Both the position numbers and the translations under genes were made by a program. Below the pieces are notes generated by a model, which worked only from the letters and a program-made list of their open reading frames with translations, searched no databases and was not told the origin of the DNA. A stretch of DNA of 64,000 nucleotides from an uncultured Ulvibacter sp. (GTDB lineage Bacteria > Bacteroidota > Bacteroidia > Flavobacteriales > Flavobacteriaceae): assembly GCA_913063405.1 (NCBI GenBank), contig CAJXZB010000016.1, forward strand, positions 1 through 64,000. Direction: 5' to 3'. Position 1 is the stretch's first letter. Each line of letters opens with the position of its first letter. This document shows positions 1-64,000 of the stretch, in pieces.

Positions 1-1
1 T

Positions 2-64
2 AATGATAACTATGAGTTAGACGTGACCTTTGACGAGTTAAGAGATCAAGCATTTGGTAAATAA
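2..64 (+). CDS. C-terminal fragment of an unknown protein (5' end outside window)
   Basis: An open frame enters from the left edge and ends at TAA 62-64. The last 20 residues end in TFDELRDQAFGK. The codons are sense throughout and the other two frames contain stops, so this is probably the tail of a real gene. It is too short to identify the family. A 29-residue ORF follows after 14 bases. Confidence 0.4.
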   Translation, partial: NDNYELDVTFDELRDQAFGK

Positions 65-78
65 CCAATAACAGTAGT

Positions 79-168
79 ATGTCGTACTTAAACAAAAATA
101 ACAGCATTACGATAGGATATGATTTTTTCAATCCTAAGACTAAAAAGTTCATTTATATCCGAAAATAG
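79..168 (+). CDS. very small ORF, 29 aa, uncertain
   Basis: ATG at 79 to TAG at 166-168 encodes a 29-residue peptide with a charged, Lys-rich C-terminus and an NPKTKKFIYIRK ending. It lies between the upstream gene fragment and a small hypothetical gene, on the same strand. It resembles the end of a longer protein more than a free peptide, so it may be a remnant. No family was recognised. Confidence 0.2.
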   Translation: MSYLNKNNSITIGYDFFNPKTKKFIYIRK

Positions 169-254
169 GAACGATGGAAACTTTTTAAAATGAGAACGAA
201 ACTTCGTCTTTGGAAGATTCTAAATATTAATTGATTTATAAACCTGTACTAAAA

Positions 255-491
255 ATGAACTCAAAAATATTTGAAATAAAAGAATTGACTAACGGTATGG
301 GACTTAAACACTTAACCGTCATTATTGAATCTGCCTTAGTTGATGTACATATAGGAACGGTTTTAATAGTTCCTTATGCAGAGGGATTTAGAATACCTGA
401 GAAAGTCAGTTTGTATGTAGACGAAAAGGGTGAGCCAATAACTGCAAATACAAAATTTGCAGTAGTCGAAAAATATATACACGAACATTAA
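255..491 (+). CDS. small hypothetical protein, 78 aa
   Basis: I prefer the ATG at 255, which gives 78 residues; a TTG at 231 would add eight residues. The protein is soluble-looking, without a signal peptide or membrane segment. A hydrophobic core (HLTVIIESALVDVHIGTVLIV) suggests a small beta-rich fold. It ends YIHEH. I do not recognise a family. It is co-oriented with the two short ORFs to its left and may be part of the same operon or of a broken longer gene. Confidence 0.4.
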   Translation: MNSKIFEIKELTNGMGLKHLTVIIESALVDVHIGTVLIVPYAEGFRIPEKVSLYVDEKGEPITANTKFAVVEKYIHEH

Positions 492-653
492 ACAGTAGTT
501 TAAGCGTGGTGCAAGAATTCCTATACTTTAGGGGGGAGTTGTTAAATAATAGCATAGAGTCATAGTTTGTGATATATATTGTTTTTTCAGAGGAGATGAT
601 GAATTTAGTTAACTAAAATTTTGTAAAAGTCTAAAACTTAATAAGTTACAAGA

Positions 654-692
654 ATAAAAATTCATAAAAAAATTTTTTTTTATGAATTTTTA
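654..692. repeat. perfect AT-only palindrome upstream of the glutaminase-like gene
   Basis: The 19 bases from 654 and the 20 bases ending at 692 are complementary with essentially no loop, and contain only A and T apart from one C and one G per arm (TTCAT/ATGAA). It lies 80 bases before the start of the lipoprotein gene. It can form a strong cruciform or act as an intrinsic terminator in either direction, because each arm ends in a run of A or T. Confidence 0.6.
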
Positions 693-750
693 TTGGAATT
701 TTGCGCCCTGAAAATCAGAAGACTAACAAAACCAATTAAATCAACCAAAA

Positions 751-798
751 GAAAAACCAAAAGAAAAACCAAATGAAAAACCAAATGAAAAACCAAAC
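751..798 (+). repeat. 12-bp tandem repeat (four units) spanning the start codon
   Basis: Four consecutive units GAAAAACCAAAN (751-762, 763-774, 775-786, 787-798) cross the translation start. A half unit precedes them at 745-750. The two copies that contain ATG (773 and 785) encode a duplicated MKNQ, so the repeat number sets how many start codons exist. Slippage would change the leader by whole 12-base units without shifting the frame. Confidence 0.75.
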
Positions 799-1786
799 TA
801 ACTTAAACTACTATTTAAAGAAAAGAGCGATTGCCATTTTTTTAATGATTTTCATTGTATCATGTTCTGAAGATGAATTAAACTTAGAAGAAAATGATTT
901 GTCTAGTATTGAGTATGCTAATAAATGTAATGATTGTGGTGATAGTTCTGATGGCTATTTTTATTTTTTTAAAGGGATTGATGCATCTTATTCAAAAATA
1001 GAAAAATCAAAAATTGATTTAAGCTTAATAGAAAAATCATTGAAAAGTAATGAGCCTATTAAAATCATTTACAATGAAGAAGGTCAAATTGTTAATATAA
1101 AATCGCTAAACAAAAATGAATTAGCTTTATATAGAGAAAAAGAAACAATTGATCCTGATTTTTATGATGCTGCAATAGATATAGATAAAGAAACAAGTTC
1201 TTTTAGAGGTCCAATTGGTGAACAACTAGAGACTCTTAATCTATGGGCTAGAGCTTTTAGTACTATGGATCATTTTAATTTTGATTATGCAACAGATGGT
1301 TGCTATGCAAGAGCTCATCAAATGATGAGACATATTAAAGAGAAAGAACAAGAACAGAATGCATATTACCGATTTAAGTTTTATAAGGCTTGGATTTATG
1401 CAAAAGATGGAACTAAATTGACAGCAACGACAGCTGCAGGTTGTAAGATTTCATGGAGGTACCATGTAGCGCCAATGTTTATACTACCTGATGGCACAAA
1501 ATGGGTTTTGGACCCTTCTTTAGATCCTACTAAAGTTCTTACTTACGATCAATGGGTAACTTTAGCAACATCAAATCAATCGGCTAAGGTTAAAAGAATA
1601 TACACTGATGCTGTGTGGTATTATTATAATGAAACTCGTCCATCAAGTAGTGTGAAAGATTTTAACTATATTAAAAGCTCTTGTACTATGACTCAGATTA
1701 ATTATTATAAAGAAGATTACCCTGACTGTGGCGGACCAATAGGACATATTCCTACGGAAAAGTATGGATATTGTTGGAATTTGTAA
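773..1786 (+). CDS. lipoprotein with protein-glutamine glutaminase-like domain
   Basis: 337 aa. The N-terminus is a lipoprotein signal peptide: basic residues, then a hydrophobic stretch ending IVSC at Cys31. Residues 40-140 are an Asn/Asp/Lys-rich pro-like region. The C-terminal domain (about 150-337) carries DGCYARAH with Cys177, WRYHVAP with His231 and WVLDPSL with Asp247. This is the order and local context of the Cys-His-Asp triad of protein-glutaminase from Chryseobacterium (Gln deamidase fold, transglutaminase-like). By family knowledge such enzymes deamidate protein-bound glutamine; substrate and activity here are inferred. Extra cysteines (C52, C55, C224 and others) may form disulfides outside the cell. 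The start is 773 or 785 within a 12-bp repeat. The gene is monocistronic, followed by a strong terminator. Confidence 0.75.
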   Translation: MKNQMKNQTNLNYYLKKRAIAIFLMIFIVSCSEDELNLEENDLSSIEYANKCNDCGDSSDGYFYFFKGIDASYSKIEKSKIDLSLIEKSLKSNEPIKIIYNEEGQIVNIKSLNKNELALYREKETIDPDFYDAAIDIDKETSSFRGPIGEQLETLNLWARAFSTMDHFNFDYATDGCYARAHQMMRHIKEKEQEQNAYYRFKFYKAWIYAKDGTKLTATTAAGCKISWRYHVAPMFILPDGTKWVLDPSLDPTKVLTYDQWVTLATSNQSAKVKRIYTDAVWYYYNETRPSSSVKDFNYIKSSCTMTQINYYKEDYPDCGGPIGHIPTEKYGYCWNL

Positions 1787-1820
1787 ATCTTTGAAATAAT
1801 CCTAACAAATAATATAAAAA

Positions 1821-1847
1821 AAAACCTCTATGAAAAGTAGAGGTTTT
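1821..1847 (+). terminator. rho-independent terminator after the glutaminase-like gene
   Basis: A 10-bp perfect stem (AAAACCTCTA with TAGAGGTTTT), a 7-base loop and a T-rich tail lie 35 bases after the stop. The A-rich left arm would also let it serve the opposing gene that ends at 1887. Confidence 0.85.
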
Positions 1848-1886
1848 TTATATATAGATTACCTAAAAGGGCAACAATTTTTGTAA

Positions 1887-2504
1887 TTAAATAAAAATAT
1901 CCTTACACCTAAAATGTTCTTCTATGATTTCCTTTCTTATTTCTCGTTCTATAACTCTTTCAATTTCTATTTCAAATTCCGCCTCAAATTCCCACTCTGC
2001 ATTTAAAAGTATTGTTCCATCTGCTTTTTCATAAACATAAAAATCTATGAGATTAGATGATAAATAATCAGTTCGGTTTAAATGACCTGTTTTACTTTCG
2101 TTATGTTCAAGCTCGATGCCATCTAAAATTAAATCATCATCGATATTATCTAAAGTTTCTTCAAATAAGCTATCAATTATTTTATTATCTATGTTTTCGT
2201 CAAACCATTCTTTAGTGATAAACTCAATCACAGAAGCGTGTTGTTTGGCAAAGTCAGCAAGAGTTCTGAAATAAACGATCTCAATTCCTTTTTCATTAGT
2301 TTCTTCTAATAATTCTTCGCATAATTTACTTTCACCTTTTTCAGCAATTTCTCGTCCTACATAAGTCTGTTGTCCTGAGGTTAAATATTCAGAATAATTT
2401 TCGAATTCAATATGTGGTCTATATCCAGATTTAGCATATCCTTTTCGACCACCTTGTTCCGTAGTTAAAAATTCCAATTCTGCTATAAAATCTGTTCCTT
2501 TCAT
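1887..2504 (-). CDS. hypothetical protein with EF-Tu domain-3-like N-terminus
   Basis: 205 aa. Residues 5-57 resemble the third (beta-barrel) domain of elongation factor Tu: AELEFLTTEQGGRKG then SGYRPHIEF, matching the EGGR...YRPQF signature of that barrel. After about residue 57 the similarity stops. The rest (58-205) is acidic, with a TLADFAKQH...ITKEWFDE helix region and a Glu-rich tail (EFEAEFEIEIERVIEREIRK). In small flavobacterial EF-Tu-barrel proteins the barrel continues, so this looks like a fusion or a partly replaced gene. No signal peptide is present and a cytoplasmic location is likely. Function unknown. Confidence 0.55.
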   Translation of the reverse strand: MKGTDFIAELEFLTTEQGGRKGYAKSGYRPHIEFENYSEYLTSGQQTYVGREIAEKGESKLCEELLEETNEKGIEIVYFRTLADFAKQHASVIEFITKEWFDENIDNKIIDSLFEETLDNIDDDLILDGIELEHNESKTGHLNRTDYLSSNLIDFYVYEKADGTILLNAEWEFEAEFEIEIERVIEREIRKEIIEEHFRCKDIFI

Positions 2505-2565
2505 ATTTTTTGTGCTTGCAGGTAACGGTTATGTGTATGATTTGTGGCGTGTTTAAGCAACTAAT

Positions 2566-2740
2566 TTAGCAAATCCAAGAGTCATTTCCTGACGAAGCAC
2601 CTAATTGACCAAGTGATAAATAAGATTGAAGTCCAAAGTCATCACAAGGATAAGATCCTGCCATACCTCCAGAACAGGGAGTTTGAGCTATAAGCGCTAA
2701 ACTATTAATAAATAGGGTAAGGATAAAGTAACTTTTTCAT
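2566..2740 (-). pseudogene. N-terminal relic of a choice-of-anchor B family secreted protein
   Basis: On the minus strand, ATG at 2740 begins MKK. A one-base shift then gives a secretion signal (ILTLFINSLALIAQ) followed by TPCSGGMAGSYPCD and SSGNDSWIC, ending at TAA 2566-2568. This is the characteristic N-terminus of flavobacterial choice-of-anchor B (LVIVD-repeat) proteins, which normally continue for several hundred residues after NDSWGW. Only the first 55 codons remain, with a frameshift in the signal sequence. Identification is from memory of the family. Confidence 0.6.
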
Positions 2741-2782
2741 TACTACCGGGTTTAAGATTAAATAGGTTAAGTAAATTTTATA

Positions 2783-3625
2783 TCATTCTTCTTGAAAAGT
2801 AAATTCAACAGTACAGGGAGTATCAATTCCAACATGACCTCTTCCGTCTCCCGAATCTCCACCATTTTCAAAGTGAGTTGCCACAAAAATATCAATTTCA
2901 AGCTGAAAATTATATGTTTGAGAGGCTGTTAAAGTTACATAGTTAATAAGTGATGTATCGTGTTTAAATTGTTCATAGTAGACTCCGGGTCCAATGTCAC
3001 CATTATAAAGCGAATAAGCATGTGTATAGACCAAATGTGAAGTTCCATCGAAAGTAAATCGAAACAGACCTTCCATGGTTCCCATCATAATATCTCCCGT
3101 TGTTGGTGTGATAACTTTTCCAGCTCCAAAGTTAAAGCTAGTCTTAACTCTATAAACTCCTGTATATTTTGCAGTAAAACTAGAACCAGAACCAAGTCCT
3201 GTTACATCTACCCAGTCTGAAGTTCCTGAATTATATGTAAGGTCACCGGTTACCGTCCTTAAATCTAAAGGAGATTGCTCGAACAGAGAAGAATCTTCTC
3301 TTAAATACTGAGGATTCCATTTTGAATCATCCCAGACATAGATTCCAGGTGATACATCATTGGCTCCAGTAGCTGTTGAATTGGTGTTAAAAATAACAGT
3401 TCCTGCTACAAGAGCCCCTCCATTAGGATTTGTTATAGGCGCAGCAACGTTCGATGCAGATAATGATCCACTTGGAAAGACAAAGCCATAAGAATCATTA
3501 TTTCGAAGATCCAACATTCCATTTGGGGGATATGCTTCCGTTCCTATACCAACTTGGGCGATAACCCAAGATGTAGTTGATGCCAGGATCAACACTACTA
3601 ATAATATGTTTTTTGTAAATTTCAT
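2783..3625 (-). CDS. secreted VGIG-type protein 1
   Basis: 280 aa from ATG 3625 (an upstream ATG at 3652 would add nine residues before the signal peptide). Signal peptide MKFTKNILLVVLILASTTSW, then AQVGIGT...NGMLDLRN, the N-terminal module common to many Bacteroidota secreted proteins. Next comes a conserved block (SNVAAPITNPNGGALVAGT, IFNTNSTATGANDVSPGIYVWD) and a C-terminal beta-rich domain ending GDSGDGRGHVGI...CTVEFTFQEE. It is about 40% alike by eye to the next two genes, with which it forms a tandem array. Role unknown; a surface or matrix role is inferred. Confidence 0.75.
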   Translation of the reverse strand: MKFTKNILLVVLILASTTSWVIAQVGIGTEAYPPNGMLDLRNNDSYGFVFPSGSLSASNVAAPITNPNGGALVAGTVIFNTNSTATGANDVSPGIYVWDDSKWNPQYLREDSSLFEQSPLDLRTVTGDLTYNSGTSDWVDVTGLGSGSSFTAKYTGVYRVKTSFNFGAGKVITPTTGDIMMGTMEGLFRFTFDGTSHLVYTHAYSLYNGDIGPGVYYEQFKHDTSLINYVTLTASQTYNFQLEIDIFVATHFENGGDSGDGRGHVGIDTPCTVEFTFQEE

Positions 3626-3664
3626 AATGCTTTTTATTGAATTAAATAACACATAAGAAGTTAA

Positions 3665-5014
3665 TCATTCCTCTATATAAGTAAATTCTACATAGCTGGG
3701 AATCCCTTCTCCAATGTATCCTCTACCGTCTCCTGAATTTCCACTCGAAACAAATCCCATAGCTGTTGCTTGGTCAAATTCTAACGAAAAGGAATACGAT
3801 TGTCCTTGAACTAGATTGAGGTAAATTGTTTTAAAGGTTTCGACCCAGATATTACTGTAATTTGTACCACCAATTGGCGTACAGTCTCCGTCCCAAATAT
3901 AAACTCCATCTAACGTTGGAGCTGGAATTGCAAACGCGCCTGCATTAGATTGTGCTGTTGCATTTCCATTAGCTCCTGCTGATGATACATTCCAGTATAA
4001 AGCCCCACCTGCACTTGAAGTACCGATAAACTCAACCCAGTATGTAGTAGCTACTCCGGCTTGTCCTGGCATTGCAACTGGTGCAATATCTAATACAATT
4101 GAACTTACATCAAATCCAAAGTTATTTCCAATCACGGCTTGTGATGTTGGTACTACTCCTGCTTCACTTCCTATCAATGCTCCTGGTAATCCACCAGCAT
4201 CATCGTAGTAGTTGATATCTACACTTGCAATAGTCTCTCCAACATTGTGGAAACTCTCATAAGTAATTTGTTGTAATTCAAAGTCTTCGTCTGCATTTAC
4301 AGTAACATCATTGGCTACAGTATATGGACTTCCTGCTGTGTATGTAAATCCGTTCTCAAAAGCATTGTTAGCATTGGCCTCACTACAAGGACATCCGCTA
4401 ATACCGCCAATATGATCGTTATAGGTTGAAAAAGACTTTACATTAAGAGTATGCGTTGTGCTGTCAAAAATGAATCTGAAATCACCAGTGGCCATTGCAG
4501 TATTCATATCACCATTGTCTATCATATCACCACCACCATAATTCACTTTTAGTTCAATTTTGTACAAGCCAGAATATAAGGCAGTAAAGCTAAGACCATT
4601 GGTTACACCTATTCCATTGATGTCTTCAAATCCTACGTTGGATGAAACTCTTTGAGAACTTGTTTGTTTGTAAATTTCTGATTGCCTTTTAAAGAAATGA
4701 ATAACCCATTGATTTCCATCCCAAGAATAGATCCCTGGTTCCACGTCATTGGCTCCAGTATTGGTGGAGTTTGTGTTGTAAATGGTTGTACCAACAACCA
4801 GGGCACCTCCTACCGCTAAGGGATTAGGGTTAATAACTGGGGCAGCAACATTAGTTGCGGTTAAGGCTACACTTGGGTAAACTACACCATAAATAGGGCT
4901 ATCAATATCTAATATACCTTTTGGTGATGTTGTACCAATTCCTATTTGCGCAAAAGAAATGTTGCTAAGTAAAAATAATAAGGTACAAATGCAGAAAGTT
5001 GTAGTTTTTTTCAT
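3665..5014 (-). CDS. secreted VGIG-type protein 2, with nested extra domain
   Basis: 449 aa. Signal peptide and AQIGIGTTSPKGILDID start, then the same SNVAAP/NTNSTNTGANDVEPGIYSWDG block as its neighbours. The C-terminal domain is split. It runs to SFSTYNDHIGG at about residue 207, then an insert of about 165 residues follows (including NNFGFDVSSIVLDI and TTYWVEFIGTSSAGGALYW, a jelly-roll-like pattern seen in other Bacteroidota secreted proteins). It then resumes at NYSNIWVETFKTIYLNL and ends GDGRGYIGEG...VEFTYIEE. The paralogues on both sides lack the insert. The insert raises Ala/Gly/Ser content. Middle gene of the array, 39 bases before gene 1. Confidence 0.75.
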   Translation of the reverse strand: MKKTTTFCICTLLFLLSNISFAQIGIGTTSPKGILDIDSPIYGVVYPSVALTATNVAAPVINPNPLAVGGALVVGTTIYNTNSTNTGANDVEPGIYSWDGNQWVIHFFKRQSEIYKQTSSQRVSSNVGFEDINGIGVTNGLSFTALYSGLYKIELKVNYGGGDMIDNGDMNTAMATGDFRFIFDSTTHTLNVKSFSTYNDHIGGISGCPCSEANANNAFENGFTYTAGSPYTVANDVTVNADEDFELQQITYESFHNVGETIASVDINYYDDAGGLPGALIGSEAGVVPTSQAVIGNNFGFDVSSIVLDIAPVAMPGQAGVATTYWVEFIGTSSAGGALYWNVSSAGANGNATAQSNAGAFAIPAPTLDGVYIWDGDCTPIGGTNYSNIWVETFKTIYLNLVQGQSYSFSLEFDQATAMGFVSSGNSGDGRGYIGEGIPSYVEFTYIEE

Positions 5015-5031
5015 CTCTATCTTCTTTTATA

Positions 5032-5844
5032 TTATTCTCCTATATAAGTAAATTCTACGGTACACGGAACGTTATCTGGAATACCAATATACCCTCTTCC
5101 TGTTCCAGAATTTCCATTGTCTACAAAACCAGGGGAGTCGTATTGATCAAAATCGAAATCAAAAGTATATGAGAGGCCGGCAGTAAGAGTTATGTATTCT
5201 ACGGTTGAGAATTGTTCCCAGATGCCATAATAGTTAGTACCAGAATATGTACGCGAGGCGGTGGTCTTTGCTGGCATAAAATAATCTGTTCCATCAAAGG
5301 TAAGTTTAAACATCCCTTCTTGTGCCCCTACGTCCGTCCCTGCAGATGCATTTTCAATATAGCCAGCACCATAATTCGCACTGGTTTCCATTTTATACAC
5401 ACCTGTATATTTGGCTACAAAGGTTTGGTTGTCTAAACCTGGTATGTCTTCATAACCGTTATTGGAAGAAGGTTGAAAAAATGAAGATTGCTTGAATAGT
5501 TGGGCATGTTTCTTTGTGAATTTATTAAACCATTCAGTTCCGGTCCAAACATAAATACCTTTATATACGTCATTTGATCCGGTAGAAGTACTGTTTGTAT
5601 TATAAACAACAGTTCCAATGGGCAAAGATCCTCCTTGAGGATTAAGAATTGGTGCAGCCACGTTGGTTGCAGTTAAAACAACCCTTGGCAATACAATACC
5701 ATGAGTACTACTACTACTCACATCTAAAATTCCATTTGGATGTATAGTATTAACACCAACACCTTGTGCTGTCGATAAAATAGGCGCTGCCACAAAAAGT
5801 AGAGCTAATAGGGCGTGGGTTTTTAACATAGATATCGTTTTCAT
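5032..5844 (-). CDS. secreted VGIG-type protein 3 (first gene of the array)
   Basis: 270 aa. Signal peptide MKTISMLKTHALLALLFVAAPILSTA, then GVGVNTIHPNGILDVSSS, the NVAAPILNPQGGSLPIGT/VYNTNSTSTGSNDVYKGIYVW block, and a C-terminal domain ending NSGTGRGYIGIP...CTVEFTYIGE. It is the promoter-proximal gene of three (17 and 39 bases between genes). A good flavobacterial promoter lies 29 bases upstream. The array probably arose by tandem duplication with later divergence. Function unknown. Confidence 0.75.
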   Translation of the reverse strand: MKTISMLKTHALLALLFVAAPILSTAQGVGVNTIHPNGILDVSSSSTHGIVLPRVVLTATNVAAPILNPQGGSLPIGTVVYNTNSTSTGSNDVYKGIYVWTGTEWFNKFTKKHAQLFKQSSFFQPSSNNGYEDIPGLDNQTFVAKYTGVYKMETSANYGAGYIENASAGTDVGAQEGMFKLTFDGTDYFMPAKTTASRTYSGTNYYGIWEQFSTVEYITLTAGLSYTFDFDFDQYDSPGFVDNGNSGTGRGYIGIPDNVPCTVEFTYIGE

Positions 5845-5872
5845 AATTTGGGGTTTATAAAAAACTTGGGCA

Positions 5873-5902
5873 CAAATGTATCATTTAATCGTTTAAAAAC
5901 AA
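5873..5902 (-). promoter_or_regulatory. Bacteroidota-type promoter of the VGIG array
   Basis: Read on the minus strand: TTG (5902-5900), 19 bases, then TACATTTG (5880-5873). This matches the -33 TTG / -7 TAnnTTTG consensus of the Bacteroidota primary sigma factor. It sits 29 bases before the ATG at 5844. Confidence 0.7.
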
Positions 5903-6131
5903 TATAATCGATGAAATACATTATAATTTAACAAAATAGCTATTAGTTATGTTAAAATTTGAGGTTTTATCTTCATTGTTATTTGTGATAATCATAATTT
6001 TAATTCTCTGATAGTCAATTTTTTGAATAATATTTAAGAAAATGAGGTGAATTTAGAAGATTTGATAAAATTTCCACCCTATTTTTGAAACGTGGAATTT
6101 TGAGTTTACCTTTACCTTAAAAAAGTAGTTT

Positions 6132-7052
6132 TTGTTTGGAAATCAGCCATATATAGTTGCACAGAAAGTAGATATAAGGTCTTTTTTTAGTTCGAAAACG
6201 TCAGTTTCGATGAAAAGAGAAGATAAAATAGATCCTTTTGTCTCGGGAAACAAGTTCAGAAAGTTAAAGTATAATCTTCTTGAAGCTAAACGTCAAGGTT
6301 GTGATACAATTCTCACTTTTGGAGGAGCCTATTCTAACCATATTGCGGCTGTGGCTTCTGCAGGAAATGACTTTGGGGTTAAAACCGTAGGTATTATTAG
6401 AGGTGAGGAACTTATTAATAGAATTCAAGGAAACCCTACCTTAGTATATGCGAAGGAGAAAAATATGCAACTTAACTTCATAACTAGAGAAGACTATTCT
6501 AGAAAAAATGAGCCTGATTTTATTCAATCGCTAGTTGAAAAGTTTGGTGTATTTTACTTGTTGCCTGAGGGTGGAACGAATGAATTTGCTGTAAAAGGAT
6601 GCACCGAAATCCTTACTGAAACGGATCAATATTTCGATTACATATGTACTTCGGTTGGAACTGGAGGGACTATTGCTGGGTTGATCGAAGCATCTTTGCC
6701 ACATCAAACTGTACTAGGTTTTTCGGCATTAAAAGGAAACTTTCAGAAGGAAATAGTAAGTGAGTATACAAATAAAACTAACTTCGAAATTACTGATGCC
6801 TATTGTTTTGGAGGCTATGCTAAAATAGATTCGGAATTAATTTGTTTCATAAACAAATTTAAAGCTACTACTGGAATTCCTTTAGATCCAGTCTATACCG
6901 GAAAAATGATGTTCGGTATTATCGATCTATTGAAAACAGGATATTTCAAGGAAAATAGCCGTATTTTAGCGATTCATACTGGGGGTCTACAAGGTATCTC
7001 TGGGATGAATCAATTGTTGAAAAGAAAAAATCTACCTCAAATTAATCTGTAG
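6132..7052 (+). CDS. PLP-dependent ACC deaminase / D-cysteine desulfhydrase family enzyme
   Basis: 306 aa, the normal length for the family. KREDKIDPFVSGNKFRKLKYNL contains the PLP-binding Lys41 in GNKFRK; TFGGAYSNH is the next active-site loop and VGTGGTIAG binds the cofactor phosphate. Family members split 1-aminocyclopropane-1-carboxylate or D-cysteine to ammonia plus a keto acid. The fold is certain and the substrate is not. The start is TTG 6132: an in-frame TAG at 6126 lies just upstream and the first ATG (6210) would remove conserved N-terminal residues. The next gene starts 2 bases after the stop, so the three genes 6132-9181 form an operon. Confidence 0.85.
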   Translation: MFGNQPYIVAQKVDIRSFFSSKTSVSMKREDKIDPFVSGNKFRKLKYNLLEAKRQGCDTILTFGGAYSNHIAAVASAGNDFGVKTVGIIRGEELINRIQGNPTLVYAKEKNMQLNFITREDYSRKNEPDFIQSLVEKFGVFYLLPEGGTNEFAVKGCTEILTETDQYFDYICTSVGTGGTIAGLIEASLPHQTVLGFSALKGNFQKEIVSEYTNKTNFEITDAYCFGGYAKIDSELICFINKFKATTGIPLDPVYTGKMMFGIIDLLKTGYFKENSRILAIHTGGLQGISGMNQLLKRKNLPQINL

Positions 7053-7053
7053 T

Positions 7054-7884
7054 ATGTTTGTTAGAATTATTGGTTGTCTCATTATTGGTGTCCTATTACT
7101 AAGTGGTTGCAAGTCTAAGAATAAGGTGCTAACCCATAAAGAGAAATCGAAAACCGAACGTGTTGAGGTTTCAAAAAAATCCAAAACCAAGCCAATTAAA
7201 GAAGAGACTACGGTAGTGAAACCTCCTAAACCAAATGCTTCGTATGAAGAGGTTGTTTCTAATTATATTGATGACTACAACGCCATTGCAAAGGAGGAAA
7301 TGCTTCAATATGGTATTCCAGCGAGTATTACACTAGCCCAAGGTATCCTAGAAAGTGGAGCCGGAAGAGGAACACTTACCAGTAAAGCCAATAACCATTT
7401 CGGTATAAAGTGTCATAAGGGTTGGACAGGTGAACGAGTGTACCATGATGATGATGAGGCTCAAGAGTGTTTCAGAAAATATAAAGAAGCTAAGTATTCA
7501 TTTAGGGATCACTCTTTGTTTTTGTCTCAACGTAGTAGGTATCGGGATCTTTTCAAGCTTCGGAAGGATGATTATAAAGGTTGGGCCAAGGGTCTTCGGA
7601 AGGCCGGTTATGCTACAGATCCAAAGTACCCTAACAAACTTATTAGCATTATAGAAAGGTATAATCTGGTTGCCTATGATCAAGAAGTGTTAGGAGATAA
7701 GGTCAATATTGCAAAACCAGATGACACCAAAATTGGAACATATGCGGTAAAAAAAGGAGATACCTTATATGGTATCTCTCGAAGATATAATATTGCCGTT
7801 GGCACTTTAAAGGAGTATAACGGCTTGCAATCCAATGAGATTTCAATTGGACAAGTTTTATATTTACATCCAGTAAAAAATTAA
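7054..7884 (+). CDS. glucosaminidase-domain lipoprotein with C-terminal LysM
   Basis: 276 aa. Lipoprotein signal ending LLSGC (Cys19), a Lys-rich linker (20-65), then a glucosaminidase/lysozyme-subfamily-2 domain (about 75-205) with [15 protein letters not shown] containing the catalytic Glu and [13 protein letters not shown] LysM module follows at about 228-274 ([18 protein letters not shown]). It should cleave peptidoglycan glycan strands from the periplasmic or outer-membrane face. Cotranscribed with the PLP enzyme upstream (2-base gap) and hemL downstream (7-base gap). Confidence 0.88.
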
Positions 7885-7891
7885 GTTCAAT

Positions 7892-9181
7892 ATGATTTAT
7901 AAGAGAAGTAGTGCGTTGTTTTCGGAAGCGCAGCGAGTGATTCCTGGAGGAGTGAATTCACCGGTACGTGCTTTTAATGCCGTTGGTGGCGACCCAATTT
8001 TTGTTGAAAAAGCTAAGGGAGCCTATTTATATGATGTCGATGGAAATACACTTATAGACTATATTAATTCTTGGGGTCCAATGATTTTGGGTCATGCGCA
8101 TAAACCAGTGGTAGAGGCGGTAGTTGAAAAAGCTAAGAAAGGAACCTCTTTTGGAATGCCTACTCAAATAGAGACGGAAATTGCTGAACTAGCAATTTCT
8201 ATGGTACCTAATATTGATAAAATTCGTTTTGTAAATAGTGGAACCGAGGCCTGCATGAGTGCTGTGCGACTTGCCAGAGGATATACTGGAAGAGATAAAA
8301 TAATAAAGTTTGCGGGTTGTTATCACGGTCATAGTGATTCTTTTTTAATTCAAGCAGGAAGTGGTGCCATTACCTTTGGGACGCCCAACAGTCCAGGAGT
8401 TACAAAAGGAACAGCGAAGGATACTTTATTAGCCACTTACAATGACCTCAACAATGTAGCTAAACTTATTTCTGAAAATGAAAACGAAATAGCCTGCATT
8501 ATTATTGAGCCCGTGGCGGGTAATATGGGATGTATTCCACCAGCCAAAGGATTTTTAAATGGATTGAGGCAACTTTGTCGCGAGAATGGCATCCTTCTTA
8601 TTTTTGATGAGGTGATGACCGGTTTTAGACTGGCAAAAGGAGGAGCGCAAGAATTGTATAATATAGATGCAGATATTGTCACCTTTGGAAAGGTGATTGG
8701 TGGAGGACTACCTGTTGGGGCGTTTGCTGCAAGAGAAGAAATAATGAATCATTTGGCGCCTCTTGGGCCTGTTTATCAGGCAGGAACTTTAAGTGGGAAC
8801 CCATTGGCCATGGCGGCAGGGCTTGCTATGCTCAAAGAACTAAATAAAAATCAAAAGATCTTTGATTCTCTAACGGCCAAGACAGAATACTTACATAATG
8901 GATTAGGTTCAGTTCTTACTCAAAATAGCATTGACCACACTATAAATCGAGTTGGATCTATGATTTCAGTTCATTTCTCTGAAACTCCTGTAACCAATTT
9001 CGATACCGCTGCTATTGGTAATAATGAAACCTTTAAGAAGTTCTTTCATGGGATGCTTTCAGAAGGAGTTTATATAGCTCCAAGTGCTTTTGAAACTTGG
9101 TTTCTGTGCGAAGCTTTAAGTTATGAAGATTTAGATAAAACGATTGAAGCCTGTAATAAGGTGGCCACGACATTAGCATAA
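7892..9181 (+). CDS. hemL: glutamate-1-semialdehyde 2,1-aminomutase
   Basis: 429 aa, full length. Class III aminotransferase fold: [14 protein letters not shown] at the N-terminus, [37 protein letters not shown], and the PLP lysine Lys267 in [14 protein letters not shown]. It converts glutamate-1-semialdehyde to 5-aminolevulinate in the C5 route to haem. The GGGLPVGA and [10 protein letters not shown] motifs separate it from ornithine and acetylornithine aminotransferases. Last gene of the operon starting at 6132. Confidence 0.96.
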
Positions 9182-9226
9182 AAAACCTCCAAGGTGGTCA
9201 ATGCATTGTTAGTTAACTAAAATCAA

Positions 9227-9577
9227 CTATTCTTTCTTAAGCGAGCGCCACTGTTTGTATTGTTCTGCCGTTAGGTTTTTTTTCATGGATACCATAAATG
9301 AGACATCTATTTTTTGCTTTTTTGCTTTAACGGAAGCATTGTTTAGATCCTTTCCATTAACTTGTTTTTTATAACCAACTTCTTTAGAAACTAAAGCTCT
9401 AAATACCGCACGCTGTTGATCACCGTTTAGATTTAAAGCTTGACTAAGCTCAGATGTCTTTTTCTTGGCAACAACTTCAGGTCTAGCACCGTCTTGTGTT
9501 AATCCTTGTGCAGTAGCAGAATTAACACCAAGTACCATTATAAAGGCAAAAGTAACTATTTTTATAAGGTTTTTCAT
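9227..9577 (-). CDS. small secreted helical protein, Spy/LTxxQ-like
   Basis: 116 aa from ATG 9577, which directly opens a signal peptide (MKNLIKIVTFAFIMVLGVNSATAQ); the open frame extends further upstream but without a better start. The mature part is helical and basic, with NLNGDQQRAVFRAL and a final LTAEQYKQWRSLKK, like the LTxxQ-type repeats of Spy/CpxP periplasmic proteins. The next upstream gene has the same architecture, so this is a duplicated pair. A periplasmic stress-chaperone role is inferred only. Confidence 0.65.
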   Translation of the reverse strand: MKNLIKIVTFAFIMVLGVNSATAQGLTQDGARPEVVAKKKTSELSQALNLNGDQQRAVFRALVSKEVGYKKQVNGKDLNNASVKAKKQKIDVSFMVSMKKNLTAEQYKQWRSLKKE

Positions 9578-9657
9578 TTGGTTCAAATTAAAATTTAGGT
9601 TACTAAAGTAACTATTCTTGTATCTAATAACCCAAAAACTAAGCCAAAATCTTATTT

Positions 9658-10110
9658 TTAACGTTTTTCTCCGTGAAGCCCTCTTTTTCTCTGGCATTCT
9701 CGTTTACCTCTCTTTTTCTGGATATTTATCTTTTCCCACTTTTTGTACTGATCTTCATTAAGAATGGATTTCATCTGCTTTTTATGGACAATCTTGTTGT
9801 CAAGTCTTGCAATTCGGGCTTTAAACCGATCCTCCTCGGAGAGCTTTTTTTCATTTTTTCTTTTTTGATGCGCTTCTTTTCGCAGTTTCGCCTGTTTCAA
9901 AGATATCTGCCGCACGTCTTTTTGCTGACCCTCATTGAGATCGAGAACCAATGTTAGCTTTTTCCATGTTAGCTCTGCTACTTGCTCTGGACTAAGATCA
10001 AGCCTGTCTTTTCTCATTTCTTTTCTGTACTCTCTTTTTTCATCATGATGTTTTTGTGCGAAGCTGGTTGCACATGTTAATAGGATGAGGACAATTGCTA
10101 ATCTTTTCAT
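9658..10110 (-). CDS. secreted, highly basic helical protein, Spy/LTxxQ-like
   Basis: 150 aa. Signal peptide MKRLAIVLILLTCATSFA, then a very Lys/Arg-rich helical region. LDLNEGQQKDVRQISLKQA and MKSILNEDQYKKWEKI mirror the paralogue at 9227. The C-terminus (KKRGKRECQRKRGLHGEKR) is extremely basic. The gene lies 80 bases upstream of its paralogue on the same strand and both are probably one transcript. Function unknown. Confidence 0.65.
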   Translation of the reverse strand: MKRLAIVLILLTCATSFAQKHHDEKREYRKEMRKDRLDLSPEQVAELTWKKLTLVLDLNEGQQKDVRQISLKQAKLRKEAHQKRKNEKKLSEEDRFKARIARLDNKIVHKKQMKSILNEDQYKKWEKINIQKKRGKRECQRKRGLHGEKR

Positions 10111-10177
10111 TTTACTTTTTTAAGATTTAATATTGCTTTGACTTAAAATTGTCTAGTTAGTTTAAAATGAAAATAAA

Positions 10178-10200
10178 AAAAGCGGCCAGTGGCCGCTTTT
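10178..10200. terminator. strong GC-rich hairpin terminator
   Basis: AAAAGCGGCC and GGCCGCTTTT form a 10-bp stem with a 3-base loop between two genes on the minus strand, 28 bases downstream of the T9SS cargo gene. Runs of A and T on both sides allow termination on either strand. Confidence 0.88.
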
Positions 10201-10227
10201 AAAATTGCAATTAAGATATTAATAGTC

Positions 10228-11130
10228 TTATTTTTTGATAATTTTAAATGATTTTGTATTTCCTTCAATAGATACTGAAGCGATATAAACACCTGTTTGT
10301 AAATCAGCGATGCTAATAACTTCATTTGTACTATTCAATTTTTGAGAAACAACTTCTTGCCCAAGCATATTGTATAATGCCAGTCTTTCCATAGAAGTGT
10401 CGGCAGAAAGATTTAATTGATTGTTTGAGTCTACAAAATGATTGAAATTATTAAATGTATTGTCAGAAACCCCTAAAGCTGCTGCTTCAACTAAGAAGTC
10501 ATCCATAAGTAATATAAATGAATCCTGTGCAACATAGTGAATAGTTATATAAACTTGTTCACCATCGTAAGCAGAAAGGTCATAGCTGTATTCTACGTAA
10601 TCACCAATTGGAGCTTGTTGTTCTCCACCGCTAATATCCTCGGTAAAATCCGCTTGTGCGTTTCCAGTTGTAGATAATAATACTTCGAAACGCTCTAAAC
10701 CAAACTGGTCTGTAATTGATTTAGCCCAAAAACTAAAGTTAGATCCAGTTGCTCCTGTTAAGTTAACTTGAGGAGAAATCAAATAATCATCATTTAATAA
10801 ACTAGTTGAAGCAATCATATACATTGCTTTGTCTCCAGTTCTTGCAACCCAATTTGGGTTTTGATCTGCATTTTCAGTTTGCGTTCCTCCAGGATCAGGT
10901 GTGGCCATAGAAGGATTAAATACAATCCCGGTACCCACATACTGCTCATTTGTAAAGTCATAATCTGCAGAACCATAGGTTGCAGCAGCATCATTGTCAA
11001 TTTGAGTCCAATCACCTATTGTAGTGATTTCAAAATCTGCATAGGTTTCAAAACTGTCTTCCCAAACAGTTACTTGCGCATTCATAGCGAAAGCAGCGAA
11101 GAACGCCGCTAATAATGTAATTTTTTTCAT
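10228..11130 (-). CDS. T9SS-secreted protein with choice-of-anchor J-type domain
   Basis: 300 aa. Signal peptide MKKITLLAAFFAAFAMNAQ. Residues 22-215 form a beta-sandwich of the choice-of-anchor J/cleaved-adhesin type: WEDSFETYADF at the start, MYMIASTSLLNDDYLISP, NFSFWAKS and a terminal DDFLVEAA. A linker follows, then a type A T9SS sorting domain (about 225-300): LALYNMLGQEVVSQKL, LQTGVYIASV and the closing KSFKIIKK. Exported to the cell surface or medium by the type IX system. No catalytic domain is visible, so a binding or adhesive role is inferred. Own terminator at 10178. Confidence 0.85.
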   Translation of the reverse strand: MKKITLLAAFFAAFAMNAQVTVWEDSFETYADFEITTIGDWTQIDNDAAATYGSADYDFTNEQYVGTGIVFNPSMATPDPGGTQTENADQNPNWVARTGDKAMYMIASTSLLNDDYLISPQVNLTGATGSNFSFWAKSITDQFGLERFEVLLSTTGNAQADFTEDISGGEQQAPIGDYVEYSYDLSAYDGEQVYITIHYVAQDSFILLMDDFLVEAAALGVSDNTFNNFNHFVDSNNQLNLSADTSMERLALYNMLGQEVVSQKLNSTNEVISIADLQTGVYIASVSIEGNTKSFKIIKK

Positions 11131-11221
11131 ATATATATTTTTTTAAAAATTGCAATTATCTTTTAAAGATAATATATTATTTATATAATACTTGTCATAT
11201 TTAACTATTTTTGGGACATAA

Positions 11222-12199
11222 ATGAAGATTGTTTCTCAAATAAAACAACCCATAGAGTATGAAATGGAACTTTTTGAAAAAAAGTTTCTTATTTCTATGT
11301 CTTCAAAAGTGTCCTTATTAAATCGCATTACCCATTATGTCGTTAACCGAAAGGGGAAACAAATGCGTCCTATGTTCGTTTTTCTTATCGCCAAAATGAA
11401 TCATAACGGTGAGGTGAATGAAAGAACGTATCGCGGGGCTTCAGTCATTGAACTCATACATACGGCGACCTTGGTTCATGATGATGTTGTGGATGATAGC
11501 AATCGTAGACGAGGCTTCTTTTCGATAAATGCACTTTGGAAAAATAAGATTGCTGTTTTGGTAGGTGACTACTTATTGTCTAAAGGTCTGTTACTTTCCA
11601 TTGATAATGACGATTTCGATTTGTTGAAGATTATATCTGTAGCTGTTAGAGAAATGAGCGAGGGTGAGTTATTGCAGATTGAAAAAGCGAGAAGTCTGGA
11701 TATCACCGAAGCGGTGTATTTTGAGATTATCCGTCAAAAAACGGCAACGCTTATTGCCGCCTGTTGTGCTATGGGTGCGAAATCTGTAAATGCAACTCCA
11801 GATAGAGTCGAGACCATGCGCGTATTTGGTGAACTTATTGGAATTGCCTTTCAGATCAAAGATGATCTTTTCGATTATGGAGATGAACAAATTGGAAAGC
11901 CTACTGGAATAGATATTAAGGAACAAAAAATGACGCTCCCATTAATATTTGCCTTAAATAATGCTTCGGAAAAGGATAGAAAGTGGTTAATCAATTCGGT
12001 TAAGAACCATAACAAGGATAAGAAAAGGGTCAAAGAGGTGATTCAATTTGTCAAAAATAATGGAGGTCTCGAATATGCTATTTCAAAAATGAAAGACTAT
12101 CAGCAGCAGGCATTGGAGCTTCTTCAAGGCTATTCGTCATCACCCTACAAAGATTCTTTAGAACTAATGGTAAATTATGTGATTGATCGAAAGAAGTAA
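11222..12199 (+). CDS. polyprenyl diphosphate synthase
   Basis: 325 aa, full length for the trans-isoprenyl diphosphate synthase family. First aspartate-rich motif DDVVDD (87-92) followed by SNRRRG; second DDLFD (214-218) in IKDDLFDYGDEQIGKPTG, then DIKEQKMTLPLI. It adds isopentenyl units to make the long-chain diphosphate for menaquinone or other lipids, octaprenyl-type by resemblance; chain length cannot be read from the sequence. Divergent from the T9SS cargo gene, with its start 91 bases away. Confidence 0.9.
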   Translation: MKIVSQIKQPIEYEMELFEKKFLISMSSKVSLLNRITHYVVNRKGKQMRPMFVFLIAKMNHNGEVNERTYRGASVIELIHTATLVHDDVVDDSNRRRGFFSINALWKNKIAVLVGDYLLSKGLLLSIDNDDFDLLKIISVAVREMSEGELLQIEKARSLDITEAVYFEIIRQKTATLIAACCAMGAKSVNATPDRVETMRVFGELIGIAFQIKDDLFDYGDEQIGKPTGIDIKEQKMTLPLIFALNNASEKDRKWLINSVKNHNKDKKRVKEVIQFVKNNGGLEYAISKMKDYQQQALELLQGYSSSPYKDSLELMVNYVIDRKK

Positions 12200-12329
12200 T
12201 TTTAAGCGGTTAAAAGCATTGAATTTATTGAGTTGATAGAGGTACATGTGAATTTATTTTTATTCTGGACAACCATTTTTACACAACTACCGTCTTTATA
12301 AATAGAAACCATCTAGCACGACGCGTATT

Positions 12330-12896
12330 TTGAAGCTAATATCATTACATAAAAACTATAAGACGCTTATTGCAAAAGCAGCAAAAGGAAATAGGAGAGG
12401 ACAGCAAGAGTTGTTTGAGCTTTTTGCTCCAAAAATGCTTAGTATTTGTCGTCAGTATGTAAAAAATAATGATGTTGCCGAAGAGGTGATGCTCACGGGT
12501 TTTTTAAAAGTATTTACGCATTTAGAAAGCTACAAAGCAGAAGGAAGTTTTGAAGGTTGGATTCGTAGGATTATGGTTAACGAATCTATAAGTCAGTTAC
12601 GAAGAGACAAAAAATTGTTCTTTAAAGATGAAACCGAAATTGAAAACTCATTGGAACATGTGGCCTATATTGAAAGTGAGTTAGAGGTTGAAGAAATTCA
12701 AAAAATGATTGATTCACTGCCCGATGGTTACAAAACGGTTTTTGTGTTATATGCGGTAGAAGGATATAAACATGGTGAGATTGCGGAGCTGCTTCAAATA
12801 AGTGAAAGCACCTCGAAATCGCAACTCTTTAAAGCAAGAAAAATGTTGCAGGCCAAGGTTAATAAAGAAAATACAATAAGTTATGGCACCCATTAA
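12330..12896 (+). CDS. ECF-type RNA polymerase sigma factor
   Basis: 188 aa. Region 2 about residues 20-85 (LFELFAPKMLSICRQYV, then AEGSFEGWIRRIMVNESI) and region 4 about 120-175 (LPDGYKTVFVLYAVEGYKHGEIAELLQISESTSKSQLFKARKML). The AEEVMLTGFLKVF segment is the usual core-binding helix. TTG 12330 is the likely start since no ATG lies before region 2. It overlaps the following membrane protein gene by 14 bases, the usual layout for a sigma factor and its membrane-bound regulator. Confidence 0.85.
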   Translation: MKLISLHKNYKTLIAKAAKGNRRGQQELFELFAPKMLSICRQYVKNNDVAEEVMLTGFLKVFTHLESYKAEGSFEGWIRRIMVNESISQLRRDKKLFFKDETEIENSLEHVAYIESELEVEEIQKMIDSLPDGYKTVFVLYAVEGYKHGEIAELLQISESTSKSQLFKARKMLQAKVNKENTISYGTH

Positions 12897-13686
12897 ATTT
12901 GATGAAAATATACGTGAGAAGTTGGAAGGACGCGAGTTACAGCCATCAGCAGATGCTTGGAAAAAACTGAATGACAAATTGGATGTCACCGAAGAGCGTG
13001 GGAGCAACAAGGTAATGTGGTATGCCATTGCCGCAAGTTTCGTTGGAATATTGATAGTTGGATCGGTGTTTTTTAGTCGAAATGAAACTCCTTCAGAAAA
13101 TAATAAAGACTTTGTGGAGGTACATACTTCGGAAAAAGAAGTGATAAATGAAATGACGGAATTCAAAAAAATGGATAACGCCCCCGAAGATAAATCATCT
13201 GCGATTGCTACTGAAAAAATTGAATCAAAGGCAATAAAGAATACAAAAGTTGAAGATATAATAAAGACTCCTCCGAAGAAAAAAGAAGTAGTTATGGAGA
13301 GATTAATTCAAAATAAAACTTCGGAAGCAGTTGCTAAAGTTGAAACACCAATTCGGAAAGAGTTGGAAAAAGAGGTTGAAAATAGCACTAACCTTTCCAA
13401 AGAAGATATTATTCTAAACGCAAAAGTAGCGGAGGTTGTTGCGCAAATCGAGCAACTGAAAAAAGATAATACCACGATTTCTGTTGAGGAACTCGATGCG
13501 CTTTTGGCCAATGCACAGAGGGAAATCCAAACAGAAAGGGTATTGAGTTCAAAAAAAATAGACCCCGAAGCACTCCTTGGAGATGTAGAATGGGAATTGG
13601 AACAAAGCTTTAGAGATAAGGTTTATTATGCACTGGGAGATGGCTTTCAGTTTATTAAAACTGCCGTTGTTGAGCGGAACAATTAA
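12883..13686 (+). CDS. single-pass membrane protein, probable anti-sigma factor
   Basis: 267 aa. A cytoplasmic N-terminal part (1-45) carries the ELQPSADAWKKLNDKLD pattern seen in Bacteroidota anti-sigma-like proteins. One transmembrane segment follows at about 46-67 (VMWYAIAASFVGILIVGSVFF), then a long Glu/Lys-rich, coiled-coil-prone extracytoplasmic region. Start overlaps the sigma gene, so translation is probably coupled. The topology fits sequestration of the sigma factor, but there is no recognised zinc-binding anti-sigma motif. The role is inferred from position. Confidence 0.65.
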   Translation: MAPIKFDENIREKLEGRELQPSADAWKKLNDKLDVTEERGSNKVMWYAIAASFVGILIVGSVFFSRNETPSENNKDFVEVHTSEKEVINEMTEFKKMDNAPEDKSSAIATEKIESKAIKNTKVEDIIKTPPKKKEVVMERLIQNKTSEAVAKVETPIRKELEKEVENSTNLSKEDIILNAKVAEVVAQIEQLKKDNTTISVEELDALLANAQREIQTERVLSSKKIDPEALLGDVEWELEQSFRDKVYYALGDGFQFIKTAVVERNN

Positions 13687-13763
13687 AATACGGGCGATGG
13701 CCTAAACAGAGTTAAATTATTCATCAATTAATTCGCTACTGGCGAATCAAAATCACGAACATT

Positions 13764-14822
13764 ATGAAAATTATTCCGTATTGCATCGCATTAACGATGT
13801 GGGCACTAGCCTTGACTTGTGGGTATGCTCAAGAGAAAGACATTACAGATCAACTGGCTTTGCTAAATGCTTCGAAAGAGAGTGTTATTACCAAAGAAAA
13901 GGAAGCACTTAAATTTGAAGTTGAAAGGATAAATGAACGTCTGAATAGCGGCAATATTTCTCAGACGGAAGCTGAAGATTTAAAGAAGAACGCCGCGGAG
14001 AAAAGAGCTTTAAATATTGAGAATCGGGTTGCCATAATAGAGAATAAGATCGCTTTGTTGGAGCGGAATAAAGGTGAAGAAATAGACGATGACGCTGATT
14101 TCATTATCCGCTTCAGAGGTGAGGAAGGGGAAGATAATGGAACTATTTATATTGGTAGAAAGAACAAGAAGCGTAAATATGACCGTCTTACCATAAGTGC
14201 ATTGACTTTTGCCGCGGGAATTAACCATTCTTTAATAGATGGGACATCATTAAGTGATTCTCCCTATAGTATTGGAAAATCGAGATTTGTAGAGTTTGGG
14301 ATTGCATGGAAAACCCGGTTGTTGAAAAATTCGAATGTGATAAGAATTAAGTACGGCCTTTCGCTGCAATGGAACAAAATTAACGTAAAGAACAATAAAT
14401 TTTTTGTGCAAAATGAAGAGGTAACATCTTTGGAAGACTTTGAATATGATTTGAAGAAATCACAACTAAGGATCACCAATCTAGTGGTTCCCGTACATTT
14501 TGAATTTGGCCCCTCTAAAAAAATTGTACACGATGATTACTTTCGTTACTCTACCGTTGATGAATTCAAAATTGGAATTGGTGGATATGCGGGTATTAAT
14601 ATTGGAACACGTCAAAAATTAAAGTATAATGTTGATGGCGCTAAGATAAAAGACAAAATAAAAACAGATTTCAATGCTACAGATTTTGTTTATGGTTTAA
14701 GTGGGTATGTTGGTTTCGATGTGATTAGTTTATATGCGAAGTACGATTTGTCGCCAATGTTCGAGGGACAAGCTATAGAACAAAACAACATATCTCTTGG
14801 GTTTAGATTGGATCTGGATTAG
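13764..14822 (+). CDS. outer-membrane beta-barrel protein with coiled-coil N-terminus
   Basis: 352 aa. Signal peptide ending TCGYA, then a coiled-coil region (about 25-115, alternating Glu/Lys/Leu/Ile with AEDLKKNAAEKRALNIENRV). A C-terminal half of alternating beta strands of porin/OmpA-barrel type follows (LTFAAGINHSLIDG, KYGLSLQWNKINV, KIGIGGYAGINIGT, FVYGLSGYVGFD), ending LGFRLDLD. Third gene of the sigma/anti-sigma operon and thus a probable target or sensor. Function unknown. Confidence 0.65.
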   Translation: MKIIPYCIALTMWALALTCGYAQEKDITDQLALLNASKESVITKEKEALKFEVERINERLNSGNISQTEAEDLKKNAAEKRALNIENRVAIIENKIALLERNKGEEIDDDADFIIRFRGEEGEDNGTIYIGRKNKKRKYDRLTISALTFAAGINHSLIDGTSLSDSPYSIGKSRFVEFGIAWKTRLLKNSNVIRIKYGLSLQWNKINVKNNKFFVQNEEVTSLEDFEYDLKKSQLRITNLVVPVHFEFGPSKKIVHDDYFRYSTVDEFKIGIGGYAGINIGTRQKLKYNVDGAKIKDKIKTDFNATDFVYGLSGYVGFDVISLYAKYDLSPMFEGQAIEQNNISLGFRLDLD

Positions 14823-14854
14823 TTAATAGAGAAAATAATTATTTGATTTTAGGG

Positions 14855-14890
14855 ACAAAGGACTTCTTTGCGAAAAGAAGTCCTTTTTGT
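14855..14890 (+). terminator. terminator of the sigma/anti-sigma/barrel operon
   Basis: AAAGGACTTCTTT and AAAAGAAGTCCTTTTT form a stem of at least 11 bp around a short loop (GCG), followed by a T run, 30 bases after the stop of the beta-barrel gene. Confidence 0.85.
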
Positions 14891-14963
14891 TGATAACTAA
14901 ATTCGGCCTCAGAAAAAGGTTTTACACGATATTTTCACATCTTTGACTATTGATTACTGAAAG

Positions 14964-16922
14964 TTGATTTCTAGAACCACAATTGATAACGTATTTGAAA
15001 CCGCCCGTGTTGAGGAGGTAATCGGGGATTTTGTGCAGCTCAAGAAGTCGGGAAGTAATTTTAAAGGACTAAGCCCGTTTACAGATGAGCGTTCTCCTAG
15101 TTTTATGGTCTCTCCTGTGAAACAGATTTGGAAGGATTTCTCCAGTGGTAAAGGAGGGAATGTTGTGGCTTTTTTAATGGAACATGAGCATTTTACTTAC
15201 CCTGAGGCAATAAAATACCTTGCAAAAAAGTACGGGATCGAGATTGAAGAGACCGAGCAGACCAATGAGCAGAAGGAGCAGGCCAATGAGCGCGAAAGCC
15301 TGTATTTGGTTAGTGAATTTGCCAAAGATTATTTTCATTCTACACTTCTTAGGACCGAACCTGGAAAGGCAATCGGGCTTTCGTATTTCAAAGAACGCGG
15401 CTTTACAGATGAAACCATCAAGAAGTTTGAGCTGGGCTATTCTCCAGATCAATGGGATGCTTTTACAAGTCATGCTATCCAGAAGGGTTACAAACTTGAG
15501 TTTCTTGAAAAAACGGGTTTAAGCATTGTTAAACAAGAAAAACAATTTGACCGCTTTAAAGGTCGGGTCATGTTTCCTATTTTGAGTATGAGTGGTCGCA
15601 CACTGGGTTTTGGTGGGCGCATTCTTACTAATGATAAAAAAGCTGCCAAATATCTTAACTCTCCAGAGAGCGATATCTATCATAAAAGTAAGGTGCTTTA
15701 TGGGATTTATTTGGCGAAGCAAAGTATTGCAAAGGAAGATAATTGTTATTTGGTTGAGGGCTATACAGATGTTATTCAATTTCACCAAACCGGAATTCAC
15801 AATGTGGTTTCTTCTTCAGGAACTGCATTAACACCTGAGCAAATAAGACTGGTTAATAGATTGACCAAAAACATTACTGTTTTGTTTGATGGCGATGCTG
15901 CTGGATTGAGGGCGTCTCTTCGAGGGGTGGATCTCATTTTGGAGCAGGGGATGAATGTGAAGATTTGTACATTCCCAGAAGGAGAAGATCCAGATAGTTT
16001 TGCAAAAAGTAATTCTTTAGAGGAACTCACCCTGTACCTTGAAGAAAAGGCACAGGATTTTATTAGTTTCAAGGCTTCGTTGTTAGCTTCGGAAGCAAAA
16101 AATGACCCTATAAAGAAGGCCGAAACAATTCGAGATATGGTAGTTAGCATCTCGAAGATTCCGGACGTGATTAAGCGAGAAGTTTATATTAAGGAATGTT
16201 CTCGTATTATGGATATTTCTGAAGAAGTACTCTTTAATACCCTTGCTCAGATACTCCAAAAGGATAAAAAGGACGCGTCTAAGAAAATAGATAAACAACA
16301 ACCTTTTGAGGTGATTCCAGCAGAAAAGCAAAAGGTTCAAAAAGTGGACACTTTATATGAGCTGGAGCGGAAAATTATAGAATTGTTATTGTTATACGGA
16401 GATGTTGAGGAAGAATTTGAAGATTTGATCCTTGAAACCAATGAAAAAGGAGATATTGGTTTCAAACCTGAGGTTGTAAAAGCAAAGGTTTTTGAGAAAG
16501 TTTATCTAGACTTGCAGGATGACGAAATAGAGTTTACTAATGATGGTTTCAAGAATTTATATTATGAGATTATTAATAAGTTCAACATAGAGCAGGATTT
16601 TCAAATAGATATATTCGTTAATGAGCTACCGGCTGAAAAAGCTTCAACCATTACAGATATTTTAATGGATGAAGAACGACATAGTCTTCATAAATGGGAG
16701 GAGAAAGAAATTTTTGTAAAACTGAAAGAAGTCACTATTGTGCAGGCCGTAAGCCAAACTATTTTGAACCTTAGACGATATTTAGTGACGCAAAAAATAG
16801 ATGAGCTTTCCAAAGAAATTAATTCACAAGAAGAGGATCAAAGGCAAAATAGTCTACAAGATATTCAAGATTACATCACACTAAAAACAGTGCTTTCAGA
16901 AAAATTAAACAGGGTATTATAA
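14964..16922 (+). CDS. dnaG: DNA primase, without zinc-ribbon cysteines
   Basis: 652 aa. The N-terminal zinc-ribbon region (30-70) is recognisable but the metal ligands are gone: the usual CPFH is SPFT (37-40) and the CFGC is DFSS (58-61). The catalytic core follows: YFKERGFTDETIKKFELGYSP, GRVMFPI, then TOPRIM motifs EGYTD and FDGDAAG, with ALTPEQ between. The C-terminal helicase-binding region is about 460-652. It makes replication primers with DnaB. TTG 14964 is the start: it gives the expected MISRTTIDNVFETARV beginning. Its stop lies one base from the stop of the opposing regulator gene. Confidence 0.95.
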   Translation: MISRTTIDNVFETARVEEVIGDFVQLKKSGSNFKGLSPFTDERSPSFMVSPVKQIWKDFSSGKGGNVVAFLMEHEHFTYPEAIKYLAKKYGIEIEETEQTNEQKEQANERESLYLVSEFAKDYFHSTLLRTEPGKAIGLSYFKERGFTDETIKKFELGYSPDQWDAFTSHAIQKGYKLEFLEKTGLSIVKQEKQFDRFKGRVMFPILSMSGRTLGFGGRILTNDKKAAKYLNSPESDIYHKSKVLYGIYLAKQSIAKEDNCYLVEGYTDVIQFHQTGIHNVVSSSGTALTPEQIRLVNRLTKNITVLFDGDAAGLRASLRGVDLILEQGMNVKICTFPEGEDPDSFAKSNSLEELTLYLEEKAQDFISFKASLLASEAKNDPIKKAETIRDMVVSISKIPDVIKREVYIKECSRIMDISEEVLFNTLAQILQKDKKDASKKIDKQQPFEVIPAEKQKVQKVDTLYELERKIIELLLLYGDVEEEFEDLILETNEKGDIGFKPEVVKAKVFEKVYLDLQDDEIEFTNDGFKNLYYEIINKFNIEQDFQIDIFVNELPAEKASTITDILMDEERHSLHKWEEKEIFVKLKEVTIVQAVSQTILNLRRYLVTQKIDELSKEINSQEEDQRQNSLQDIQDYITLKTVLSEKLNRVL

Positions 16923-16923
16923 A

Positions 16924-17556
16924 TTATCCAAACTGAAACATTCTAGATTGATGGATAAGATCCGCTAGATTATCAACTTTAAGTTTCTTAAGTAGACGCG
17001 TTTTGTAAGTGCTAACGGTCTTCTCATTAATGTTTAAGGCATTTGCAATGTCTTTGTTGCGTTTACCACTTGAAAGTAAGTTCAATACTTCAACTTCTCT
17101 AGAGGATAATTTTTTATAACGACTAATTGCACTTGTTTCACCAACATTTCTGCTTGTGAAGGTAGAAGTAAGTTCTTCATTTAAGAAAATACCTCCTTTT
17201 GCAATTTGTTTTAATGCTTTTAAAAATAGTTTTGTAGAGGCCGTTTTAGGAACATAACCCGCGGCACCAGATTTAATAGATCGAAGCGCGTAAATTTCTT
17301 CTGGATGAGTGGAATAGATAAGAACTCGTATTTCAGGAAACTCAGTTTTAATACTTCTCAATGCATTTATACCATTAATATCTGGCATATCAATTTCCAT
17401 GATAAGAATATCCGGTTTGGTCTCACGTAAATTCTTATATAGCTCTCCACCATTATTTGCTTTTCCTGTGATGGAAAAGTTTTTATTTTTCTTCAACATG
17501 CAGGAAATTCCTTTCCTTGTAATTGGGTGGTGATCTGCTATAAAAATTGATTTCAT
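16924..17556 (-). CDS. NarL/LuxR-type response regulator with atypical receiver
   Basis: 210 aa from ATG 17556 (MKSIFIADHHPITRKG); an upstream ATG at 17595 is unlikely because the receiver beta-1 strand begins at residue 2. Receiver domain 1-125 and LuxR-type helix-turn-helix about 145-205 (LSSREVEVLNLLSSGKRNKDIANALNINEKTVSTYKTRLLKKL). In the receiver the phospho-acceptor position (LIMEIDMP, residue 54) is Glu instead of Asp, and the acidic pair after beta-1 is Asp8-His9. The conserved Lys (GYVPKTAS) remains. It may be constitutively active or controlled without phosphorylation. No kinase gene is adjacent. Confidence 0.82.
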   Translation of the reverse strand: MKSIFIADHHPITRKGISCMLKKNKNFSITGKANNGGELYKNLRETKPDILIMEIDMPDINGINALRSIKTEFPEIRVLIYSTHPEEIYALRSIKSGAAGYVPKTASTKLFLKALKQIAKGGIFLNEELTSTFTSRNVGETSAISRYKKLSSREVEVLNLLSSGKRNKDIANALNINEKTVSTYKTRLLKKLKVDNLADLIHQSRMFQFG

Positions 17557-17712
17557 CTTAACGTCTTTTTCGAAGCTATAATCACTTATAAACAATGAAT
17601 TGTAATAAGCGTGAGGTTTTTGTAATATTTATACTACAAATCAAATCTAGAAAAAAGTTAATAGTATTGAATTTCTTTTCGTTCAAATTCACGAAAACTC
17701 GTTAAAAACCGC

Positions 17713-18504
17713 TTAACCTTTCAATTGAACGGGGATTTCACATACAGGAATAGGTTGCATTTTGTGCTGATTTATTTTATTTAGTCGGGTATAAATTTCA
17801 AAAACACGCTTTTCACCAGTATTAAAGTTGGAAATGTCTGTCTTTTTATGTTGCATTTTCATGGCCCATTCTAGCTCGTCATAACTGGCACCTATTTGAT
17901 CTTCATCTGTACGGTCATCACCCCATAATCCATCTGTCGGCGCTGCTTCAATCAGTTCTTGATTTAGCCCTAAATAACGCGCTATTTCGTACACCTCAGA
18001 TTTCATTAAATCGGCAATAGGACTTAAATCTACCCCCCCGTCCCCATATTTAGTGAAAAAACCCACACCAAAGTCCTCTATTTTGTTTCCGGTTCCTGCC
18101 ACCAAATACTTTTTTAAGGCAGCAAAGTAGTATAATGAGGTCATCCGCAATCGCGCTCTAGTATTCGCCAAGGACATAAAACGATCACTTTCATTTTCCA
18201 CAGGAGGAAATGCATTCACAAGGCCATCAAAGACAGGAGTTAATTCCATTTGATGCATGCTAACCCTAGAAAAGTTCGTTCTAAGCCAGTTTATATGATT
18301 CATTGCTCTGCTTACTTGGGAAGGAGCTTGATGAATTGGCATTTCTAGACATAGTAGGTCAAGACCAGTTTTTGCACATAGAGTAGAAGTTACAGCAGAG
18401 TCGATTCCTCCACTAATTCCAATTACGAAACCCTCCATTTTCGCATTTATGGCATATTCTTTTAACCAATTTACAATGTGATCAATAACTTTTTCTGTCT
18501 GCAT
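17713..18504 (-). CDS. nadE: NH3-dependent NAD+ synthetase
   Basis: 263 aa, the length of the ammonia-dependent form; there is no glutaminase domain. PP-loop GISGGIDSAVTS (about 28-39) binds ATP pyrophosphate. TRARLRMTSLYYFA, GTGNKIEDFGVGFFTKYGDGGVDL and PTDGLWGDDRTDEDQIG are characteristic NadE blocks. It converts nicotinate adenine dinucleotide, ATP and ammonia to NAD. Placed divergently from gldB, an arrangement known in flavobacteria. Confidence 0.95.
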   Translation of the reverse strand: MQTEKVIDHIVNWLKEYAINAKMEGFVIGISGGIDSAVTSTLCAKTGLDLLCLEMPIHQAPSQVSRAMNHINWLRTNFSRVSMHQMELTPVFDGLVNAFPPVENESDRFMSLANTRARLRMTSLYYFAALKKYLVAGTGNKIEDFGVGFFTKYGDGGVDLSPIADLMKSEVYEIARYLGLNQELIEAAPTDGLWGDDRTDEDQIGASYDELEWAMKMQHKKTDISNFNTGEKRVFEIYTRLNKINQHKMQPIPVCEIPVQLKG

Positions 18505-18594
18505 TTTTGTACTGTTAAGGAGGTTACTTTAAAAGTTTATTTCCAATAAGTTAAAACTCCAAACCTATAAGTCAAAACTCTGAGCTAAAAAAAA

Positions 18595-18602
18595 TATCTT
18601 TG
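18595..18602 (+). promoter_or_regulatory. -7 element of the gldB promoter
   Basis: TATCTTTG fits TAnnTTTG and lies about 70 bases before the gldB start, within the divergent nadE-gldB interval. No clear -33 TTG is visible at the usual distance, so this is tentative. Confidence 0.45.
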
Positions 18603-18671
18603 CAAAACAAAAGTAGGAAAAGTAAACTTTAAAAAAGTGATAGACGTTATCGCCTTATGAACGAAATTTGT

Positions 18672-19631
18672 ATGCATAGATATTTTTTGGTTTTAGTGAG
18701 TTTGCTTGTTTTTGGTTGCAATACTAAAAGTAATCTTGAAAAAGAAATAGAAGAGCTTCCAGTTGAGGTTAACGTTATTAGATTTGATATGGAGTTTGCC
18801 GCCGCTCAGGTGTCAGATTTGGCAGGTTTAAAATCGAAATACCCTGTATTCTTTCCAAAACAATATCATGACACCATATGGCAACAAAAAATGAGGGATA
18901 CTTTGCAAAAAGAACTAAATGCTGAAGTTAAGAAGCAGTTTCATTCTGAAACAAAGCTAGAGGACGAATTGCTCTCAATTTTTCGACATATAAAGTACTA
19001 TTTCCCTCAGTTTAAAACACCTACTGTATTGACCACTACATCTGATGTTGACTATAAAAACAAAATTGTATTGTCCAATGACTTGCTCATCATTTCTCTT
19101 GACACTTATTTGGGCAGTGATCACAAGTTTTATGGTGGAATTAAAAAGTACATTTCTCAAAATTTAAAATCAACACAACTTGGGCCAGATATTGCTTCTG
19201 CATATGCTAGGCAGTTGATTGTTAAGCCAAAACAGCGATCATTGTTAGCCCAGATGGTTTTCTTCGGAAAAGAACTTTATCTAAAGGATATTTGGTTACC
19301 AGAGGTTAGCGATTCTGAAAAAATAGGGTATACTGAAAAACAATTGAAATGGGCTCAAGAGAATGAAGAATTTATGTGGCGCTATTTTGTGGAGCGAGAG
19401 GTTTTGTATAGTACTAGTACCAAGCTTCTTGCTCAATTTATCAATCCAGCTCCTTTTTCCAAATTTTATTTAGAAATTGATAATGAATCACCAGGAATGA
19501 TCGGAAGGTATTTGGGGTGGCAAATAGTGAGGTCGTATATGGAGAGCAATGATGTCACGGTTAAACAATTAATGATTAAAAATACGAACGCCCTTTTTAC
19601 CGAATCTAAATATAAACCGACAAAGCAATGA
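18672..19631 (+). CDS. gldB: gliding motility lipoprotein GldB
   Basis: 319 aa from ATG 18672, which opens a compact lipoprotein signal (MHRYFLVLVSLLVFGC); an ATG at 18657 would add five residues. The protein has the GldB pattern: VEVNVIRFDMEFAAA, YPVFFPKQYHDTIWQQKM, FRHIKYYFPQF, DTYLGSDHKFY and the C-terminal PGMIGRYLGWQIVRSYME. It is a lipoprotein needed for flavobacterial gliding and type IX secretion, acting in the periplasm or envelope. It overlaps gldC by 4 bases, the same gene pair as in Flavobacterium johnsoniae. Confidence 0.9.
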   Translation: MHRYFLVLVSLLVFGCNTKSNLEKEIEELPVEVNVIRFDMEFAAAQVSDLAGLKSKYPVFFPKQYHDTIWQQKMRDTLQKELNAEVKKQFHSETKLEDELLSIFRHIKYYFPQFKTPTVLTTTSDVDYKNKIVLSNDLLIISLDTYLGSDHKFYGGIKKYISQNLKSTQLGPDIASAYARQLIVKPKQRSLLAQMVFFGKELYLKDIWLPEVSDSEKIGYTEKQLKWAQENEEFMWRYFVEREVLYSTSTKLLAQFINPAPFSKFYLEIDNESPGMIGRYLGWQIVRSYMESNDVTVKQLMIKNTNALFTESKYKPTKQ

Positions 19632-19966
19632 CAAAAGAACATACCTCCGAGATTAAGATAAATGTAACACTAGATGAAAATAGAGTTCCCGAAAAAATGC
19701 GTTGGTCTGCAGAAGATGGAGGTGTAAAAAATGAAGAAGCGAAAGCAATGTTGCTTTCGGTTTGGGATCATAAATCCAAAGAGTCTTTGCGTATCGATTT
19801 ATGGACTAAAGATATGCCTCTTGATGAAATGAAAGTGTTTTTTCATCAGACCTTGAGCGCAATGACAGATACGTTTGAACGTGCTACCAATGATGATAAA
19901 ATGAGTGCAACGATGCGGGATTTCTGCAATTATTTTGCTGAAAAATTGGAGCTAAAAAAGAGTTGA
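19628..19966 (+). CDS. gldC: gliding motility protein GldC
   Basis: 112 aa, no signal peptide. SEIKINVTLDENRVPEKMRWSAEDGGV, KAMLLSVWD, LRIDLWTKDMPLDEMKVFFHQTL and the end MRDFCNYFAEKLELKK match the GldC family closely. In F. johnsoniae GldC is a small cytoplasmic protein that improves but is not essential for gliding. Start overlaps the end of gldB (ATGA), so it is translationally coupled. Confidence 0.92.
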   Translation: MTKEHTSEIKINVTLDENRVPEKMRWSAEDGGVKNEEAKAMLLSVWDHKSKESLRIDLWTKDMPLDEMKVFFHQTLSAMTDTFERATNDDKMSATMRDFCNYFAEKLELKKS

Positions 19967-20331
19967 TGAGGCTCATTTTTGTTTACAATGCGAATTCAGG
20001 AAAGATACATGCCGTTTTCGATAGCCTACATAAGATCGCAAATCCAGAAACTTATGATTGTAATCTTTGTGCTATTACCTTCGGAAACTTTTCAGAGAAT
20101 AAAACATGGAAACGTTTTCGGGAAGCTTCGGAAGTTGAAATGATCTTTTATCGTAAGGATGAATTTCAGAAGGAATATCAATCAAAATGGTTGCCTAAAT
20201 ACGATTTCCCGCTGATTCTTTTACAAGATAATAATGAACTTCAAGTCTTTATTGCTTCCAAAGAACTTAATAAATTGGAAAATACGGAGTCATTAATCGA
20301 AGAAGTTAAGAAGCGTCTATTTCACTATTAA
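19966..20331 (+). CDS. conserved small protein of the gldBC operon
   Basis: 121 aa from ATG 19966, which overlaps the TGA of gldC by one base. RLIFVYNANSGKIHAVFDSLHKIANPETYDCNLCAITFG shows an alpha/beta fold start, with CNLC and a following TFGNFSENKTWKRF. There is no P-loop, so the GTPase label sometimes seen for such proteins is not supported. The LILLQDNNELQVFIASKELN block may be a second strand pair. Its 3' end overlaps the opposing engB gene by 26 bases. Function unknown. Confidence 0.7.
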   Translation: MRLIFVYNANSGKIHAVFDSLHKIANPETYDCNLCAITFGNFSENKTWKRFREASEVEMIFYRKDEFQKEYQSKWLPKYDFPLILLQDNNELQVFIASKELNKLENTESLIEEVKKRLFHY

Positions 20332-20911
20332 TACCGCCAATATAGCCAAGGAGTTCGTCACGTCCAGTACTATTGCTCGCGGATGTGATAAAGTGTTGTG
20401 GCATTTCTTCCCAACTTTCAAGCATTTTTTGTTCATAGGCAAGAACATTTCGTTCCAAGGCCTTGGGCTTAAGTTTATCTGCCTTTGTGAAAACAATAGA
20501 GAATGGTATTTCATTCTCGCCCATCCACTGCATAAACTCCAAATCGACTGACTGTGGTTCGAGTCTGCAATCAATTAGGACAAACGCAAGTACCATCTGT
20601 TCTCTTTTTTTGAAATAGTTGGTTATAAATTTCTGAAACACCTTCTTAGTGGACTTGGAAACACGCGCGTATCCGTAACCCGGAAGATCGACCAAGTACC
20701 AGTTTTTGTTTATTTGAAAATGATTGATAAGCTGGGTTTTTCCTGGCCTTCCGCTAGTCTTTGCAAGGCTCTTTCGCTGCATCAACATGTTGATAAGCGA
20801 AGACTTTCCAACATTGGAACGGCCAATAAAGGCGTACTCGGGGAATCTGTCTTTTGGACATTTGGCAACATCGCTGTTGCTCATTACAAATTCAGCCGAT
20901 TTAATCTTCAT
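20306..20911 (-). CDS. engB: ribosome biogenesis GTPase EngB/YsxC
   Basis: 201 aa. G1 GRSNVGKSSLINML, G3 DLPGYGYA, G4 TKADKL and G5 (TSASNSTG) are all present, in the compact single-domain form typical of EngB. It assists 50S ribosomal subunit assembly. The last 26 bases overlap the end of the opposing gldBC-operon gene, so the two 3' ends share coding sequence. Confidence 0.95.
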   Translation of the reverse strand: MKIKSAEFVMSNSDVAKCPKDRFPEYAFIGRSNVGKSSLINMLMQRKSLAKTSGRPGKTQLINHFQINKNWYLVDLPGYGYARVSKSTKKVFQKFITNYFKKREQMVLAFVLIDCRLEPQSVDLEFMQWMGENEIPFSIVFTKADKLKPKALERNVLAYEQKMLESWEEMPQHFITSASNSTGRDELLGYIGGINSEIDAS

Positions 20912-20915
20912 GCTG

Positions 20916-20923
20916 CAAAAGTA
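20916..20923 (-). promoter_or_regulatory. -7 element upstream of engB
   Basis: Minus-strand TACTTTTG fits TAnnTTTG. It is only 4 bases from the ATG, which would give an almost leaderless transcript. No -33 TTG was found, so confidence is low. Confidence 0.3.
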
Positions 20924-20989
20924 ATTTAATTTAATAGACTATTGATGTTATTCTAACTAAGAAACCGGCTTTGTTTACCACGAAGAGAA

Positions 20990-21754
20990 CTAGAATTTTC
21001 GTGCCTGCAACCAAGCATCAAGAAGCGTATTGAATTCATCTGGGTGCTCCATCATAGCTGCGTGGCCACATTTTTCGATCCAATAGAGATTGGAATCCGG
21101 AAGCAATTCATGAAATTCCTTAGCAACTTCGGGCGGAGTAACGTTGTCATTTTTACCCCAAATTATACAAGTAGGTGTATTCATGTTTGGGAGATCTTTT
21201 GCCATATTATGGCGAATCGCACTTTTGGCAATCGCTAAAGTTCTGATGAGCTTATTTCTGTCGTTTACAGTCTCATAAACTTCGTCCACAATTTCTTTAG
21301 TGGCAACAGCGGGGTCGTAGAATACATTTTCCGCTTTTTTCTGAATATAATCGCGATCTCCTCTTTTAGGATAGCTCTCTCCCATAGCGCTTTCGTAAAG
21401 ACCAGAGCTTCCAGTTATAACAAGCGCTTTTATTTTTTCAGGATACATCTTTGTGCATAGCAATCCTATATGTCCTCCTAATGAATTTCCTAAAAGAACT
21501 ACTTCTTTATAACCCTTATGATCTATAAAATCTGAAACGTACTTCGCAAAATTTTTAACATTGGTTTTGAGCAATGTCATTTTGTAAATAGGAAGTTCGG
21601 GAATTACAAGTTTGTAGCCTCTTTCTGGAAAAAATTTAGAGACGCCATTGAAGTTACTTAAGCCGCCCATAAGTCCGTGAAGGATAATGATTGGAGTGCC
21701 TTCACCTACTTCAATATACGAGAATTTACCTTCCTGCTTTAGTTTATGCGTCAT
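20990..21754 (-). CDS. alpha/beta hydrolase
   Basis: 254 aa. Oxyanion and fold start IILHGLMGGLSNF, nucleophile Ser in GNSLGGHIGL, acid Asp in WGKNDNVTPPE and His in EKCGHAAMMEHP: a complete triad. No signal peptide, so probably cytoplasmic. A family esterase, lipase or C-C hydrolase activity is possible; the substrate cannot be told. It is read in the same direction as engB, with 78 bases between them. Confidence 0.85.
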   Translation of the reverse strand: MTHKLKQEGKFSYIEVGEGTPIIILHGLMGGLSNFNGVSKFFPERGYKLVIPELPIYKMTLLKTNVKNFAKYVSDFIDHKGYKEVVLLGNSLGGHIGLLCTKMYPEKIKALVITGSSGLYESAMGESYPKRGDRDYIQKKAENVFYDPAVATKEIVDEVYETVNDRNKLIRTLAIAKSAIRHNMAKDLPNMNTPTCIIWGKNDNVTPPEVAKEFHELLPDSNLYWIEKCGHAAMMEHPDEFNTLLDAWLQARKF

Positions 21755-21777
21755 TCTGCTTGCTACAATTAACTAAG

Positions 21778-21785
21778 CAAAAGTA
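21778..21785 (-). promoter_or_regulatory. -7 element of the hydrolase promoter
   Basis: Minus-strand TACTTTTG, 23 bases before the ATG at 21754. The same octamer precedes engB and rpsO. A -33 TTG was not evident. Confidence 0.4.
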
Positions 21786-21869
21786 ATCAAATTTTAGTGA
21801 ATTTGGATTTATAAAATTTAGAGCTGTTTTAGGTTTGTTTTTTTGCTTTTAATGTAAAGCGAAATGGAT

Positions 21870-21934
21870 GGTGGTAAAACTTATTAACAATGTGGTAAAT
21901 TGTGGTAAAAAGTGGTAAAAGTTATATATATTTG
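21870..21934 (+). promoter_or_regulatory. MraZ-box operator and promoter of the dcw operon
   Basis: Three adjacent decamers TGTGGTAAAT, TGTGGTAAAA and AGTGGTAAAA (21891-21920) and a fourth copy GGTGGTAAAA at 21870-21879. The spacing is one helical turn, as for the repeated boxes bound by the MraZ ring. A -7 element TATATTTG lies at 21927-21934 with TTG at 21900-21902, so the boxes overlap the promoter. Autoregulation by MraZ is inferred from the family. Confidence 0.82.
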
Positions 21935-21965
21935 AAGCTATTATTTGCCACGAACAGATTACCTA

Positions 21966-22436
21966 ATGCTCAACTTAATAGGAACATATGAATGCAAAGC
22001 CGATAGCAAAGGACGGGTCATGGTGCCTGCTCCCTTGAAGAAGCAATTGACTCCTGTTACAACCGAAGGCTTTGTGATAAAGCGTGCGGTTTTTCAACCT
22101 TGTCTGGAAATGTATCCTATGGGGGAGTGGAATGAGTTGATGCAAAAAGTTGGAACCTTGAATAGGTTTAACCGCAAAAACAATGATTTTATTCGTCGTT
22201 TTACTGCTGGTGTAAAAACGGTCGAATTGGATGCAACGGGGAGACTGTTAATTCCCAAGGATCTTTTGGCGTTCGCAGGGATTAAGAAAGAGATTGTGGT
22301 TTCATCGGCAATAAATATTGTCGAGATATGGGATAAGGAAAAATACGAAAAAGCTATTAATGATGCTGCAAGCGATTTTGCAGATTTAGCCGAAGATGTA
22401 ATGGGTGACGTAAGTGATGCTAATGGAATATCATAA
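21966..22436 (+). CDS. mraZ: transcriptional regulator MraZ
   Basis: 156 aa from ATG 21966. The upstream extension from 21945 lacks the conserved start; the true N-terminus is MLNLIGTYECKADSKGRVMVPAPLKKQL. Two SpoVT/AbrB-like halves: DSKGRVMVP (about 13-21) and LDATGRLLIPKDLLAFAGI (about 91-110). It is first in the division/cell-wall operon and binds the repeat boxes upstream. Overlaps rsmH by 14 bases. Confidence 0.95.
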   Translation: MLNLIGTYECKADSKGRVMVPAPLKKQLTPVTTEGFVIKRAVFQPCLEMYPMGEWNELMQKVGTLNRFNRKNNDFIRRFTAGVKTVELDATGRLLIPKDLLAFAGIKKEIVVSSAINIVEIWDKEKYEKAINDAASDFADLAEDVMGDVSDANGIS

Positions 22437-23319
22437 TCCGGTTTTATTGACCGAAACAGTCGATGGACTTAACATCCAACCCGATGGGGTTTATGTGGAT
22501 GTTACTTTCGGCGGTGGTGGGCACTCTAGAGAAATTCTTAGCAGACTTGGGGAAAATGGTAAACTCATAGCCTTCGATCAAGATAAAGACGCTCTTGAAA
22601 ATACAATTGACGATCCTCGGTTTCTGTTCATTAACGAGAATTTTAGATTTCTGAAACGCTTCTTACGTTTTTATGGGTATACGGAAGTAGATGGGATTCT
22701 TGGTGATTTCGGGGTTTCCTCTCATCAATTCGATGTTGCTGCGCGTGGATTTTCTACTCGTTTTGAAGCTGATTTGGATATGAGGATGAATCAAAATGAT
22801 GATTTTTCTGCCTATCACGTAGTTAACAAATATGGAGAAGCTGAACTTAAAAGAGTTTTGTTCGAATATGGTGAATTGAGATCGGCAGCTGGAATGGCGA
22901 AAGTGATTGCAGATGCTCGGAATGACGGACCGATTAAATCCAGCGAACAATTGAAAACTGCACTAAGGCGTTTTCTTCCACAGCATAAAGAAAACAAGAT
23001 ACTGGCTCAAATTTATCAGGCAATACGAATTGAAGTGAATCAGGAATTAGATGCGTTGAAAGAGTTTTTAGAGCAATCGTTAGAGGTGCTAAAACTGGAT
23101 GGAAGATTGAGTTTGATCTCCTACCATTCGTTAGAAGATAGACTTGTGAAGCGTTTTATGCGGAATGGGCTTTTTGAAGGTGAGCCTGAGAAGGATGTCT
23201 TCGGAAGGGTGGAAGTACCAATGAAACCTATTGGAAAATTTGTGACTCCCTCAGAAAAAGAAATAAAAGAAAATAACAGAGCTAGAAGTGCCAAACTTCG
23301 TGTGGCAAAAAAGTTATAG
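22423..23319 (+). CDS. rsmH: 16S rRNA (cytosine-1402-N4)-methyltransferase
   Basis: 298 aa from ATG 22423, giving the family start MEYHNPVLLTETVDGL. SAM-binding VDVTFGGGGHSREIL, GDFGVSSHQFD, GFSTRFEADLDMRM, ISYHSLEDRLVKRFM and the NNRARSAKLRVA tail are all standard. It methylates C1402 of 16S rRNA. Second gene of the operon. Confidence 0.96.
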   Translation: MEYHNPVLLTETVDGLNIQPDGVYVDVTFGGGGHSREILSRLGENGKLIAFDQDKDALENTIDDPRFLFINENFRFLKRFLRFYGYTEVDGILGDFGVSSHQFDVAARGFSTRFEADLDMRMNQNDDFSAYHVVNKYGEAELKRVLFEYGELRSAAGMAKVIADARNDGPIKSSEQLKTALRRFLPQHKENKILAQIYQAIRIEVNQELDALKEFLEQSLEVLKLDGRLSLISYHSLEDRLVKRFMRNGLFEGEPEKDVFGRVEVPMKPIGKFVTPSEKEIKENNRARSAKLRVAKKL

Positions 23320-23337
23320 TGTGAATACGTAAGAATA

Positions 23338-23655
23338 ATGAAACAAAACTTTTATAACATAATCAAGGGAAAGTTTTTGGTGAGCGATGATGCCTTAAAA
23401 AATTGGCGATTCATCATTTTCCTTTCCATACTGGCTTTAGTGATGATTGCTAGTTCACATACAGCGGATAAAAAAGTGCATCAAATTGCAAAGCTCAGTA
23501 ACGATGTAAAAGAGCTAAAAAGTGAATATGTCGATGTACGGATGAGATTAATGCAGTCCAAAATGGAAAGCAAAATAATAAAGGCGATGGAGAAAAGGGG
23601 ATTGCAACCTTCCGAAACACCGCCGCAAAAAATAATGATAACCACAAAAGAGTAG
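23338..23655 (+). CDS. FtsL-like cell division protein
   Basis: 105 aa. A single transmembrane helix (about 25-45, WRFIIFLSILALVMIASSH) after a cytoplasmic N-terminus, then a periplasmic coiled coil (KVHQIAKLSNDVKELKSEYVDVRMRLMQSKMES). Size, topology and position between rsmH and ftsI are those of FtsL, which bridges FtsQ and the FtsW-FtsI synthase. Sequence conservation in this family is always weak, so the call rests mainly on topology and synteny. Confidence 0.85.
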   Translation: MKQNFYNIIKGKFLVSDDALKNWRFIIFLSILALVMIASSHTADKKVHQIAKLSNDVKELKSEYVDVRMRLMQSKMESKIIKAMEKRGLQPSETPPQKIMITTKE

Positions 23656-23659
23656 CGCA

Positions 23660-25660
23660 TTGCCAATACAAGAAAAGAACATATTAAACCGCTTGTATAT
23701 CGTCGCCGGAGGTATGTTCCTCTTTGCGCTTTTTATTGCTATAAAATTGATCAACATTCAGTTTGTTGAAGGTGATAAATATCGGGATCTAGCACATAAG
23801 AACACTACAAAGAATTTTGTAATTGCCGCAAACCGCGGAAACGTTTATGCGGATGATGGTAGTCTACTGGCAACTTCAGTTCCAAAGTATGCCATTAGAT
23901 TTGACGCGGTTACAGTTTCTTCAGAAAACTTCAAGAAACACTTGATCCCGTTGTCTAAGGAATTGAGTGCCATGTTTGGAAAGTCGCCTTCCTATTATCA
24001 AAATATTTTTAGAAAAGCACGTGCCAATAAGAATCGCTATTTATTAGTAGTTAAGAATTTAGGATACTCAGACTATCAAAAAGTAAAAGGGATGCCTCTT
24101 TTTAGGTTAGGGCCTTATAAGGGTGGAATTATTGTTGAGCAACGTACCGTTCGCGAACATCCTATAGGTAAAATTGCCGAACGAATGGTTGGTAGTGAAA
24201 GCACGCAAAAGCAAGGCTATTATGCTGTTGGTCTTGAGGGGGCTTTTAATGGTTATTTACGTGGTAAGGAGGGGCGACGATTGAAACAAAAAATTGCCAA
24301 AGGGCAATGGAAGCCCGTTTACGATGATAACGAAGTGGAGCCTCAAGATGGTTATGATGTTGTCTCTACCATCAATATAAATATGCAAGACATTGCCCAT
24401 CACGCCCTATTAAAACAGATGGAATTTTATGAGGCAGAACACGGATCTGTTATTGTTATGGAAGTTAAGACAGGTGAGATAAAGGCAGTTTCTAATTTGG
24501 GAAGAACTAAGTCCGGAAATTACTATGAGAAACTAAACTATGCCATTGGGGAATCTCACGAACCGGGGTCTACCTTCAAGGTAATGGCAATGATGGCGGC
24601 GCTTGAAGATAAGGTTATTGATACCAGTACAGTGGTTGATACCAAAGATGGTGTGAAGACTTTCTATGGAAGAAAAATTCACGACTCCAAGCGTGGTGGT
24701 TACGGAAAAGTATCAGCTGCGAGAGCACTGGAAGTTTCATCAAATATAGGTTTAGCAACGATCATTGATGATAACTATGCTAAAAACCCGAAAAAATTTA
24801 CAGACCGATTAAAGGCTTGGGATTTGGATAAGCCCATTGGAATTCCAATTAAAGGAGAAGGAAAACCAATTATTCCAGAACCCGGAGACGAAATCTGGAG
24901 TCGAAATGCTTTACCATCTATTGCCTACGGTTATAATTTGCAATTAACACCATTGCAAACCCTCACTTTCTATAATGCTATTGCCAACAATGGTTCGATG
25001 GTGAAGCCCTTATTTATTAGAGAGATTAAAGCCTGGAATCGACGGGTAGAATATTTTGATACAGAGGTGATGCAGGATAAGATAGCTTCGGAAACTACAA
25101 TAAATCAAATTCAGGAAATACTAAAAAATATTGTTCGGCGTGGAACAGGAGAGTCTTTATATTCCGAATATTTTTCAATGGCCGGAAAAACAGGAACTGC
25201 TAGAACAGAGTATGCGGCTAAAGATTGGAGCGAAAACCGTCGCTATATTTCTTCATTTGCTGGCTATTTTCCTGCGGAGAATCCAAAGTATTCATGCATC
25301 GTGGTCATTCATAAGCCGAGTATTCAAAAAGGGTTTTACGGAGCTGATGTTTCCGGTCCAGTATTTAAGCGCATTGCACAAAAGATATTTACGGATTCAC
25401 CATTGATAGCTGAAGTAGAAAATGTGGATGCTGAAGATGCTTCGTTGAAAAAAGACTTCGAGAGCTATTACCCTAAAGCGCAAAAAAATTACAAGGAGAT
25501 TCCAAATGTGACTGGCATGGCAGGGATGGATGCAGTGTCGCTTTTGGAGAACCTAGGGCTAAAAGTAAAAATAGTTGGCAATGGAACGGTCTCGAAACAG
25601 TCCGTTAAGTCAGGAAATAAAATTGAGAAAGGCAAACAAATAGTGCTAAACTTATCGTGA
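23660..25660 (+). CDS. ftsI: penicillin-binding protein 3-type transpeptidase, with PASTA domain
   Basis: 666 aa. N-terminal membrane anchor about 10-33 (LYIVAGGMFLFALFIAIKLI), dimerisation domain, and transpeptidase with STFK (Ser304, Lys307), SSN (360-362) and KTG (510-512). One PASTA domain ends the protein (about 605-666, IPNVTGMAGMDAVSLLENLGLKV). It crosslinks septal peptidoglycan. TTG 23660 is the start, 5 bases after ftsL. Overlaps murE by 4 bases. The extra C-terminal PASTA domain is typical of Bacteroidota FtsI. Confidence 0.94.
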   Translation: MPIQEKNILNRLYIVAGGMFLFALFIAIKLINIQFVEGDKYRDLAHKNTTKNFVIAANRGNVYADDGSLLATSVPKYAIRFDAVTVSSENFKKHLIPLSKELSAMFGKSPSYYQNIFRKARANKNRYLLVVKNLGYSDYQKVKGMPLFRLGPYKGGIIVEQRTVREHPIGKIAERMVGSESTQKQGYYAVGLEGAFNGYLRGKEGRRLKQKIAKGQWKPVYDDNEVEPQDGYDVVSTININMQDIAHHALLKQMEFYEAEHGSVIVMEVKTGEIKAVSNLGRTKSGNYYEKLNYAIGESHEPGSTFKVMAMMAALEDKVIDTSTVVDTKDGVKTFYGRKIHDSKRGGYGKVSAARALEVSSNIGLATIIDDNYAKNPKKFTDRLKAWDLDKPIGIPIKGEGKPIIPEPGDEIWSRNALPSIAYGYNLQLTPLQTLTFYNAIANNGSMVKPLFIREIKAWNRRVEYFDTEVMQDKIASETTINQIQEILKNIVRRGTGESLYSEYFSMAGKTGTARTEYAAKDWSENRRYISSFAGYFPAENPKYSCIVVIHKPSIQKGFYGADVSGPVFKRIAQKIFTDSPLIAEVENVDAEDASLKKDFESYYPKAQKNYKEIPNVTGMAGMDAVSLLENLGLKVKIVGNGTVSKQSVKSGNKIEKGKQIVLNLS

Positions 25661-27120
25661 TATTAGTAAGAGACATATTGTATAAGGTGACCCTAGATAA
25701 AGTCGTGGGAAATACGGCTGTTGCTATACGGGGAATTCATTTTAATTCTCGAGCTGTTGGTTTGGATGATGTATTTGTAGCTATTAGAGGGACTTTGTCC
25801 AATGGTCATGACTATATAAAAATGGCTTGTGATAGAGGCGCGGTTGCGATCGTATGTGAAGAAATTCCGGAGGAAACGATAAATGGAATCACCTATATCC
25901 AGGTGGACGATTCACAGCAGGCACTGGCTATAATGGCGGCTAATTATTACGATAATCCTTCCGAAAGTCTAAAACTGGTTGGTGTAACTGGAACTAATGG
26001 TAAAACGACGATTTCTAGTTTACTGTATAATTTGTTTAAAGCGGCTGGATATGAAGTGGGGTTGTTGTCGACGGTAAAAGTAATGGTTGGAAACACCCAA
26101 TTTATTGCAACCCATACAACTCCAGATTCACTGACTATCAATAGGTATTTGAGGGAGATGGTGGATGCTAGTGTTGAATATTGCTTTATGGAAGTTAGTT
26201 CTCACGGAATTCATCAAAAGCGCACCGAAGGGTTATATTTTACTGGAGGAATTTTCACAAACCTTTCGCACGATCATTTAGATTACCATAAGGACTTCAA
26301 GGAGTATCGTGATGTGAAGAAATTGTTCTTTGATCGGCTACCAAAATCAGCTTTTGCATTAGTAAACACCGACGATAAAAATGGTTCGGTGATGCTTCAG
26401 AACACCAAAGCAAAGAAGTATGCATATGCCCTTAAATCCTATGCCAATTATAAAGCTCAGATTCTTGAAAATCAATTTGCAGGCTTACTTCTGAAAATTA
26501 ACAATCAAGAACTTTGGGTAAAGCTTATAGGGAACTTCAATGCGTATAATTTGTTAGCGATTTATGCCACGGCAGATTTATTAGGTCTAGAGCAGTTGGA
26601 GATATTACAGCTTATGAGTGCTTTGGAAAGTGTCGATGGAAGATTTCAGTATACGGTTTCAAAAACAAATATTACAGCGATTGTTGATTATGCTCACACT
26701 CCCGACGCATTAAAAAATGTTTTGGAAACTATTAATAGTATTCGGACGGGCAATGAAGAGTTGATTACGGTGGTTGGTTGTGGCGGAGATCGGGATGTCC
26801 AAAAGCGTCCTAAAATGGGAAATATTTCTTCGATGCTTAGTACAAAAGTGATTTTCACAAGCGATAATCCAAGAAGCGAAAAACCAGAGACAATAATAGA
26901 AGAGATTGAGACAGGTGTTCCAGCAATTCATTATAAAAAGACTATTTCTATTGCGGATAGAAAGCAAGCTATAAAGGCTGCCTGTCAAATGGCAAATGAC
27001 GATGATATCATTTTAATTGCTGGTAAAGGTCATGAAAACTATCAAGAAATTAACGGAGAGCGTTTCGATTTTGATGATTTTAAAATTGTAAACGAACTAT
27101 TAATCGCCCTAAATAAATAA
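25657..27120 (+). CDS. murE: UDP-MurNAc-tripeptide ligase
   Basis: 487 aa. N-terminal UDP-sugar-binding domain (FNSRAVGLDDVFVAIRG), ATP site GVTGTNGKTT (109-118), SSHGIHQKR and the C-terminal Mur ligase domain. DNPR (403-406) is the meso-diaminopimelate selectivity motif, so the peptidoglycan is of the DAP type. GTG start at 25657 overlaps the ftsI stop. Confidence 0.95.
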   Translation: MILVRDILYKVTLDKVVGNTAVAIRGIHFNSRAVGLDDVFVAIRGTLSNGHDYIKMACDRGAVAIVCEEIPEETINGITYIQVDDSQQALAIMAANYYDNPSESLKLVGVTGTNGKTTISSLLYNLFKAAGYEVGLLSTVKVMVGNTQFIATHTTPDSLTINRYLREMVDASVEYCFMEVSSHGIHQKRTEGLYFTGGIFTNLSHDHLDYHKDFKEYRDVKKLFFDRLPKSAFALVNTDDKNGSVMLQNTKAKKYAYALKSYANYKAQILENQFAGLLLKINNQELWVKLIGNFNAYNLLAIYATADLLGLEQLEILQLMSALESVDGRFQYTVSKTNITAIVDYAHTPDALKNVLETINSIRTGNEELITVVGCGGDRDVQKRPKMGNISSMLSTKVIFTSDNPRSEKPETIIEEIETGVPAIHYKKTISIADRKQAIKAACQMANDDDIILIAGKGHENYQEINGERFDFDDFKIVNELLIALNK

Positions 27121-27123
27121 ACT

Positions 27124-28356
27124 ATGTTGTATTATTTGTTTGAATATTTAGAAACTAATTATCAGCTACCTGGCGCGAGTCTTTTCGGTTTTATAACCTT
27201 TAGAGCAGCAATGTCGGTTATTTTGTCGCTCTTCATCGCTACTGTTTATGGGAAAAAAATTATTCTGTTTTTACAGAGAAGACAGGTTGGAGAAACGGTA
27301 CGTGATTTAGGGTTGGATGGTCAGGCCGAAAAGGCTGGAACTCCAACAATGGGGGGGATCATAATCATTTTGGCTACTATTATTCCAGTTCTGCTTTTTG
27401 CAAAGCTTGAAAACATTTACGTGATCCTACTACTAATAACTACCATCTGGATGGGGATTATTGGATTCATAGATGATTATATTAAAAAGTTTAAGAATGA
27501 TAAGGAAGGATTAGCGGGAAGATACAAGGTTATTGGACAGGTCGGTTTGGGTGTTATTGTTGGTGCCACCATGTTCTTTCATCCAGATATAACGGTAAAA
27601 CGAGAAAAGGTGAATCCTGTAACAGGAACCGAAATCGTCTCTAAAAATCCGCAAAAAGAATTTTATCCAGAGGAAAAAACACTTTTAACTACGATTCCAT
27701 TTGTAAAAGGAAATGAGCTCAATTATGAAAACCTTGTCACCTGGATAAGCGAAGATTACAAAAGTTATGCGTGGCTCATTTTTATACCAATCGTAATTTT
27801 TATAGTTACCGCAGTTTCAAATGGTGCTAATCTAACCGATGGCATTGACGGTCTTGCAGCTGGGACTTCAGCAATTATCGCAATTACCTTGGCGCTTTTT
27901 GCATGGGTCTCTGGGAATGTGATTTTTTCAGATTACTTAAACATTATGTATATCCCAAACACAGGTGAGATGACCATTTTTATTATGTCGTTTGTGGGTG
28001 CGCTCATAGGATTTCTTTGGTACAACACCTATCCAGCTCAAGTATTTATGGGAGATACCGGAAGCTTGACGATAGGGGGGATAATTGCCGTAATTGCGAT
28101 CGCGATTCGAAAGGAATGGCTCATTCCAATCTTATGCGGTGTTTTTTTTATTGAAACACTCTCCGTAATGATACAAGTGAGTTGGTTTAAGTATACAAGG
28201 AAGAAATTTGGAGATGGTCGTAGAATATTCTTGATGTCGCCATTGCACCATCATTTTCAGAAGAAAGGATTCCACGAGAGCAAGATAGTTACGCGATTTT
28301 GGATTGTTGGGATATTCCTTGCGATTATAACCATAGTGACATTGAAAATTAGATAA
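27124..28356 (+). CDS. mraY: phospho-MurNAc-pentapeptide transferase
   Basis: 410 aa, about 50 longer than the E. coli enzyme because of a loop (about 155-205, with [19 protein letters not shown]) typical of Bacteroidota. Multiple membrane helices. Catalytic blocks [37 protein letters not shown] and [14 protein letters not shown] are all present. It makes lipid I from undecaprenyl phosphate in the inner membrane. Confidence 0.96.
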
Positions 28357-28357
28357 A

Positions 28358-29695
28358 GTGGTGAACGGACTGGTCATACTGGGCGGAGGAGAGAGTGGGG
28401 TAGGGACGGCCATTTTAGGAAAACAGCAGGGGTTCGAAGTATTTGTTTCAGACTTCAGAAAGATTAAAGAAACGTACAAACAAGTTCTTATACATCATGA
28501 GATTGAATGGGAAGAGGAAGGCCATACCGAAGCTAAGATTCTTTCAGCAAATCTAGTAATGAAGAGTCCGGGAATACCCGATACGGCTCCGATAGTAGTA
28601 AGACTGAAAGAGGCTGGTGTTCGTGTGATTTCTGAAATAGAATTTGCCGCTACATATACGAAAGCGACTATTGTTGGAATAACGGGGAGCAATGGAAAGA
28701 CCACAACAGCAACCCTAACACATGAATTGTTAAAACAAGGTGGGTTGAATGTGGCGCTAGGAGGAAACATAGGTAAGAGTTTCGCTGAACAGGTTTCGGA
28801 AGGCGCCTACGAAAACTTTGTTCTAGAGTTGAGTAGTTTTCAGTTAGACGGAATTGAATCTTTTGCGCCTCATATCGCGGTGTTGTTGAATTTAAGTCCG
28901 GACCATTTGGATAGATACGATTATAAATATGAAGATTATATCGCGTCAAAATTTAGAATTGTAATGAATCAAACCAAGGATGACTATTTCATCTATGATT
29001 CGGATGACGAAGAAATTACATGTTGGTTAAATAAATACCCCATAAAATCTCGATTACTGCCTTTTTCAGTAAAAAAAGAAATAAAACAAGGCGCATTTAT
29101 AAAAAGTAAGGAAATAATAATAACAATAGATAATACAAATTTCACTATGCCAATCGCATCATTAGGACTACAAGGACAGCACAACCAGAAAAACGCAATG
29201 GCTGCATCAACCATTGCCACCCTTTTAAAAATTAGGAAAGCTACCATTCGGGAGTGTTTGGAAAAATTTCAAGGGGTGGAACATCGTCTTGAAAAAGTAT
29301 TGAAGATAAACAATGTTATGTATATCAATGACTCCAAGGCTACCAATGTCAATGCAACTTTCTATGCTTTAGATAGTATGCAAACACCAACGGTCTGGAT
29401 TGTTGGGGGTGTGGATAAGGGGAATGATTATACAGAATTACTTCCTTTCGTTAACGAAAAGGTAAAGGCGATTATTTGTTTAGGATTGGATAACGAAAAA
29501 ATTGTCAAATCCTTTGGCAACATAGTCGATATGATGGTTGAGACTCAGTCAATGGAGCAAGCTATTCAGGAGGCGTATCGATTGGCGGAGCGTGGAGACT
29601 CGGTGCTATTATCTCCTGCTTGTGCGAGTTTTGATTTGTTCGAAAATTACGAGGATCGAGGAAGACAATTTAAACGTGCTGTAAGACATCTTTAA
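28358..29695 (+). CDS. murD: UDP-MurNAc-L-alanine:D-glutamate ligase
   Basis: 445 aa. N-terminal Rossmann-type LVILGGGESGVGTAIL, ATP-binding VGITGSNGKTTTAT, LELSSFQLDG, VLLNLSPDHLDRY, INDSKATNVNAT and LSPACASFDLFENYEDRG. Starts GTG at 28358, one base after mraY. Adds D-Glu to UDP-MurNAc-L-Ala in the cytoplasm. Confidence 0.96.
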   Translation: MVNGLVILGGGESGVGTAILGKQQGFEVFVSDFRKIKETYKQVLIHHEIEWEEEGHTEAKILSANLVMKSPGIPDTAPIVVRLKEAGVRVISEIEFAATYTKATIVGITGSNGKTTTATLTHELLKQGGLNVALGGNIGKSFAEQVSEGAYENFVLELSSFQLDGIESFAPHIAVLLNLSPDHLDRYDYKYEDYIASKFRIVMNQTKDDYFIYDSDDEEITCWLNKYPIKSRLLPFSVKKEIKQGAFIKSKEIIITIDNTNFTMPIASLGLQGQHNQKNAMAASTIATLLKIRKATIRECLEKFQGVEHRLEKVLKINNVMYINDSKATNVNATFYALDSMQTPTVWIVGGVDKGNDYTELLPFVNEKVKAIICLGLDNEKIVKSFGNIVDMMVETQSMEQAIQEAYRLAERGDSVLLSPACASFDLFENYEDRGRQFKRAVRHL

Positions 29696-29701
29696 TACGA
29701 A

Positions 29702-30892
29702 ATGCGAAACATTTTTCAACATATTCAAGGAGATAAAGCTATTTGGGCGGTAGTGGCGCTTTTGGCATTGTTTTCTTTCCTTCCTGTGTATAGCGCAAGT
29801 AGTAACCTTGCCTATCTATATGGCGATGGAAGTACCTTGCCTTTTTTGCTGAAACACTTCGCACACTTATTATTAGGCTTTGCAATTTTATATGGAATTC
29901 ATAAAATCCCTTATCACTATTTCAGGGGGTTATCAATTATTGCATTACCGGTGATTGTGGTTTTATTGTTGATTACTATTGCGGAAGGAACCACCATTGA
30001 AGGGGCAAATGCGAGTAGATGGATTCGCGTGCCGTTTGTTGGAGTTACTTTCCAAACATCCACGCTCGCCGCCGTGGTACTAATGACGTATGTAGCACGT
30101 TATCTTTCAAGAATCAAAGACAAACAAATTACCTTTAAGGAAACATTGCTTCCCTTGTGGGTGCCAGTTTTTTTAGTGCTAGCCCTTATTTTTCCCGCAA
30201 ACTTCTCGACTACAGCGATCATTTTTGCAATGGTAGTGGTTTTAGTATTTGTTGGGGGATATCCATTAAAATATCTCGGAATTATTTTGGGTGTAGGGCT
30301 GTTGTTTCTAACCTTATTTGTCTTAGCTGCAAAGGCCTTTCCAGATGTATTCCCGAACAGGGTTGATACTTGGATAAGCAGGGTTGAAAGTTTTAGTGAC
30401 AACGAAGATACCGAGGCAGACTATCAAATAGAAAAGGCAAAAATTGCAATAGCTTCTGGTGGCGTTACCGGATTGGGACCTGGGAAAAGTGTACAAAAGA
30501 ACTTTTTGCCACAGTCTTCTTCAGATTTTATTTATGCAATTATTGTAGAAGAATTTGGAATGTTAGGAGCTTTTTTTCTACTGTTTTTATACTTGTTGTT
30601 ACTATTTCGATTGGTGATCGTTGCCTACAAATCGGACTCTATGTTTGGAAAGCTTTTGGTAATTGGAGTAGGTCTGCCTATAGTGTTTCAGGCACTTATA
30701 AATATGGCGGTTGCAGTAGAATTATTTCCAGTAACCGGACAAACACTACCGCTCATTAGTAGTGGTGGCACCTCCATTTGGATGACTTGTTTGGCATTAG
30801 GAATGATATTAAGTGTAAGTGCGAAAAGAGTAGCAGCACCTAAGGAAGATAAAGAACAAAACCCATTAGATATTTTAAGTGAGGCCCTATAA
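29702..30892 (+). CDS. ftsW: septal peptidoglycan glycosyltransferase FtsW
   Basis: 396 aa, SEDS family with about ten membrane helices. Conserved [20 protein letters not shown], the [15 protein letters not shown] region, [22 protein letters not shown] (with the essential acidic residue) and [17 protein letters not shown]. Partner of FtsI. Overlaps murG by 14 bases. Confidence 0.95.
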
Positions 30893-31982
30893 ATTTATAA
30901 TAAGCGGAGGTGGAACTGGAGGTCATATCTATCCAGCGTTAGCGATTGCAAATGAATTAAAGATTCGTTATCCCGATGCCGACTTCCTATTCGTTGGAGC
31001 CAGGGATAGAATGGAAATGGAAAAAGTGCCACAAGCTGGTTACAGGATTGAAGGTCTTTGGATTTCTGGATTGCAACGTAGTTTAAGTTTTAAAAATTTA
31101 CTTTTTCCGTTTAAACTCATATCTAGCCTGATACGATCACGTGGTATTATTAGGAAGTTTAAGCCTCATGCGGCTATTGGAACGGGAGGATATGCGAGTG
31201 CTCCTTTATTACGAGTTGCTTCAAATAAAGGGATTCCTTGTTTAATACAGGAGCAAAATAGTTACGCGGGAATTACGAATAAATGGTTGAGTAATAAAGT
31301 GCAACGTATTTGCGTAGCATATGATGGAATGGAAAAGTTTTTTCCTTCTGAAAAAATTAAACTTACAGGAAATCCTGTGCGACAAGATCTTTTGGATGTC
31401 TCTTCGAAAAGAATTGAGGCCCTTCAGTTTTTTAACCTAAGGGATACTAAAAAAACGTTGCTAGTTCTAGGCGGTAGTTTGGGTGCTAAAAAAATAAATG
31501 AGCTGGTCGAAAAATCACTTCCTTTTTTTGCTAAAAGCAACTTACAACTGATTTGGCAATGTGGAAAGTTTTATGAGGCCGCCTACAAGGATAAAGGTTC
31601 AGGTTTGGTCCAGGTGCATACCTTTTTGAATAGAATGGATTTGGCATATGCAGCAGCGGATATTATTATTTCAAGGTCTGGTGCCCTATCAGTTTCTGAA
31701 TTGTGTTTGGTTGGAAAGCCCGTGGTTTTTATTCCATCGCCAAATGTTGCTGAAGATCATCAAACTAAGAACGCTTTGGCAATTTCAGAAAAAAAAGGAG
31801 CGTTATTAATAAAGGAGAGTGAATTGGAAGCCTGTTTTGAAATAGAATTTTTGGACCTTTTAAATTCGGAAGAACAACAAGAACAGCTTTCAGAAAATAT
31901 TAAAAAATTAGCAAAACCAAACGCTACTAAGCAGATAGTGGAAGAACTGGAAAAGCTATTATATACTTCACAGGGAAGTTAA
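30879..31982 (+). CDS. murG: UDP-GlcNAc transferase MurG (lipid II synthesis)
   Basis: 367 aa, GT28 family. [16 protein letters not shown] at the N-terminus, [43 protein letters not shown] and the acceptor region [11 protein letters not shown] plus [19 protein letters not shown] start at 30879 within the ftsW tail. Adds GlcNAc to lipid I at the cytoplasmic face. Confidence 0.96.
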
Positions 31983-31983
31983 T

Positions 31984-33339
31984 ATGAGGAATATAAACGA
32001 CATACAAACTTTTTATTTCATCGGTATCGGTGGTATTGGGATGAGTGCGTTGGCACGTTATTTTAATTCTATGGGTAAGGAGGTTTTGGGATATGATAAG
32101 ACCCCAAGCGCTATAACAAATGCGCTTATTTCTGAAGGAATCTCTATTGGTTTTATTGATGAAGTTTCAGAATTGTCACAAGAGGTTTTAGCTGTTGAAA
32201 ATACGTTGGTTGTTTACACACCTGCTATTCCGAAGCAGAGTAAAATACTTGGATATTTTAATACCAATGGCTACACCGTTTTAAAAAGAGCCGCCTTGTT
32301 AGGAGAGGTAACCAAAAATAGTACCTGTCTTGCGGTCGCTGGAACTCATGGAAAGACAACAACCTCTGCGATATTGGGCCATCTCCTTGCAGAATGTAAT
32401 ATGCCAATGACAGCTTTCCTGGGCGGAATTGCAGAAAATTATAACTCAAATTTTATTTCCAAGGGCCACGAGATTACCGTTGTAGAGGCCGATGAGTTCG
32501 ACAGATCTTTCCTCAATTTGCAACCGGACATCGCCTGTGTTACTTCAATGGATGTGGATCACTTGGATATTTATGGTGATGCTTCGGCTATAGAAGATGC
32601 TTTTAAAGATTTTTCAGCCCTGCTTTCAGTAAAAGATAACTTATTAGTGAAAAAGGGGCTTCCATTAGAGGGCAAAACAGTTGCCGTTGGGGAAGAAGCT
32701 GACTTTGAAGCACAAAATGTACGGATTGAAAATGGATACTATGTTTTTGATCTAAAAACTCCTAGTCTAATTTTAAAGGATTTACAGTTCCAGCTCCCCG
32801 GACATCATAACCTATTTAATGCGATAACAGCTTTGGGAATGGCAATTTTAGCAGGTTCCCCAACCGATTGCCTTCCCGAAGCTTTATTTAGTTTTAAAGG
32901 TGTACAAAGGCGTTTTTCTTATAAAATAAAAAGTGATTCCTTGGTGCTTATTGATGATTACGCGCATCACCCAACCGAAATTGATGCGTTATTTCAGGCT
33001 GTTAGTGAAATGTACCCCGATGATAAAAAATTAGTCGTCTTCCAGCCACATTTATTTAGTCGAACAAGAGATTTTATTGGCGGTTTTGCAAAGAGTCTTG
33101 CGCAATTTGACGAATTGATTTTATTGGATATTTATCCAGCAAGAGAGGAGCCAATAGCTGGCGTTACATCGCAGTGGCTGTTTAGCAAGGTTAATACAAA
33201 TGAAAAAAAACTGGTTTCAAAAGAGAATTTACCGGAGGCCATTAGAGCATCTAATTGTCGAGTTAAACTCTTGGTAGGTGCCGGAGACATAGGTGCTGAA
33301 GTGAACAACATAACCAAAATTTTGAAAGATGAAGCGTAG
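31984..33339 (+). CDS. murC: UDP-MurNAc:L-alanine ligase
   Basis: 451 aa. FYFIGIGGIGMSALARYF dinucleotide-like start, ATP site AVAGTHGKTTTSAI, VVEADEFDRSFL, DVDHLDIYGD and DDYAHHPTEIDA. Adds the first amino acid of the stem peptide. Overlaps ftsQ by 11 bases. No ddl gene lies between murC and ftsQ, unlike many Proteobacteria. Confidence 0.96.
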   Translation: MRNINDIQTFYFIGIGGIGMSALARYFNSMGKEVLGYDKTPSAITNALISEGISIGFIDEVSELSQEVLAVENTLVVYTPAIPKQSKILGYFNTNGYTVLKRAALLGEVTKNSTCLAVAGTHGKTTTSAILGHLLAECNMPMTAFLGGIAENYNSNFISKGHEITVVEADEFDRSFLNLQPDIACVTSMDVDHLDIYGDASAIEDAFKDFSALLSVKDNLLVKKGLPLEGKTVAVGEEADFEAQNVRIENGYYVFDLKTPSLILKDLQFQLPGHHNLFNAITALGMAILAGSPTDCLPEALFSFKGVQRRFSYKIKSDSLVLIDDYAHHPTEIDALFQAVSEMYPDDKKLVVFQPHLFSRTRDFIGGFAKSLAQFDELILLDIYPAREEPIAGVTSQWLFSKVNTNEKKLVSKENLPEAIRASNCRVKLLVGAGDIGAEVNNITKILKDEA

Positions 33340-34045
33340 CTGGGGTATTATAAAATTTGTGTTGCTTGGAGCGCTTGTTGTGTTTCTTTTCAGTTTTACT
33401 GCGGAAAGAAACAAGAAGCGAAAATTAACCAAAATTGACCTTGAGTTCGTCGATGGAAACACACCTTTTATCACATTAAATTCGGTTAATAAATTGTTGA
33501 TACAAAATCATGAGAAGGTTACGAGCATCGATAAAGAAACTTTAGTTTTGAATGAGATGGAGCTTAGACTCAAGGAAAATCCTATGATTCGCGATGCTCA
33601 GGTTTTTATGACGGTGGATGGTGTACTCGGGGCAAAAATAGAACAGCGTACACCCATTGCAAGAGTATCAAGCTCGCCAGATTATTATATAGATGCAGAC
33701 GGAAAGAAGATGCCATTGTCATCTGTTTTTACCGCTAGGGTTCCAATAATTAACGCTGGTGAGAAGATGAATTTTGAAAAAGTAACAAAGTTGCTCTTAA
33801 AAATTAATGATGATCCGTTTATGAAAAGCGGAGTTGTTGGATTGGATATAGAGAATAACGGGGGAGTAGTAATGAGATTTCGCAAGTACAATTTTAAAGT
33901 GCTTTTTGGGAATATCGAATCGATAGAAAAGAAGTTTCAGAATTTTAAAGCTTTCTTTCAAAAAATAAAACAGGATGGTACGCTCAAAGAATACCACCTT
34001 GTGAATTTACAATTTGAAAGTCAGGTAGTAGCCACAAAACGTTAA
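33329..34045 (+). CDS. ftsQ: cell division protein FtsQ
   Basis: 238 aa. Short cytoplasmic N-terminus, one transmembrane helix (about 8-26, KFVLLGALVVFLFSFTA), then a periplasmic POTRA-like and beta domain (LENPMIRDAQVFMTVDGVLGAKIEQRTPIARV is the typical beta-domain entry). YYIDADGKKMPL is well conserved in the family. Bridges early and late divisome proteins. Position between murC and ftsA confirms it. Confidence 0.92.
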   Translation: MKRSWGIIKFVLLGALVVFLFSFTAERNKKRKLTKIDLEFVDGNTPFITLNSVNKLLIQNHEKVTSIDKETLVLNEMELRLKENPMIRDAQVFMTVDGVLGAKIEQRTPIARVSSSPDYYIDADGKKMPLSSVFTARVPIINAGEKMNFEKVTKLLLKINDDPFMKSGVVGLDIENNGGVVMRFRKYNFKVLFGNIESIEKKFQNFKAFFQKIKQDGTLKEYHLVNLQFESQVVATKR

Positions 34046-34050
34046 GGCCA

Positions 34051-35385
34051 ATGGAAAACGATAACATAGCTGTAGGATTAGATATTGGAACCACTAAGAT
34101 TGTTGCCATGATTGGTAAAACCAATGAGTATGGCAAAATGGAAATTTTAGGCATTGGAAAGTCCAAGAGTTTAGGTGTGCATAGAGGTGTGGTGAATAAT
34201 ATTACGCAAACCATCCAGTCTATACAACAGGCCGTACAAGATGCGGAGACATCATCGGGAATAAAGATTCAAGATGTGGTCGTAGGTATTGCGGGACAGC
34301 ATATTAGAAGCTTACAACACAGTGATTATATCACACGCGGAAATAGCGATGAGGTAATAGATGAAGAAGACATCGACCGTTTGTGTAATCAGGTTCATAA
34401 ACTGGTAATGCTTCCTGGTGAAGAAATTCTGCATGTACTACCTCAAGATTTTAAAGTCGATGGACAGGCCGAAGTGAAGGAGCCAATTGGAATGTATGGT
34501 GGTAGATTGGAAGCGAATTTCCATGTGGTTGTTGGACAAGTTTCATCCATTCGAAATGTGGGCAGATGTATAAAAAGTGCTGGACTCGAACTGTCGGCGA
34601 TAACATTAGAGCCTTTGGCTTCTGCACAGGCAGTTTTGAGTCAGGAGGAAAAAGAAGCTGGAGTAGCGTTGATTGATATAGGAGGTGGAACCTCAGATCT
34701 TGCGATTTTTAAAGATGGAATTATAAGGCACACAGCCGTGATTCCTTTTGGGGGAAATGTGATTACAGACGATATAAAAGAAGGCTGTTCAATTATTGAA
34801 AAGCAAGCCGAATTGTTGAAAATTAAGTTTGGTTCTGCTTGGCCCGGAGAGAATAAAGACAACGAGATTGTTTCTATTCCTGGTCTAAGAGGAAGAGAAC
34901 CTAAAGAAATTACGTTAAAGAATCTTTCGAAAATAATTCACGCACGTGTTGTGGAAATTATCGAGCAGATTTATTTAGAGATTAAGAATTACGGTCACGA
35001 AGAGCAAAAGAAAAAGTTGATCGCCGGAATTGTTTTAACAGGAGGTGGAGCGCAATTGCAACATTTAAAGCAGTTGGTTGAATACATCACAGGAATGGAT
35101 ACACGTATTGGATATCCTAATGAGCATTTGGCAGGAGATAGCGATAGTGAGACTACAAGTCCGTTGTATGCAACGGCCGTTGGTTTGGTGCTAAATAGTT
35201 TACAGAATAATGAGAAGTTTTCTAGTGCTAAGGGTTATGATGCAGGGGAAGAAAATGCCGTTATTGCCGAAGAAAATGAAGTTGTAACAGATAATGAAAT
35301 AACTGATGAAGAACCAAAAGAGCGAAAGCGATTTTTTGATAAGTGGGCAGAGAAGTTCAAAGAGTTTTTGGACAACGCCGAATAA
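34051..35385 (+). CDS. ftsA: cell division protein FtsA
   Basis: 444 aa, actin-like ATPase. AVGLDIGTTKIVAMIG, VVNNITQTIQSIQQAV (1C subdomain), IDIGGGTSDLAIF and IVLTGGGAQLQHL. C-terminal extension (about 395-444) is acidic and ends with an amphipathic membrane-binding helix (KRFFDKWAEKFKEFLDN). Tethers FtsZ filaments to the inner membrane. Confidence 0.96.
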   Translation: MENDNIAVGLDIGTTKIVAMIGKTNEYGKMEILGIGKSKSLGVHRGVVNNITQTIQSIQQAVQDAETSSGIKIQDVVVGIAGQHIRSLQHSDYITRGNSDEVIDEEDIDRLCNQVHKLVMLPGEEILHVLPQDFKVDGQAEVKEPIGMYGGRLEANFHVVVGQVSSIRNVGRCIKSAGLELSAITLEPLASAQAVLSQEEKEAGVALIDIGGGTSDLAIFKDGIIRHTAVIPFGGNVITDDIKEGCSIIEKQAELLKIKFGSAWPGENKDNEIVSIPGLRGREPKEITLKNLSKIIHARVVEIIEQIYLEIKNYGHEEQKKKLIAGIVLTGGGAQLQHLKQLVEYITGMDTRIGYPNEHLAGDSDSETTSPLYATAVGLVLNSLQNNEKFSSAKGYDAGEENAVIAEENEVVTDNEITDEEPKERKRFFDKWAEKFKEFLDNAE

Positions 35386-35451
35386 AAAAGAATAAAATGA
35401 TAGTTCCGTTTAGCGGAATACATAATACATAAACCTCACAAAAATAAGTAT

Positions 35452-37494
35452 ATGAGCAGCAACAAAGAATTTGATAACATCTCGTTCGATCTGCCAAAGA
35501 ACCAATCTAACGTCATTAAGGTGATAGGCGTTGGAGGTGGTGGCAGCAATGCCATTAACCACATGTTTAGTCAAGGGATTAAGGGTGTGGATTTTGTTAT
35601 TTGCAACACAGATTCACAGGCTTTGGAAAACAGTCCAGTTCCAATTAAGATTCAGTTAGGAGTTTCCCTAACCGAAGGTCTGGGAGCAGGAGCAAACCCT
35701 AAGGTGGGTGAAGACTCTGCTGTGGAAAGTTACGAAGAGCTTAAATCTATGCTTACTTCCAGTACCAAGATGATTTTTATCACTGCAGGTATGGGAGGTG
35801 GTACTGGAACGGGTGCCGCACCAATTATTGCCAAAATGGCGAAAGAAATGGATATCCTTACTGTTGGAATTGTCACCATTCCATTTCAGTTTGAAGGAAG
35901 AATGCGTTGTGAACAGGCCAATGTTGGGGTTGAAAATTTACGTCAGAATGTAGATTCTCTTATTGTGATTAACAACAATAAATTACGTGAGGTATACGGA
36001 AACCTTGGCTTTAAAGCTGGATTCTCTAAAGCAGATGAGGTTTTAGCTACTGCAGCGCGAGGTATTGCAGAGGTAATTACCCATCACTATACTCAAAATA
36101 TTGACTTGCGTGATGCGAAAACAGTATTAGCAGATAGCGGAACGGCCATTATGGGAAGCGCTAGTGCCAGTGGTTCTAATAGGGCACAAGAAGCGATCTC
36201 TAAATCTTTGGACTCCCCTTTATTGAACGATAACAAAATAAAAGGAGCTAAAAATGTGTTGTTGCTTATCGTATCTGGAAATGAAGAAATTACCATTGAT
36301 GAGATAGGGGCGATTAGTGATTATATCCAAACAGAAGCTGGACATAGCGCCAATATCATTATGGGTGTTGGTGAGGATGAAGCTTTGGAAGGAGCAATTT
36401 CGATTACGGTAATAGCAACAGGTTTTAACGTAGAGCAGCAAAATGAGATTGTAAATACTGAAGCCAAGAAGGTCGTTCATACCCTCGAAGAGGAGCAGCG
36501 TGCAGAGCAAAACTTAACACCAGAATTGGATGCTATGACTGAGGTTGAAACACCAGCTGAAGTTAAGGCTGCGTCAGAAGGACCAATTATTAAGCATACG
36601 CTGTTTGATGAGGATGAAGAGGCTACAACGATGGAACTACCGTTTGAAGGGTTCGTCGTTGAAACTTCAGAATTAATAAAGAATATTGACATCACTTATG
36701 AGGAAATCGATATTCATCACTTGGCTGAATTTGAACAAGTGATGATAAATGAGATCGACGTAAATGATTTTGAAATTGTGAGACCTCTGGTTAAAACAAA
36801 ACCTTCAGAAATTATTGAAGAAATAGTGGAAGAGGAGTTTGTTATATCTGAAGTGAAACAAGTAAAGGAATCTGAGCCAGTTTCGGCTGTTCTTGAGGAG
36901 GAAGATGACCAAATACTTATGTTTGATCTTCCGGTTAATGCGACTTCGGAAAAGGTGGTGCAACAACCTGTAGAAGAAACTTTTGAAACGATGACCTCAA
37001 GTATTGAGGAAATTGAGGTGATAGATCATGTAGAGGTTGTACCTGTAACTGAAGTGAGTGAAGAAGGAGTAAGACGTTATAGCTTGGACGACTATCAAGA
37101 ACTGGAAAGCCATTTAGCCGGTGCAAAACCTGCAAAAGTGGAGAAGGTTGCTGAGGAAGAAATTGTTTTTGAGAAAAAGACAATTGACGCCCCCGAGGCT
37201 CCAGAAAAGGAAGATAACGAACCAGCCGATCCATTAAACACACCTATCTCAAAACTCTTGAGCGACCGTGCCGAGGAGCGTAAGAGAAAGATGAAGGAGT
37301 TTAATTATAAGTTTAGAAACAGTGCTTCTAAGATCGATGATATTGAAAAGGAGCCTGCTTATAAACGTATGGGAATTGAGTTAGATGAGACTATAGACAG
37401 TGATACCAACATTTCTCGTACCTCTGTGAATACCGATGATGACGATATTGATTTGCGTAAAAACAACTCGTTTTTACATGACAATGTAGATTAA
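35452..37494 (+). CDS. ftsZ: cell division GTPase FtsZ, with long acidic C-terminal extension
   Basis: 680 aa, against about 380-400 in most bacteria. The GTPase core (about 15-330) has [13 protein letters not shown], the tubulin signature GGGTGTG (115-121) and [10 protein letters not shown]. The next 300 residues are strongly acidic and Val/Glu-rich, low in complexity and probably disordered. A conserved C-terminal block (about 630-650, [14 protein letters not shown]) follows, and the protein ends NSFLHDNVD. Such long linkers are common in Flavobacteriaceae. Last gene of the operon, closed by a terminator. Confidence 0.96.
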
Positions 37495-37516
37495 TTGATT
37501 CTATTTATACTTTAGT

Positions 37517-37549
37517 AACCCGAATGTTGTTTAGCTGCATTCGGGTTTT
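37517..37549 (+). terminator. terminator of the dcw operon
   Basis: AACCCGAATG and CATTCGGGTT form a 10-bp stem around an 11-base loop and lead into TTTTG, 22 bases after the ftsZ stop. Confidence 0.9.
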
Positions 37550-37566
37550 GTTTTAAGTATATCAAC

Positions 37567-37601
37567 TTGCTTCTACAATCCTCTTAATATATGTATCTTT
37601 G
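37567..37601 (+). promoter_or_regulatory. promoter of the yqeY-like gene
   Basis: TTG (37567-37569), 24 bases, TATCTTTG (37594-37601), 19 bases before the ATG. The spacer is slightly longer than the usual Bacteroidota range but equals that of the mraZ promoter. Confidence 0.6.
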
Positions 37602-37620
37602 CACTCAATAAATTAGAATT

Positions 37621-38070
37621 ATGAGCTTACAAGAGGAAATTATGGATGCGATGAAAATTGCAATGAAAGGGAAAGATAGTCAGGCGTTGGAAGCTTTAAG
37701 AGCTGTAAAGGCGGCATTATTGTTAGCGCAAACGGAGAGTGGTGCAAAAAAAGAAGTTTCTGAAGAAGTTGAGCTAAAAATTTTACAAAAACAAGTGAAG
37801 CAACGCAAGGATAGCGCTGCGATATTTACAGAACAAGGAAGAGAAGATTTGGCAATTCCAGAGTTAGTACAGGCAGCCATCATTGAGCAATTTTTACCTG
37901 CACAGTTAAGCGAGGAAGAGGTAGCGAAGATTGTGGATGCTATCATTGCACAAACGGGAGCTTCTTCTATGAAAGATATGGGAAAAGTAATGGGAATGGC
38001 AAATGGACAATTGGCTGGAAAAGCTGATGGAAAAACCATTTCTACTGTTGTGAAAGCTAGACTTTCATAA
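37621..38070 (+). CDS. GatB/YqeY domain protein
   Basis: 149 aa, all helical. MSLQEEIMDAMKIAMKGKDSQALEALRAVKAALL, LKILQKQVKQRKDSAAIF, IEQFLPAQLSEEE and KDMGKVMGMANGQLAGKADGKTISTVVK match the stand-alone YqeY family, related to the tail domain of the GatB amidotransferase subunit. Possible tRNA-binding helper; the role is not established. Own promoter directly after the dcw operon. Confidence 0.9.
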   Translation: MSLQEEIMDAMKIAMKGKDSQALEALRAVKAALLLAQTESGAKKEVSEEVELKILQKQVKQRKDSAAIFTEQGREDLAIPELVQAAIIEQFLPAQLSEEEVAKIVDAIIAQTGASSMKDMGKVMGMANGQLAGKADGKTISTVVKARLS

Positions 38071-38076
38071 TAAAAT

Positions 38077-38120
38077 GGCCGCGTGGCCTGCCCGAATGAC
38101 TGGTCAGGCGGCGCGCATCA
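38077..38120 (+). other. tRNA-Arg-like 5' fragment with inserted hairpin
   Basis: GGCCGCGTGGC at 38077-38087 is identical to the first 11 bases of the tRNA-Arg at 38386, and GCGCATCA near 38113-38120 repeats the tRNA's D-arm end. Between them lies a hairpin (GCCTG 38086-38090 with CAGGC 38105-38109). This looks like a degenerate partial tRNA copy lying on the far side of the dead GIY-YIG gene. Confidence 0.5.
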
Positions 38121-38147
38121 AAAGGTTGATGTAAAAAATATAGAGCT

Positions 38148-38382
38148 ATGTACTTTGTATACGTGTTATATAGTGTGAGTTTCGATAGAAATTATGTTTG
38201 AATCACTCAAGACGTTAAAAAGAGATTAGTTCAGTATAATGAATGCTTGAACCAATCAACAAAGGCCTTTGTTCCTTGGATTAGTAGTTCATCAAGAAGA
38301 TTATTTGACAAGAGAAGAGGTTCGGAATAGAGAAAAGTACTTAAAAAGTGCAGCAGGGAGAAGATGGAGAAGAGTAATATAG
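38148..38382 (+). pseudogene. GIY-YIG nuclease pseudogene
   Basis: ATG 38148 opens MYFVYVLYSVSFDRNYV, the GIY-YIG start (first strand motif VYVLYS). The codon where the second Gly of YVG is expected is TGA. The frame then continues ITQDVKKRLVQYNE and STKAFVPW. A frameshift near 38280 moves the end into another frame: REKYLKSAAGRRWRRVI, stop 38380-38382. These are exactly the conserved blocks of the small stand-alone GIY-YIG (UPF0213-like) proteins. A nonsense mutation plus a frameshift make it a clear pseudogene. It ends 4 bases before the tRNA. Confidence 0.85.
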
Positions 38383-38385
38383 TAA

Positions 38386-38459
38386 GGCCGCGTGGCGCAA
38401 CTGAATAGCGCATCAGATTTCGGCTCTGAGGGTTGGGGGTTTGAATCCCTTCGCGGTCA
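38386..38459 (+). tRNA. tRNA-Arg (anticodon TCG)
   Basis: 74 bases. Acceptor GGCCGCG/CGCGGTC pairs with one G-T, D arm GCGC/GCGC, anticodon stem TCAGA/TCTGA with loop TTTCGGC (anticodon TCG, reading CGA), variable loop GGGTT, T arm GGGGG/CCCTT with loop TTTGAAT. Discriminator A. The CCA end is not encoded. It is the likely integration site of the element whose recombinase remnant lies 376 bases downstream. Confidence 0.92.
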
Positions 38460-38493
38460 CTACTTCTGACTCATAAAGTCCGAAGAAGTCTTT

Positions 38494-38521
38494 AAAACCT
38501 CGCTCATGGCGGGGTTTTTTT
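38494..38521 (+). terminator. terminator after tRNA-Arg
   Basis: AAACCTCGC and GCGGGGTTT pair around TCAT and run into seven T, 35 bases after the tRNA. Confidence 0.8.
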
Positions 38522-38834
38522 AGTTTTAGATAGGACATCTTTACCCACGATTAACCAAAATAATTCCCCCTATTGTTTCCCCCATTGTAAATTTTGAAAA
38601 AATTAATCTTTTAAAAACTAAGATTGGTGCTTCGTGCTTAGGTGGTAAAAGCGCTCAAAAACCTCCTTTGAGAATAGTTCCATTTTCGTCTTGTTGATAA
38701 AATATAAAAACCCTGTTAATCCTTATGTCCATTGGGATTGCTCTCTATTTTGTAAATATTTATAGACCTTACTGAATGAAGAAATTTCGATTTCTAGTTA
38801 TTACCTAATTGTATAACTTTTAAATATTGTAAAA
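38522..38834. other. 313-base gene-free interval, no feature recognised
   Basis: AT-rich, with short C runs near 38566 and 38580. No ORF with coding character, tRNA or strong hairpin was found. It lies between tRNA-Arg and the recombinase remnant and may hold the left end of the former integrated element. Confidence 0.4.
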
Positions 38835-39048
38835 ATGAGGATCAATCATTCAGTAAAAACCGTACTAAGAACTGATAAGAAAAAGCTTGATGGAACATGC
38901 CCTTTGTATTATCAGATTATTGTGAATTCCAAAACTCTAAAGCTTCCAGTGGGAGTATCTTTAAAAGAAAGCGAATGGAGTTTTGTTAAAAGCCTGCCGA
39001 ATGGAAACTATCGAGGGAAGGTTGCCTTTAGCGAACATTTGGATAAGC
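38835..39048 (+). pseudogene. N-terminal remnant of a tyrosine recombinase (integrase)
   Basis: ATG 38835 gives MRINHSVKTVLRTDKKKLDGTCPLYYQI and KTLKLPVGVSLKESEW. This is the arm-DNA-binding domain at the N-terminus of Bacteroidota site-specific integrases (about 400 aa normally). The gene stops after about 70 codons where the IS21 fragment begins; the sequence becomes IS-derived near 39046-39056, and the core-binding and catalytic domains are absent. Position downstream of tRNA-Arg fits an integrated element now lost. Confidence 0.75.
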
Positions 39049-39585
39049 TGCTCTAAGATTATCTGGAATTAGAGCATTAGGAACTCCTCCGTAAAACCAT
39101 AAAGCATTTTCTGTACAACGAATAAAATTTTCTTTTTTCTGACTCTCTGAGGCCTCTGCATACGTGTAATGGCTATTACCTAAAACACATACATAAACTT
39201 CTTTACGCCATTCAGCATACCAATAACAAAACTGAGATAACATAAGCCCTTCAGGATGTTTCTCTTTATATTCTTCCCAAAGTAACTGTTGGGTTACTCC
39301 TGCTCTTCTTAATTCTTTATCAAAATATGGAAAGTACTGCTCTAAGGTCTGTAAACGCTTATTCTTGCTTTTTTCTTGGGAATGAAATAAACGATGTAGT
39401 TCCTCTATACTCATCGCTGTTACTTCATTGTAAGTAAGTTGGTATTGCTTTAAAAAAGTAATGTACTTAGTCACTGTATTACGAGATATATGCAACTGAG
39501 AACTTATCTTTCGCTTGCTCAGACCTTCAGTGTGTAACTTAAATATCTTTTTGATTTTTCGCACCTCTATCTGGTTGTTTGCCAT
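39028..39585 (-). pseudogene. IS21-family transposase IstA, internally deleted and C-truncated
   Basis: The frame opens at ATG 39585 with an N-terminal helix-turn-helix (TEGLSKRKISSQLHISRNTVTKYI, about 16-39). The middle jumps from CYWYAEW to KEVYVCVLGNSHYTYAEA. IstA proteins normally have about 50 residues here, including the first catalytic Asp (FVDF-type), so an internal in-frame deletion is inferred. After GGVPNALIPDNLRAA (second catalytic Asp in DNL) the rest of the protein and the whole istB gene are missing. It cannot be active. Confidence 0.8.
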
Positions 39586-39627
39586 AATCTTTTCTTCAAA
39601 AAAAGATTATGGCAAACAACCAGATAG
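39567..39627. repeat. 27-bp perfect inverted repeat over the istA start codon
   Basis: 39567-39593 and 39601-39627 are perfect inverted copies separated by 7 bases. The left arm covers the istA start (ATG at 39585-39583 on the minus strand) and its first codons, so the right arm is an inverted duplicate of coding sequence placed in the leader. An istA mRNA would fold into a hairpin that hides the start codon. Confidence 0.85.
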
Positions 39628-39641
39628 AATCGATTTACTAA

Positions 39642-39684
39642 TGGTTCACTTTAAACCGGAATGGGTGGTTCACTTTTATCCGGA
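39642..39684 (-). repeat. IS21 multiple terminal repeats
   Basis: TGGTTCACTTTAAACCGGA (39642-39660) and TGGTTCACTTTTATCCGGA (39666-39684), 24-base period. Such repeated transposase-binding sites are typical of IS21-family ends and orient this as the end upstream of istA. Confidence 0.75.
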
Positions 39685-39758
39685 TTTTGTACACTCGACT
39701 TCTTTTTTGTTTTTCGTTTCAATCATTTGTTTTAATTTAATATTAGACTTATGGTTAG

Positions 39759-39785
39759 CCTCCTGCGCCAACAGGAGGTTTTTTG
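39759..39785 (+). terminator. intrinsic terminator
   Basis: CCTCCTG (39759-39765) pairs with CAGGAGG (39772-39778), followed by six T and TTTG. No intact gene lies directly upstream, so it probably once ended a gene removed by the IS21 insertion or deletion. Confidence 0.75.
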
Positions 39786-39889
39786 TTTGTAGACCAAAAT
39801 CTACAGTTTAACGTGTTTTTTAATTATTTTCTATTAATTAATCTATAGGAATACTTCTGTTTTTTTTTGTAATAAATAATCCCTAAATC

Positions 39890-40659
39890 ATGAGAAAAAA
39901 ATATTTTTATTTTTACTTATTTCTACCTCTCCTCTTTTTTCTCAAGTAGGAATAAGTACAGTAGCTCCAGGTCCATCATCAATTTTAGACATTACAAGTA
40001 CGACCTCCGGTATGTTGGCGCCAAGAATGACAACAGCTCAAAAACTAAACATTGGTAACCCAGCAACTGGGTTAATGATATATGATACTGACATCAATTG
40101 TTTGTCTGTGAATCAAGGATCACCCTCACTGCCAAACTGGATGTGTCAACAATTTGTTCCCAATTCCATAATACCTCAAGTAGTTGTATCCAGTTCAACC
40201 TTATCTGCAAACACTAGTACAAATTGGCAACAATGGATAGATATTCCAGGTCTTGAAGCAACTTTTACTCTACTAGAATCAAGAGTTTTGAAAGTTGACT
40301 GGACTCTATTTACGGGACAGGATAACACGTCAACGAATGATGGATTCGCTCAAATGTTTACCATACTAGAAATAAATGGAGTAAGGGATGAAACACCTTC
40401 CAATTATCTACCAATGATTCATAATACTGGAGTATCTAATTTTAGATTATTAATGTTGCCGAATACGTATACCCATTCACTAGAATTAGTCCATGGAACC
40501 TATACGATTAAAGGGCAAGTGTACGTTGCCGCCTTTCTAGGTAGTACTACGGAGATAAAAATTGGCCAAATATTCTCAAGTTGGAATGGAGGGAGTAATA
40601 TGACAACAAATGAAAATGAAAATGCCGCTTCCAATAAAATGGGGATAACATTTTTATAA
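39890..40659 (+). pseudogene. secreted VGIG-type protein, frameshifted in a poly-A tract
   Basis: ATG 39890 is followed by A7 (39895-39901). As read, the frame ends at TAG 39947-39949 after 19 codons. With one extra A the same DNA encodes a good signal peptide (MRKKIFLFLLISTSPLFS) joined to QVGISTVAPGPSSILDITSTTSGMLAPRM and an open frame to 40659. The module QVGIST...ILDIT is shared with the genes at 2783-5844, and NIGNPATGLMIYDT is a common Bacteroidota motif. C-terminal beta domain about 110-256. Either a pseudogene, a phase-variable gene or a one-base sequencing error. Confidence 0.75.
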
Positions 40660-40676
40660 TTTCAAAGAACTTTTAT

Positions 40677-40702
40677 ACTCCTGCTTAGGCGGGAGTTTTT
40701 TG
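40677..40702 (+). terminator. terminator of the frameshifted VGIG gene
   Basis: ACTCCTGC and GCGGGAGT pair (one T-G) around a 4-base loop, followed by six T, 17 bases after the stop at 40659. Confidence 0.8.
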
Positions 40703-40941
40703 TTTAACTACAGTATTTGTTTGTATTCTTAATTTCGGTTTTCGTTCAAATCCCAAGTTACTCGTTGAAAGAATTTTCTTTCGTTTATTATTAAGTTAGA
40801 TTGCGAGTCCCAAATTAAATTTTGTGAGAAGTAAGCTTTTAATCCTCGACTCTAATTTGTTTTGTTTCGAAGTCATAGAGTCAAAAAGTTTACTTCTTCC
40901 CAATTGTTTTTTGTTAAATAACAATCACTGCTCTCGATTAA

Positions 40942-41574
40942 GTGCTTGTTTTGTCGATTAAAGTGATTTCGGTTAACATATTTTTATACGAAAATTCACA
41001 TGGTTTAGTATTTGTTATCGTCATCTGTTCTTATTCAATTTCATACTCACAAGTTGGGATTGGGATTACAGCTCCTGATTCTTCATCTATTCTTGATATA
41101 CAATCTTCAGTTTCAGGCGTTTTGCTTCCTCGTTTAACGGATGGTGAAAGGGATGCTATTGTAAACCCTGCAACTGGATTGTTGATTTTCGACACTACAT
41201 CGAACACGTTTCAATATAATTTTGGAACTCCAGCAAGCTCTCAAAGGTACTCTATAAAACCAGAGCCAACCCCTACACCTGTTCAAATAAATGGATATGT
41301 ACAAAGCAATGGTGTTTTTACAGGTACATCTGGATATAATGTGGTAAGGGAGGCAGCAGGGACTTATCGAATTGATATGAATTCATCTGCCTCGGATACT
41401 CAATATACAGTTATCGCTACCACTGATCGGACCTCTGGAACGGACGATAGGTTTATAGGTGTTAGTAACAGAACTACGAACTCTTTTAGAATATTTATTT
41501 CGGATAAGGATGATGGGGATTCTACCAATAATTATGTCGATAACGCATTTTCCTTTGTTGTATATTTTAATTAA
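40942..41574 (+). CDS. secreted VGIG-type protein
   Basis: 210 aa from a GTG at 40942; the real start is uncertain (no ATG before the signal sequence). A hydrophobic segment (GLVFVIVICSYSISYS) precedes QVGIGITAPDSSSILDIQSSVSGVLLPRL, the same N-terminal module as the other VGIG proteins here, then NPATGLLIFDTTSNTFQYN. A Pro/Thr linker (KPEPTPTPVQ) leads to a small C-terminal beta domain (GTYRIDMNSSASDTQYTVIATT). The missing ATG may mean another damaged 5' end. Function unknown. Confidence 0.55.
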   Translation: MLVLSIKVISVNIFLYENSHGLVFVIVICSYSISYSQVGIGITAPDSSSILDIQSSVSGVLLPRLTDGERDAIVNPATGLLIFDTTSNTFQYNFGTPASSQRYSIKPEPTPTPVQINGYVQSNGVFTGTSGYNVVREAAGTYRIDMNSSASDTQYTVIATTDRTSGTDDRFIGVSNRTTNSFRIFISDKDDGDSTNNYVDNAFSFVVYFN

Positions 41575-41872
41575 CAAGTACATCATAATCTACAATTTTT
41601 GTGAACGCTCCAGGCGCTTGATTACTTTAAATTTTGACATTAAAAAAGAGCTTCGATTGAATCCCTTGTGGTAAGTTTTTTATAACGATTCAAATCACCG
41701 ATTACCGGTTTTAAGTTATTTGGTTTACGACTAAGTTACTGTCATTTAGTAATTTGCTGACTCGAACGTAATCCAAGCCACCGTTATTTAGGTCATACTT
41801 TGTCTCCCGTTCGTTGTATTATTATCATTTAGATTTGTATCACCTACAAAGCTTTTTTCTATTCTATTTGAA
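41575..41872. other. intergenic, with tRNA-like 11-mer (possible attachment-site remnant)
   Basis: TTGAATCCCTT at 41657-41667 is identical to the T-loop/3' half of the tRNA-Arg (38441-38451) and is followed by GTGGTA where the tRNA has CGCGGTCA. It could be the distal attachment site of the former element or a chance match. No gene was found here. Confidence 0.3.
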
Positions 41873-42430
41873 TTATTGATATAATACATACCTTGGTGGT
41901 TTTAGGCCATTTAATCGCATATAAACTAACATTTGTGCCCTGTGATGGGTTATATGGTCTACTAGTAACAGAAATATTTGTCGCTTTGCTCTATTCAACC
42001 CTAAATAATCCAACTCATCATTAAATTTAGATGTATCAAATTCTTTGACCAATTTTATGGTTTCATCAAATGTTTTATCAATTGCTGTAATCATTTCTTT
42101 TTTGGATTTATTGTCGACTTTAAGTTCCGTGTCGGTATTCCAGTCTCTAGGTTCACGACCGCATAATAAGGACTGACTATGCCAATCCATTGCCCATCCA
42201 ATATGCATTAAGTTTTCGGCAAAGGTCTTTGATTCTGGCGATGCTTTAAAGTCATACTTGTCCTCTGGCATTATCTCTGCAACAAGAATTAAATACTTGC
42301 GCGAATTTTCCAAGCGCTCTAAATAGTCTTCAATAAAACCATCCTGTTGAGCAAAGAGAGGCGATGTAAATAAACAAAATAACAATATGGGTATCAGAAT
42401 AGACTTGTACTTCATAGTATTTATCTTCAT
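41873..42430 (-). CDS. secreted DinB-family protein
   Basis: 185 aa. Signal peptide (KSILIPILLFCLFTSPLFAQ), then a four-helix DinB fold: YLERLENSRKYLILVAEIMPEDKYDFKASPESKTFAENLMHIGWAMDW and DHITHHRAQMLVYMRLNGLKPP. Histidines in MHIGW and DHITHHR are the expected divalent-metal ligands. DinB-like proteins are putative metal-dependent enzymes related to thiol transferases; the substrate is unknown. One of few intact genes in the decayed region. Confidence 0.8.
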   Translation of the reverse strand: MKINTMKYKSILIPILLFCLFTSPLFAQQDGFIEDYLERLENSRKYLILVAEIMPEDKYDFKASPESKTFAENLMHIGWAMDWHSQSLLCGREPRDWNTDTELKVDNKSKKEMITAIDKTFDETIKLVKEFDTSKFNDELDYLGLNRAKRQIFLLLVDHITHHRAQMLVYMRLNGLKPPRYVLYQ

Positions 42431-43200
42431 TTAGGTCCTTAATTTCAGTAATCTTACCCAAAGTGGGTGTCAACTATTGGACAAACGTAACCAAAAAATA
42501 AATTATTATTCTTACGAGAACATGTCAAAGAACTTTTTAGTCTTTAAGCAGGACTGATACCTACTGTTTGATTTTGTTCTTACTTGCATATTCTTTTACG
42601 AAAAAAGAGTATGTCCTTTTATCTTGATGCATTACTCTGTCCAAATACTTTTGGTATAATCATCAAGTAATTCTTCGAAAGTTTCAAATTCAGTCATATT
42701 ATAGTATTAAATTATCTATGGTTTTACCGTATAAGGGATGAGGCTATTCAACATGTTTAATTATTAATAATTTCGCCGTTCTAAACATTTAGGCGCTTAT
42801 TAGAAAATGAGTAAAAAAGTAAAACGAAAATTCTCTTTATTTTATCGTTGGTAACGTTTCTGCTTCTTGTCATATCCTATATGGGGTTGTTGTTTTATTA
42901 TTAATGTTATTCGATATATAAATATTTTTTTGTATTTTTATAACTCATTTATTTACAATAGTTTGGTTTTTTCAGAGACTTACTTATAGAGTAAATAGAA
43001 GAAGGCAAACTATTGTATTTATAAATATTCCTAGCTTTATAGCCATACTACTGTTATTATGACATCCTATGATGTCGATTATATTTAAATTTTGACATGA
43101 AAAATCAGCTGCCTTTTGAGTAGCTGATTTAGTGGTAAGTAATATTTTTATAAGGGTTTTGAAAGCTAGCGTCTAAAAAGATGGAATTGCTATATTAGAC
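42431..43200. other. 770-base non-coding interval with hairpins
   Basis: No plausible gene; a 21-residue ORF at 42632-42697 on the minus strand (acidic, TEFETFEELLDDY) may be a remnant. Structures: a 12-bp inverted repeat TACAATAGTTTG/CAAACTATTGTA (42954-42965, 43006-43017), a GACATC/GATGTC hairpin near 43060-43077, and a 9-bp hairpin AAATCAGCT/AGCTGATTT (43102-43130). It borders the IS3 element. Confidence 0.4.
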
Positions 43201-43245
43201 TGGACAGTGAGTTAAGATATTATTGCTAGGACTTAAATTAGCAAA

Positions 43246-43557
43246 ATGTCAAAAACGAAAAGAAGTTACAGGGCTGCCTTCAAACGGAATGCAGTCAAGT
43301 TGTCAGAAGAAAAGGATAATGTTGCAAAAGCAGCGCGAGAGTTGAGCATCGGCGCTCAATTGATCCACCGTTGGAAAAAGGAACAAGATGAGTATCAACA
43401 CAACAGTCCAGGTCATGGAAAAGCAAAGCTTACCGATGAGCAGCGAGGAATTGTACGTTTACAGAAAGAACTGTGCGATGCCAAGATGGAATCTGAGATC
43501 CTAAAAAAGGCGATCGGCATCTTCTCCACGAGCGACAGCAAAAATTTGAGTTCATGA
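43246..43557 (+). CDS. IS3-family transposase OrfA
   Basis: 103 aa. N-terminal helix-turn-helix (YRAAFKRNAVKLSEEKDNVAKAARELSIGAQLIHRWKKE) of the HTH_Tnp_1 type, then a leucine-zipper-like helix (GIVRLQKELCDAKMESEILKKAI). Binds the IS ends. Overlaps orfB as ATGA at 43554, rather than with an obvious slippery frameshift site. Confidence 0.9.
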   Translation: MSKTKRSYRAAFKRNAVKLSEEKDNVAKAARELSIGAQLIHRWKKEQDEYQHNSPGHGKAKLTDEQRGIVRLQKELCDAKMESEILKKAIGIFSTSDSKNLSS

Positions 43558-44139
43558 AACAACACAAATTAAAATACCCTGTTGAGATGATGTCAAAAAT
43601 ACTTGATGTGAGTAAAAGCGGATACTATAACTGGCTAAAGTCTGGTCCATCTGATCGATGGTTAGAGAATCGAAAAATCATTGAGCTTATTGAGAACATT
43701 TTTGAAGAAAGTCATCAAAGTTATGGTTCTCCAAGGATGGTGGTAGAGTTAGAAAAACGTGGATATAATGTTTCTAGACCACGATGCGGCTGTTGAAAAT
43801 AGACCTATCAACAAAAAGTTGATTTTTCACTCAGACAGAGGTTCTCAGTATGCCAGCACAATTTTCAGAAACATATTGAAAAGCTATAACAAACATGTGA
43901 AGCAAAGTATGTCAAGAAAAGGAAATTGCTGGGACAATGCAGTCGCTGAAAGTTTTTTTAAAAGCTTAAAGGTGGAATGGATATACAAAAATCATTACAA
44001 TGTCTATTCGGATGCTGAAATATCCATTTTTAAGTGGATCGAGACTTGCTACAATAGGAATAGAAGACACTCAGCTTTGAATTACAAAACTATTAATGAA
44101 CTTGAATTAGAAATCAATAACCAAAAACTAGCAGCATGA
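43554..44139 (+). pseudogene. IS3-family transposase OrfB, internal deletion
   Basis: The first part (43554-43796) covers the N-terminal HTH_21 region through SYGSPRMVVELEKRGYNVSRPR. The remaining frame (to 44139) resumes at about ENRPINKKLIFHSDRGSQYAS and ends with the rve domain (SRKGNCWDNAVAESFFKSLKVEW, CYNRNRRHSAL). About 110-120 residues between them, including the DITY-type first catalytic Asp, are deleted and the join is out of frame. The third acidic residue (AESFF) remains. Not functional. Confidence 0.88.
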
Positions 44140-44255
44140 TCTTAACCTAGTGTCCATTTTTTTGTTGCATATCCAAAATGAACTTGTAAGGCGTTTGTTT
44201 ACAGTATAATGACAACTTTTACCAAAATTTGCTATCTTACAACTCCCAAATCTGA

Positions 44256-45092
44256 ATGATGTTACTATTACAACCCAGTGATGACATTGCCTGGATGGCA
44301 CCTTACGCCTATGCCATTGTGCTATTGGGCTTTGCCATTGTGTTGTTTAAAATCTTCGAAGATTGGTACGCAAATACCTATAATAAGCCCTTGTTTAGAC
44401 ATTATATGGTCTATAAAAAACTTTCCAAGGAACAAGCAGCGATTATAGAGATGGATTTTTCTTTTTATAAGAAGCTTTCAGAAAAGCATAAGAAACAGTT
44501 TCAGCATCGAGTAGCTACTTTTATTTCTGAGAAAAAATTTGTGGGTAGAGACGGGCTTACCGTTACAGAGCGAATGAAGGTGCTTATCGCTTCGGCTGGG
44601 TGTATGCTTAGCTTCGGAAGAAAAAATTACGAATATGGCCTAATAGAGTTTATTTTGTTGTATCCTAAGGAGTTTTATAGTGCTATTAATGATGATTACC
44701 ATAAAGGAGAGTTTAATCCACGAGAAAAGGCTTTGGTGCTGTCTTGGAAGGATTTTGAAGAAGGCTATAAGATTACCGATGATAATCTGAATTTGGGGAT
44801 TCATGAGTTTATGCACGCTATGCAGTTGGAAGCGAGGCAAAGTAAGGATATTGATGCAGTACGGTTTGTAAAACAATTTCAGAACATACTCATACAACTC
44901 ACAGATCAAGAGGTGAAGGATAAACTAGACGAAACACGCTACTTTCGAGCCTATGCTTTTACCAATCAATATGAGTTTATGGCAGTTTTAGCGGAATACT
45001 TTATCGAGTCACCGTTGGACTTTAAAAAACACTTTCCGAAGTTATACAGCCATACTCGGAAGTTGCTCAACTTTACCTTTGCTGGATATTGA
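44256..45092 (+). CDS. MtfA-like zinc-dependent peptidase (M90 family)
   Basis: 278 aa. One N-terminal transmembrane segment (about 15-33, YAYAIVLLGFAIVLF), then the MtfA-type domain: VGRDGLTVTERMKVLIASAGCMLSFG, LVLSWKDFEEGY, NLGIHEFMHAMQLEA with the zinc motif HEFMH (183-187) and NQYEFMAVLAEYFIESP with a downstream acidic ligand. MtfA family members are metallopeptidases. Intact, with its own terminator, 99 bases after the IS3 element. Confidence 0.85.
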   Translation: MMLLLQPSDDIAWMAPYAYAIVLLGFAIVLFKIFEDWYANTYNKPLFRHYMVYKKLSKEQAAIIEMDFSFYKKLSEKHKKQFQHRVATFISEKKFVGRDGLTVTERMKVLIASAGCMLSFGRKNYEYGLIEFILLYPKEFYSAINDDYHKGEFNPREKALVLSWKDFEEGYKITDDNLNLGIHEFMHAMQLEARQSKDIDAVRFVKQFQNILIQLTDQEVKDKLDETRYFRAYAFTNQYEFMAVLAEYFIESPLDFKKHFPKLYSHTRKLLNFTFAGY

Positions 45093-45093
45093 A

Positions 45094-45123
45094 AAGGCTC
45101 ATTCCTATTAAGAAATGAGCCTT
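45094..45123 (+). terminator. terminator of the mtfA-like gene
   Basis: A 10-bp perfect stem AAGGCTCATT/AATGAGCCTT with a 10-base loop begins one base after the stop. No long T tail follows, so termination may be partial. Confidence 0.6.
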
Positions 45124-45146
45124 CCACAAAAACAACAAATTAGAAA

Positions 45147-45640
45147 CTAGCCTTTTCCTTTTCGTTTGTAATTAACTTTCCATAGTTTATTCCAGCTTTC
45201 TCCGCCGTTTTTTGTTCCTTCCCAAATCCACGTAAAAGAATCTTTGTCGATGTCTTTAAAAATCATACGACGAATTATTTTCTTACCGTCTTTTTCGATA
45301 GGCTCAGTCCTAAAAACTGGATTTCCGTTGATCGTATCTCCAATAAAGTTAAAGTAGCTACCATCACTATCTGCCCAGGCTTGATACCACGTTTTGGTGT
45401 TTGGATTAAAGACGGAGATGCTCGTACCCTTAAAGTCTGTTTTTGGGTCAATGAAATTTTCTGTGATTACCTTTTTATTTGTAGTTTTGGTAATTTCGTT
45501 CCGCGGTTTATTAGACCTTTAGAATCCACCCAAGAAAGATTCCAACTTCCAATCCAAAATCAAATGAATGGTCATTCATATCTTGGCTTAAAAGAATCGA
45601 ACTTACTAGGAAAAGAACAATTGATAGACTATGTTTCATT
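45147..45640 (-). pseudogene. secreted DUF1579-like protein, two frameshifts
   Basis: Minus-strand ATG 45640 starts a signal peptide (MKHSLSIVLFLVSSILLSQ). FDF then needs one added T to continue WIGSWNLSWVDSKGLINRGT. A second shift of about four bases (collapse of an ACGA repeat) leads into NEITKTTNKKVITENFIDPKTDF, VFNPNTKTWYQAWADSDG and FTWIWEGTKNGGESW, ending at 45147. The patched protein looks like secreted DUF1579-type lipocalin-like proteins. It directly follows the T9SS pseudogene (7 bases), so an operon decayed as a unit. Confidence 0.7.
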
Positions 45641-45647
45641 CGGAGTT

Positions 45648-46766
45648 TATTTTTTAACAATAATTTTTTGAGTCACTTTTTTTTCCGTTTTTAATGGCCG
45701 TTATAAAATAAAGCCCTTCGGAATATTTAGAAGCATCCCAATGCGAATTGTCATTAATAATAATGGAGTCTATTAACTTTCCAGAAATATTGTATATACT
45801 AAGCTCTTGGTAATCTGAAGCCACCGATGTATTGACTACAAAGTTGCTTCCAATAGTTGGTGTGACAAATACCGCATTTAACTCATAGTCTTCAATGCCT
45901 AAAGGAATATCGTCTCTTATTACAATAGCGCTTGGGGTAAGTAGCCTGGTTCAACAAAGTTTCCAAGTGAGTTAAAATCACTGTCATATCTTTTTATGGA
46001 TCCATCACCGCCATTTCCAATTAGAATATCACCATTTGGGAAGAAGTCGAAACCTTCAGGTCCACTTAATCCGGTGACAAGATCTGCTACAAAGTTTCCA
46101 GCTGCATCGTATCGTTTAATTCGTCCAGTATTATAGCTAAGAATGATTAGGTTGCTATCTGCTTCAAGCCAGAAGTTTGTTGGTCTGCCAAGATCAGCAG
46201 GAATAAAAAGCCCCAGATCTACACCCGTGGTTCCGTTAAATTTGCGAATTGTAGAACCCTCCATAAGAGGAGATATAAAGGTCTTCGGCTGCGTCCCAGT
46301 CTATCCCAATACTTTGTATGACACCTACATCTGTGAACTCACCAACAAAGGTTCCGTCCAATTCATATCTCAAGACCTTATTGTTTGTATTGCTCCATTG
46401 AAGTACGTAAAGAAGTCCGTCAGGGCCAATTTTCATGCGTGTTGGACCACCAAGACCTTCGGCAAAGTTTTCAATAAAGTCACCTGTTGCCCAATGATGT
46501 TTCGAAATAGTTCCGGCAGAACCCAAATTTGAAATTAGCACAGCCTCTTCGCTGTCAAGAAAGATAATGTCCTGTGGCCAAACAATGCCATGAGCCGCAT
46601 CGATTAAGGTTCCGTCGAGGTCTCCGTTTTCAGTAAATTTTGCAATTTGCCAAGGATCTGTATTAAAATTTGCTGCATCACTAACATATACTGCAAGATC
46701 TTGGGCAAAAAGAACCGTAGTAAAGAAAAACGTCAAGAGTGTAGTTAAAAAGTTTAATTTTTTCAT
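45648..46766 (-). pseudogene. T9SS-secreted NHL/beta-propeller-like protein, three frameshifts
   Basis: ATG 46766 with signal peptide (MKKLNFLTTLLTFFFTTVLFAQ), then propeller-like repeats (TRMKIGPDGLLYVLQWSN, LRYELDGTFVGEFTD, IKRYDAAGNFVADLV, GPEGFDFFPNGDILIG). Frameshift 1 near 46250 (SSYGG to GSTIRKFNG). Frameshift 2 near 45940 in a C-run (after GYL, to PSAIVIRDDIPLG). Frameshift 3 in an A8 run near 45680, after which the in-frame end would be GKKVTQKIIVKK, a perfect type A T9SS terminus. All three are single-base indels; the reconstructed protein is about 372 aa. Confidence 0.8.
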
Positions 46767-46850
46767 AGTAATAGTTTTTTAGAATTATTTTCATCTAATA
46801 TCACGACTATAAAAAGTAAAAGAGTTTATAATTATAAAATGAAACCTATT

Positions 46851-47886
46851 TTATACGTTTGAATCTTCACTATTTCTTCTCTTAAACTCTGAAGGTGTGC
46901 AGTGATACTTGTTTTTGAAGGCATTATAGAAGGTCACCTTATTGTTGAAACCAACATTGTAATAAATGCTTTTTATATGGAAATCTTCGTCGTATGTCAA
47001 TAACTTTTCCGCTTTCTGAAGTCTGTATTCGTTTATAAATGAGTCGAAGTTCTTGCCAGATTTTTCATTAATTATTTTTGAAAGAAGGTGGGTAGAAAAC
47101 CCAACTTTATCGGCGAGATTTACAAGCCTAAGTTCGTTGTCAACAAAGGGCTTCTCTTTTGCCATATAATTGGTGAGGTGTTGGTAAAACTCATTCAGCA
47201 TTGAAACTTCAAAAGTTTCACTTTTGTTTTTAATAGGTAAAAAAAGAGTTGAATAAAATTCACCATCAAAGACTTTTGGCTGCTTAAAAATGAAGTACCC
47301 AATCGCGTAAATAGATATACTCATGGTAATCATATAATCCCCTTGGTCGTTGAAGAAGGCAAAATTCACAAGTACGTAATATGAAATATAGAAGAGCACA
47401 AAGAGCGAGTATAACGTTATTAGACTTTGCCCACCGGTCTCTAACTTTTGAATATTCGGATTGCTCATCCTTATTTTTAAAAATTAACCAAGCTACTAAG
47501 AGGATATAAATGATCATGTGTGCTACAATAAACCAATGTTTCTGTACGAGGAAAAGGGAGGGAATTCTGCCTTTAAATAGCCCTGCATATTTTAACCATA
47601 AGACAATATTTGGAATTACAACTAGCACGGCAGGGAAGAAATGAAAAGCGTAGTTGAAGTTTACTTTCTTTTTGTATAAATTCAGAAAATATAAATACAA
47701 CAAGGGCCCTGTTACATAGTAGCAGACCGGTGGGATTAAGACCATATAAGGAAAAGTCTCATCATACCTCGTCCAGTATAAAACATACTGAAATAGGATG
47801 ACCGAAAACGCCAATACTAAGAATGCAATCGGAAAGTTCTTTCTGTTTTTCCCTGTGATTAGTATCACAAATAGAAAGACACCCAT
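46851..47886 (-). pseudogene. AraC-family regulator with membrane N-terminus, frameshifted
   Basis: The N-terminal part (47886 down) is a chain of membrane helices (MGVFLFVILITG, YMVLIPPVCYYVTGPLLYLYFL, HMIIYILLVAWLIF). The C-terminal part (to 46851) continues the membrane region and ends in an AraC-type DNA-binding domain (NLADKVGFSTHLLSKIINEKSGKNF, YNVGFNNKVTFYNAFKNKYHCTPSEFKRR). The two frames overlap between 47284 and 47468, and a one-base indel near 47420 separates them. The N-terminal start may lie upstream of 47886. Such membrane AraC regulators are common in Bacteroidota. Confidence 0.75.
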
Positions 47887-48011
47887 GGCTACTGTGAGTA
47901 AAAAATAGAGGTCCAGGTGTCTAATGAAGATTCCATAGACAAGTATAGGACTAGAAATTCAAATCTTGAACAAAAGAGAGGTAAATTATTATAAGAATTT
48001 ACTCCTCACTA

Positions 48012-48671
48012 CTAATTTAAGAGTGTTTTAAGGTCTTTAACCGTTTGAGTAGGGTTGGTTGCTCCAAAAACATAACTTCCAGCTACAAGTATATCGGCGC
48101 CCGCTTCGGCTAACTGCTTTGCGTTTTTATTGGTAACTCCGCCATCAATTTCAATTTTTGTTGTGGCACCTTTTGCTTCGATCATCTTTTTGAGCTGTTT
48201 CACCTTGTCGTAAGTATTTTCAATAAAACTTTGCCCACCAAACCCTGGGTTTACACTCATAATACAAACAAGATCAATATCTTGAATTACATCTTCCAAT
48301 AGAGACACATTGGTATGTGGATTTAGGGCCACACCAGCTTTCATTCCCTCGGTTTTAATTGCTTGTAGTGTTCGATGCAAATGAGGACAGGCTTCATAAT
48401 GCACAGTAAGCACATCTGAACCTAATTCTGCAAAGGTTCTAATATAACGGTCTGGATCAACGATCATAAGATGCACGTCTATAGTTTTCTTTGCGTGTTT
48501 TGAGATGGCCTTTAAAACAGGCATTCCAAAGGAAATATTTGGCACAAAAACCCCATCCATAATATCAATATGGAACCAATCTGCTTCACTATTATTAACC
48601 ATTTCGATATCACGTTGTAAGTTCGCGAAATCTGCTGCTAAAATTGAAGGTGCTATAATAGTTTGGCTCAT
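48012..48671 (-). CDS. rpe: ribulose-phosphate 3-epimerase
   Basis: 219 aa TIM barrel. IIAPSILAADFANL, WFHIDIMDGVFVPNISFG, TIDVHLMIVDPDRYI, LTVHYEACPH, VCIMSVNPGFGGQSF and KIEIDGGVTNKNA contain the metal-binding His/Asp set and both catalytic Asp residues. Interconverts ribulose-5-phosphate and xylulose-5-phosphate. Intact within the decayed region. Confidence 0.96.
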   Translation of the reverse strand: MSQTIIAPSILAADFANLQRDIEMVNNSEADWFHIDIMDGVFVPNISFGMPVLKAISKHAKKTIDVHLMIVDPDRYIRTFAELGSDVLTVHYEACPHLHRTLQAIKTEGMKAGVALNPHTNVSLLEDVIQDIDLVCIMSVNPGFGGQSFIENTYDKVKQLKKMIEAKGATTKIEIDGGVTNKNAKQLAEAGADILVAGSYVFGATNPTQTVKDLKTLLN

Positions 48672-48788
48672 GTTTTTGGTTTTGGCGAAGGTATGAATTA
48701 GTTTTCGTTTAGAAATTTTTGGTGAAGCGTTTCCAATGGTATTTGTATAAAATGATACTTCTATATTGAAACTATGTAGTATAAAGAA

Positions 48789-48813
48789 AATCTCCGGTAA
48801 TCAGCCGGAGATT
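48789..48813 (-). terminator. hairpin downstream of rpoD
   Basis: AATCTCCGG and CCGGAGATT form a perfect 9-bp stem with a 7-base loop, 75 bases beyond the rpoD stop on the minus strand. On the minus strand the tail TTTTC follows, giving a weak T tract. Confidence 0.6.
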
Positions 48814-48887
48814 CATTCATCAATCAAAAAACGAACAGTATGAGATTCCTGCAAAGCAGGAAAGTACTGTTTGTTACTGTTACGGGC

Positions 48888-49751
48888 CTAGCCCAAGTAT
48901 GTCATTAAAATTTTACTTCTAGAAGTATGTTTTAGTCTGCGTATCGCTTTTTCTTTAATTTGACGAACACGTTCTCTTGTAAGATCAAAAGTTTCTCCGA
49001 TTTCTTCAAGTGTCATAGGATGTTGATCTCCTAGGCCAAAGTATAAACGAATTACATCTGCTTCTCTAGGTGTAAGTGTTTCTAAAGCACGCTCAATTTC
49101 GGTGCGCAATGATTCGTGCAATAAAGAACGGTCTGGATTTGGAGATTCTCCACTCCTTAATACATCGTACAAGTTTGAATCTTCACCTTCAACCAGTGGA
49201 GCATCCATGGATACATGACGACCAGAGTTTTTCATAGACTCCTTTACATCATTAATTGTCATATCGAGTTCCTTTGCAATTTCTTCAGCAGAAGGAGGAC
49301 GCTCATTTGCCTGCTCTAAGAAGGCATACATTTTATTAATCTTATTAATACTACCAATTTTGTTCAATGGTAAACGTACAATACGGGACTGCTCGGCAAG
49401 CGCCTGTAAAATCGATTGACGAATCCACCATACAGCATAAGAGATAAATTTGAAACCACGTGTTTCATCAAAACGTTGTGCAGCTTTAATTAACCCTAAA
49501 TTCCCTTCGTTAATAAGATCAGGAAGTGTTAACCCTTGATTTTGGTATTGCTTTGCTACCGATACAACGAAACGTAGATTTGCTTTAGTTAATTTTTCCA
49601 AAGCTATTTGGTCACCCGCTTTAATGCGTTGCGCCAATTCTACTTCTTCGTCTGCGGTAATTAAGTCAACCTTACCTATCTCTTGTAAGTACTTGTCTAA
49701 GGATGCGGTTTCTCTATTAGTAACCTGCTTGGTAATTTTAAGTTGTCTCAT
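48888..49751 (-). CDS. rpoD: primary RNA polymerase sigma factor (RpoD/SigA)
   Basis: 287 aa, the short primary sigma of Bacteroidota without region 1.1. Region 1.2 [29 protein letters not shown]; region 2 [61 protein letters not shown]; region 3 with [11 protein letters not shown]; region 4 [48 protein letters not shown]. It reads the TTG/TAnnTTTG promoters seen in this window. Confidence 0.96.
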
Positions 49752-49863
49752 GTAGGATTTGAGTGTTTAAATTGTGTCGTGTACTTAGTTATACGTAAAA
49801 ACATTACAAAAAGTTACAAAACTTAAATAGTTTTACGATTAACTACATATTTACCTGTTTAAA

Positions 49864-50513
49864 CTATCTGTTTTTTTTAACAATTTTTAGGATGCGTTTT
49901 TCGTGGGCACTCAGCGCATCCTGTTGACTTTCAGTATTTATTAGTAGGCTATCAATAATATTTTTGTCTGTTGTTGCTATTTGTTTGTTATTTTCACCAT
50001 TGTAATAGTAGTATGTTGTTTTAACTCTATAGCCTTCATCTGATGTTTTATTTTCAAGGTTATTTTTCCTTGGGGCGTTTGTTTTCAATTTTTTATCGTT
50101 GATCGTTTTTTCTGCGTTTTTCTTTTCAAGGCCCAACTCCTTAGAGACTACATCAGTTTTTAAGGCCTGTTTTAATGAATTTTCGTTTAAAGGTTCCGAT
50201 ATAACATCAGATGATGCATTTTCATTTGATTGTACTTTGGAGGTCACTTTTTGATTGCTGCTATCAATTGAGACATTAATTGTTTGCTTTTCCAAATTAT
50301 TATCTGATATTATTTTTGGAACAACCGCATAGAGCAATGTAACTATCAATAAAAAAAGCCTCCTCCAGCCCAAAGCCAAAATACTCTTTTTCGCTTTTCG
50401 TCTTTTTTATTCAAAGTTGCGTCAACTCTATCCCATAAAATGGTACTCGGTGTTTTTTGAACACCATGAAGCTTCTTTTCTAAAAGCGTTCCTATATCCT
50501 CTTTATTCTTCAT
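49864..50513 (-). pseudogene. anti-sigma-like membrane protein, frameshifted in a poly-T tract
   Basis: ATG 50513 opens MKNKEDIGTLLEKKLHGVQKTPSTILWDRVDATLN, like the N-terminus of the anti-sigma candidate at 12883. It then enters a membrane segment (VFWLWAGGG) that is interrupted in a T7 run (A7 on the plus strand, 50351-50357). With one more T it continues LLLIVTLLYAVVPKIIS and a polar extracytoplasmic part to 49864. Overlaps the end of the sigma gene by 11 bases. Both partners of the pair are broken. Confidence 0.7.
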
Positions 50514-51064
50514 GGCTTGTTAATTTAGTTTTATTTGAGGCGTTTAATTCTAAAATCTTATCCCGTAAAATCAACTTCGATCGATGGTAGTTTGATTTTG
50601 AAGTGTTTTCGGAAATACCCAGCATTTTTGCTATTTCTTTATGCGAAAAACCATCCATTTGATACAAATTAAAAACGAGACGGTACTGATCTGGCAACTC
50701 CTGAATTAATTTTAAAATTACATCCAGGTCTAAGTTTGTCATCTCAGAATCAATAATTGTATCATCTTTTAGAATTTCATTCTTTATTGCAATTGGCAAA
50801 GCTCTCTTAGTCTTATTAAGAGTCTATGGCTTTATAGATGGTAATTCGTTTCATCCAACCTTCAAAGGATCCGTTGTTTTTATAAGTTCTTATTTTCTGA
50901 AAGATGGTGATAAAAGCGTCATGTAAATTATCCTCAGCGTCTACTTCATTTCTACAATATTTTAAGGATAACAGAAAAAGGGCATCCTTATATCGCCTGA
51001 AAAGCTCGCTTTGAGCTTTACGATCGTTTTTTATGCATTTTTTTATTAAGTCTTCTGTATTCAA
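50503..51064 (-). pseudogene. ECF sigma factor, frameshifted between regions 2 and 4
   Basis: The first frame (51064-50816) is region 2 (MNTEDLIKKCIKNDRKAQSELFRRY, SFEGWMKRITIYKAIDS). The second (50799-50503) is region 4 (LPDQYRLVFNLYQMDGFSHKEIAKMLGISENTSKSNYHRSKLIL). The junction near 50818 needs a one-base deletion to read KAI-TLNKTKRALPIAIKNE. It ends overlapping the anti-sigma gene. Same class as the intact sigma at 12330. Confidence 0.75.
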
Positions 51065-51084
51065 GAATATATCTAAGTTTGTTT

Positions 51085-52114
51085 TTAACTAAAGAAACAA
51101 GAAATAGCCTCAATGATTATTTCAAAAACTTCGCTCGTTTCAACGTATTCAATTCGAACGTATATGGTTTGTGAGTTTTCCACGTTCAGGTATTGCGTAT
51201 TTGAGATAGAGTTGGTCCCATTATATGAATCTTCTTCCGTTTCATAAAAAGTAAATAATATTGGAGATACCAAATCATGAGTATTTGGTATTATATTACA
51301 AATTAAATAGTCCTCTAGGGAGAATTCAGCAAATCCCGGATCTGTGGTTAATTCACACACCTGATATCTCCCCAGGGAACAATCAATTGTACAGTTTTTT
51401 TCAAGAAGGGATATTGAATTATTGGCTGCTAGCTCTATGGCATCTTCACTCAACGAAAGAATTAACCAATCAAAATTCCATGATTCTGCGATTAGACCAT
51501 CATTGTTGATGTTAATATTTAAGTGTAATTCGTCTCCAATATATAAGGTAGTCCAAGTTTCAAAGTAAATTGTATTGTCTAGATGAAACTCAGCAATTGC
51601 TTCGTTGTTGATTCTAAATGTGGCGCTCTCATATTCATTTGGATAATCATCGACAGACTTTACTTCCCACACGCAGTCTCTAAGTATATTATTGCAATAT
51701 CCGTGATATTCTTCTTTTACGCCATGCATCGATGGCTTCCTTTAGGTCCTGATTATTATTTATGTCTATGAGATCGCCACTATTCAAAGTACCGGTAATT
51801 GGGTAGCTCAAACTTATTGAATAACTATCTGGTAGCTCGCTTAGAAAATTACTGAATTGCTCATTGTTGGTAATTGAGGTCACTTCGAGAAAAACCAAGT
51901 TTTCATCAAAAACGAACAACGGGAACGAATAATTAAAGTCAATACAATCGATAGGATCATCGGTAAGGGTTGCAATTCGCGCAATTAGATGATAAAGCTC
52001 AGAGTCCACTTCAATCGTATCCCTGTTAATATTCAATTTACCAATAGGTTCATCCTCGCAAGAGTACGACAACACTAATGTGACACAGAACAAGTAGAAA
52101 ATTATCTTTTTCAT
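51085..52114 (-). pseudogene. lipoprotein, frameshifted; paralogue of the Kazal-like lipoprotein's N-domain
   Basis: ATG 52114 with lipoprotein signal (MKKIIFYLFCVTLVLSYSC). Residues 20-130 contain CIDFNYSFPLFVFDENL and ITNNEQFSNFLSEL, resembling FCFDFVYPINL and INNEEEFATLIES of the lipoprotein at 52299. Near 51722 one extra G shifts the frame; removing it joins LKEAIDA to CVKEEYHGYCNNI and the long second part (to 51085). That part is beta-rich (VWEVKSVDDYPNEYESATFRINNE). It lies 21 bases upstream of the broken sigma gene. Function unknown. Confidence 0.65.
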
Positions 52115-52194
52115 AGCTAGTTTTAATGGTTTCTTTTCTTATAGTCTTTGTATCGTTAATAAAGTTGCGTACGTTTTCAATAATTTTTAAATAA

Positions 52195-52226
52195 AAAAAC
52201 GCCTCCATTTCTGGAAGCGTTTTTAT
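52195..52226 (-). terminator. terminator of the Kazal-like lipoprotein gene
   Basis: AAAAACGC-TCCA and TGGA-GCGTTTTT form a stem with one mismatch and a 4-base loop, with T or A runs on both sides. It is 73 bases downstream of the minus-strand gene's stop. Confidence 0.75.
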
Positions 52227-52298
52227 TAAATTTAGATAAAATAAATACCGATAAAACTACCTTCGTAAAAACCAGTAATGGTTATTTAGGATTAGTCA

Positions 52299-53183
52299 TT
52301 AACAATCGATAAAGTCAGTATATCCCTCACATTCTGCATAGCAAGCGTTTAAGAAGATTAGAGTAATAATTTCACCATTTACTTCAGTTTCAACACACAC
52401 TGGGTCTTCTACTTGAGAACATTCATCTTCACAGCTTGTTATTTCACAATCGATAAAGTCAGTATATCCCTCACATTCTGCATAGCAAGCGTTTAAGAAG
52501 GTTAGAGTGGTAATTTCACCATTTACTTCAATTTCAACACACACTGGATCTTCTACTTGAGAACATTCATCTTCACAGCTTGTCATTTCACAATCGATAA
52601 AGTCATCTTCAGTAAATCCTTCACATTCTGCATAGCAAGCGTTTAAGAAGGTTATAATAATAACCTGATTATTTTCTATAACTTCAACACACACTGGGTC
52701 TTCTTCTTGAGGACAATCATCTTCACACGATTGATTAAAATCACAACTTTCAATTAAAGTAGCAAACTCTTCTTCGTTATTAATAGAAATTATTTCAATT
52801 TCATTAGTATCTTGATTATAAACTTCGACTTGGAAAGGAAATTCGTTGCCTACTATAAAAAGGTCATTAGTAGAATTGATAAGTACTTCGATAAGTCCTT
52901 CAAAATTATTTACAATGACTGTGGTACCATTATTATATCCTAAATTAATGGGGTAAACAAAATCAAAACAGAAATCGAAAATGATATTTCCAGTTGGATT
53001 TTCTAGATCATTTAAGGTGCCATCTTCATTAATGAGGAGGTCTAAACTAGAAAGGGCACTTCTTAAAGAGGCGCTTTCTGTTACATTTGCCATATCATCA
53101 ATAATATCATCATTGTTTTGGCAAGATGTTAATGCCAAAATGGCTATTAACATTGAGAAAAAAAATAATTTCATGTTTTTCAT
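52299..53183 (-). CDS. lipoprotein with three Kazal-like six-cysteine repeats
   Basis: 294 aa. Lipoprotein signal ending ALTSC (Cys21). N-domain 35-147 has paired segments also seen in the broken lipoprotein at 51085. Then come three repeats, each with six Cys: 153-198, 203-246 and 251-294. Spacing is C-x3-C-x7-C-x17-C-x3-C-x8/10-C, with DPVCVE and FLNACYAECEGYT. DPVC...NACYAEC is the signature of Kazal-type inhibitor-like domains. Surface-anchored protease inhibition or ligand binding is inferred. It is divergent from the sigma/FecR/TonB operon (137 bases between starts) and probably belongs to that system. Confidence 0.75.
   Translation of the reverse strand: MKNMKLFFFSMLIAILALTSCQNNDDIIDDMANVTESASLRSALSSLDLLINEDGTLNDLENPTGNIIFDFCFDFVYPINLGYNNGTTVIVNNFEGLIEVLINSTNDLFIVGNEFPFQVEVYNQDTNEIEIISINNEEEFATLIESCDFNQSCEDDCPQEEDPVCVEVIENNQVIIITFLNACYAECEGFTEDDFIDCEMTSCEDECSQVEDPVCVEIEVNGEITTLTFLNACYAECEGYTDFIDCEITSCEDECSQVEDPVCVETEVNGEIITLIFLNACYAECEGYTDFIDC
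52303..52734 (-). repeat. 144-bp tandem coding repeat (three copies)
   Basis: Near-identical copies begin at 52303, 52447 and 52591 (CAATCGATAAAGTCA each time), a period of 144 bases or 48 codons. The copy starting at 52591 has a 6-base in-frame insertion and is more diverged, the other two differ by a few bases. Recent duplication; copy number may vary between strains. Confidence 0.9.
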
Positions 53184-53284
53184 TTGAATATTTTTTAAAG
53201 TTAGAACACATTATTCTAACCGGTTAATATTAGGACACCTTATGTAAAAAACACCCTACCAAAAAACATTCTTAATTTTTTGCA

Positions 53285-53292
53285 TAGTTTTG
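53285..53292 (+). promoter_or_regulatory. -7 element of the sigma/FecR/TonB operon
   Basis: TAGTTTTG fits TAnnTTTG, 27 bases before the sigma-factor ATG. A TTG at the usual distance is not clear. Confidence 0.4.
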
Positions 53293-53319
53293 AAGTTGTA
53301 AATTACAAATTAATTTTTG

Positions 53320-53832
53320 ATGCCCAATAACACAGAAAATATTTGCGACACTAAAGTTTTTAAAAAGTTGTTTGAGAAGTATGCTAAAGATTTAAAGCGT
53401 TATATCTATTTTAAAACCCAAGATGTAAACTTGACCGAGGATATTATACAAGAAACATTTGTAAAATTATGGGATCGTTGCGATAGTGTTAACTATTTAA
53501 AAGTAAAGAGTTATTTATATACTGTAGCTACTAATATTTTTTTGAATCATATTAGACATGAAAAAGTTAAAAAAGTATACCAAAGTAATTATGTGAAGGG
53601 GAGTACCAATGAAACTCCTGAATTTGTACTTCTTGAAAAAGAATTTTTAGAAAAAATTGAAAAAGCAATAAAAGACTTACCCCCATTACAAAGAGAAGTT
53701 TTTTTATTGAGTAGAATTGAAAAAAAGAAATATAAAGAAATGGCAGAAATATTACAGATTTCAGTTAAAGCAGTAGAAAAAAGAATGCATTTGGCTTTAA
53801 AAGATATCAAACAAAAAATAGGAAATGTTTAA
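53320..53832 (+). CDS. ECF sigma factor, FecI-like
   Basis: 170 aa from ATG 53320 (a TTG immediately upstream is the alternative). Region 2: FEKYAKDLKRYIYFKTQDVNLTEDIIQETFVKLWDRC, then YLKVKSYLYTVATNIFLNHIRHEK. Region 4: LPPLQREVFLLSRIEKKKYKEMAEILQISVKAVEKRMHLALKDIK. This is the Bacteroidota FecI-type ECF class, normally controlled by a FecR-type anti-sigma, whose gene starts 56 bases downstream. Confidence 0.9.
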   Translation: MPNNTENICDTKVFKKLFEKYAKDLKRYIYFKTQDVNLTEDIIQETFVKLWDRCDSVNYLKVKSYLYTVATNIFLNHIRHEKVKKVYQSNYVKGSTNETPEFVLLEKEFLEKIEKAIKDLPPLQREVFLLSRIEKKKYKEMAEILQISVKAVEKRMHLALKDIKQKIGNV

Positions 53833-53887
53833 ATTAGTATTTAAAAGTAGGGTAATTTATTTTTAAGTTGTCATAGTTATACGAAAG

Positions 53888-54817
53888 ATGGAAAAAAAAG
53901 TAAGTCATATTGATAATGAAACCTTTCTTGCCAAATGGATGGAAGGTGAAATAACAGATAAAGAACTAAAAAGCTTAATTTCTGATGCCGATTATTTAGC
54001 CTATCATAAAATGAAAAGAGGGATAGGCGCCATAGAGTATCTAGAGTCTCCTATAAAAAAGTCATTTGCTTCAATACAAAGTCAAATTGATAATAAAAGA
54101 AAATCAAAAGTTATAAAATTGAAAAGGTATTGGACTATTTCTATTGTAGCTTCTATACTATTGCTTTTTGGGTTATTTTCAATGTTTAAAAGCTCTAGTG
54201 AAGTCATTGTTACATCCATTTCAGAACAAAAAATAATTCAACTATTAGATGGATCAGAAGTTGTTTTAAATGCAAAGTCAAGGCTTCAGTATAATGAAAA
54301 AACTTGGGAAAAGAATAGAGAAGTTAATTTAGATGGCGAAGCTTTTTTTAAGGTAAAAGAAGGAAGTGCATTTACCGTAAAGACAGGTAATGGTACAGTG
54401 ATTGTATTGGGTACACAGTTTAATGTAAATTCAAGTTTAGATTTCTTTGAGGTAATTTGCTATGAAGGAAAAGTGAAAGTAAATAACTCTACTGAAAACT
54501 TTGTATTGACCCAAAATGAATCATTTAGAAAAATTAATGGAAATCCTATAGAACAATGGAATACAATAAGGGAGGAGCCTTCTTGGTTGGATGGAGAAAT
54601 TAGTTTTATAAGTGTTCCGTTAAAATATGTGATTAATGATTTAGAAAAGCATTATCATATTAAGTTTGATTCTAAAAACATTGATGAGAAAATGATTTAT
54701 ACTGGTAGTTTTAGCACTCATAATTTAGATATTGCTTTAACTGCAGTTTTTAAAACAATGGGTATAGAATATTTTAAGAATAATGAAAAAATGTATGTGC
54801 TTAGTCACTCAAAATGA
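53888..54817 (+). CDS. FecR-family anti-sigma factor
   Basis: 309 aa. Cytoplasmic sigma-binding N-terminus (ETFLAKWMEGEITDKELKSLISDADYLAYHKMK), one transmembrane helix (about 81-98, WTISIVASILLLFGLFSMF), then the FecR domain (KIIQLLDGSEVVLNAKSRLQY, REVNLDGEAFFKVKEGSAFTVKTGNGTVIVLGTQFNV). The C-terminal DUF4974-type domain (FISVPLKYVINDLEKHYHIKF...TGSFSTHNLDIALTAVFKTMGIEYF) contacts the receptor. It relays the signal from the TonB receptor to the sigma factor. Overlaps the receptor gene by 35 bases. Confidence 0.92.
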   Translation: MEKKVSHIDNETFLAKWMEGEITDKELKSLISDADYLAYHKMKRGIGAIEYLESPIKKSFASIQSQIDNKRKSKVIKLKRYWTISIVASILLLFGLFSMFKSSSEVIVTSISEQKIIQLLDGSEVVLNAKSRLQYNEKTWEKNREVNLDGEAFFKVKEGSAFTVKTGNGTVIVLGTQFNVNSSLDFFEVICYEGKVKVNNSTENFVLTQNESFRKINGNPIEQWNTIREEPSWLDGEISFISVPLKYVINDLEKHYHIKFDSKNIDEKMIYTGSFSTHNLDIALTAVFKTMGIEYFKNNEKMYVLSHSK

Positions 54818-57125
54818 AATTAAAGTTCTCATTTGGGTAATATGTTTAAGTTTCACTTTATGCTCTTTTTCACAAGAAAAGAAAAAGGCGACTTTATATT
54901 TTAATAAAGAACCCTTAGTGTCAGCTCTTTCTATTCTTGAAGAAACATTTGAAGTACGTTTTTCCTTTCCAGACCATCTTTTAGAAAAAGAATATATAAC
55001 ACTTTCTTTTAAGGAAAAAGAGTTGCAATTTTTATTATCAGAAATAACATCTCAAACCTCTTTAATTTTCCAAGTTATTAATGAACGGTATATAATTATA
55101 ACTGAAGATACTTTGTCTTTAAATAAAATTCAGGCATTAGAAAATGTGATTATTAGTGGTTATTTAACAGAAGGAATAGCAAAAAAAAAGAATGCTGTTT
55201 TTTTGATAAAACCTAATAAAATTGGATTATTACCTGGGCTTATTGAGGCAGATGTATTAGAAAGTCTACAACAATTACCTAGTGTGATAAGTCCTAACGA
55301 AACAGCTTCTGGATTTACAGTTAGAGGTGGAGGATTTGATCAAAATAGAATGATATGGAATGGCATTAATATATACCATAAAGGACACTTATTTGGAATG
55401 ATTTCTGCTTTTAATTCGAATAGTTCAAATCAGGTATTGTTTATTAATAAAGGAACTCATCCTAAATATGGTGAGCGTATATCAAGCGTAATAGATATAT
55501 TCTCCAAATATAGTATACCCCATAAAGTTGAAGGTGATATTAGTATTAATGGCATTAGTGCAAATGGATATATAAATGTTCCAATACTAAAAGATAAATT
55601 AAATGTTCAGGCTTCAATTCGGAGAAGTTATACAGAATGGTATGAGTCTTTTACATTTAAAGAATATGCTAAAAAAGTATTTCAAACAACAAAAATTGAA
55701 CATGCCAAAGATTTGTATGATGATTTTAATTTTATCGATTATAATATAAATATAAATTTTCACCCAACAAAAAATCATAAGATCAACCTAGGTACAATTT
55801 ATATTGATAATCAATTGGATTTTATAGTGAAAGACACTGATAAAGAGGCGTCATTTAATGACGTTTTATCTATTAAAGATGAAGGTTATGGATTTAATTG
55901 GAAATGGAATTTAAGAGATAAGTATCTGGTAAAGACAAATGCTTTTGTTTCAAAATATAGATTTAATTATAATTTTATTGAAAGTAATACAGAAGGACAA
56001 ATATCAGATTTTGATAAACGAAATATAATTTTTGATTCTGGGTTTTCTTCTGAAGTTGAATTTAAAAAATCACAAGAGCAATTGTATTCACTAGGATATC
56101 AATACAGCTTTAAGGATGTTAGTTACGCTTATTTAAAAACCGAAGAACTTGCTTTTGTATTAGATACAGATCAAAGAATCGCCTCAACACATTCATTATT
56201 TGGAAATTTTTCATATCAAAATAATCCAGATTTATCTTTGAATATAGGATTTCGCGTTAATTATTACAATCAACTTGAAGAGGTTAAAATTGAACCAAGA
56301 ATAGTATTTTATAAACATATTTTTAATAATATAGGCCTTCAATTATCGGGTGAAATTAAAAATCAGATACTAAGTGAAATTGATGAAACAATTATAAGTG
56401 ATTTATCTTTAGAAAATAAATTATGGAGGTTGGTAGATGGAACAAATTTTCCAATATTAAATAGTAAGCAAGTTTCTGGAGGATTTATTTATAGTACTAA
56501 TGGTTGGATTATGGATGTAGATTGTTTTTATAAAAAAATAAGAGGTGTTTCAGCATTATCACTAGGTTTTTTAAACCCTGAGGATAGTGGTTTTCATATA
56601 GGAGAACAAAATGTAATAGGAGTTGATTTTTATCTCAAGAAAAATATAAATAATCTACTTGTTTGGCTAAGCTATTCATTTAATGATGTAAAATCTAAAT
56701 TTGAAGGGATAAATAACGAGGAATATTTTCCGTCAAACACGAATATCAATCATGTTTTTTTTACTTCATTTACTTATAAAATAAAAAGTTTTCGACTGGC
56801 ATTATCATGGAATTGGAGAACAGGAAAACCATTTACAGAATCTATAACGGAACCTACTACAAATGAGATTAGTTTTCAAGAAATTAATTCGAAGAGATTG
56901 CCAGATTATCAGCGTATGGATATTTCATCCACTTATCAATTTAATCTTTCTGAGCAAAGAGGAATAAATGGAAAAATTGGTTTTTCTATTCGAAATATTT
57001 TTAATCAAAAAAATCATATCAGCAGAGAGTATTTGGGTAATAATAGTTTAGCTGATCCCATAGAGGTAGTAGATAAAACCTCCTTAGGGTTTACTCCTAA
57101 TTTTTTATTTAATCTTACTTGGTAA
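54783..57125 (+). CDS. TonB-dependent receptor with STN signalling domain
   Basis: 780 aa. Signal peptide region to about residue 30 (VLIWVICLSFTLCSFSQ); ATG 54783 overlaps fecR and an ATG at 54795 is possible. STN-like domain 35-112 (LYFNKEPLVSALSILEETFEVRFSF, LIFQVINERYIIITED) interacts with FecR. Plug about 120-250 (GLIEADVLESLQQLPSVISPNETASGFTVRGGGFDQNRMIWNGI). The 22-strand-type barrel ends in LGFTPNFLFNLTW. No SusC-type carboxypeptidase-like domain and no adjacent SusD. Ligand unknown; the divergent Kazal-like lipoprotein is a candidate partner. Confidence 0.88.
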   Translation: MKKCMCLVTQNEIKVLIWVICLSFTLCSFSQEKKKATLYFNKEPLVSALSILEETFEVRFSFPDHLLEKEYITLSFKEKELQFLLSEITSQTSLIFQVINERYIIITEDTLSLNKIQALENVIISGYLTEGIAKKKNAVFLIKPNKIGLLPGLIEADVLESLQQLPSVISPNETASGFTVRGGGFDQNRMIWNGINIYHKGHLFGMISAFNSNSSNQVLFINKGTHPKYGERISSVIDIFSKYSIPHKVEGDISINGISANGYINVPILKDKLNVQASIRRSYTEWYESFTFKEYAKKVFQTTKIEHAKDLYDDFNFIDYNININFHPTKNHKINLGTIYIDNQLDFIVKDTDKEASFNDVLSIKDEGYGFNWKWNLRDKYLVKTNAFVSKYRFNYNFIESNTEGQISDFDKRNIIFDSGFSSEVEFKKSQEQLYSLGYQYSFKDVSYAYLKTEELAFVLDTDQRIASTHSLFGNFSYQNNPDLSLNIGFRVNYYNQLEEVKIEPRIVFYKHIFNNIGLQLSGEIKNQILSEIDETIISDLSLENKLWRLVDGTNFPILNSKQVSGGFIYSTNGWIMDVDCFYKKIRGVSALSLGFLNPEDSGFHIGEQNVIGVDFYLKKNINNLLVWLSYSFNDVKSKFEGINNEEYFPSNTNINHVFFTSFTYKIKSFRLALSWNWRTGKPFTESITEPTTNEISFQEINSKRLPDYQRMDISSTYQFNLSEQRGINGKIGFSIRNIFNQKNHISREYLGNNSLADPIEVVDKTSLGFTPNFLFNLTW

Positions 57126-57134
57126 TAAAAAGAG

Positions 57135-57157
57135 ACTGTCTTAAAAGGCAGTTTTTT
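57135..57157 (+). terminator. terminator of the TonB receptor operon
   Basis: ACTGTCT pairs with AGGCAGT around a 4-base loop, followed by six T, 10 bases after the receptor stop. Confidence 0.8.
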
Positions 57158-57184
57158 GTAGTAGTTCTTATGGGACACTGTATA

Positions 57185-57224
57185 AACTAAAAATAGGCTT
57201 CCATATGGAAGCCTATTTTTAGTT
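57185..57224. terminator. 40-base perfect palindrome, bidirectional terminator
   Basis: The sequence is perfectly self-complementary about 57204/57205 (centre CCATATGG), with AAAAATAGGCTTCC/GGAAGCCTATTTTT arms. A and T runs on either side allow it to terminate pnp (minus strand, stop at 57249) as well as plus-strand read-through. Confidence 0.85.
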
Positions 57225-57248
57225 ACAATTAAATTAGATATCTAACCT

Positions 57249-59456
57249 CTATCTTCTATCACGGTTTCTATTATCTCTGCTTCGGTTGTCACGTCCACCA
57301 CGATCTTCTCTTGGTTTAGGTGCTACATACCCTTCTGGTTTGTCTAATAACGCCTTACGAGAAACTTTCTCTTTTCTAGTGCGCTTGTCAATTCCAAAGT
57401 ACTTCACATCAAATACATCGCTCATGTTAACAACATCGCTTACATTTTCGGTGCGTTCCCAAGCTAGCTCAGATACGTGTAACAATACTTCGTTTCCTGG
57501 CGCTTCCATATACTCTACAACAGCACCGAAATCTAACATCTTGATTACTTTTACTTCGTATACAGATCCTACTTCAGGTTTGAATGTGATTGAATCAATC
57601 TTAGCCAATACAGCATCGATTCCTTCTTGTCCAGTTCCTAAAATTTCAACAATACCTTCTTCTGTAACTGGATCTTCGTTAATAACGATAGTACATCCAG
57701 TTTCTTTCTGAAGTTCTTGAATCACTTTTCCGCCAGGACCAATTAAAGCTCCAATGAACTCATTAGGAATACGTGCGGTTACCATTTTAGGAGCGTAAGA
57801 CTTCACACCTTCTCTAGGAGCAGCGATTGTGTCAGTCAATTTCTCAAGAATGTGTAAACGACCGTCTCTTGCTTGCTGTAATGCACTTACAAGAATTTCG
57901 TAGCTTAATCCTTTTACTTTAATATCCATCTGGCAAGCGGTAATTCCGTCTGCTGTTCCAGTTACTTTAAAGTCCATATCTCCTAAGTGATCTTCATCAC
58001 CTAAGATATCAGATAAGACTGCATACTTTCCAGAATCCGCATCTGAGATCAATCCCATTGCGATACCAGAAACTGGTTTCGTCATTTGGATACCTGCATC
58101 CATCATTGCCATTGTTCCTGCACAAACAGTTGCCATAGAAGAAGAACCGTTAGATTCTAATACTTCAGAAACTACACGTACTGTATAAGGACAGTCATCT
58201 GGTACCATTCCTTTAAGTCCACGTTGCGCAAGGTTACCATGTCCTACTTCACGACGTGAAGTTCCACGGATAGGTCTTGCTTCTCCTGTACAGAAAGGGG
58301 GGAAGTTATAGTGAAGGTAGAAAGTCTCTTCTCCTTCGTATGATGGCATATCGATTTTATTTGCCTCTCTAGACGTTCCTAGCGTTACTGTAGCAAGTGC
58401 TTGAGTTTCCCCACGTGTGAAGATAGCAGATCCGTGTACAGAAGGTAAATAATCTGTCTCACACCAGATAGGACGGATGTCTACAGTCTGACGACCATCA
58501 AGACGAAGTCCTTCATTTAAGGTAAGATCACGTATTGCAGCTTTTTCTGCGCTACGGTAATATTTAGAAACAAGATCGCCGAAATCTTCAAGCTCCTCTT
58601 CAGAGAATGTTGCTTTGATTTCTTCCTTAATTTCTTTAAAAGCAGCACTGCGTTCGTGCTTAGCAGAACCAGCTTTTGCGATAGCATATACTTTATCGTA
58701 TGCCATAGCATGTACTTTTTCTTTAAGATCTGCATCTTCTCTTTCTGCTGGGTACTCACGTACTTCTTTTCTTCCAAAAGCTTCAGCAAGTCGAATTTGA
58801 GCAGCACATTGAACTTTAATAGCCTCGTGCGCAAATTTGATGGCGTCTGCCATTTCTTCTTCAGAAATCTCATCCATTTCACCTTCAACCATCATTACAG
58901 AATCTGCTGAAGCTCCAATCATCATATCGATGTCAGATTCCTCTAATTGAGCTCTTGTAGGGTTGATAATAAATTTTCCATCAACACGTCCTACTCTTGC
59001 TTCAGAGATAGCACATTCAAATGGGAAATCTGATAATTGTATCGCTGCAGAAGCAGCAAGACCTGCCATAGCATCTGGCATTACGTCTTCATCATGGGAC
59101 ATTAACTGGATCATCACCTGAGTTTCCGAGTGGTAATCTTTAGGGAATAATGGGCGTAGTACACGATCCACTAAACGCATGGTTAATACTTCACCATCAC
59201 TAGGTCTAGCTTCTCTTTTGAAGAAACCACCGGGATAACGTCCTGATGCTGCGAATTTTTCACGGTAATCTACCGTTAAAGGAAGAAAATCTAAGTCTTT
59301 TTGTTCGTAGTTAGAAACTACCGTACAAAGCATCATACATTTTCCAGATTGAACAACAACAGACCCGTGGGCTTGTTTTGCTAATTTTCCGGTTTCGATA
59401 GAGATTTCTCTACCATCACCAAGGTCAATGACCTCTTTAAATACTTTCGGTATCAT
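57249..59456 (-). CDS. pnp: polyribonucleotide nucleotidyltransferase (PNPase)
   Basis: 735 aa. First RNase PH core ([29 protein letters not shown]), helical linker, second core ([57 protein letters not shown]), KH domain with GPGGK ([23 protein letters not shown]) and S1 domain ([21 protein letters not shown]). The C-terminus is a short Arg/Asp-rich tail ([14 protein letters not shown]). It degrades RNA 3'-to-5' phosphorolytically. Downstream of rpsO on the same strand, the widespread rpsO-pnp pair. Confidence 0.97.
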
Positions 59457-59601
59457 TTGTTTTGAATTTTACGCATATTAAATGCGTAGTTAAAATTGGT
59501 CAACGGCTGGTTGTCAGCCGCAGTGTTGTTGTGTTGTTGTGGTTGACCAATGAAAAACCTAAGGGTAGCTTTTCTATGTGTTTCAGAAATAAATAATTCT
59601 G

Positions 59602-59627
59602 AAAAAAAATGGGGGCAAAAAGCCCCC
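59602..59627 (-). terminator. rpsO terminator / attenuator before pnp
   Basis: On the minus strand GGGGGC, TTTTT loop, GCCCCC then eight T after an A. It begins 7 bases beyond the rpsO stop and lies between rpsO and pnp. Confidence 0.9.
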
Positions 59628-59633
59628 AGTATA

Positions 59634-59903
59634 TTACTTACGTAATCCTAATTCTTTAACAATAGCACGGTATCTCATAATGTCTTTCTTCATTAGATAA
59701 TCTAATAATGAACGACGTTTACCTACCAATTTAACCAAAGAACGCTCAGTATTGTAGTCTTTGTGATTCGCCTTAAGGTGGCCTGTTAAATGTTCAATTC
59801 TGTAAGTAAACAAAGCAATTTGTCCTTCCGAAGAACCTGTGTCTGTGACGCTTTTACCGTGTTTTGCGAAAATTTTCGCTTTTTCTTCTGGTGCTAAATA
59901 CAT
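59634..59903 (-). CDS. rpsO: 30S ribosomal protein S15
   Basis: 89 aa, exact family length. FAKHGKSVTDTGSSEGQIALFTYRIEHLTGHLKANHKDYNTERSLVKLVGKRRSLLDYL is diagnostic. Binds 16S rRNA early in small-subunit assembly. Transcribed towards pnp with a strong terminator between. Confidence 0.98.
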   Translation of the reverse strand: MYLAPEEKAKIFAKHGKSVTDTGSSEGQIALFTYRIEHLTGHLKANHKDYNTERSLVKLVGKRRSLLDYLMKKDIMRYRAIVKELGLRK

Positions 59904-59959
59904 TCCAATATTATTTAAATGATTTTTATGTACTGACTACCTCTTTGGTAATCAAGCGG

Positions 59960-59967
59960 CAAAAGTA
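59960..59967 (-). promoter_or_regulatory. -7 element of the rpsO promoter
   Basis: Minus-strand TACTTTTG, 57 bases before the ATG at 59903. Matches TAnnTTTG; the -33 element is not clear. Confidence 0.5.
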
Positions 59968-60081
59968 CAAAATCTAACTAATATATTAATTCCTTTTACT
60001 GCTAAATTAACAAGAAATTATACTGAATTAAACCTTTTTACGTTTTAAAGGTCATATAAATCTAAACACACAATAATATTT

Positions 60082-60447
60082 ATGAAGAACATCCTTTCAA
60101 AAATTACCATCGTATTTTGTGTAACCATCACAATGATTTTTATGAGCTGCTAGGTTGACAACCAAGACAATACCTTAGTTAATTATTCTACCGAAGATTC
60201 TACAATGGCGGCCTTGGCCGATGATGTAGCTGAGGACACATTGAACATAATGGAGAATGGTTATGAAGAAAATGGTGGTGAACCTAGCCCTTTTAGAAGT
60301 GCATCCCTGTTTTCTTCTTGTACAACAATTACGCTAACGACTAATGGAAACGGAGGAACAATAGTATTGGATTATGGAGATGGTGTTTGCGATAATCTTG
60401 CTACTATCACAATCAATGGTGTTGAATACGAAATCACCTTGAACTAA
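60082..60447 (+). pseudogene. small lipoprotein interrupted by an amber codon after the lipobox
   Basis: ATG 60082 opens a lipoprotein signal (MKNILSKITIVFCVTITMIFMSC). The codon right after the lipobox Cys is TAG (60151-60153). The same frame then stays open for 98 codons to TAA at 60447, with coherent composition: VDNQDNTLVNYSTEDSTMAALADDVAEDT, then CTTITLTTNGNGGTIVLDYGDGVC. One point mutation separates it from a 121-aa lipoprotein, so it is a young pseudogene or a case of stop read-through. Longer homologues seem to continue past GVEYEI, so the 3' end may also be shortened. Confidence 0.65.
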
Positions 60448-60464
60448 TCCCATTATTCAGGCCA

Positions 60465-60484
60465 AAAAAAGGGATCCCTTTTTT
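60465..60484. terminator. bidirectional hairpin terminator
   Basis: AAAAAAGGGATCCCTTTTTT is a perfect 20-base palindrome, 17 bases after the small lipoprotein's stop and overlapping the accD stop by two bases on the minus strand. Confidence 0.7.
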
Positions 60485-61349
60485 ATACAGCTTTTTCTCT
60501 TAGCGGACGGTTTAATACCAAATCCAAATAGAGGTTAATTTTTCGTTTTAAATTTTTACGATGTGTAATAAAATCTAGGAAACCATGTTCTAGAACAAAC
60601 TCCGCAGTTTGGAAACCTTCAGGTAACTCCTTTCCTGTAGTATCTCTTACAACACGAGGTCCTGCAAATCCAATTAGAGCTCCTGGCTCACTAATATTAA
60701 TATCTCCTAGCATGGCAAAAGACGCGGTTGTGCCCCCTGTTGTAGGGTCTGTACAAAGAGAGATATACGGAATTCCTGCATCTGCCAATTGTGCTAGTTT
60801 TGCGCTTGTCTTTGCCAATTGCATTAAAGAAAGTGCGGCCTCCATCATACGTGCTCCACCACTTTTCGAAATCATTACAAAAGGAATCTTATGTTTTAGA
60901 GAGTGAGTAGCAGCCCTTGCAATTTTCTCTCCAACAACACTACCCATAGATCCTCCAATAAAACTGAAATCCATGCAAGCAATCACTAGGTCTTTTCCTA
61001 TTGATTTTCCAACTCCAGTTCGAACAGCGTCTTTGAGTCCTGTCTTTTCAGTAGCATCTCTAAGACGATCTACATACTTTTTGCTGTCTTCGAACTTTAA
61101 GGGGTCCTTGGAGGTGAGGTTTTTGTCTAATTCCTTATATGTGTTATCATCAAAAAGGATTTCAAAGTATTCCTTACTTCCTATACGCACATGGTACCCA
61201 TCTTCCGGGCTTACATAGAAATTTTTTTCCAATTGTTCGGAATCAACAACTTTCCCTGTTGGGGATTTATACCACAGTCCTTTTGGGACGTCTTTTTTAT
61301 CTTCGGTAGGAGTTTGAATTCCTTTCTTTGTTCTTTTAAACCAAGCCAT
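60483..61349 (-). CDS. accD: acetyl-CoA carboxylase carboxyltransferase beta subunit, zinc cysteines lost
   Basis: 288 aa from ATG 61349 ([14 protein letters not shown]); an in-frame ATG at 61382 would add 11 residues not typical of the family. The zinc-ribbon segment [20 protein letters not shown]...[13 protein letters not shown] aligns with the usual ribbon, but all four Cys are replaced (S29, G32, S47, D50). The crotonase-type carboxyltransferase core is normal: [53 protein letters not shown] and GFAGPRVV. It transfers CO2 from carboxybiotin to acetyl-CoA together with AccA. Confidence 0.95.
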
Positions 61350-61397
61350 ATCTTGAGAGGTTAAGGGAGTCTCTATTTCCATTAATTAAAACTCCAG

Positions 61398-62465
61398 TTA
61401 TAAAGTATTTATATTATTAAGGTCTTCAAAGGCCTTTTTTAATCGTGTCTTAAAGGTCAATTCGCCTTCGCGCAACCATTTTCTTGGATCGTAATATTTT
61501 TTGTTTGGGATGTCTCCTCCATCTGGGTTTCCTATTTGTGATCTAAGGTAATCAACCTTTTCTACCACGTAATCACGTACCCCTTCAGTAAATGCAAATT
61601 GCAAATCGGTATCGATGTTCATTTTGATAACTCCATATCCAATTGCTTCTCTTATTTCCTCCAACGTAGAACCACTTCCGCCGTGAAATACAAAATCTAT
61701 AGGATTGTGCTCTGTGTTGTATTTTTTCTGAACGTATTCCTGTGAATTTTTTAGAATAACAGGCGTTAATTTTACATTTCCAGGCTTATATACACCGTGA
61801 ACATTTCCAAAGGCTGCTGCAATAGTAAATTGATCACTTACTTTAGAAAGTTCTTCGTAGGCATATGCCACTTCTTCAGGTTGTGTGTATAATTTTGACG
61901 AATCCACATCAGTATTATCAACTCCATCTTCTTCTCCTCCCGTAATACCTAGTTCAATTTCTAATGTCATACCGATCTTGCTCATGCGCTCAAGATATTT
62001 TTTACAAATTTCGATATTCTCTTCAATAGGTTCTTCGGAAAGGTCTATCATATGAGAGCTATATAAAGGTTTGCCAGTTTCTTTAAAATGGATTTGTCCA
62101 GCGTCTAGCAATCCATCAATCCAAGGCAATAATTTTTTAGCACAATGATCTGTATGGAGAATAACGGTCGCACCATAAAGTTCCGCCAATTGATGCACAT
62201 GTTTTGCTCCTGCAACACCACCTGCAATAGCGGCCTTTTGGTTTTCATTTGAAAGACCTTTCCCAGCATTAAAAAGACATCCTCCATTTGAGAATTGGAT
62301 AATAACCGGCGCATTCAAAGCTGCTGCGGTTTCCATTACGGTATTAACCGTACTAGACCCTGTAACATTCACAGCAGGCATAGCAAAGCCTTTCTCTTTT
62401 GCGTATTGATGTATTTTTTGAACTTCTCTACCTGTGGCTACACCAGGTTGAATGGAATTACTCAT
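61398..62465 (-). CDS. fbaA: class II fructose-bisphosphate aldolase
   Basis: 355 aa, class IIA length. Zinc ligands and catalytic residues: ILHTDHCAKKLLPWIDG (first His and Asp), LEIELGITGGEEDG, AFGNVHGVYKPGN, FVFHGGSGSTLEEI and MNIDTDLQFAF. It cleaves fructose-1,6-bisphosphate in glycolysis and runs in reverse in gluconeogenesis. Upstream of accD on the same strand with a 48-base gap; may be cotranscribed. Confidence 0.97.
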   Translation of the reverse strand: MSNSIQPGVATGREVQKIHQYAKEKGFAMPAVNVTGSSTVNTVMETAAALNAPVIIQFSNGGCLFNAGKGLSNENQKAAIAGGVAGAKHVHQLAELYGATVILHTDHCAKKLLPWIDGLLDAGQIHFKETGKPLYSSHMIDLSEEPIEENIEICKKYLERMSKIGMTLEIELGITGGEEDGVDNTDVDSSKLYTQPEEVAYAYEELSKVSDQFTIAAAFGNVHGVYKPGNVKLTPVILKNSQEYVQKKYNTEHNPIDFVFHGGSGSTLEEIREAIGYGVIKMNIDTDLQFAFTEGVRDYVVEKVDYLRSQIGNPDGGDIPNKKYYDPRKWLREGELTFKTRLKKAFEDLNNINTL

Positions 62466-62583
62466 AAACGAATTAATTAAGTTTTCTTCACTCGAACTTA
62501 TAATCCGAAGTGATTTTTCATTGTGACAAATATGGATAAAATATACGCCAAGCGCATTGGCAAAAATAACAAATTTAAACGGT

Positions 62584-64000
62584 TTAGAAAGGATAGTTAA
62601 TCCCTATGTTATATACGGCATTACTAAAGTTATACTGCTTGAACCATCGAGAACCTTCTTCCAAAGCGGGATTGTAGGTTTTAAAACCTACATCAAACCT
62701 AAAAACAAAAAATCCGAAATCATATCTCAAACCCAAACCAGAAGCTAAAGCAATCTCCTTTAGGTCGCCAATGCCATCAAAACTTGAGCTTTCATCGTCA
62801 ATATCGTCAGCCACATTCCAAATATTACCACTATCAATAAAGAATGCACCTTTAAAATCACCCAGAATCGTATAACGATATTCTGCATTTAGCGCTAATT
62901 TTAGGTTAGCCTCGTTAAAATCTAAAATACTTCCGCTACTTCCCGGACCCAGATCGTAGGCTCTCCATCCTCTATTGTCATTGGCTCCTCCAGCAAAATA
63001 GCTTCGAGTAAAGGGTATACTCTTGCTATTACCATATGGTATAGCAACACCACCAAAGGCCCTAATAGCAAATATGTTCTTACCGCTAAGTTCCCAGTGT
63101 TTTATATAATCCATTTCGAACTTCAAGTATTGAGAATAGACAACACCAAGCGTTTCGTAATTTCCATCACCATTCTTTTTGAGGCCAGCTAGATTCGAAA
63201 TTCCTGCTAATAAATTACCAGCACTCTCAAATTTAAAACGTAGCCTAGAAAAGTTATTGTCAAAAATGTTCTCTCGCGTGTCGCGTGTCCAAGTAAAGTT
63301 AGATGCAAAAATTAAGTTGTCTTCCGTTAATCTAATCCCACGCTCCAAGACACCTAGAAGCGTCTGAAACTCATCTGGGCTTAAATCATAATTGTTGTTC
63401 AACACTTCCCCAAGAAAACTTTCTATCCCTTCAGGAATGTTTAACTTCAGATTGTTATCATCATCAACTGTGTAATAATTAGGGTTTATAACTCCGGGAT
63501 CAGAACCTTCAACTTCTTGGGCAACACTGTTTGCTTGATTGTACGAATCTTTATAAATGTTAAAATAATTGTCGGTGTTTAAATTTTTTACATATTGAAC
63601 ATTGATAAGCTCCAATTTATTTGTCCTAATTTTTGAAGGCTTCCATTGATAGCTGAAAATTCCGTTGAAGTTTTGTCGGTCCAGACCAATATTATTTTGG
63701 GCGTTAACACCAAAACTTACAACTGTCGATGGAGACATATACTTTGGAATAAAACGGCTTGTCCGAAGCGGAAAAACAATTCTAGGAAAGGATAACTTAA
63801 TATCTCCACCCACATCAGAAATGTTGAAAAAGCTCTCGTCGTCTGCCGCGTCTTTAGAAGAGCCAATACTTCCACGTCCAGAGATCTCTAAGATCTCAGC
63901 TCTTCTAAAGATATTTCGCATAATGAAGGTAGAGCTAAACCCAATTCCTATTTGTTGAATAGTAGAAGTATAAGTGTCAAACTTAAAGTCAACAGTATAT
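62584..64000 (-). CDS. Omp85/BamA-TamA-type outer membrane protein, 5' end outside window
   Basis: The frame is open to the right edge, so only the C-terminal 471 residues are seen. It is a 16-strand-type barrel: DIKLSFPRIVFPL, FTWTRDTRENIFDNNFSRLRFKFE, FTRSYFAGGANDNRGWRAYDLGPGS (the conserved RGW/RGF loop-6 motif), GAFFIDSGNIWN, LASGLGLRYDFGFFVFRFDVGFK and a final strand ending NIGINYPF with terminal Phe. POTRA domains would lie upstream. TamA-like rather than BamA by the general look, but this cannot be settled without the N-terminus. Confidence 0.88.
   Translation of the reverse strand, partial: YTVDFKFDTYTSTIQQIGIGFSSTFIMRNIFRRAEILEISGRGSIGSSKDAADDESFFNISDVGGDIKLSFPRIVFPLRTSRFIPKYMSPSTVVSFGVNAQNNIGLDRQNFNGIFSYQWKPSKIRTNKLELINVQYVKNLNTDNYFNIYKDSYNQANSVAQEVEGSDPGVINPNYYTVDDDNNLKLNIPEGIESFLGEVLNNNYDLSPDEFQTLLGVLERGIRLTEDNLIFASNFTWTRDTRENIFDNNFSRLRFKFESAGNLLAGISNLAGLKKNGDGNYETLGVVYSQYLKFEMDYIKHWELSGKNIFAIRAFGGVAIPYGNSKSIPFTRSYFAGGANDNRGWRAYDLGPGSSGSILDFNEANLKLALNAEYRYTILGDFKGAFFIDSGNIWNVADDIDDESSSFDGIGDLKEIALASGLGLRYDFGFFVFRFDVGFKTYNPALEEGSRWFKQYNFSNAVYNIGINYPF

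Follow-up and report, generated by a model that had tools for sequence, protein, structure and literature searches.

The FecI-FecR-FecA system of E. coli combines an ECF sigma factor, a FecR-type regulator and a TonB receptor with an N-terminal signalling domain (available portion of PMC9249621), and a receptor, an anti-sigma factor and an ECF sigma factor likewise make up a cell-surface signalling system of Pseudomonas aeruginosa (available portion of PMC2729926). TonB receptors of Bacteroidota are in addition found genetically paired with outer-membrane lipoproteins, as in SusCD and BtuB-BtuG (available portion of PMC10404256). Here we describe a locus of an uncultured Ulvibacter sp. that is like all of these in part; it lies in a window (the whole stretch of DNA analysed) of 64,000 nt, positions 1-64,000 of the forward strand of contig CAJXZB010000016.1 in assembly GCA_913063405.1. 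To our knowledge, few outputs of FecI-FecR operons with such receptors have been described.

The ECF sigma, FecR regulator and TonB receptor genes are all present, i.e. the FecIRA gene set is complete (Table 1), with the fecR and receptor reading frames overlapping by 35 bases. The window locus departs from Fec regulation in E. coli in showing no transport genes, in having one dedicated divergent lipoprotein whose promoter element is common with fecR, and in the housekeeping-type -7 box of its sigma gene. The Pseudomonas system, PUMA3/VreI, belongs to a different phylum from the window module and is not known to include a YPI or Kazal lipoprotein. Unlike the lipoproteins of SusCD and BtuB-BtuG, that of the window shows no match to SusD, lies in a divergent transcription unit and occurs in some genomes without the receptor; the comparison with BtuG is one of genetic pairing. 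The sequence-only reading had described a three-repeat, six-cysteine lipoprotein divergent from a sigma-FecR-receptor operon, which open reading frames, domain scans and cysteine positions confirm; it had also noted that no SusD-like or peptidase gene accompanies the locus, and none is evident beside it in the ORF list inspected by eye and the part of the flanking genes that was scanned, nor does Pfam match the SusD family in the window lipoprotein or its scanned relatives.

Table 1. Features of the lipoprotein-FecIR-receptor locus, in window positions.
Feature	Position	Strand	Remarks
Lipoprotein gene	52299..53183	-	294 aa; signal peptide, YPI domain, three Kazal-like repeats
YPI domain	52734..53006	-	residues ~60-150; two strand-strand-helix units; from two family alignments
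Kazal-like repeat 1	52590..52727	-	residues 153-198; six cysteines
Kazal-like repeat 2	52446..52577	-	residues 203-246; AlphaFold2 mean pLDDT 92.2
Kazal-like repeat 3	52302..52433	-	residues 251-294; near-duplicate of repeat 2
Promoter-like element GTAGGGT-N15-TGTCCTA	53231..53259	-	faces lipoprotein; perfect match; kept in relatives
TAGTTTTG	53285..53292	+	fits TAnnTTTG -7 box; faces FecI-type sigma gene
FecI-type ECF sigma gene	53317/53320-53832	+	Sigma70_r2 and Sigma70_r4_2 (Pfam), TIGR02985 (NCBIfam), all above cut-off
Promoter-like element GTAGGGT-N15-TGTCATA	53847..53875	+	directly before fecR; perfect match; kept in relatives
fecR, FecR-type anti-sigma regulator	53888-54817	+	PF04773 and PF16344 above Pfam cut-offs
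TonB-dependent receptor, N-terminal STN/FecR_C-like signalling domain	54783-57125	+	780 aa

What is chiefly new here is a promoter-like element, GTAGGGT-N15-TGTCNTA, that faces both the lipoprotein gene and fecR, its -10-like part lying 48-54 bases before the ATG of the former. The perfect element occurs in the 3.16-Mb genome of the window at two sites only, both at this locus; the same pattern with a 17-base spacer has no match in the window, the right spacer being 15 bases. A loose form stands upstream of the linked lipoprotein gene at 54 of 59 loci and of fecR at 58 of 59, as against none of the 61 sigma genes, 58 receptor genes and 863 other ORFs of the same loci; of the five lipoprotein genes without it, four have one-base variants (loci L152, L165, L167 and L178) and one has a mis-called start (L157). 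Variants of the element co-vary between the two promoters (table 40/3/3/8, with phylogeny not corrected for) and, judged by eye, do so in 12 of 13 chosen distant loci; a second, Kazal-less module in the window's genome carries a TGTT variant at both of its promoters. With up to two mismatches allowed, that genome holds 62 sites versus 83 for a backward control, so that loose matches are no commoner than the control and only perfect or phylogenetically supported sites were used. Among 11 one-mismatch sites, two are those of the second module; the other nine lie near genes without a match to module proteins, indicating that the element or look-alikes are also placed elsewhere in the genome. The sigma gene is preceded by a different motif: TAnnTTTG, the -7 box consensus of the flavobacterial housekeeping sigma factor (available portion of PMC9723704), precedes 54 of 61 sigma genes versus 145 of 586 other ORFs. 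Among the literature matches listed, which include few subscription journals and are partial texts, there was no account of Kazal lipoproteins in Bacteroidota, of the promoter element or of the module. A readable element with locus-specific variants means that the targets of a sigma factor can be proposed from sequence alone.

The lipoprotein has matches in 23 of 299 family genomes, the window's own genome counted, and, as a separate count, at 79 named loci. The lipoprotein is divergent from the sigma gene and fecR in 59 of 68 flavobacterial-type relatives and the receptor comes next in 58, counts that are inflated by related genomes (32 loci fall in the largest flank cluster); the linkage with an STN-type receptor and FecIR expected by the sequence-only reading is thus kept in relatives, and by these comparisons the pairing of lipoprotein and receptor-sigma module is real in marine flavobacteria. 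Linked loci occur, among others, in the cultivable relatives Psychroserpens, Winogradskyella and Aureisphaera galaxeae. Chance neighbourhood was considered and rejected on the conserved linkage and the promoter counts across loci. The Kazal repeats as the point of the linkage were likewise rejected, since two linked lipoproteins (L188 and L190) are without them and have acidic TSP3-like repeats instead; a further linked protein (L181) retains a single degenerate Kazal repeat, and the second YPI module of the window's genome has none. What stands of the proposed pairing of a Kazal lipoprotein with FecIR and receptor is therefore the linkage itself, the Kazal repeats not being its conserved element.

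The receptor family is widespread, with relatives in 207 of 299 family genomes (E <= 1e-60), many of them located in FecI-FecR operons and several without an adjoining YPI lipoprotein (L081, L082, L085-L091 and others). The signalling domain expected of a FecIRA receptor is recognised by domain matching as FecR_C (PF16344), which in the window receptor covers residues 38-106 with a score above cut-off and has a match in 8 of the 9 family members aligned; STN (PF07660) itself matches 3 of the 9 at E <= 0.01, the window receptor not among them. Plug matches all 9 (E <= 0.01); the window receptor, at 18.4 bits, stays below the Pfam cut-off of 23.9. Neither the receptor sequence nor its alignment had a match in the PDB, and the protein is called a receptor on its Pfam matches to Plug and FecR_C/STN.

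We consider it moderately probable that the locus is a FecI-FecR-STN-receptor module with a hyperacidic, modular surface lipoprotein as its dedicated output. A housekeeping-type promoter would drive the sigma gene; an extracellular ligand would act through the N-terminal domain of the receptor on FecR, and the sigma factor so freed would fire two promoters with the common element, that of fecR-receptor (feedback) and that of the divergent lipoprotein, which would anchor by its N-terminal cysteine, bear the YPI domain and display a variable number of cystine-stapled Kazal-like modules. Gene order and conservation, promoter elements, homology of domains and composition are read directly from the sequences; recognition of the element by the sigma factor, the direction of signalling and the effector role are inferred. 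The shared element in particular suggests that the lipoprotein is an output of the sigma factor, regulated together with fecR. Receptor relatives with no YPI lipoprotein beside them count against this reading. In sister clades the lipoprotein slot is occupied by other divergent genes, including one for an HExxH lipoprotein (a putative metalloprotease), and the same element lies upstream of them, as expected of an output slot. A wider scheme is possible, and we put it forward tentatively: flavobacteria may hold a family of such modules, each with a FecI-type sigma factor that has its own discriminator (TGTC, TGTT, CGT and GTAGGA forms) and controls just two promoters, that of the receptor operon and that of one swappable divergent surface effector, among which the YPI-Kazal lipoprotein could in turn attach to the receptor, as a bait or a cap, so that a surface feedback loop is closed.

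Adjacency and co-regulation are equally expected if the lipoprotein is a ligand-capture partner of the receptor at the surface, SusD/BtuG-like, whose YPI domain would dock on the receptor barrel while cargo is bound by the variable modules. The conserved pairing and the common promoter element agree with this, as does the precedent of BtuB-BtuG for TonB receptors with other surface lipoproteins (available portion of PMC10404256); we nevertheless regard it as rather unlikely, given that the lipoprotein is a separate divergent transcription unit, that related receptors occur beside unrelated divergent genes, and that 5 genomes (from metagenome assemblies, perhaps incomplete) retain the lipoprotein with no receptor close by; in 3 of these the gene usually found 3' of the receptor lies directly beside the one for the lipoprotein.

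Under the dedicated-output reading the lipoprotein is the effector. Its signal peptide has the lipobox cysteine at residue 21, and the protein is probably surface-exposed and anchored by this N-terminal cysteine. By composition it is hyperacidic, the repeats being almost free of Lys/Arg. The YPI domain is the constant N-terminal part across the family and matches no Pfam family in the window lipoprotein or the relatives scanned; residues 36-203 are modelled by AlphaFold2 with a mean pLDDT of 83.9, and Foldseek finds no significant structure match for this YPI-plus-repeat model.

All three window repeats have the six-cysteine layout C2-x7-C3, C4-x3-C5 and N-x-C4, and, like Kazal_2 (PF07648) and leech-derived tryptase inhibitor, the family shows PVC and N-x-C motifs; the C2-C3 distance is 7 in 142 of 203 family repeats, gathered by a pattern that itself demands the Kazal six-cysteine layout. 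The family profile matches leech-derived tryptase inhibitor, the closest solved relative by profile, with E 2.2e-6 and all 41 positions aligned, and a Lewinella member (L189) exceeds the PF07648 cut-off (37.2 versus 22.8 bits). The relation shows only with family profiles, since single-sequence searches found nothing: the window lipoprotein alone matched no Kazal family in Pfam or NCBIfam at E <= 1, and a PDB search with one repeat had no match at E <= 10. Kazal matches were also absent from repeat proteins of the L189 kind (L186, L192, L193, L195 and L197), from nine lipoprotein relatives and the Flavobacteriaceae proteins scanned with Pfam, and from the window's genome searched with Kazal_2, the last being uninformative because control genomes also gave none. 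By profile the repeats are divergent Kazal homologues, which agrees with the Kazal-like assignment of the sequence-only reading. Structure comparison gives weak scores: with VIA-align, 14 rows for the lipoprotein model reach Z >= 2, the top one an unrelated DnaK chain (Z 3.0) on another part of the model, and 7 of the 14, on the repeat, are Kazal/follistatin chains, e.g. rhodniin (Z 2.7, rmsd 3.8, 46 aligned) and ovomucoid third domain (Z 2.5, rmsd 4.7, 39 aligned). The repeat modelled alone gave one row of 352, a follistatin domain, also weak (Z 2.8, rmsd 2.0, 39 aligned), and Foldseek returned nothing significant for a single-repeat model.

The C3-C4 segment of a Kazal domain has about 10 residues; in the 203 repeats it has 13-19, and 17 in all three of the window. 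Compared with Kazal_2 and leech-derived tryptase inhibitor, the family further differs in its mostly acidic P1, its near-zero Lys/Arg and its tandem arrangement on a lipoprotein. Taking P1 of the inhibitory loop to be C2+2, presumably its position here too, we find Asp/Glu in 126 of 202 repeats and Lys/Arg in none; the three window repeats all have Gln there. These residues argue against trypsin-like proteases as targets of inhibition. Ordinary protease inhibition is an improbable role for the repeats, the most likely one being that of acidic binding or spacer modules. A sigma-induced inhibitor of unusual specificity, e.g. against glutamate-specific proteases, would suit the Kazal scaffold, the acidic P1 of most repeats and the closeness to leech-derived tryptase inhibitor, but is quite doubtful in view of the Glu/Asp at P1' in 97 of 202 repeats, the Gln at P1 in the window and a C3-C4 segment longer than in the profile-aligned inhibitors. 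Highly improbable is the earlier idea that extracellular proteases are caught by the repeats, or cleave them, and that the receptor responds to the inhibitor or to whether it has been cleaved, which the Kazal homology, the STN/FecR_C-like domain and the HExxH protein of sister loci would accommodate, but which the P1 residues and the linked proteins and second module with absent or degenerate repeats oppose.

Bacterial lipoproteins have here adopted Kazal-type scaffolds in a hyperacidic, almost Lys/Arg-free form whose function is directly testable. At the DNA level the window repeats form a 144-nt family with copies at 52299-52442, 52443-52586 and 52593-52736, spaced by 144 and 150 nt; the first two are 95% identical and the third is 74% identical.

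A close association of the lipoprotein with surface-signalling genes is evident from the comparison of genomes. The lipoprotein, sigma, FecR and receptor genes are all present where the sequence-only reading had placed them (see table). The window sigma and FecR score above curated family cut-offs, as does a FecR_C/STN-like domain at the receptor N-terminus; the Plug match of the window receptor is sub-threshold, and Plug matches all nine aligned receptor relatives at E <= 0.01. A search with the window lipoprotein found matches in 23 of 299 family genomes, its own included, and many of these neighbourhoods have the same divergent gene order. A pattern scan of named genomes, which used lipoprotein stretches and not receptor stretches, gave 79 loci with 80 lipoprotein ORFs, divided by record title and kind into 68 of flavobacterial type (two recorded as Bacteroidia only) and 12 others. 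For 59 of the 68 the lipoprotein gene is divergent from sigma and fecR ("linked"), with the receptor next in 58, so the gene order seen by the sequence-only reading in the window is conserved in other genomes; the linked locus with no receptor in its sequence, L153, lies on a contig that stops inside fecR. The 12 others include Saprospiraceae, Lewinella, Phaeodactylibacter, one Chitinophagales and one Sphingobacteriales record, and among the upstream neighbours shown for them the window sigma, FecR and receptor are unmatched.

Positions of the locus, its neighbours and a second module (window coordinates unless a contig is named)
Feature	Position	Strand
Lipoprotein gene	52299-53183	-
FecI-type sigma, fecR and STN-type TonB receptor genes	53317-57125	+
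Short YPI-like lipoprotein ORF adjoining the locus	51689-52114	-
ORF overlapping the short ORF in a different frame	51085-51729	-
Further sigma-70-family ECF gene, in two frames	50503-51064	-
Region 2 of that gene	50816-51064	-
Region 4 of that gene	50503-50799	-
Second module of the window genome (L256): YPI lipoprotein without Kazal repeats, sigma, FecR and 856-aa receptor	contig 50, 1567-6737	

Among the nine unlinked ORFs, two (L168, L170) are cut by a contig end, two (the second copy in L174, and L194) are additional copies whose genomes also have the receptor, and five (L123, L132, L156, L161, L171) come from genomes without a close receptor, the best match being 31-33% identical in four of these and absent at E <= 1e-30 in that of L161. 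In L123, L132 and L171 the lipoprotein gene is preceded by one with 57-82% identity to the post-receptor gene of seven linked loci compared; because the post-receptor gene now adjoins the lipoprotein, the sigma-fecR-receptor cassette has apparently been lost and the lipoprotein kept. By outer flank, 57 loci form 11 clusters on the receptor side and 55 loci form 10 on the lipoprotein side, with 32 loci in the largest and seven singletons in each case; given several flank clusters, a shared inherited neighbourhood covers many loci but is not the whole explanation of the linkage. In L174, on the same contig as L037, a single sigma-fecR-receptor operon is flanked by two YPI-Kazal lipoproteins, the second of which lacks the promoter element described below.

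Viewed from the receptor side, the linkage is clade-bound. When three candidates were scored per genome, 13 receptor matches reached E <= 1e-170 in the 299 genomes, ten of them with a divergent lipoprotein beside them; of the remaining three, L111 is at a contig end, and L081 and L082 are adjoined by other genes. Forty further loci (L081-L120) were included, most of them for the rank of their receptor and a few because a weak lipoprotein match lay there. Two of these (L084, L112) carry a divergent lipoprotein that matches the window one, and in eight (L103, L104, L107, L114, L117-L120) it matches the short YPI-like ORF adjoining the window locus; in L108 and L109 YPI-like repeats can be recognised by eye. 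The divergent gene of the sister loci L092, L093, L105 and L106 encodes a putative HExxH (HEFGH) metalloprotease; a lipobox is visible by eye in those of L092, L093 and L106, and a GTAGGGT-type element lies upstream in L092 and L093. L083 has, by eye, a thioredoxin-like gene in this place, and further loci have other genes.

Lining up the sequence upstream of the lipoprotein genes revealed an element, GTAGGGT-N15-TGTCNTA, that starts about 60-90 bases before the lipoprotein start codon (76 in the window). For fecR the distance is 37-44 bases in the named loci and 35-60 when all are taken together. In its spacing and its TGTC/CGTC-like -10 the element is similar to ECF promoters. A regular expression served to count it across the 79 named loci, over 150 bases upstream (100 for fecR) and 60 into the ORF, in a strict and a loose form (GTAGGG[TA]-N14-16-TGT). 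The loose form precedes 54 of 59 linked lipoprotein genes (strict, 45), 58 of 59 fecR genes (strict, 40) and five of nine unlinked flavobacterial-type lipoprotein genes (strict, four), and it is found at 0/12 other lipoprotein ORFs, 0/61 sigma, 0/58 receptor and 0/863 other ORFs of these loci. The five linked misses are one-base variants (L152, L165, L167, L178) and an ORF start called too early (L157). Within the 3.16-Mb window genome (85% complete) the perfect element occurs in only two places, both at this locus; with two mismatches allowed there are 62 sites vs 83 for a backward control, which is noise. Upstream of the sigma genes TAnnTTTG is present in 54 of 61 cases vs 145 of 586 other ORFs; PMC9723704 gives this as the -7 box for the housekeeping sigma of flavobacteria, and describes a CGT box in an ECF-type motif. 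At five other places in the window genome (L203, L204, L206, L211, L212) a one-mismatch TGTT form is found close to other genes. Some of these specify proteins that start with a signal peptide and "QIVTIPD", and they could be controlled by a different sigma factor.

The two promoters of a locus also vary together. Both promoters of the second module in the window genome have TGTT in place of TGTC, and across the 54 linked loci having both elements the promoters are concordant for TGTC or not-TGTC in 48 (40, 3, 3, 8; Fisher p 2e-5, kinship of loci ignored) and agree in all four letters in 45. Thirteen distant loci chosen for display have, by eye, a common form at both promoters in 12: mostly GTAGGA in the L103-L120 members and CGT in L046, with none before fecR in L044.

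The part common to the flavobacterial-type lipoproteins is the N-terminal YPI domain, with consensus FDFCFDFVYP..LSYNNGTTVTVN..LI and FPF.VE..TINNE.EF..LLE.C, which matched no Pfam family in the window lipoprotein and relatives scanned and is predicted to form two strand-strand-helix units. The Kazal-like repeats, by contrast with YPI, are optional: a regular expression counts 0, 1, 2, 3, 4 and 5 of them in 3, 6, 33, 11, 4 and 2 of the 59 linked lipoproteins, and of the three zeros L181 has, by eye, one degenerate repeat and L188 and L190 none. The latter two and linked L046 have Asp-rich repeats after YPI that match TSP_3 below cut-off, so other acidic modules replace the Kazal-like ones; this other module is perhaps calcium-binding. 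The median Lys+Arg content of 65 mature lipoproteins from L121-L184 is 0.56% (maximum 5.7%) vs 9.0% for 105 other lipobox ORFs in the loci retrieved, and Asp+Glu is 20.5% vs 14.2%; the window lipoprotein has 1.7% and 20%. Its lipobox cysteine is followed by QNNDD, which resembles the Bacteroidetes lipoprotein export signal of polar then acidic residues (PMC5080379), so display at the cell surface is likely.

The three window repeats belong to one 144-nt family; at the DNA level copies two and three share 95% identity, with 74% for copy one. As single sequences, the window lipoprotein and nine relatives match no Kazal model. An alignment of 72 repeats searched against the PDB gave 22 matches at E <= 10, including leech-derived tryptase inhibitor (E 2.2e-6 over the whole length). 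The ten at E <= 0.01 are known protease inhibitors, although two of them carry only the name AAEL006007-PA, one only that of Greglin, and RHODNIIN too its own name. A Lewinella protein with 11 repeats exceeds the PF07648 cut-off, and five similar proteins have no such match. Fold comparison was weak: seven of 14 rows lie on the repeat region and are Kazal or follistatin chains, the best row being unrelated and on another region, and a repeat alone gave a single follistatin row. The C3-C4 segment (13-19 residues) is longer than in the PDB inhibitors aligned with the repeats. On the profile homology, weak fold comparison and long C3-C4 segment, we call the repeats divergent Kazal homologues; the sequence-only reading was right on Kazal likeness, and the label of Kazal inhibitor is withheld. 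At C2+2, which we take to be the canonical Kazal P1 position, 202 of 203 repeats (one unparsed) have Asp (70), Glu (56), Gln (15), Ala (13) or others, never Lys or Arg; P1 is Gln in all three window repeats. The 203 repeats (9136 residues) contain 6 Lys+Arg and 2003 Asp+Glu. They are probably acidic modules hardened against proteases, and not inhibitors of the trypsin type. Saprospiraceae-type proteins with up to 12 Kazal-like repeats (L185-L187, L189, L192, L193, L195, L196) are encoded after a same-strand gene of 361-377 aa, FecIR genes not being adjacent; five of six scanned have a Por_Secre_tail type IX secretion domain.

The simplest reading is that receptor, FecR and sigma would form a surface-signalling module firing two promoters, one for its own fecR-receptor operon and one for a divergent effector, which in this clade would be the acidic YPI lipoprotein. 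The main rival is that the lipoprotein is a ligand-capture partner of the receptor. Protease sensing by the module, proposed in the sequence-only reading, has no direct support. FecIRA signalling and the Kazal scaffold are already known kinds. Among the titles and abstract openings listed by the literature searches none describes the module, the element or the lipoprotein family, and within that scope the combination of these parts, the YPI domain and the logic of two promoters seem not to have been described. Beside the window locus, the two overlapping ORFs are perhaps a single lipoprotein gene split by a frameshift or assembly error.
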